From: Hyphomicrobiales bacterium
GTDB lineage: Bacteria > Pseudomonadota > Alphaproteobacteria > Rhizobiales > Xanthobacteraceae
Reading direction: 5' to 3'
Assembly (NCBI GenBank): GCA_016201085.1
Contig: JACQDO010000113.1
Span: 1-20,977 of the forward strand
DNA length: 20,977 bases
The position numbers and the translations under genes are program-made. The notes below the pieces were generated by a model, which was not told where the DNA came from, ran no database searches, and was given only the letters and a program-made list of their open reading frames with translations. This document shows positions 1 through 20,977 of this stretch, piece after piece (position 1 is the first letter of the stretch; each line of letters starts with the position of its first letter).

Positions 1-903
1 CAGGATCAGGTCGGCGCGCTGGCGTGTCGGAATGATGTTTTCGTGCAGATTGACCAGATTGATGCGCTCCCAGATCGAGGTGGCGGTGGCGGTCGCTTCC
101 TGGTCGGAGAGATTCGAATAGCGATGGAAATACGACTTCGGATCGCGGAACGCGGTGCCGCGCAGCGTGAGGAAACGGTCGATGTACCAGGACTTGAGCA
201 CCGCCTCGTCGGCGTCGAGATAGACCGAGAAATCGAAGAAATCCGACACAAACGGGATTGCCTTGCCGTCCTTGGGCAGGCGGCCGGTCTGCAGCACGTT
301 CAGGCCCTCGACGATCAACAGATCCGGCCGGTCGACCTCGACCCACTGGTTCGGCGTCACGTCGTAGATCAGGTGCGAATAGACCGGCGCGCGCGCCGGC
401 CGCCGCCCGGCCTTCACGTCGGTGAGGAAGCGCAGCAGCGCCGGCAGGTCGTAACTTTCCGGAAAACCCTTCTTCTCCATCAGGCCTTCGCGCTCGAGGA
501 TGGCGTTGGGATAGAGGAAGCCGTCGGTGGTGATGAGGTCGACCTTGGGCACGTTCGGCCAGCGCGCCAGCAAGGCTTGCAGCACGCGCGCGGTGGTGGA
601 CTTGCCCACCGCCACCGAACCGGCGACGCCGATGATGAACGGCATCTTGACGTCCTCGGTGCCGAGGAAGCGTTCCTGCGCGCGGAACAGCCGCTGCGTC
701 GCCGCCACATAGAGCGAGAGCAGGCGCGACAGCGCCAGATAAATGTCCTCGACTTCCTTGATATCGAGCCGGTCGTGCAGCGAGCGCAGGCGCGTGACCT
801 CCTCGGAGGTCAGCGTCATCGGCGTGTCTTCGCGCAATGCCGCCCACTCCGCGCGCGAGAAGGTGCGGTAGGGCGATAAAGTTTCTTCGGTACGCTGTTC
901 CAT
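1..903 (-). CDS. coaA: Pantothenate kinase, type I (C-terminus beyond window)
   Basis: Translating the minus strand from the ATG at 903 gives 301 open residues up to the window edge, so only a short C-terminal piece is missing compared with the roughly 316-residue E. coli enzyme. It phosphorylates pantothenate with ATP, the first and usually rate-setting step of CoA synthesis, in the cytosol. The N-terminus contains [15 protein letters not shown], typical of type I CoaA. The Walker A loop [12 protein letters not shown] lies near residues 91-102. A PYS/YDV region and the YLDADE-containing C-terminal half follow. It starts 8 bp after the hisE stop and is probably the last gene of the his operon, an arrangement common in Rhizobiales. 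In most CoaA proteins CoA inhibits the enzyme by feedback. The identification is firm; only the 3' end is unknown. Confidence 0.95.
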
Positions 904-911
904 CGCCAAAA

Positions 912-1241
912 CTATCTTCGCTTCTTACGCAACGCTTTTTCCTGGAGGCCGCTCTGCTTGGTGCGCTTGCCGAGTTCGGCCTCGACTTCCTTGAGCGTGA
1001 CGTCGCGCGCTTTCAGCACGACCAGCAGATGATAGAGCAGGTCGCTTGCTTCGGCGACCACCCGGTTCTTGCGCTCCTGCACGGCAGCCAGTCCGGTTTC
1101 GAAGGCCTCTTCGTTCAGCTTCTTGGCGCAGGCGCCGATGCCCTTGTCGATCAGCACGCGGGTGTACGACTCCTTCGCGCTCGCCATGGCGCGCGCGTGC
1201 ACGCGTTTTTCCAGATCGTTCAATGTAAATCTTTTGGGCAT
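912..1241 (-). CDS. hisE: Phosphoribosyl-ATP pyrophosphohydrolase
   Basis: This 109-residue protein is the monofunctional HisE, which hydrolyses phosphoribosyl-ATP to phosphoribosyl-AMP and pyrophosphate, the second step of histidine synthesis. The sequence shows the MazG-like all-alpha fold signature: [14 protein letters not shown] around residues 40-53 and [13 protein letters not shown] around residues 64-76, whose acidic residues would bind magnesium. The very basic tail (KALRKKRR) is normal for alphaproteobacterial HisE. HisI is not in the window, so cyclohydrolase must be encoded elsewhere, as in many Rhizobiales. A 36 bp gap separates it from hisF upstream and 8 bp from coaA downstream, so co-transcription is likely. 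Confidence 0.95.
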
Positions 1242-1277
1242 GTGCTTCCTTTGGGGCGTCCTTTCGGGCGCTCTTTA

Positions 1278-2048
1278 TCACGGATCGAGACGCATCGGCA
1301 GTCCGGCTTTCGCCATATAGGCCTTGGCTTCGCGCACGCTGTGCTCGCCAAAGTGGAAGATCGAGGCGGCCAATACCGCCGTGGCATGGCCGTCGCGGAT
1401 ACCGGCGACCAGGTGATCGAGATTGCCGACCCCGCCGGAGGCGATCACCGGCACGGTGACCGCGTCGGCAATAGCCCGCGTCAGCGCGATATCGTAGCCC
1501 GCCCGCGTGCCGTCGCGGTCCATCGAGGTGAGCAGGATCTCGCCGGCGCCGAGCGCCACCACTTCCTTGGCGTATTCGACCGCGTCGATGCCGGTCGGCT
1601 TGCGGCCGCCATGGGTGAAGATTTCCCAGCGCGCGCGGGCCTGCGACACCTGCTTGGCATCGATCGCCACCACGATGCACTGGTCGCCGAATTTCTCCGC
1701 CGCCTCCTTGACGAAAGCGCGCCGCGCCACCGCCGCGGTATTGATCGACACCTTGTCGGCGCCGCAGGTGAGCAGCTTGCTGATATCGTCGACCGTGAGC
1801 ACGCCGCCGCCGACGGTGAGCGGCATGAAGCACGCCTCAGCGGTGCGCCGTACCACGTCATAGATGGTGTCGCGGTTCTCGTGGCTCGCCGTGATGTCGA
1901 GGAAGGTCAGCTCGTCGGCGCCGGCCGCGTCGTAGGCGATGGCCGCCTCCACCGGATCGCCGGCGTCGCGCAGATTGACGAAATTGACGCCCTTGACCAC
2001 GCGGCCGTCTTTGACGTCGAGGCAGGGAATGACGCGGACTTTGAACAT
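1278..2048 (-). CDS. hisF: Imidazole glycerol phosphate synthase, cyclase subunit
   Basis: HisF (256 residues) is the TIM-barrel subunit that uses ammonia delivered by HisH to convert PRFAR into imidazole glycerol phosphate and AICAR. The start [20 protein letters not shown] carries the catalytic Asp at residue 11. The second catalytic Asp is in VVAIDAKQV, near residue 130. Phosphate-binding glycines appear in TVGGG and in VIASGGVG. Length and start fit the family. It begins 3 bp after the hisA stop and is partner to hisH two genes upstream, so all subunits of the synthase are encoded together. Confidence 0.97.
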
Positions 2049-2051
2049 GGC

Positions 2052-2792
2052 TCAGTCCGCCGCCTTCGCATCGCGAATAAGTTTCAGTGCTTCCGCCGCG
2101 TCCAGCCGCCCGTCATAGAGCGCGCGGCCGGCGATGGCGCCTTCGAGTTTCTTGGCGCGCAGCGCGAGCAGCGCCTTGATGTCCTCGATCGATGCAAGAC
2201 CGCCGGAGGCGATCACCGGAATCGAAATGGCTTCGGCCAGCGCGATGGTGGCGTCCCAGTTGATGCCCTTGAGCATGCCGTCGCGCGCCACGTCGGTGTA
2301 GATGATGGCGGCAATGCCGGCGTCCTCGAAACGGCGCGCGATATCGAGCGCCGACAATTCCGAGGTTTCCGCCCAGCCCTGCACCGCCACCTTGCCGTCG
2401 CGCGCGTCGAGCCCGACCGCGACGCGGCCGGGGAAATCCCGCGCCGCCTGTTTCACGAACGGCGGATCGCGCACCGCCGCGGTGCCGATGATCACGCGCG
2501 TGACACCCTTCTCAAGCCAGGCTTCCACCGTTGCGGTGTCGCGGATGCCGCCGCCGAGCTGCACCGGAATCGAAATACTCTCCAGGATGCGGTCGACCGC
2601 GGCGGCGTTCACCGGCTTGCCGGCGAAGGCGCCGTCGAGATCGACCATGTGCAGATAATCGAAGCCTTGCGCTTCGAAGGCGCGCGCCTGCGCCGCCGGA
2701 TCGCGATGAAATACGGTGGCGCGCGCCATGTCGCCCTGCTCCAGCCGCACGGCGAGGCCTTCCTTGAGGTCGATGGCGGGGAACAGGATCAT
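2052..2792 (-). CDS. hisA: ProFAR isomerase (HisA)
   Basis: HisA is a TIM-barrel isomerase that converts ProFAR to PRFAR, the fourth step of histidine synthesis. The preferred start at 2792 gives [12 protein letters not shown], with the catalytic Asp at residue 8. The second catalytic Asp lies in [12 protein letters not shown]. The paired phosphate sites read QLGGGIRD and VIASGGLAS. The start overlaps the hisH stop as ATGA, a typical translational-coupling junction. A GTG three codons further upstream would give MDAMIL and cannot be excluded. The resulting 246-residue length is normal for the family. It is a half-barrel relative of the adjacent hisF. Confidence 0.96.
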
Positions 2793-3439
2793 GGCATCCA
2801 CTTCAAAAAATTCGCGATCAGCTTGAGGCCGAGGCGCTGGCTCTTCTCGGGATGAAATTGCGTGCCGACCATGTTGTCGCGTCCGACGATGGCCGTGAGC
2901 GGCCCGCCGTAATCGGCCTGCGCCACCAGATCGGAGCGCTGCGCGGTTTTCAACTCATAGCTGTGCACGAAATAGGCATGCAGGCCATCCGGCCCGAGCG
3001 GAATGTCGGCGAGCAGCGGATGCGGCTTCAACATGTTCAATGTATTCCAGCCCATGTGCGGGATCTTCAGGCCAGGGTCGGAGGGCGCGATGCGATCGAC
3101 CTCGCCGGCGATCCAGCCCAGCCCGGGCGTCACCTGATATTCGCGGCCGCGCTCGGCCATCAACTGCATGCCGACGCAGATGCCGAAGAACGGCCGGCCT
3201 TTCTTACGCACCACGTTTTCCAGCGCGTCGATCATGCCGGCAATATTGTCGAGCCCCTGCCTACAATCGGCGAAAGCGCCGACGCCCGGCAACACCACGC
3301 GATCCGCGCGCGCGACCTCATTGGGATCGCTGGTGACCACGATCGGCTCGTTCAAGCCGGCATCGCGCGCGGCGCGCTCGAACGCCTTGGCGGCCGAATG
3401 CAGATTGCCCGAGCCGTAGTCGACGATGGCGACGCTCAT
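2789..3439 (-). CDS. hisH: Imidazole glycerol phosphate synthase, glutamine amidotransferase subunit
   Basis: HisH (216 residues) is the class I glutaminase that releases ammonia from glutamine and channels it into HisF. The full catalytic triad is visible: Cys88 in GICVGMQLM, and His196 and Glu198 in GTQFHPEKS. The N-terminus [12 protein letters not shown] and the PGVGAF oxyanion-region motif are standard. The ATG at 3439 overlaps the stop of the upstream DUF2628 gene as ATGA, and the hisH stop overlaps hisA in the same way, so three consecutive genes are likely translationally coupled. Open reading continues upstream of 3439 in this frame, but it lies inside the neighbouring gene and lacks HisH similarity. 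Confidence 0.97.
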
Positions 3440-3945
3440 CGTTTCAGCCCCGGCTCCGGAAACAACCCGATGACATCGGTCGGCGATGGCGGTCCGCGCC
3501 GCATCGGTGTCCCGTATTGCGGCTGCGGCAAATCGGCGGGCGGCGCTGGTGGGACGACAGCGCGGTTGGCCCAGGCGGCGTAGAAGCGCTGTTCGGCGAT
3601 TTCGCGATCCTCGCCGACCACGAAGCCGAGCGTCTTCCAGCCGCGTCGAGTCAATGTCCAGCGCCAGAGCGTCGCCGCCTCGAAGCCGACCAGCAAGGCA
3701 ATCAGCAGGCTCGCCGGCACTTGCGCCTGCGCCGAGACGCCGAGCCAAGCCAACACAAAGGCAAGCGCAAAAGTCACGACCACATAGCCCAGCAGCGCCA
3801 GCCACAGCCGTCGCCACAGCAACCACAAGGGCGCCAGCAGGAAGGCCCAAAAATGGAATCCGTCGCGCACGAATACGAAGCGCTCGGGAGCGCTGGTGGT
3901 TTCGCCCTGCTTGGGCGGCGGCGCGTGCACGGTGAAAGTGGGCAT
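3436..3945 (-). CDS. DUF2628-like membrane protein in the his operon
   Basis: The likely start [10 protein letters not shown] at 3945 gives 169 residues. A cytosolic N-terminus (about residues 1-35) is followed by hydrophobic segments at roughly 38-55, 58-78 and 83-100. A basic loop with [29 protein letters not shown] comes next, then a proline-rich tail. This pattern matches the DUF2628 family, which in Rhizobiales is commonly found between hisB and hisH. Its biochemical role is unknown; I infer only an inner-membrane location. The frame stays open upstream of 3945, but that extension reads through a palindromic intergenic repeat and is not likely to be protein. The stop overlaps the hisH start by 4 bp. 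Confidence 0.85.
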
Positions 3946-3995
3946 TTGTGTAAGCCTTATGACCTTCGTCATATATGAGGTGTCATGCCCCGCGA

Positions 3996-4136
3996 CCCGT
4001 CTTCGCCAAGAGGCTTCGACGGGTTTGGGTCTTAGTCCGCCGAAGCGCGGAGCGCGAAGGCGGAAAGCAGACATCCAGTAGCCCCTGTCTCCAATCGGAA
4101 ACGCCGGGATTACTGGGTCCCCGCTTTCGCGGGGAC
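3996..4136. repeat. Degenerate palindromic repeat unit, family A copy 1
   Basis: This stretch contains three stem-loops. CCCGTC (3996-4001) pairs with GACGGG (4018-4023). TCCGCC (4036-4041) pairs with GGCGGA (4059-4064). A perfect 8 bp stem GTCCCCGC-TTTC-GCGGGGAC lies at 4117-4136. CCAGTA (4075-4080) and TACTGG (4111-4116) form an inner inverted pair. The CCAGTA/TACTGG pair and the TTTC-loop hairpin recur at 5437-5525 and 13082-13153, so this is a dispersed element between DUF2628 and hisB. Its left half is less like the other copies. Confidence 0.8.
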
Positions 4137-4151
4137 GACAGCCGAGCGCGT

Positions 4152-4745
4152 TCACCCCCCGAGCGAGCCCTTGGTGGACGGCACCTCATCCTTGGCGCGC
4201 GGATCGATCGCCACCGCGGTGCGCAGCGCGCGCGCCAGGCCCTTGAAGCAGGACTCGGCGATGTGGTGGTCGTTGCTGCCGTACAGGCATTCGGCGTGCA
4301 GCGTGATGCCGGCATTCATGGCGAAGGCCTGGAACCATTCCTGCACCAGCTCGGTGTCGAAGGTGCCGACTTTGTCGCGCACGAACTCGGCCTTGAACAC
4401 CAGAAACGGCCGCCCGGAAATGTCGATGGCGACACGCGTCAACGCCTCGTCCATCGGTACATGGACATCCGCATAACGTGTGATGCCCTTCATGTCGCCG
4501 AGCGCCTGCTTCACCGCAGAACCCAGCGCGATGCCGACGTCCTCGGTGGTGTGGTGGTGATCGATATGCAGGTCGCCCTTGGCCTTGACCGTGATGTCGA
4601 TGCGCGAATGGCGCGCCAGCAGGTCGAGCATGTGGTCGAGGAAGCCGATGCCGGTCGCGACCGACGAGCGGCCGGCCCCGTCGAGATCGACTTCGACCTC
4701 GACATCGGTTTCCTTGGTCTTGCGCTTCACGGCGGCTTTGCGCAT
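4152..4745 (-). CDS. hisB: Imidazoleglycerol-phosphate dehydratase
   Basis: This 197-residue protein is a monofunctional IGP dehydratase, the sixth step of histidine synthesis. There is no fused histidinol-phosphatase domain, unlike enterobacterial HisB. The manganese-binding histidine clusters are clear: [10 protein letters not shown] in the first half and [10 protein letters not shown] in the second. GFLDHML near residue 35 is also a family signature. It is the first gene seen in the leftward his cluster, separated from DUF2628 by about 200 bp filled with a palindromic repeat, so transcription through the whole set is likely but not certain. It is divergent from hslV. Confidence 0.97.
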
Positions 4746-4879
4746 TGCGGTTACCTGGCAATTCCCTCGAATTGCGCGCCTTTTAACAGGGGTTTACGGG
4801 ATTCGCCACTGGTGTGGCGCGCCGTTTGCAAACCGCGCAGCCCATGCCTAGATGACGCTGATTGCAGGGGTTCAAGCGT
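4746..4879. promoter_or_regulatory. Divergent intergenic region hisB / hslV
   Basis: This 134 bp gap must carry leftward expression signals for hisB and rightward signals for hslV. An AGGGG Shine-Dalgarno-like run lies about 10 bases before the hslV ATG at 4880. I looked for a heat-shock (RpoH) promoter, as expected for hslVU, but did not find a convincing -35/-10 pair. Confidence 0.4.
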
Positions 4880-5431
4880 ATGTCATCCAACGAACTTCCC
4901 AACTGGCACGGCACCACCATCCTCACCGTCCGCAAGGGCGGCACCGTGGTGATCGGCGGCGACGGCCAGGTCTCCATCGGGCAGACCATCGTCAAGGCCA
5001 ATGCCAAGAAAGTGCGCCGCCTGGGCAAAGGCGACGTGATCGGCGGCTTTGCCGGCGCCACCGCCGACGCATTTACCTTGTTCGAGCGGCTGGAGAGCAA
5101 GCTCGAGCAGTATCCCGGCCAGCTCACCCGCGCCGCGGTCGAGCTCGCCAAGGACTGGCGCACCGACCGCTATCTGCGGCGCCTCGAAGCCATGATGCTG
5201 GTCGCCGACAAGCAGGTATCGCTGGTGCTCACCGGCACCGGCGACGTGCTGGAGCCGGAGAACGGCGTCGCCGGCATCGGCTCCGGCGGCAATTATGCGC
5301 TCGCCTCGGCGCGCGCGCTGCTCGACGGGCCGCTCGACGCCGAGGCGATCGTGCGCAAGTCGCTCGACATCGCCGCCGACATCTGCGTCTACACCAACCG
5401 CAACGTCACCATCGAGAAACTACCAACCTAA
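4880..5431 (+). CDS. hslV: ATP-dependent protease HslV (ClpQ), peptidase subunit
   Basis: HslV is the proteasome-like threonine peptidase that forms a double hexamer and degrades proteins unfolded by HslU. The ATG at 4880 gives 183 residues with a short propeptide ending in WHG. Cleavage before Thr12 ([10 protein letters not shown]) exposes the N-terminal nucleophile. GDGQVSIGQ and the [14 protein letters not shown] motif are diagnostic. An in-frame TTG at 4862 is a less likely start. The gene is usually induced by heat through RpoH. It is followed by hslU after a 111 bp gap occupied almost entirely by a palindromic repeat. Confidence 0.97.
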
Positions 5432-5436
5432 CTGTC

Positions 5437-5525
5437 ATGCCCGCGCAGGCGGGCATCCAGTAATCACCGGAATGAGATGCAATCGATAGACCGGGGTTAC
5501 TGGATCATCCGCTTTCGCGGATGAT
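5437..5525. repeat. Double-hairpin palindromic element, family A copy 2 (between hslV and hslU)
   Basis: The 5' hairpin is ATGCCCGC-GCAG-GCGGGCAT at 5437-5456. Then comes CCAGTAATCACCGG (5457-5470), a 20 bp centre, and CCGGGGTTACTGG (5491-5503). The 3' hairpin ATCATCCGC-TTTC-GCGGATGAT lies at 5504-5525. The inner arms can also pair, so the whole unit can fold as a cruciform carrying two end hairpins. It begins 5 bp after the hslV stop and ends 17 bp before the hslU ATG. Confidence 0.92.
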
Positions 5526-5542
5526 GACGCAGAGAGTGAATA

Positions 5543-6850
5543 ATGACCGACTTCTCCCCGCGCGAAATCGTCTCCGAACTCGACCGCTACATCGTCGGCC
5601 AGACCGACGCCAAGCGCGCGGTCGCCATCGCGCTGCGCAACCGCTGGCGCCGCCTACAGCTCGACGACAGGCTGCGCGAGGAAGTGCTGCCCAAGAACAT
5701 CCTGATGATCGGGCCGACCGGCGTCGGCAAGACCGAAATTTCGCGCCGCCTGGCCAAGCTCGCCGGCGCGCCGTTCCTCAAGGTGGAAGCCACCAAATTC
5801 ACCGAAGTCGGCTATGTCGGCCGCGATGTCGAGCAGATCGTGCGCGATTTGGTCGAGATCGGCATCGCGCTCACCCGCGACAGAAAACGCAAAGACGTGC
5901 AGACGCGCGCCGAACAGGCGGCGGAAGAGCGCGTGCTCAACGCTTTGGTTGGGCCCGGCGCCAGCCCCGCCACGCGCGAAAGCTTCCGCAAGAAGCTGCG
6001 CGACGGCGAGCTCAACGACAAGGAAATCGAGATCGAGGTGCAGGGCGGCGGCGCCGGCATGCCGATGTTCGAGATCCCCGGCATGCCCGGCGCGCAGATG
6101 GGCGCCATCAATATCGGCGATATCTTCGGCAAGCTGGGCGGCGGCCGCACCAAGACGCGGCGCGTCACCGTCTCGGAGTCGCACCCCATTTTGATCAACG
6201 AGGAATCCGACAAGCTGCTCGACAACGATCAGCTGGTGCTGGAATCGATCAAGGCTGTGGAGCAGAACGGCATCGTCTTCCTCGACGAGCTCGACAAGAT
6301 CGCCGGACGCGAGGGCCGCATGGGCGCCGACGTGTCGCGCGAGGGCGTGCAGCGCGACCTGCTGCCGCTGATCGAAGGCACCACCGTCAACACCAAGCAC
6401 GGGCCGGTGAAGACCGACCACATCTTGTTCATCGCCTCGGGCGCGTTCCACATTTCCAAGCCGTCCGACCTGCTGCCCGAGCTGCAAGGCCGGCTGCCGA
6501 TCCGCGTAGAGTTGAATGCGCTCACGCGCGACGACATGCGCCGCATTTTGACCGAACCGGAAGCCTCGCTGATCAAGCAATATGTCGCGCTGCTCAACAC
6601 CGAGGGCGTGACGCTGGAATTTTCCGAGGATGCCATCGACGCCATCGCCGACATCGCGGTGGCGGTGAACTCCTCGATCGAGAATATCGGCGCGCGCCGC
6701 CTACAGACGGTGATGGAACGCGTGCTCGACGAGATCTCGTTCGCGGCCACCGACCGCTCCGGCGAGACGGTCAAGATCGACGCCGCTTACGTGCAGAAGC
6801 ACATCGGCGATCTGGCCAAGAATACCGACCTGAGCCGGTTTATCTTGTAA
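5543..6850 (+). CDS. hslU: ATP-dependent protease ATPase subunit HslU (ClpY)
   Basis: HslU (435 residues) is the AAA+ unfoldase that caps HslV and feeds substrates into it. The Walker A loop GPTGVGKT is at residues 57-64, the pore loop GYVGRD at 90-95 and the Walker B FLDEL at 246-250. The family-specific I-domain lies between about 110 and 230. The C-terminus DLSRFIL is the conserved tail that inserts into HslV to activate it. Length is normal. It should be co-transcribed with hslV, although a repeat element sits between them and could affect message stability or the ratio of the two subunits. Confidence 0.98.
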
Positions 6851-6902
6851 GGGTCCTGCTACTTGCGCGAGAACTTCGCGAAAATCCGGTCAGTTGTGAC
6901 TA

Positions 6903-6920
6903 TCGCAATATTTGTTGCGA
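6903..6920. promoter_or_regulatory. Operator-like inverted repeat upstream of HTH/Dcd-like gene
   Basis: TCGCAA (6903-6908) and TTGCGA (6915-6920) are perfect inverted arms around a 6-base TATTTG spacer. The right arm overlaps the -35 of the candidate promoter at 6912. A second symmetric site, CGCGA-GAACT-TCGCG, lies upstream at 6866-6880. The arrangement is what a self-repressing XRE/HigA-type regulator would need. That binding is an inference. Confidence 0.5.
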
Positions 6921-6940
6921 AAATCGCAGCGTCCTATAGA
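6912..6940 (+). promoter_or_regulatory. Candidate sigma-70 promoter for HTH/Dcd-like gene
   Basis: TTGTTG (6912-6917) and TATAGA (6935-6940) are separated by exactly 17 bases in an AT-richer stretch after hslU. Transcription would begin near 6947, leaving a leader of about 170 bases before the ATG at 7118. That leader has no recognised gene. Confidence 0.5.
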
Positions 6941-7117
6941 CTGTGACGGTCAGGACGAATTTGCCTTCAAATTCAGACATTAACGTAAACCTGCGCGACC
7001 CCGTTTTATATGAGTTTTTCTGCCTGTGGATGCCAGACGCTACAACCTTAACGGCAATTCCGATTTACACCTCTTGTGTTGCCGAGCAATATATTTTGGC
7101 CAAAGGAGTGGCGTGCC

Positions 7118-7897
7118 ATGTCCGCAACGAGGCGGCGCGATCGCGCCGCCCTAAGTGAAATGACGCCGGGCCAACACCTCCGCGCGGAAATCGAACGACT
7201 CGGACTCGATCAAGTTGCAGTGCGCAAGGCGACCGGCGTCTCTCGCCAGACGATCAATAATATCGTTAATGACCGCCAGCCCATTTCGCGGGCCATGGCC
7301 GGCAAGCTCGGCCGTCTCACCGGCCATGGTTCCGATTACTGGTTGCGGGCTTCGTTTTCGTCCGCGCCGCGCGCCGAACATCCGGCGAAGACGCGTGCTG
7401 CCGTTCGCCCAATCGGCGGCGGTGTCCTGGTGAATTATCAGATCGCGCAGGCGGTGAAAAAGGGCATCATTGGCATGGAGCCTTTCGACGAAGCCAATGT
7501 GCGTCTCACCTCGGTCGATCTCACGCTCGGCGATTTTCTGATCACCCCCGAGGGCAAGAAAATCAATATCGGCGGCGGGCACGGATTTACGCTTAAACAT
7601 AATTGCACGGTCAATGTTAGCACCAAGGAACGCATTGAACTTCCGCCGGACCATGTCGGCCGCGTCGGCGCCATCATGAGTCTGGCGAAAAACGGGATAT
7701 TCACTTCCGCCGCTTTCCAGCTCGCACCGGGCTTCAACGGTCATCTGCATTTCTGCATTTTCAATTCCGGCCGGGAAAGTCTCGAACTCCGTAGCGGAAT
7801 GCCGATCGTCAGTATTGAGATCATGTCCCTGAGCGTTTTGCCGCTCATGAACGGGGCCGGAGTCGAGCAACCGCGCCGCGGCCGCCGCCGGCCATGA
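7118..7897 (+). CDS. HigA/XRE-type HTH fused to a dCTP deaminase/dUTPase-fold domain lacking catalytic residues
   Basis: The ATG at 7118 follows AAGGAG with 10-base spacing and gives 259 residues. Residues 15-77 (from TPGQHLRAEIERLGLDQ to DYWLR) match the HigA antitoxin / XRE helix-turn-helix pattern, with the recognition helix around SRQTINNIVND. Residues 103-238 resemble Dcd/dUTPase: VNYQIAQAVKKGIIGMEPFD, SVDLTLGD, a central ERIELPPDHVGRV, then PGFNGHLHF and LRSGMPI. Against remembered E. coli Dcd, Ser111, Arg115 and Glu138 correspond here to Met187, Lys191 and Cys213, so deamination is unlikely. The probable role is a DNA-binding regulator that senses a nucleotide or a protein partner. No higB-like toxin gene adjoins it. 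The gene is an extra between hslU and the Smr gene, with AT-rich flanks, so it may be horizontally acquired. Domain calls are good; the function is inferred. Confidence 0.8.
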   Translation: MSATRRRDRAALSEMTPGQHLRAEIERLGLDQVAVRKATGVSRQTINNIVNDRQPISRAMAGKLGRLTGHGSDYWLRASFSSAPRAEHPAKTRAAVRPIGGGVLVNYQIAQAVKKGIIGMEPFDEANVRLTSVDLTLGDFLITPEGKKINIGGGHGFTLKHNCTVNVSTKERIELPPDHVGRVGAIMSLAKNGIFTSAAFQLAPGFNGHLHFCIFNSGRESLELRSGMPIVSIEIMSLSVLPLMNGAGVEQPRRGRRRP

Positions 7898-8139
7898 CAC
7901 GATCGCGCGGCGATCCGGTCCGCGACCGTCGCGACCAGATCGCCTTATGCGCGAGAGTCATATCGATCCCCTTTGTGTTCGGCGGCCAATCAATTCGCCG
8001 GGCCTGTAATAATATATTTTAGTTCAGTATGTTATGAGGCATGTCAGGTGAATGACTAATTTTATTTGACAGCTACTTTAACGCGAGTATTGTGGGTGTG
8101 TGAGTAAATCTAGCTAGCTTGCGTGGGGGGAGTTGCAGC
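7898..8139. other. AT-rich intergenic stretch, no recognisable gene
   Basis: After the fusion gene the sequence drops sharply in GC, especially about 8005-8075, with runs such as ATAATATATTTTAG and ATTTTATTTGACA. I see no protein gene, tRNA or clear terminator. The composition differs from the housekeeping genes on both sides and supports an acquired island boundary. Confidence 0.6.
8066..8093 (+). promoter_or_regulatory. Candidate sigma-70 promoter
   Basis: A perfect TTGACA at 8066-8071 is followed after 16 bases by TATTGT at 8088-8093 (four of six matches to the -10 consensus). It would drive the small reading frame at 8140 or an untranslated RNA running towards the Smr gene. Confidence 0.4.
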
Positions 8140-8349
8140 ATGCGTCACTCAGGAAGAAATTTCCGGTCGAGCGCGATTCGCAGCCGTGGCAGCCGTCCGG
8201 TCATGGGCAATGCAAATGTTGACTCGGAACTAATATGGAGTGTTTGGCTTGGGCTATCCCTGTTGCATGAAAAGCTCGCCGACGACGGTCGCCAACCCAT
8301 AAGTGGTTGCGCCACGCCGCGGCACGATTTTGACAATTCGTCCAGGTGA
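8140..8349 (+). CDS. Possible small hypothetical protein
   Basis: A 69-residue frame starts at the ATG at 8140, preceded by a strong GGGGGGAG ribosome-binding-like run (8125-8132) and by a candidate promoter at 8066. It is basic at the N-terminus (MRHSGRNFRSSAIRSRG) and has a short hydrophobic part, LIWSVWLGLSLLH, near residues 31-43. I do not recognise a family. It ends 15 bp before the convergent Smr stop. It could equally be a chance frame in island DNA; the promoter and ribosome site are the only positive evidence. Confidence 0.3.
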   Translation: MRHSGRNFRSSAIRSRGSRPVMGNANVDSELIWSVWLGLSLLHEKLADDGRQPISGCATPRHDFDNSSR

Positions 8350-8364
8350 CAGCTATCGACGCCT

Positions 8365-8946
8365 TCAGCCGCCGCGCGCGCGACGCACCCGCACATAAAG
8401 CGCGCCCTCGCCGCCATGCGAGACATGGGCGTCTTCGAAGCCGATCACCAGCGCGCGGAATTCCGGCAGCCCCAGCCATTGCGGCACGTGCCGGCGCAGC
8501 ACGCCCGGTTCGCCACCGCGGCCTTTGCCGGTGATCACCAGCACCAATCGGGCATCGCGCGCGATGGCATTGCGCAGGAAATGCAACAGCGCGGAATGCG
8601 CTTCGCTTTGCGTGAGGCCGTGCAGGTCGAGGCGGCCATCGATCGCCTCTTTGCCGCGCGCGACGCGCGCCCGCATGCGGCGGCCGAGCGGCGCTAAAGG
8701 CGGCGGTTGGGGCCGAACCTTAGCAGCGGACTTGGCGCGCTCCCTCTCCCCTTGGGGGAGAGGGCTGGGGTGAGGGGGCAAGTGACTCTCGTTAGGCTGT
8801 AACCCCTCACCCGACGCGCTTCGCGCGTCGACCTCTCCCAATGGGAGAGGTGAAGTGCGCAGCGGCGCGATCGATTTGGTGACGATGGTCCATAGCACGC
8901 GCTCGTCTGGCGTAAGAACGCGGCGTCGGTTGCCGTCGCGGCTCAT
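8365..8946 (-). CDS. Smr (MutS2 C-terminal type) domain protein with in-frame palindromic insert
   Basis: This 193-residue protein belongs to the stand-alone Smr group, putative nucleases or nucleic-acid binders of unknown physiological role. The N-terminus VLTPDERVLWTIVTKSIAPL (about residues 10-29) and the Smr domain from about residue 100 are conserved. Key Smr motifs are LDLHG at 106-110 and TGKG at 139-142, followed by HGGEGALYVRVRR at the end. Residues 32-70 (SPLPLGEVDARSASGEG... HPSPLPQGERER) are a translation of the palindromic repeat at 8742-8851 and have no protein-family character. They fall in the linker between the N-terminal motif and the domain, so function may survive. It begins 9 bp after the mltA stop, probably in one operon with it. 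Confidence 0.9.
   Translation of the reverse strand: MSRDGNRRRVLTPDERVLWTIVTKSIAPLRTSPLPLGEVDARSASGEGLQPNESHLPPHPSPLPQGERERAKSAAKVRPQPPPLAPLGRRMRARVARGKEAIDGRLDLHGLTQSEAHSALLHFLRNAIARDARLVLVITGKGRGGEPGVLRRHVPQWLGLPEFRALVIGFEDAHVSHGGEGALYVRVRRARGG
8742..8851. repeat. Palindromic element, family B copy 1, inside the Smr coding sequence
   Basis: CCCTCTCCCC (8742-8751) pairs with GGGGAGAGGG (8755-8764). ACCTCTCCC-AAT-GGGAGAGGT forms the right hairpin at 8831-8851. Between them lie TGAGGGG, its partner CCCCTCA, and a small hairpin GACGCGC...GCGCGTC at 8813-8829. The same modules occur at 12191-12342 after secB. The element is read through in frame by the minus-strand Smr gene. Confidence 0.9.
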
Positions 8947-8955
8947 GGTGCGGAT

Positions 8956-10221
8956 TTAAGGACGCTGCTTCGGCAGCGGCGCGGTCGCCGAAGCCGTGGA
9001 CAAGGCATCGGCCAAAATCGCCTTCGGCCGCGGCAATGGCAGTGGAATATTGTTCGCCGGCGCGGCGCCGCTGCCGTTCACCGCCAGGCTGCGCGGCACC
9101 AGCATGACGAATTGACCGAACTGCTTGATGCGTCCGGCGATATGGCCGATCTCCTCGCCGGCGCCGAAATAGATATCGGCGCGTGCCGGTCCGACAATGG
9201 CCGAGCCGGTATCCTGCGCGAACAGCAGGCGGCGGAATTTGGTGTCCGGCTTCTCGCTCAGGATCGGCAGCTCGGCGTCGATCCAGATCGGCGTGCCGTA
9301 GACGTGGATTCGCTTGTCCACCGCCAGCGAACGCCCGGGCGTGAGCGGGATACCCTGCGCGCCGATGCATTCGTCATGCGGGGCGAGCGCGGTCTCGCGG
9401 AAGAACACGAAGGAGCGGTTCTTGCGGCGCAGTTCCCTGCCCTCGTCCGGATTGGCATCCATCCAGTCGCGGATGCGATCCATCGACATGTCTTCCTTGG
9501 CGATAATGCCGCGATCGATGAGGAATTTGCCGACCGGCGTATAGCGCTGGCCGTTGCTGGCGACATAATTGAGCCGCAGCAGCTTGCCGTCATCGAGCTT
9601 TACCCGCGTCGAGCCCTGGATCTGCGCGAAAAAGGCATCGACCGGATTTTTTACGTAACAGATTTCCAGCTTCCTGCCCTTGAGCGCGCCGTTCTCGATG
9701 GCGGTGCGGTCGAAATGGGCAAATACCCTGCTCTGGCGCTTTCTCACCGTGTCGGCCGGCGCGGCGTAGATCGGGATCTTGAATTCGTCGGTCGGTACGC
9801 GCGAGCCGACAAACTCGGTTTCGTAATAGCCGGTGAAAAAGCCTTCCGTTTGGCCCTGCGGCGCAATGCGCACCGGCTTGAAATTATCCTCGAAGAAGGC
9901 GCGCGCCTGCTTATCGCTAGGAGAATTCGCGGCCGTTGCGGTACGCTCGCATACCTTGAACAATGCGCCAAAAAGCGGACGGGCCGCCCGCACCGCCTTG
10001 CCGCCTTGCAGAATGGCGCTGCAGCTTTTCAAGAATGCGCTATAGGCGGCGGCGTGGTCGTCATCGGACCAGCCGGCGAGCGCTGCAAAATTGAGCGTTT
10101 CGACTTGCGCGTGCGGCAGTTTCAAAACCGCCTCGCGCGCCGCCGCCGGCAGGCTCGCGCAAAATCCCAATCCGATCAGAAAGCCAAAACGGATTGCGAG
10201 GTGGGGACGCGATGCCGCCAT
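8956..10221 (-). CDS. mltA: Membrane-bound lytic murein transglycosylase A family
   Basis: This 421-residue protein is a periplasmic MltA-family lytic transglycosylase, which cleaves peptidoglycan glycan strands to 1,6-anhydro products. Residues 1-28 form a signal peptide (hydrophobic IRFGFLIGLGFCASLPAAA), with likely cleavage after AAA. There is a Cys at 21, but the residues before it do not form a good lipobox, so a soluble or differently anchored form is likely. The central MltA domain includes GFFTGYYETEF. The C-terminal 3D domain has FAQDTGSAIVGPARADIYFG with the conserved aspartates. It lies 6 bp after the Tim44-like gene and just before the Smr gene, probably one operon. Confidence 0.93.
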   Translation of the reverse strand: MAASRPHLAIRFGFLIGLGFCASLPAAAREAVLKLPHAQVETLNFAALAGWSDDDHAAAYSAFLKSCSAILQGGKAVRAARPLFGALFKVCERTATAANSPSDKQARAFFEDNFKPVRIAPQGQTEGFFTGYYETEFVGSRVPTDEFKIPIYAAPADTVRKRQSRVFAHFDRTAIENGALKGRKLEICYVKNPVDAFFAQIQGSTRVKLDDGKLLRLNYVASNGQRYTPVGKFLIDRGIIAKEDMSMDRIRDWMDANPDEGRELRRKNRSFVFFRETALAPHDECIGAQGIPLTPGRSLAVDKRIHVYGTPIWIDAELPILSEKPDTKFRRLLFAQDTGSAIVGPARADIYFGAGEEIGHIAGRIKQFGQFVMLVPRSLAVNGSGAAPANNIPLPLPRPKAILADALSTASATAPLPKQRP

Positions 10222-10227
10222 GCGCGA

Positions 10228-10950
10228 TTATCCGGCGGTGGTTTCGGCTTCGGTGGCGACCAGCTTCCAGTTCGGATCGCGCGCCGACACATCGCGCGCG
10301 AAGGTCCACACGTCGGTGACGTCGGTGACCTTATCGGCACTGCCGTCGATGACATTGCCGTCCCGGTCGCGCGTCACCGAAACCAGCTTGGACTGGAAGC
10401 GCACGGTCAGCTGCGCATTGCGGCCGCGCAATTCGGCGGCCGTGATCTCGGCATTGTCGATCGAAACAAAACGGCTCTCCACCGTCTCGCCGCGTTTCTC
10501 GCGGTCGCCGATGGCGGCCTCGAAGCCGTCATAGACCTCGCGCGACAGCAGATTCTTCAGGGTGCGGCGGTCGCCTTCGGCATAGGCGTTGACGATCATC
10601 TCGTAGGCCGCGCGTGCGCCGGTGAGGAAGTGCTTGGCGTCGAAATCGGGAGACGCGGCGGCGATGGCATCGAGTCCGCCGGCGATGACGGAGCCCGTCT
10701 CGGCCACGCCCTTCCAGCGCTCGCTTGGCTCCACCGGTTCGGCCGGGCTCTGCGCGGCCGCTTCCGGTGTGCGATTGGGCAAAGCGACGACGTTTTCGCC
10801 CGCCGGCCGCACCGGTTCACGTGCGGAATAAGGATCGTATGGCGGACGCTCCCGCCCCGTGCGCTGGCCGAGCACGCTGCGCAGGCGCAGGAAGATGAAC
10901 ACCGCAAGCGCCAGGAATATGATGGTGTAGATATCGAACACGTCTCGCAT
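10228..10950 (-). CDS. Tim44-like domain membrane-anchored protein
   Basis: From the ATG at 10950 the protein has 240 residues. A single N-terminal membrane segment (TIIFLALAVFIFLRL, about residues 9-23) is followed by a proline-rich linker to about residue 75. A C-terminal Tim44/NTF2-like domain follows: FLTGARAAYEMIVNAYAEGDRRTLKNLL and DVTDVWTFARD...DPNWKLVATE. This layout matches alphaproteobacterial Tim44-domain proteins, relatives of the mitochondrial import-motor subunit. In bacteria the role is not settled; a cell-envelope function is an inference. Reading continues upstream of 10950, but the membrane anchor begins right at this ATG. It is divergent from fxsA. Confidence 0.88.
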   Translation of the reverse strand: MRDVFDIYTIIFLALAVFIFLRLRSVLGQRTGRERPPYDPYSAREPVRPAGENVVALPNRTPEAAAQSPAEPVEPSERWKGVAETGSVIAGGLDAIAAASPDFDAKHFLTGARAAYEMIVNAYAEGDRRTLKNLLSREVYDGFEAAIGDREKRGETVESRFVSIDNAEITAAELRGRNAQLTVRFQSKLVSVTRDRDGNVIDGSADKVTDVTDVWTFARDVSARDPNWKLVATEAETTAG

Positions 10951-11155
10951 GCTTTCAGCTACCGTACCGTAGGTCAGCGCTCGGTCTCTCGCCGGGTAGG
11001 CGGCGTAGCGGCCGGTTCCACCCTTATTATATCTATGCCGGTGGCCGCACCGTTCCATAGGTTTGCGCCAGTATTTCGGCGCAAATCGTGCCTGCTGGGC
11101 AAACCTTAGACGATCAGGGCGGTTACGCCAACATGGGTTACCCAGGCAAACATCG

Positions 11156-11614
11156 ATGAATGTGGCAAAATGGCTAATCTTGGCGTTGCTGGCCCTGCCT
11201 TTGGCGGAATTGGCCGCGTTCATCGCCGTGGCGGCCATGATCGACTTCGCTTGGGCGTTGGCGCTGATACTGGCCGGTTCGTTAACGGGCGTGCTGATTT
11301 TGCGCCATGCCGGCGGCAATCATATCGCACGCGTGCGCGTCGCCTTGAGCGACGGCGGGGTTACGGCGCTGCAAGCCGACGGCAGCGGCTTCCTCGTCCT
11401 GCTGGCCGGGATTCTCCTGCTAATTCCAGGGTTTATCACGGATATCGCGGGCCTTTTGCTGCTTATCGCGCCGCTCCGGCAAACTTTTGCAGACCGGCTG
11501 CGCGGAGATACGCCGCCGCGCCAAGACGGCATCGTCGATCTGGAGCCGGAACAATGGCGCCGCGTTCCCGACCCGGCACTGCCAGACCGGCACGATAAGG
11601 ACAATCGCGGCTAA
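11156..11614 (+). CDS. fxsA: FxsA family membrane protein
   Basis: This 152-residue inner-membrane protein starts MNVAKWLILALLALPLAELAAF, typical of FxsA. It has hydrophobic segments near residues 6-26, 29-50 and 78-102, with the family motif LLIPGFITDIAGLLLL. The C-terminal 45 residues are polar. In E. coli FxsA overproduction relieves F-plasmid exclusion of phage T7; its normal role is unknown. It sits just upstream of secB on the same strand with 84 bp between, and divergent from the Tim44-like gene, an arrangement I regard as conserved in this group. Regulatory DNA is shared in 10951-11155. Confidence 0.9.
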   Translation: MNVAKWLILALLALPLAELAAFIAVAAMIDFAWALALILAGSLTGVLILRHAGGNHIARVRVALSDGGVTALQADGSGFLVLLAGILLLIPGFITDIAGLLLLIAPLRQTFADRLRGDTPPRQDGIVDLEPEQWRRVPDPALPDRHDKDNRG

Positions 11615-11698
11615 CGCCGCACGTCCTTGTTCCCCCATAGGCCCTATGTTAGCCAACCGCCAAATTATGAGGCCGCCTGGCGGCGCGAAGGAGTGTTC

Positions 11699-12175
11699 AT
11701 GTCGACGACCAATGGCGGCCCGTCCGCGGACCAAGTGCCGCAACTCAACGTGGTGGCGCAATACATCAAGGATTTCTCGTTCGAGAATCCGAACGCGCCG
11801 CAGTCATTGATTCCCAAGCAGGAGCCGCCGCAGATCAACATCCAGATCAACGTCAACGCCACGCCGCTGTCGGACACCGACATCGAGGTGGTGCTCGATC
11901 TGCAAGGCAAGGCGGAACATTCCGGCTCGCTGTTGTTCAATTTCGAGCTGCAATTCGGCGGCGTGTTCCGTATCCGCAACGTGCCGCAGGAAAACCTGAA
12001 CGCCATCGTGCTAATCGAATGCCCGCGCTTGCTGTTCCCGTTCGCGCGCGAGATCGTCGCCACCTCGGTGCGCAATGGCGGCTTCCCGCCGTTGCTGCTC
12101 GATCCGGTGGATTTCGTCGGGCTCTATCGTCAGAAGATGGAACAGATGCAGCCGCAGCCGGCGACGCAGAGCTGA
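11699..12175 (+). CDS. secB: Protein-export chaperone SecB
   Basis: SecB is a cytosolic tetrameric chaperone that keeps exported proteins unfolded and passes them to SecA. The ATG at 11699 follows AAGGAG with 5-base spacing and gives 158 residues. Diagnostic stretches are [14 protein letters not shown] near residues 20-33 and INVNATPL near residue 55. Others are [13 protein letters not shown] near 112-124 and [17 protein letters not shown] near 129-145. Length and composition are normal for alphaproteobacterial SecB. It is transcribed towards dnaQ; the gap between them is filled by a large palindromic repeat. Confidence 0.97.
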
Positions 12176-12190
12176 GCGTTTGCTTTCTTC

Positions 12191-12342
12191 CCCTCTCCCC
12201 GTGCGGGAGAGGGTGCCGAGCGAATGCGTCCGCATGAGCGAGGCGGGTGAGGGGTCAATGCCTCATCCGAATCCGACCCCTCACCCGGCTCGTGCTTCGC
12301 TGTCGCTACGCACTCGCCACCCTCTCCCGCAAGGGGAGAGGG
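12191..12342. repeat. Palindromic element, family B copy 2 (secB/dnaQ convergent gap)
   Basis: The left hairpin CCCTCTCCC (12191-12199) pairs with GGGAGAGGG (12205-12213). The right hairpin CCCTCTCCC (12320-12328) pairs with GGGAGAGGG (12334-12342). Inside, GGGTGAGGGGTC (12245-12256) and GACCCCTCACCC (12275-12286) are a perfect 12 bp inverted pair. The unit fills the gap between the convergent secB and dnaQ genes and could stop or stabilise both transcripts, although no T-run follows the stems. Confidence 0.93.
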
Positions 12343-12372
12343 GAAACGCGCCCGGGGCGACCGCTTTAAATT

Positions 12373-13062
12373 CTACAGATAATTCCGCCACAGCGCATTC
12401 TCACCGAGCGTCGCCACGAATTGGCGATGCGCGGCGCGATCGGCCTCGCTCAGCCGCGGCGTCAGCGGCGTGCTGCGTTCGCGCCGGGTCACGATACCGT
12501 CGCCGCTGGTGCCGCGCCGCTCGACGGTTTCGGCCAAGCCCAGTTGCGCCTGGCGGGCGCCGATCAATTCAAGATAAACCTCGGCCAGGATCTCGGCATC
12601 GAGCAGCGCGCCATGCTTGCTGCGCCGCGAATTGTCGATGCCATAGCGTGCGCACAGATCGTCGAGCCGGTTCGGCCCGGCCGGATGCTTGCGGCGCGCC
12701 AGCATCAGCGTATCGACCAGCCGCTCGCGCGCGATCAGCGCCCGCTCGACGCGTTTGAGCTCGGCGCAGAGGAAGCCGTGATCGAAGCCGGCATTGTGGA
12801 TCACCAGCGGCGCCTCGCCGATGAAGTCGAGGAAGTCGTCGACAATCTCGACGAAACGCTTGTGGCCCTTGAGGAACTCGCTCGACAGCCCATGGATGGC
12901 GAAGGCCTCGGCCGGCACCTCGCGCTCCGGATTGAGATAGGCGTGGAAGGTCGCGCCGGTCGGAATCCGGTTGAGCAATTCGATGCAGCCGATCTCGACC
13001 AGGCGGTGGCCTTGGCCCGGATCGAGGCCGGTGGTTTCGGTGTCGAGGACGATTTCGCGCAT
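12373..13062 (-). CDS. dnaQ: DNA polymerase III epsilon subunit (3'-5' proofreading exonuclease)
   Basis: This 229-residue protein is the proofreading exonuclease of the replicative polymerase core. Exo motif I is DTETTGLDP with Asp7 and Glu9. Exo II is IHNAGFDHGFL with Asp94. Exo III is HGALLDAEILAEVY with His150 and Asp155. Residues beyond about 185 form the tail, ending LGENALWRNYL, expected to contact the polymerase alpha subunit. It is on the same strand as coaE but separated by about 100 bp holding a double-hairpin repeat. The order dnaQ-coaE-...-maf beside secB is typical of Rhizobiales. Confidence 0.96.
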   Translation of the reverse strand: MREIVLDTETTGLDPGQGHRLVEIGCIELLNRIPTGATFHAYLNPEREVPAEAFAIHGLSSEFLKGHKRFVEIVDDFLDFIGEAPLVIHNAGFDHGFLCAELKRVERALIARERLVDTLMLARRKHPAGPNRLDDLCARYGIDNSRRSKHGALLDAEILAEVYLELIGARQAQLGLAETVERRGTSGDGIVTRRERSTPLTPRLSEADRAAHRQFVATLGENALWRNYL

Positions 13063-13081
13063 ATCCGCCTATGCTGCTATC

Positions 13082-13153
13082 GTCCCCGCGAAGGCGGGGA
13101 CCCAGTAATCACGGCGCTGATTGTGTCTACTGGATGCCCGCTTTCGCGGGCAT
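13082..13153. repeat. Double-hairpin palindromic element, family A copy 3 (dnaQ/coaE gap)
   Basis: The 5' hairpin GTCCCCGC-GAAG-GCGGGGAC lies at 13082-13101, followed by CCAGTA (13102-13107). TACTGG (13128-13133) is followed by the 3' hairpin ATGCCCGC-TTTC-GCGGGCAT at 13134-13153. Compared with the copy at 5437 the stems differ in sequence, but both partners change together, so pairing is kept. Confidence 0.92.
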
Positions 13154-13166
13154 GACAGATAGCGAC

Positions 13167-13598
13167 TCAGCGCTGCCGTTTCGGCATCTTAGCGACGCTT
13201 TTGAGAATATCACGCACCTGCGCGCGCGCCGCATCGAAGCCTTGAGAGCTATCCACGATGAAATCTGCGCGGCGGCGCTTTTCGGCGTCCAGCATTTGCT
13301 TGGACAAAAGAGCCTGGAACTTCTGGCGCGCGCCATGCACAAGCGGGTGCACAATCGATTCAAGCCGCTTGATGGCGGCGGCATCGCCCAGCACGCTTTT
13401 CGCAAGCTTCTCGCGATCGACCTTGCCGTTGGCGGTGGTGCCTGGAAACGCCGCTTCGATGGCGCCGGTGGCCTCACCCTCATAGAGCCGGTGCACGGCG
13501 GCGTCGGCGTCGTAGACCGGCACGCCAGCCTCGGCGAACATCTTCGCCGTGGTGGACTTGCCCATGCCGATCGAGCCGGTGAGACCGAGGATGAACAT
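13167..13598 (-). CDS. coaE: Dephospho-CoA kinase with a large internal deletion
   Basis: CoaE phosphorylates dephospho-CoA, the last step of CoA synthesis. Only 143 residues are present; the family is normally about 200. The N-terminal part is intact: P-loop [12 protein letters not shown] at 5-16 and the DAD motif at 30-32. So is the C-terminal part: [26 protein letters not shown] at about 95-120. HPLV (84-87) runs straight into GARQKFQ, so about 55-60 residues are absent. These include the usual DIPLLFE strand and most of the lid. The reading frame is kept. The enzyme is probably inactive or strongly altered unless the gap is a sequencing or assembly error. CoaE is normally essential, so another copy may exist elsewhere. 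The start is 7 bp after the maf stop. Confidence 0.85.
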
Positions 13599-13604
13599 TG
13601 GGCG

Positions 13605-14213
13605 TCAGCCTTCGATGAATTCGTTTTTCCGCAAAAACGCGAGCAGCGGCAACAACGGCAAGCCGAGGATGGTGAAATAGTCGCCCTCGATCTTGTCGAA
13701 CAGATGCACGCCGATGCCTTCGAGCTGATAGCCGCCGACGCTCAGCAAGGCGGCATCCCCCGCCATGGCAAGATATTTCTCGAGGAAACGGTCGGAGATG
13801 TCGCGCATGGTCAGCCGCGCGGTATCGACGCAATCGAACAGCACCGCGCCGTCGCGCGCCAGCGCCAGCGCCGAATGCAGCTCATGCGTCCGCCCGCGCA
13901 AGCTCCGCAATTGCTCGGCCGCGGCGGCGCGGTTCGCCGGCTTGCTGAAGCGGGCGGGACCCAGCGCCAGCGTCTGGTCGGCGCCGAGCACCAGCTGCCC
14001 GGGACGCGTGGCCGCCACGGCGAGCGCCTTGGCGCGCGCCAGCAGCCTTGCCGCCTCAGCCGCGTCGCTGGCGCCTGTCTTGGCCTCCACCGCGCGCTCG
14101 TCGATATTTGCCGGCCTGATCTCGAAGCGCAGCCCGGCGGCCGCCAGCAGCTTACCGCGCACATTGCTCTTCGACGCGAGCACCAGAGGCTGACGGTCGA
14201 GCCAGAGCGGCAT
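13605..14213 (-). CDS. maf: Maf/YceF-like nucleotide pyrophosphatase
   Basis: Maf-family proteins (202 residues here) hydrolyse non-canonical or modified nucleoside triphosphates and act as house-cleaning enzymes. The N-terminal LVLASKSNVRGKLLAAAGL matches the substrate-binding S-x-x-R motif region. GADQTLAL carries the conserved Asp79. Near the C-terminus, GDAALLSVGGYQLEG and KIEGDYFTILGLPLLPL are standard. Exact substrate preference cannot be told from sequence. It lies between the PPDK-regulator gene and coaE. In many Rhizobiales aroE sits between maf and coaE, but here only 6 bp separate them. Confidence 0.92.
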   Translation of the reverse strand: MPLWLDRQPLVLASKSNVRGKLLAAAGLRFEIRPANIDERAVEAKTGASDAAEAARLLARAKALAVAATRPGQLVLGADQTLALGPARFSKPANRAAAAEQLRSLRGRTHELHSALALARDGAVLFDCVDTARLTMRDISDRFLEKYLAMAGDAALLSVGGYQLEGIGVHLFDKIEGDYFTILGLPLLPLLAFLRKNEFIEG

Positions 14214-14235
14214 GATCTTCCTTTAATCCTTTTCT

Positions 14236-14307
14236 TAGCGCGTAATCCCGAAAACCGGTTCCCATCCCCGATCAAGTCGAGGACAAGCTTTTCGGGATCA
14301 CGCGCTA
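14236..14307. repeat. Inverted-repeat element, family C
   Basis: TAGCGCGTAATCCCGAAAA (14236-14254) and TTTTCGGGATCACGCGCTA (14289-14307) are 19 bp inverted arms with one mismatch, around a 34 bp centre. Sequences of this type are widespread as small non-coding repeats in Rhizobiales. The last three bases (CTA on plus) are the TAG stop codon of the adjacent minus-strand PPDK-regulator gene. Confidence 0.88.
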
Positions 14308-15138
14308 GCCCACCGGATGGCGGCGGCGTTCGGACAACAGCTTCATCACCGCGGCGGCGGTTTCCTCGATCGAGCGGCGCGTCACGTCGATCGACGGCCA
14401 ATTATGCTTGGCGCAGAGCCGGCGCGAAAACGCGACCTCCTCGGCCACCGCCGTCTTGTCGATGTACTGCGAGTCGTCGCGATGCGCTTTCAGACCGAGC
14501 AGCCGATTCTCGCGGATCTGCACGATGCGTTCGGCGCTGGCATAGAGCCCGATCACCAGCGGCCGCGCCAGCTTCTCGACCTGCGGCGCCAGCGGTACGC
14601 CCGGCACCAGCGGCACATTGGCGGTCTTGACGCCGCGGTTGGCGAGATAGATCGAGGTCGGGGTTTTCGAAGTGCGCGAGACGCCGACCAGCACCACGTC
14701 GGCCTGCTCCAGCCCTTCCACGTGCTGGCCGTCGTCATGGAACATGGTGTAGTTGAGCGCATCGATGCGCTGGAAATATTCCGCATTGAGCACGTGCTGG
14801 GCGCCGGCGCGGTGGATGGTTTCGGCGCCGAGATAGGATTGGAACAACCGCAGAATCGGACCCAGCACCGACATGCAGGGCAGACCGAGTTCGCGACACC
14901 GGGTTTCCAGCAGCGCGATCAGTTCTTCCTCGAGCAAAGTGTAAAGCACCAGCCCGGGCGCCTCGGCGATTTCGGTCAGTGCGTTCTCCAGCGACTTGCG
15001 CGAGCGCACCATCGGATAAAGATGTTCGACCGGGTGCACATTGGCGTATTGCGCCGCGGCCGCGCGCGCGACCGTTATCAAGGTCTCGCCGGTCGCATCC
15101 GACACGAGATGAAGATGGAAATAACCAGGTTCAGGCAT
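14305..15138 (-). CDS. PPDK/PEP synthase regulatory protein (kinase/pyrophosphorylase, DUF299)
   Basis: This 277-residue protein belongs to the bifunctional serine/threonine kinase and phosphorylase family. It inactivates and reactivates pyruvate, phosphate dikinase or PEP synthase by ADP-dependent phosphorylation. The N-terminus [14 protein letters not shown] is the family signature. The P-loop-like [11 protein letters not shown] lies at residues 152-162. The C-terminal [13 protein letters not shown] is also typical. Whether the target is PPDK or PEPS cannot be decided here. The stop codon lies inside repeat family C. It is transcribed away from hemE, with a candidate origin in between. Confidence 0.95.
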
Positions 15139-15490
15139 CTGTATAGTAATGGGATGACGTGTGGATAGGGTGGGAGGAGGCCACGGCTTTAGCTCTCACG
15201 CAAGCCGACATGGAGCGGAACCGTCATTTCCTTCCACATGGCCGGCCTTGGGACAATGCCGGGGTATCTATTGAAAGGCGATGCAGTCATGTGGACGGCT
15301 ATCTGGGGACGGCAATGGATAAGCCTGCAAAAACCCAATAAAACGGCCTTAGCTGCTGTGGATAGACTACGACCGATTAGCGCTCGATTCTGAATTCACT
15401 CGCGCCAGCCGGTGGACAGACGGTTGATCGCGAGTCATGAGTCCAATCAACCGCCTAATAAACACTACAAAGAGTCTTATAAGAGTCTTT
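15139..15490. other. Candidate chromosomal replication origin (oriC) next to hemE
   Basis: No protein gene is evident in these 352 bp. DnaA-box-like sites, all in one orientation, are TGTGGATAG at 15160-15168 and 15357-15365 (8 of 9 to TGTGGATAA) and AATGGATAA at 15314-15322 (7 of 9). A further TGGGGATAA lies at 15519-15527, inside hemE. The right end (about 15448-15492) is AT-rich with a tandem AAGAGTCTT at 15470 and 15481, which could be an unwinding element. Established work places the origins of Caulobacter, Rickettsia and Sinorhizobium beside hemE. The two adjoining genes point away from this gap. Origin function is an inference. Confidence 0.6.
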
Positions 15491-16543
15491 ATGGAAGAAG
15501 CTCGAAAACCTGAGAGTGTGGGGATAAAGCCGCTGCTGCGTGTGCTTGAGGGTACGCGCGAGAAGACTCCACCGATCTGGATGATGCGGCAGGCCGGACG
15601 TTATCTGCCGGAATACCGTGCAGTACGCGAGAAAGCAGGCGGTTTTCTGGACCTCTGCTTCAATCCCGAACTGGCGGCTGAGGTGACCTTACAGCCGGTG
15701 CGGCGTTTCGGCTTCGATGCCGCGATCTTGTTCTCCGACATCCTGGTGATCCCGCTGGCGCTCGGCCGCAAGGTCGAATTTCAGGTCGGCGAAGGGCCAA
15801 AACTTGAACCGCTGACCGATGCCGCGGCACTGGATAGTCTACGCGAGCACATTGACGGCAAGGTGCTGGCGCCGGTCTATGAAACCGTGGCGCGGGTCAA
15901 GTCGGCACTCGACAAGAAAACCACGCTGATCGGATTTTGCGGCGCGCCCTGGACCGTGGCCACTTATATGGTCGCAGGCGAGGCAACGCCGGACCAGGCA
16001 CCCGCGCGTCTGTTTGCCTATCGCGATCCGGCCGGCTTCGGCCGGCTGATCGACCGGTTGGTGCAGGGCTCGATCGAATACCTGGTCGGCCAGCTCAAGG
16101 CCGGCGCCGAGTGCGTGCAGATATTCGATACCTGGGCCGGCGTGCTGGGCCCGGACCAATTCGAGCGCTGGTGTATCCAGCCGACGCAAAAGATCGTCGC
16201 CGGTGTGCGCGAACAAGTTCCCAATGCGAAGGTCATTGGGTTCCCGCGTGGTGTGCAGGCGATGGCGTTGCCTTACGTGCAGATGACCGGCGTGAACGGC
16301 ATCGGTATCGACTGGACATTCGAACGTGAAATCGCACGCGATATTCTTCAGCCGCGCACCGCCGTGCAAGGCAATGTCGATCCGCTTTCTCTGCTGGCGG
16401 GCGGCGCCGCGCTCGACCGCGAGGTCGACGACGTGCTGGCGAAACTTTCAGGTGGTCCGCTGATTTTTAATCTTGGCCATGGCATCCTGCCGGCAACCCC
16501 GATCGCGCATGTCGAGCGGATGTTGAAGCGGGTGCGGGGGTAA
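15491..16543 (+). CDS. hemE: Uroporphyrinogen decarboxylase
   Basis: HemE removes four carboxyl groups from uroporphyrinogen III to give coproporphyrinogen III in haem synthesis. The ATG at 15491 gives 350 residues, normal for the family. [11 protein letters not shown], the substrate-binding signature, is at 33-43. FSDIL carries the catalytic Asp at about 83, and [13 protein letters not shown] is at about 148-160. An in-frame ATG at 15437 would add 18 residues ([18 protein letters not shown]), but that segment is AT-rich and overlaps the candidate origin, so I prefer 15491, which has AAGAG just upstream. It heads a plus-strand haem set with hemJ further on. Confidence 0.95.
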
Positions 16544-16723
16544 ACTACAATTCAAAAAACCGATGTAGGCGGCGTCCGATGTCTGTTCGCAACCGGGGCC
16601 AGTCGCCGATTGCAGCGGCACATTGCCCGAATAGCGACAACAGCAGTCATTGGCTCGGAGCTAATATCGCCCACCAAGTGGACGTTTCCGTTAAACCTGG
16701 GCTGGCAATTATCACCACACCGA
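16544..16723. other. Non-coding junction between hemE and the accessory cassette
   Basis: No credible gene is seen. Positions 16650-16669 match 8219-8238 at 17 of 20 bases, a shared fragment found only at the edges of the two insert-like islands. No rho-independent terminator for hemE is visible. Confidence 0.5.
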
Positions 16724-17341
16724 TCAGGCGGTCTCGCGCAACTGCACTATCTCGGCTTCCAACGCCTCGATGCGTTTGTCGCGCTCGTTAAACGCGACGG
16801 CGACGTCGGCGGCATCGAAGCGCTGTGGGATATGCTGCGCGCAATTCGCGTCCCAGGCGGAAACAGTAAAGAGGATCACCTGTTCGGGCCGCGCCTTGTA
16901 CCCTTCCGGCATCAGCTTTGCCGTTAGTTCGGCGTCGCCTTCGACGACGCGTGCCTCGCCCCAGATCTTGATGCGCAGCCGGCGCGCATAATCGATCAGG
17001 AACAGATAAGCCTTGGGATTATCCGCGAGGTTGCCGAGCGTGATGTATTGCCGGTTGCCGACAAAATCGGCAAAGCCGATGGTCTTATCGTCAAGCACCC
17101 GCAGAAAACCGGGTGGGCCGCCGCGGTGCTGGATATACGGCTGACCCTCCGTGTTCGCGGTGGCGAAGAAAATGCTCGTTTGCGCCTCGATGAAGCTCGT
17201 GAGATCGGGGGTGATGCGGGTCTGCCAGGAGCCTGCGGCCTCGCTGCGCTCGTAGGAGCGGCGAGAGCCCTTGCGAGTCTGTACGGCCTTGACGGAAGGC
17301 GTGAAGGCGATGTCGCTGGAATAAGTCTGGGTAGTGTCCAT
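16724..17341 (-). CDS. Pyridoxamine 5'-phosphate oxidase-like (FMN split-barrel) family protein
   Basis: From the ATG at 17341 the protein has 205 residues. Residues 38-165 fit the PNPOx-like split-barrel fold: FIEAQTSIFFATANTEGQPYIQHRGGPPGFLRVLDD, then FADFVGNRQYITLGNLADNP and YLFLIDYARRLRIKIWGEARVV. The C-terminus (NERDKRIEALEAEIVQLRE) is predicted to form a short coiled coil. Family members bind FMN or F420 and reduce or oxidise small molecules; the substrate is unknown, and it is unlikely to be the true PdxH. It lies 7 bp downstream of the VOC gene, probably in one operon regulated by the divergent LysR gene. Confidence 0.85.
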   Translation of the reverse strand: MDTTQTYSSDIAFTPSVKAVQTRKGSRRSYERSEAAGSWQTRITPDLTSFIEAQTSIFFATANTEGQPYIQHRGGPPGFLRVLDDKTIGFADFVGNRQYITLGNLADNPKAYLFLIDYARRLRIKIWGEARVVEGDAELTAKLMPEGYKARPEQVILFTVSAWDANCAQHIPQRFDAADVAVAFNERDKRIEALEAEIVQLRETA

Positions 17342-17348
17342 GATTACC

Positions 17349-17750
17349 TCAGATGGTCGATGGCAATTCGGGTGCGTGATACACGACTTCGATTCGATGC
17401 CCGTCTGGGTCAAGAACATAGGCTGCGAAGTAATTGGGGTGATATAGGCGGCGCAATCCGGGCGCTCCATCATCCCGACCGCCTTTGGCGAGCGCGGCGG
17501 CATGGAAGGCCTGGACAGCCGCTCGACCCGGTGCACGGAAGCACAGGTGCATGCCGAATGACGGCACGACACCTGGCTCCACAGTGATCGTGAACTCGAC
17601 GCCGAGCTGTCCGGCCATCGCGCCGTAGTCCGACCCGCGCCCATCGCCGAAGTCGACAGTGCGGACGATACCCAAGGTGCGTAGAACGGCGTCGTAGAAT
17701 TGGCGACTGCGTTCAAGACTTGCTACGCCAAGCGACACATGGTCCAGCAT
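17349..17750 (-). CDS. VOC family (glyoxalase/dioxygenase superfamily) protein
   Basis: This 133-residue protein has the paired beta-alpha-beta-beta-beta modules of the vicinal-oxygen-chelate superfamily: MLDHVSLGVASLERSRQFYDAVL at the start and FAAYVLDPDGHRIEVVYH near the end. Likely metal ligands are His4, His68 and Glu121. The superfamily includes glyoxalase I, extradiol dioxygenases and resistance proteins; the reaction cannot be assigned. It sits between the AhpD-like gene (24 bp) and the split-barrel gene (7 bp), so the three are probably co-transcribed. Confidence 0.88.
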   Translation of the reverse strand: MLDHVSLGVASLERSRQFYDAVLRTLGIVRTVDFGDGRGSDYGAMAGQLGVEFTITVEPGVVPSFGMHLCFRAPGRAAVQAFHAAALAKGGRDDGAPGLRRLYHPNYFAAYVLDPDGHRIEVVYHAPELPSTI

Positions 17751-17774
17751 CGTGCGGCTTGTCTGCGCGCCGCC

Positions 17775-18329
17775 TCAGGCCGCCGCCTTGCGGGCCGTGA
17801 CGACGGGAAAGTCGATGTCAGTCGTGGCGACCATGTTGATGTAGTTGGTCCAAGTATTCAGGGCGACGTGGAGCACGATCTCGATCACCTGCGCATCGTC
17901 GTAGCCGGCGAGCTTGACAGCACGGACGTCGTCTTCGCTCACACGGCCGCGCTCGCGCACGATCATGGCGGCGAAGCGGACGGCAGCGGCCGCCTTGGGG
18001 TCGTTGGAGGCGCCGTTGCGGTTGGCGGCGATTTCTGCATCGTCGAGTTTGGCGAGGTTCTTGCCGAGGTAGGTGTGGGCCGACAGGCAATAGTCGCAGC
18101 CGTTGATCTCGGCGACGGCAAGCGCGATGCGCTCGCGTGTCGGGGCAGGCAGGGCGCCGTTGTTCAGCGCAGCGGATAGTCCGAGGTAGCCTTCGAGCGC
18201 GGCGGGGCTGTTCGAGACAACGCGAAACAAGTTCGGCACCAGGCCGAGTTGCTTCTCGACAGCTTCAAGCAGTGACCGGGAAGCGGGGGGAGCGGCTTCG
18301 ATCGTGGCAGGAGTCGCGATGCGGGACAT
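17775..18329 (-). CDS. AhpD-like / carboxymuconolactone decarboxylase family protein
   Basis: The start MSRIATPATI at 18329, preceded by AGGAAA, gives 184 residues. The redox motif E-x3-C-x2-C-x3-H is intact: Glu74, Cys78, Cys81 and His85 in EINGCDYCLSAH. This indicates an AhpD-type thiol peroxidase or reductase partner rather than a lactone decarboxylase. It probably reduces peroxides or reactive electrophiles in the cytosol. It is the first gene of a leftward operon and diverges from the LysR gene 115 bp away. A longer upstream start is open but lies over the regulator gap. Confidence 0.9.
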   Translation of the reverse strand: MSRIATPATIEAAPPASRSLLEAVEKQLGLVPNLFRVVSNSPAALEGYLGLSAALNNGALPAPTRERIALAVAEINGCDYCLSAHTYLGKNLAKLDDAEIAANRNGASNDPKAAAAVRFAAMIVRERGRVSEDDVRAVKLAGYDDAQVIEIVLHVALNTWTNYINMVATTDIDFPVVTARKAAA

Positions 18330-18444
18330 GGTGGTTTCCTCTGGAAGTTGGCCGGAGCGGCTAACTCCAGACATCTAGGCCCTTCCATTGAAGAGAAGGA
18401 GATGGCATTATTGAGAGATATCCTCCTGAATTCTGGAAGGACAG
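18330..18444. promoter_or_regulatory. Divergent regulatory gap AhpD-like operon / LysR
   Basis: LysR regulators commonly bind such divergent gaps. An imperfect inverted repeat, TCCTCCT-GAATTC-TGGAAGGA, surrounds 18428-18433, just upstream of the lysR start and its GGAAGG ribosome site. This is a weak candidate operator for self-repression. I see no convincing -35/-10 pair. Confidence 0.4.
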
Positions 18445-19350
18445 ATGGATCGTCTTGAATCGATGTCGATCCTGCTGGAGGCGGTCGAAGCTGGCAGCCT
18501 ATCGGCTGCGGGTCGCCACCTCGGCATGCCGCTCGCAACTGTCAGCCGCAAGGTTTCTGAGCTTGAGACGCATCTCGGAACCCGGCTTTTCAACCGCTCA
18601 AAACGCCGACTCATGCTCACCGACGCCGGCCAGTCTTACGTCGCTGCCTGCAAACGCATTCTTGAGGACGTCGGAGAAGCCGAGCGCGCCGCGTCAGGCG
18701 AATACACCGCGCCGAAAGGCGACCTGATCATCACCGCGCCGATCGTCTTCGGCCGCCTGCACGTCCTCCCGGTCGCGATGGAATTCCTCAAGACCTATCC
18801 GGACATCAACATCCGGATCGTGCTGGCCGACCGCGTGGTCGATCTCTTGGAAGACCACGTCGATCTCGCCGTCCGCATCGGGGAGCTGCCCGACAGCAGC
18901 TTTGTCGCGACCAGGATTGGCTCGATCCGCCGTGTGGTGTGCGGGAGCCCGCGCTATTTTGCCGAGCGAGGTATGCCGCAAACCCCCGGTGAACTTGGCA
19001 CTCATGACTGCGTTGCCTTCGAGGGGCTGACGTCACCGGTTACCTGGATATTTAGGACCGGAAAGTCCGATGCGTCGGTCGCGATTCGCTCGCGGCTGAT
19101 CGTTAACACGGCTGAGGCCGCCATCGACGCAGCCATCGCAGGAGTCGGGATCACGCGCGTGCTTTCGTACCAAGTCGCGAATGCGGTGCGAGCCAGCACG
19201 CTTGTCGTGGCGCTTCAAGAGTTTGAGCCGACACCATGGCCTGTTAGTCTCGTCTATCCTGGTCAGCGGCTCTTGCCACTCAAGCTGCGTGCCTTCCTCG
19301 ATTTCGCGGTGCCGCGGCTGAAAGCGGGGCTGTTACAAGGCGCAATGTAG
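18445..19350 (+). CDS. LysR-type transcriptional regulator
   Basis: This 301-residue protein has an N-terminal winged HTH at about residues 1-60 (EAGSLSAAGRHLGMPLATVSRKVSELETHLGTRLFNRSKRRLMLTD split over two helices and the wing). The effector-binding domain covers about 90-295 (GDLIITAPIVFGRLHVLP, DLAVRIGELPDSS, GVGITRVLSYQV). Such proteins activate or repress a neighbouring operon on binding a small co-inducer. By position the target is the divergent AhpD/VOC/split-barrel operon, and the likely signal is oxidative or electrophile stress; both are inferences. The subgroup resembles the CrgA-like LysR proteins that control detoxifying enzymes. Confidence 0.93.
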   Translation: MDRLESMSILLEAVEAGSLSAAGRHLGMPLATVSRKVSELETHLGTRLFNRSKRRLMLTDAGQSYVAACKRILEDVGEAERAASGEYTAPKGDLIITAPIVFGRLHVLPVAMEFLKTYPDINIRIVLADRVVDLLEDHVDLAVRIGELPDSSFVATRIGSIRRVVCGSPRYFAERGMPQTPGELGTHDCVAFEGLTSPVTWIFRTGKSDASVAIRSRLIVNTAEAAIDAAIAGVGITRVLSYQVANAVRASTLVVALQEFEPTPWPVSLVYPGQRLLPLKLRAFLDFAVPRLKAGLLQGAM

Positions 19351-19530
19351 GAGCTTGGAGCACGACATCCGCTTTGCAGCCGATACCGGACACACGAAAG
19401 AACGAGACAACGCTCTTGTGATTTGAATTGCTCAAACCGTCGCGTATTTCCCTCAACCAAGCACGAAAAGACCCGCAGGTTGCGCCGTCCTGGAGGAAGC
19501 TGAAAACAACCGAGCAGAGAAACCTAACGC

Positions 19531-19953
19531 ATGTACCTCTGGATCAAAGCCTTCCACATCATCGCGGTCATTTCGTGGATGGCCGGCATGCTCTATCTGC
19601 CGCGGCTGTTCGTCTATCACGCGGCCGCCAAGCCGGGTTCGGAGCAATACGAAACCTTCAAGGTGATGGAGCGCCGGCTCTACAGGTTCATCATGACGCC
19701 GGCGATGATCGTCGCCTGGGTGATCGGCATCGCGCTGGTGTTCGAAGGCCAATGGTTCGCTTCCGGCTGGTTCATCGCAAAGTTCATCTTGGCGATCGCC
19801 CTGACCTTCGTGCACGGCCTGCTCGGACATTGGACGAGCCAATTCGCCTACGACCGCAACCGGCATCCGCAGAAATTCTTCCGTATCGTCAATGAGATAC
19901 CGACGGTGCTGATGATCGTCATCGTGATTTTGGCAACCGTTAAGCCATTCTGA
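19531..19953 (+). CDS. hemJ: HemJ-type protoporphyrinogen IX oxidase
   Basis: HemJ (140 residues; UPF0093) is the membrane protoporphyrinogen oxidase used by most alphaproteobacteria in place of HemG or HemY. The first helix, WIKAFHIIAVISWMAGMLYLPRLFVYH, carries the conserved histidines. Further segments are at about 55-72, 78-98 and 120-138. The ERRLYRFIMTPAM motif is diagnostic. It lies upstream of rho on the same strand; in relatives it is close to hemE, so the roughly 3 kb between hemE and hemJ here looks inserted. The 180 bp before it shows no gene. Confidence 0.93.
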   Translation: MYLWIKAFHIIAVISWMAGMLYLPRLFVYHAAAKPGSEQYETFKVMERRLYRFIMTPAMIVAWVIGIALVFEGQWFASGWFIAKFILAIALTFVHGLLGHWTSQFAYDRNRHPQKFFRIVNEIPTVLMIVIVILATVKPF

Positions 19954-20243
19954 ATTCACGTTAATTCGTGCAAAGCGGCGCGCCGCCTCTTGCGCGAAAT
20001 CTTAGCCCGCCTTATGTTGATTGCTCCCACCGAACGCAGGCGGATGCTAGTCGCGTTCCGGCCCCAAACGTTTGGGCCGGTCGCAGCATCGGGTCCCCCG
20101 GGCGCTATTTCCAACACCCTCGATACCCCAGACCTGCGATCTCTCTCTCCTCTCAAGTCTCTCGGTTCCGAGTCTTTTCACATTTTCCACGGCTCCCGTA
20201 GCCAAGACTCCACCGGTCACTTTTCCAAGGACGTAACCCCCCA
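19954..20243 (+). promoter_or_regulatory. Long rho leader with C-rich, G-poor rut-like segment
   Basis: The 290 bp before rho contain no gene. In 20111-20220 I count 46 C and 16 G in 110 bases, with repeated pyrimidine runs such as CTCTCTCTCCTCTC. This contrasts with the balanced GC of nearby DNA. Rho loads on C-rich, unstructured RNA, and autogenous attenuation of rho in its own leader is established in E. coli and other bacteria, so this is a plausible rut region. An AAGGA ribosome site lies at 20227-20231. Confidence 0.6.
20058..20080. promoter_or_regulatory. Near-perfect palindrome in the rho leader
   Basis: The core CCCAAACGTTTGGG is a perfect 14 bp palindrome, extended by CCGG and CCGG outer arms with one unpaired C. 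There is no T-run after it, so it is not a simple terminator. It may be a protein-binding site or an RNA stem upstream of the rut-like segment. Confidence 0.55.
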
Positions 20244-20977
20244 ATGCGGGAAATGAAACTTCAAGACCTCAAGTCCAAGACGCCGGCCGAACTCACCTCG
20301 TTTGCCGAAGAGCATCAGGTCGAGAACGCCAGCACCATGCGCAAGCAGGAGCTGATGTTCGCGATCCTCAAGCAGCTCGCGACGCAAGAAATCGACATCA
20401 TCGGCGAAGGCGTTGTCGAGGTGCTGTCCGACGGCTTCGGCTTCCTGCGCTCGCCGGAATCGAACTATTTGTCCGGACCCGACGACATCTATGTCTCGCC
20501 CTCCCAAATCCGCCGTTTCGGCCTGCGCACCGGCGACACCGTCGAAGGCCATATCCGCTCCCCGAAAGAGGGTGAGCGCTATTTCGCGCTCTTGAAGGTC
20601 AACACCATCAATTTCGAGGACCCCGAGAAGGCGCGCCACAAGATCAACTTCGACAACCTGACGCCGCTCTATCCCGACGAGCGGCTGAAGATGGAATACG
20701 AAGATCCGACCAAGAAGGATCTCTCCGCCCGCGTCATCGACATCGTGTCGCCGATCGGCAAGGGCCAGCGCGCGCTGATCGTCTCGCCACCGCGCACCGG
20801 CAAGACCGTGCTGCTGCAGAACATCGCGCACTCGATCACCGCCAATCATCCCGAATGCTATCTGATCGTGCTGCTGATCGACGAGCGGCCGGAAGAAGTC
20901 ACCGACATGCAGCGCTCGGTCAAGGGCGAGGTGATCTCCTCGACCTTCGACGAGCCGGCCTCGCGCCACGTGCAGGT
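20244..20977 (+). CDS. rho: Transcription termination factor Rho (C-terminus beyond window)
   Basis: Rho is the hexameric RNA-dependent ATPase that ends transcription of untranslated RNA. The ATG at 20244 ([10 protein letters not shown]) gives 244 residues before the window ends; the family is about 420. Residues 10-45 form the N-terminal helical bundle. Residues 52-120 form the cold-shock-like primary RNA site, with [24 protein letters not shown]. The Walker A loop PPRTGKT is at 182-188 and LLIDERPEE at about 210-218. A second ATG three codons later is possible. The long C-rich leader suggests self-regulation. Confidence 0.97.

Follow-up and report, generated by a model that had tools for sequence, protein, structure and literature searches.

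What is the function of a protein that joins a HigA-type helix-turn-helix (HTH) to a dCTP deaminase-like (DCD) domain in which all three catalytic residues are replaced? This question is raised by a gene for a protein of 259 residues in a DNA stretch of 20,977 nucleotides from a Hyphomicrobiales bacterium (the window, meaning the whole stretch analyzed; Table 1). A sequence-only reading had described the fusion and proposed that the former enzyme domain senses a nucleotide or a protein and thereby controls the HTH, with a possible link to phage satellites and phage defence. A strongly conserved HTH, a box that recurs 5' of the gene, selection acting on the pseudo-enzyme domain and, in the outgroup, a metabolic neighbour gene together point to a one-component transcription regulator with an oligomerizing, probably ligand-sensing pseudo-enzyme domain, a reading to which we assign a probability of roughly 0.55.

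Table 1. Features of the window around the fusion gene (positions are those of the window)
Feature	Position	Strand	Remarks
hslV	4862..5431	+	upstream neighbour; which we take to be hslV
hslU	5543..6850	+	upstream of the fusion gene in 21/21 named loci
Inverted repeat TCGCAA-TATTTG-TTGCGA	6903..6920		just 3' of hslU
Upstream box CTACAACCTTAACGGCAA	7040..7057	+	same sequence in L007, the closest named relative; its position makes it a candidate operator
TTTACA	7064..7069	+	possible -35 element; recurs in many compared upstream regions
AATATA	7088..7093	+	possible -10 element; AATAAA in many relatives
AAAGGAG	7102..7108	+	putative ribosome-binding site, by eye
HTH-DCD fusion gene	7118..7897	+	259 residues; short form, without the C-terminal part of longer relatives
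HigA-type HTH	7154..7357	+	residues 13-80; most conserved region of the protein
Pseudo-dCTP-deaminase domain	7421..7837	+	residues 102-240; S111/R115/E138 replaced by M187, K191 and C213
smr	8365..8946	-	convergent downstream neighbour in 20/20 loci whose contig continues

The fusion and the identity of its two domains, as previously read from the sequence, are confirmed by profile and fold matches. The HTH scores 43.9 bits against TIGR02607 (HigA) in a profile search, the NCBI cut-off being 47.7, and its fold matches HigA chains (structures 6chv, 9chn, and 6jpi). The protein scores 61.7 bits against the Dcd equivalog TIGR02274 (below the cut-off of 92.8) and 14 bits against the dUTPase family PF00692 (below the Pfam gathering score of 22), and the DCD fold is found in it by profile and structure comparison, which places the C-terminal half in the Dcd/dUTPase superfamily as had been claimed; the structural alignment ends at residue 168 of the 193 residues of Dcd. 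The predicted model has a pTM of 0.54, so its domain placement is unreliable. Besides the fusion gene, the same genome has on C83 a gene for another, two-domain DCD protein and on C298 one for a dUTPase (PF00692, 111.9 bits). Among the database matches listed, family members are named 'dCTP deaminase', 'HigA antidote' or both, one being a plain 'helix-turn-helix', and the public name of the Pseudolabrys taiwanensis protein is 'addiction module antidote protein, HigA family'. The names 'dCTP deaminase' and 'HigA antidote' are misleading, as the catalytic residues are gone and no toxin is found beside the window's gene. A solo HTH paralogue of 102 residues with no DCD domain is seen in G206 (L084:6339-6647, minus strand) near genes for a resolvase (PF00239) and a type IV conjugative coupling protein (PF02534), and looks like a passenger of mobile DNA.

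Aligned to E. coli Dcd, the window protein has Met187, Lys191 and Cys213 in place of Ser111, Arg115 and Glu138, the same replacements that the sequence-only reading had obtained by hand. An alignment of homologues extends this loss to the family: the triad is intact in none of 183 fusion rows, and position 138 is Glu in none of them (C135, S13, H10, Y7, A6, R4, V3, T1, W1, F1, I1, gap 1). Of these rows, 160 are database proteins, 19 come from named loci, 3 from outgroup loci and one from the window; they are not independent because some database entries repeat named loci and one (P0150) is the L127 protein. The residue counts leave out the window's own database entry (P0001), and the named-locus rows leave out L009 (contig end) and L027 (truncated gene). 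A shift of the catalytic residues by misalignment is rejected, as two alignments agree and superposition supports the DCD register. In a control, six canonical Dcd proteins have Ser, Arg and Glu in 6/6, a result that is partly circular in that the open reading frames were chosen with a motif already requiring Ser and Arg (a seventh locus, L135, which has no such motif, was dropped); the motif set no requirement at positions 110, 126, 128 or 138. Most fusion rows have other residues at positions Arg110, Ser111, Arg126 and Glu138. Judging from these alignments, catalysis by the fusion protein is very unlikely, and enzyme activity was probably lost before the family split. Another DCD-like family likewise lacks the catalytic Glu of Dcd, having Ser or Ala there by eye; its members are encoded at L129:3693-5558 and L130:3775-5588, with a related protein in L035. 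They have a hydrophobic C-terminal stretch (by eye), and in L129 and L130 the gene lies together with a DUF1643 gene and one for a protein of 184-188 residues without a Pfam match above cut-off.

The residues that replaced those of Dcd are not distributed evenly. Among the 148 genus-type database proteins, 127 have Cys at position 138 and 134 have Gln at position 126, where Dcd has Arg. All 14 outgroup rows have Gln at position 126 and Asp at position 128, and 13 have His at position 115; at position 138, nine of the 14 have Ser, four Ala and one Cys. That pocket residues are fixed in a form foreign to Dcd suggests reuse of the site in the genus-type database and outgroup branches. In the 20 named-locus rows, position 138 is variable (C7 H5 V3 R2 S1 I1 A1), and drift of the pocket in the second clade argues against one conserved ligand there. 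The pocket would thus be fixed in some branches and drifting in others. Both domains are under purifying selection: in seven pairs, which are not independent in that some loci are used twice, dN/dS is 0.05-0.13 for the HTH, 0.15-0.68 for the linker and 0.16-0.42 for the DCD half, the last exceeding the HTH value in 7/7.

The location of the gene is constant. In each of the 21 named loci the fusion gene is preceded by hslU in the same orientation, and in all 20 whose contig continues smr lies convergently downstream. Nineteen of the 21 loci have 81-329 bases between hslU and the fusion gene; the distance is larger in L019 (643) and in L008 (1510), where the interval includes a frame of 393 residues. 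Stretches from 14 of the 17 genomes of the genus that lack the gene were read, and 13 of these have hslU and smr with no fusion gene between them, the sequence of the other (L118) ending too soon. In a tree of seven flanking proteins, presence and absence of the fusion gene are patchy, which fits repeated loss; L015 has flanks that group with the window's species branch but a fusion protein of the other clade, which hints at exchange between members of the genus. The GC content of the fusion gene is 0.61-0.68 in eight other loci, close to that of the surrounding locus. The idea that the gene lies on a mobile insert is rejected because it sits between hslU and smr in 21 named loci; no fusion was found in the viral contigs, phage records and plasmids searched, and the phage and plasmid matches are separate Dcd or HigA genes. 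The earlier statement that the gene has no toxin partner is supported for the DNA next to the window's gene: there is no Pfam match at E 0.1 in five frames, four beside the gene and one antisense to it, and the neighbours are hslU and smr.

The hslU-smr junction may be an insertion-tolerant site. Other genes are seen there in L008, L108, L111, L112, and L117, and L111 and L112 have at the junction a membrane protein-like frame of about 390-400 residues, which in L008 accompanies the fusion gene. An orthologue at L027:9890-10381 (the G224 gene) is cut off early in the DCD domain and lies directly against smr, the gene of its sister L012 being whole; as read from the DNA, this is a natural loss of the DCD half. 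Two further observations concern the window itself. Short palindromic repeats CTCTCCC...GGGAGAG (by eye) lie at 8740-8860, inside the smr frame. A gene at 13167-13598 on the minus strand, named by eye as that for CoaE (dephospho-CoA kinase), encodes 143 residues, whereas its counterparts from five related loci have 198-199. Relative to L007, 56 residues of the central part are missing in frame. CoaE is normally essential; the gap may be a real deletion or an assembly error.

Two database searches matched 397 and 444 proteins, with the best 120 of each listed and 8000 candidates scored in the second; 119 of the best 120 of 397 have both domains in the precomputed Pfam column, and P0106 has the DCD domain only. 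An outgroup query, likewise with 8000 candidates scored, matched 17 proteins; leaving the query itself aside, 11 of these add to the relatives already found. The family as described here refers to 160 database proteins compared, several hundred having matched. Twenty-six of the 43 genomes of the window's GTDB genus match at E 1e-59 or better, one with a truncated gene, and seven more match by short pieces only. In a family sample of 198 genomes (up to eight candidates scored per genome), 75 match at E 0.001, only seven of them over most of the length and all within the window's genus. With up to four candidates scored per genome, six of 397 genomes of an order sample reach E 1e-15 (that of the window, three with fusions, which belong to two other families, and two whose matching protein has the DCD part only); samples of the class (385 genomes) and phylum (398 genomes) give 5 and 25 matches, consisting of the window's own and, for the rest, the DCD part only. 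Named members are from Pseudolabrys and other Hyphomicrobiales-type records, metagenome-assembled for the most part.

Upstream of the gene, CTACAACCTTAACGGCAA is common to the window and L007, whose intergenic regions are, however, similar over much of their length. The CGCAA-N6 dyad of the inverted repeat just 3' of hslU is found in these two only among 22 upstream regions. TTTACA and AATAWA boxes are recurrent, their spacing differing between clades, and therefore no mapped promoter is claimed. The pattern CA[AC][TC]TN3[GA][GA]TTG occurs 74-79 bases before the start in 15 of the 22 upstream regions, all of the second clade (15/16), and has nine matches elsewhere in the same 22 sequences (744,026 bases, both strands counted); it is not matched in the window, L007 or L008-L012. 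The exact string ACAATTAnYGGTTG has seven matches in 20 genomes of the genus, five of them before the fusion gene, one in G182, which is without the fusion gene, and one elsewhere in G000, the reversed control giving 0. These patterns were drawn by eye from the same promoters that they match, and orthologous promoters are alike by descent. The best 4-base dyad is present in 9 and the best 5-base dyad in 4 of the 22 upstream regions, the maxima in 50 shuffles being 3 and 2, where shuffling removes shared ancestry. A shared operator is rejected, as none of these dyads is common to all 22 upstream regions.

Relatives from two other families are longer. The proteins of G265, G266, and G369 have 424, 449, and 451 residues and consist of the HTH, the DCD domain and a C-terminal part; those of L126 and L127 are 31% identical. 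Long fusions (more than 330 residues) make up 80 of 161 database proteins, 12 outgroup proteins included. The C-terminal part has no Pfam match above cut-off, and the rows listed for the long-form model in a structure search cover mostly the DCD domain and the HTH. By hhalign, the C-terminal part of the genus proteins is related to its counterpart in the L127 group with a probability of 73% and to that of L126 with 60%, the two outgroup types matching each other with 1%; a common origin of this part is likely at best. In the HTH-DCD tree, made without P0001, P0054 (a fragment) and P0150, the outgroup is not recovered as a single clade, and parsimony gives seven changes between long and short forms with the root resolved as short. 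The long form is perhaps ancestral, solely on the ground that the outgroup members are long, and their C-terminal parts match weakly; no remnant of a C-terminal domain is found 3' of the window's gene (tblastn, best E 1.2).

The fusion gene is directly followed, in 3/3 outgroup loci, by a same-strand gene for a PLP enzyme of the PALP family (PF00291, 84-85 bits). The best NCBIfam relative of these enzymes is the cysteine desulfhydrase Cds1 (79-112 bits, far below the cut-off of 600), and between the two families they are 22-23% identical. The spaced element TGTAAA-N19-TTGACA occurs twice each in G266 and G369, once before the regulator gene and once before the PALP gene, and nowhere else; it is absent from five other genomes searched, and the reversed control gives one match, in G265. 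In an ungapped comparison of regulator and PALP promoters, 35, 23, 37, and 36 of 40 Markov-null pairs reach the observed value for L127 and L128, and L126 is weakly above null (4/40 at 20 bases, 16/40 at 31). A link between the two promoters through this element is only suggestive, because it was chosen after seeing the four promoters, G266 and G369 belong to one genus and so are not independent, and the generic comparison for them is not above chance. Within the window's genus, PALP matches at E 1e-20 come from 2 of 43 genomes and are 27% identical; no close relative of the outgroup enzyme was found in the 43 genomes. The 10-16 kb of sequence surrounding each of the three outgroup genes contain no match to HslU or HslV.

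Several other functions have to be weighed against that of a ligand-responsive regulator. The DCD half might be an oligomerization scaffold that binds no ligand, making the protein a constitutive autorepressor or a DNA-architectural protein. The variability of position 138 in the named loci and the higher dN/dS of the DCD half in every pair are in keeping with such a role; the prevalence of Cys138 and Gln126 in genus-type database proteins and of Gln126, Asp128 and His115 in the outgroup speaks against it, and we regard it as rather unlikely. Use of Cys213 in a new enzymatic reaction has in its favour the Cys that most genus-type database proteins have at the Glu138 position, but this Cys is present in no more than 7 of the 20 named-locus rows and in 1 of the 14 outgroup rows, and the idea is exceedingly improbable. 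The constant position downstream of hslU on the same strand would suit a regulator, adaptor or substrate of the HslVU protease. However, 13 genomes of the genus have hslU and smr without the fusion gene between them, other genes occupy the junction in some, a 393-residue frame separates the two genes in L008, and the outgroup members have no HslU or HslV match around them; a coupling to HslVU is thus very doubtful.

An orphan HigA antitoxin, as the databases name it, is suggested by the TIGR02607 score and by the annotation of the Pseudolabrys taiwanensis protein, but that score is below the NCBI cut-off, the adjoining frames are without Pfam matches, and we know of no HigA with a DCD domain, so that this assignment has very little probability. 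The possibility of a nucleotide-pool or phage sensor used in defence arises from the joining of a DCD fold to a repressor-type HTH, which would be a covalent counterpart of the switching of Stl by dUTPases, as excerpts of two studies describe it (PMC4231751; PMC6695447). Against it, the chromosomal locus is fixed, the fusion is absent from the viral contigs, phages and plasmids searched, PADLOC reports only RmrA at E 0.02 over the HTH, the pocket residues are replaced, and the outgroup neighbour is a PLP enzyme; this function is highly unlikely, and the phage-satellite and defence link of the sequence-only reading is unsupported. The defence, toxin-antitoxin and active-enzyme functions each fail one of the tests described, and all three are improbable. 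What stands of the earlier proposal is a sensing domain that controls the HTH, still the best reading; the nucleotide as ligand is unproven, given the residues at positions 110, 111, 126, and 138 in most rows and the PLP enzyme beside the outgroup genes.

For the one-component regulator, the following mechanism can be proposed. The HigA-type HTH would bind just 5' of its own start (about 7040-7075) and control at least its own gene. The DCD-fold half would be a pseudo-enzyme that no longer deaminates dCTP and would oligomerize the protein; free Dcd is a homotrimer. Most likely, this half has a changed ligand pocket whose occupancy would alter DNA binding, as the inactive Nudix domain does in NrtR/BtAraR. 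In distant relatives, a longer regulator gene is followed by that of the cysteine desulfhydrase-like PLP enzyme, and both promoters share the spaced element in two genomes; feedback control of amino-acid or thiol metabolism may thus have been an older role of the regulator. A more detailed scenario is speculative and on balance doubtful: a dCTP deaminase would have become the sensor of a different small molecule, with a pocket rebuilt early (Glu138 to Cys, Ser or Ala, and Arg126 to Gln); the longer, perhaps older form would feed back on the adjacent PLP-dependent sulfur-amino-acid enzyme via paired promoter elements; and the trimeric fold would impose a trimer on DNA or a hexameric repressor. 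If the protein is a regulator, DCD is to be added to the enzyme folds that transcription factors are known to have taken over as sensor domains, and a concrete place to seek the ligand is the PALP neighbour of the outgroup. A structural question is also raised, namely how a domain of three-fold symmetry is accommodated at DNA sites of two-fold symmetry. Open-access literature, judged by titles and the beginnings of abstracts, yielded no report of an HTH-DCD regulator or of the DCD fold as a regulator domain.

Compared with known systems, the fusion differs from Dcd (PF22769/TIGR02274; E. coli 1xs1 and M. tuberculosis 2qxx) in the replacement of S111, R115 and E138 and in the addition of an N-terminal HTH. 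Its HTH resembles that of the HigA antitoxin (TIGR02607) in fold and sequence, with a score below the NCBI cut-off, but the protein has a DCD domain and no HigB partner was found beside the window's gene. The Stl repressor, which is switched by free phage dUTPase, likewise links an HTH repressor to a fold of the dUTPase superfamily (PMC4231751; PMC6695447); Stl and dUTPase are two separate proteins and the satellite is mobile, whereas the fusion is one protein at a fixed chromosomal locus. The closest working analogue is NrtR/BtAraR, in which, as far as the consulted part of the source describes it, the Nudix domain has lost its catalytic residues and ligand binding to it turns the DNA-binding domain (PMC4666351). 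The fusion has the same combination of a DNA-binding domain with a nucleotide-enzyme fold whose catalytic residues are lost; NrtR/BtAraR joins Nudix to a C-terminal winged HTH, whereas the fusion joins DCD to an N-terminal XRE-type HTH. The regulator design proposed here is one already known from NrtR/BtAraR (PMC4666351).
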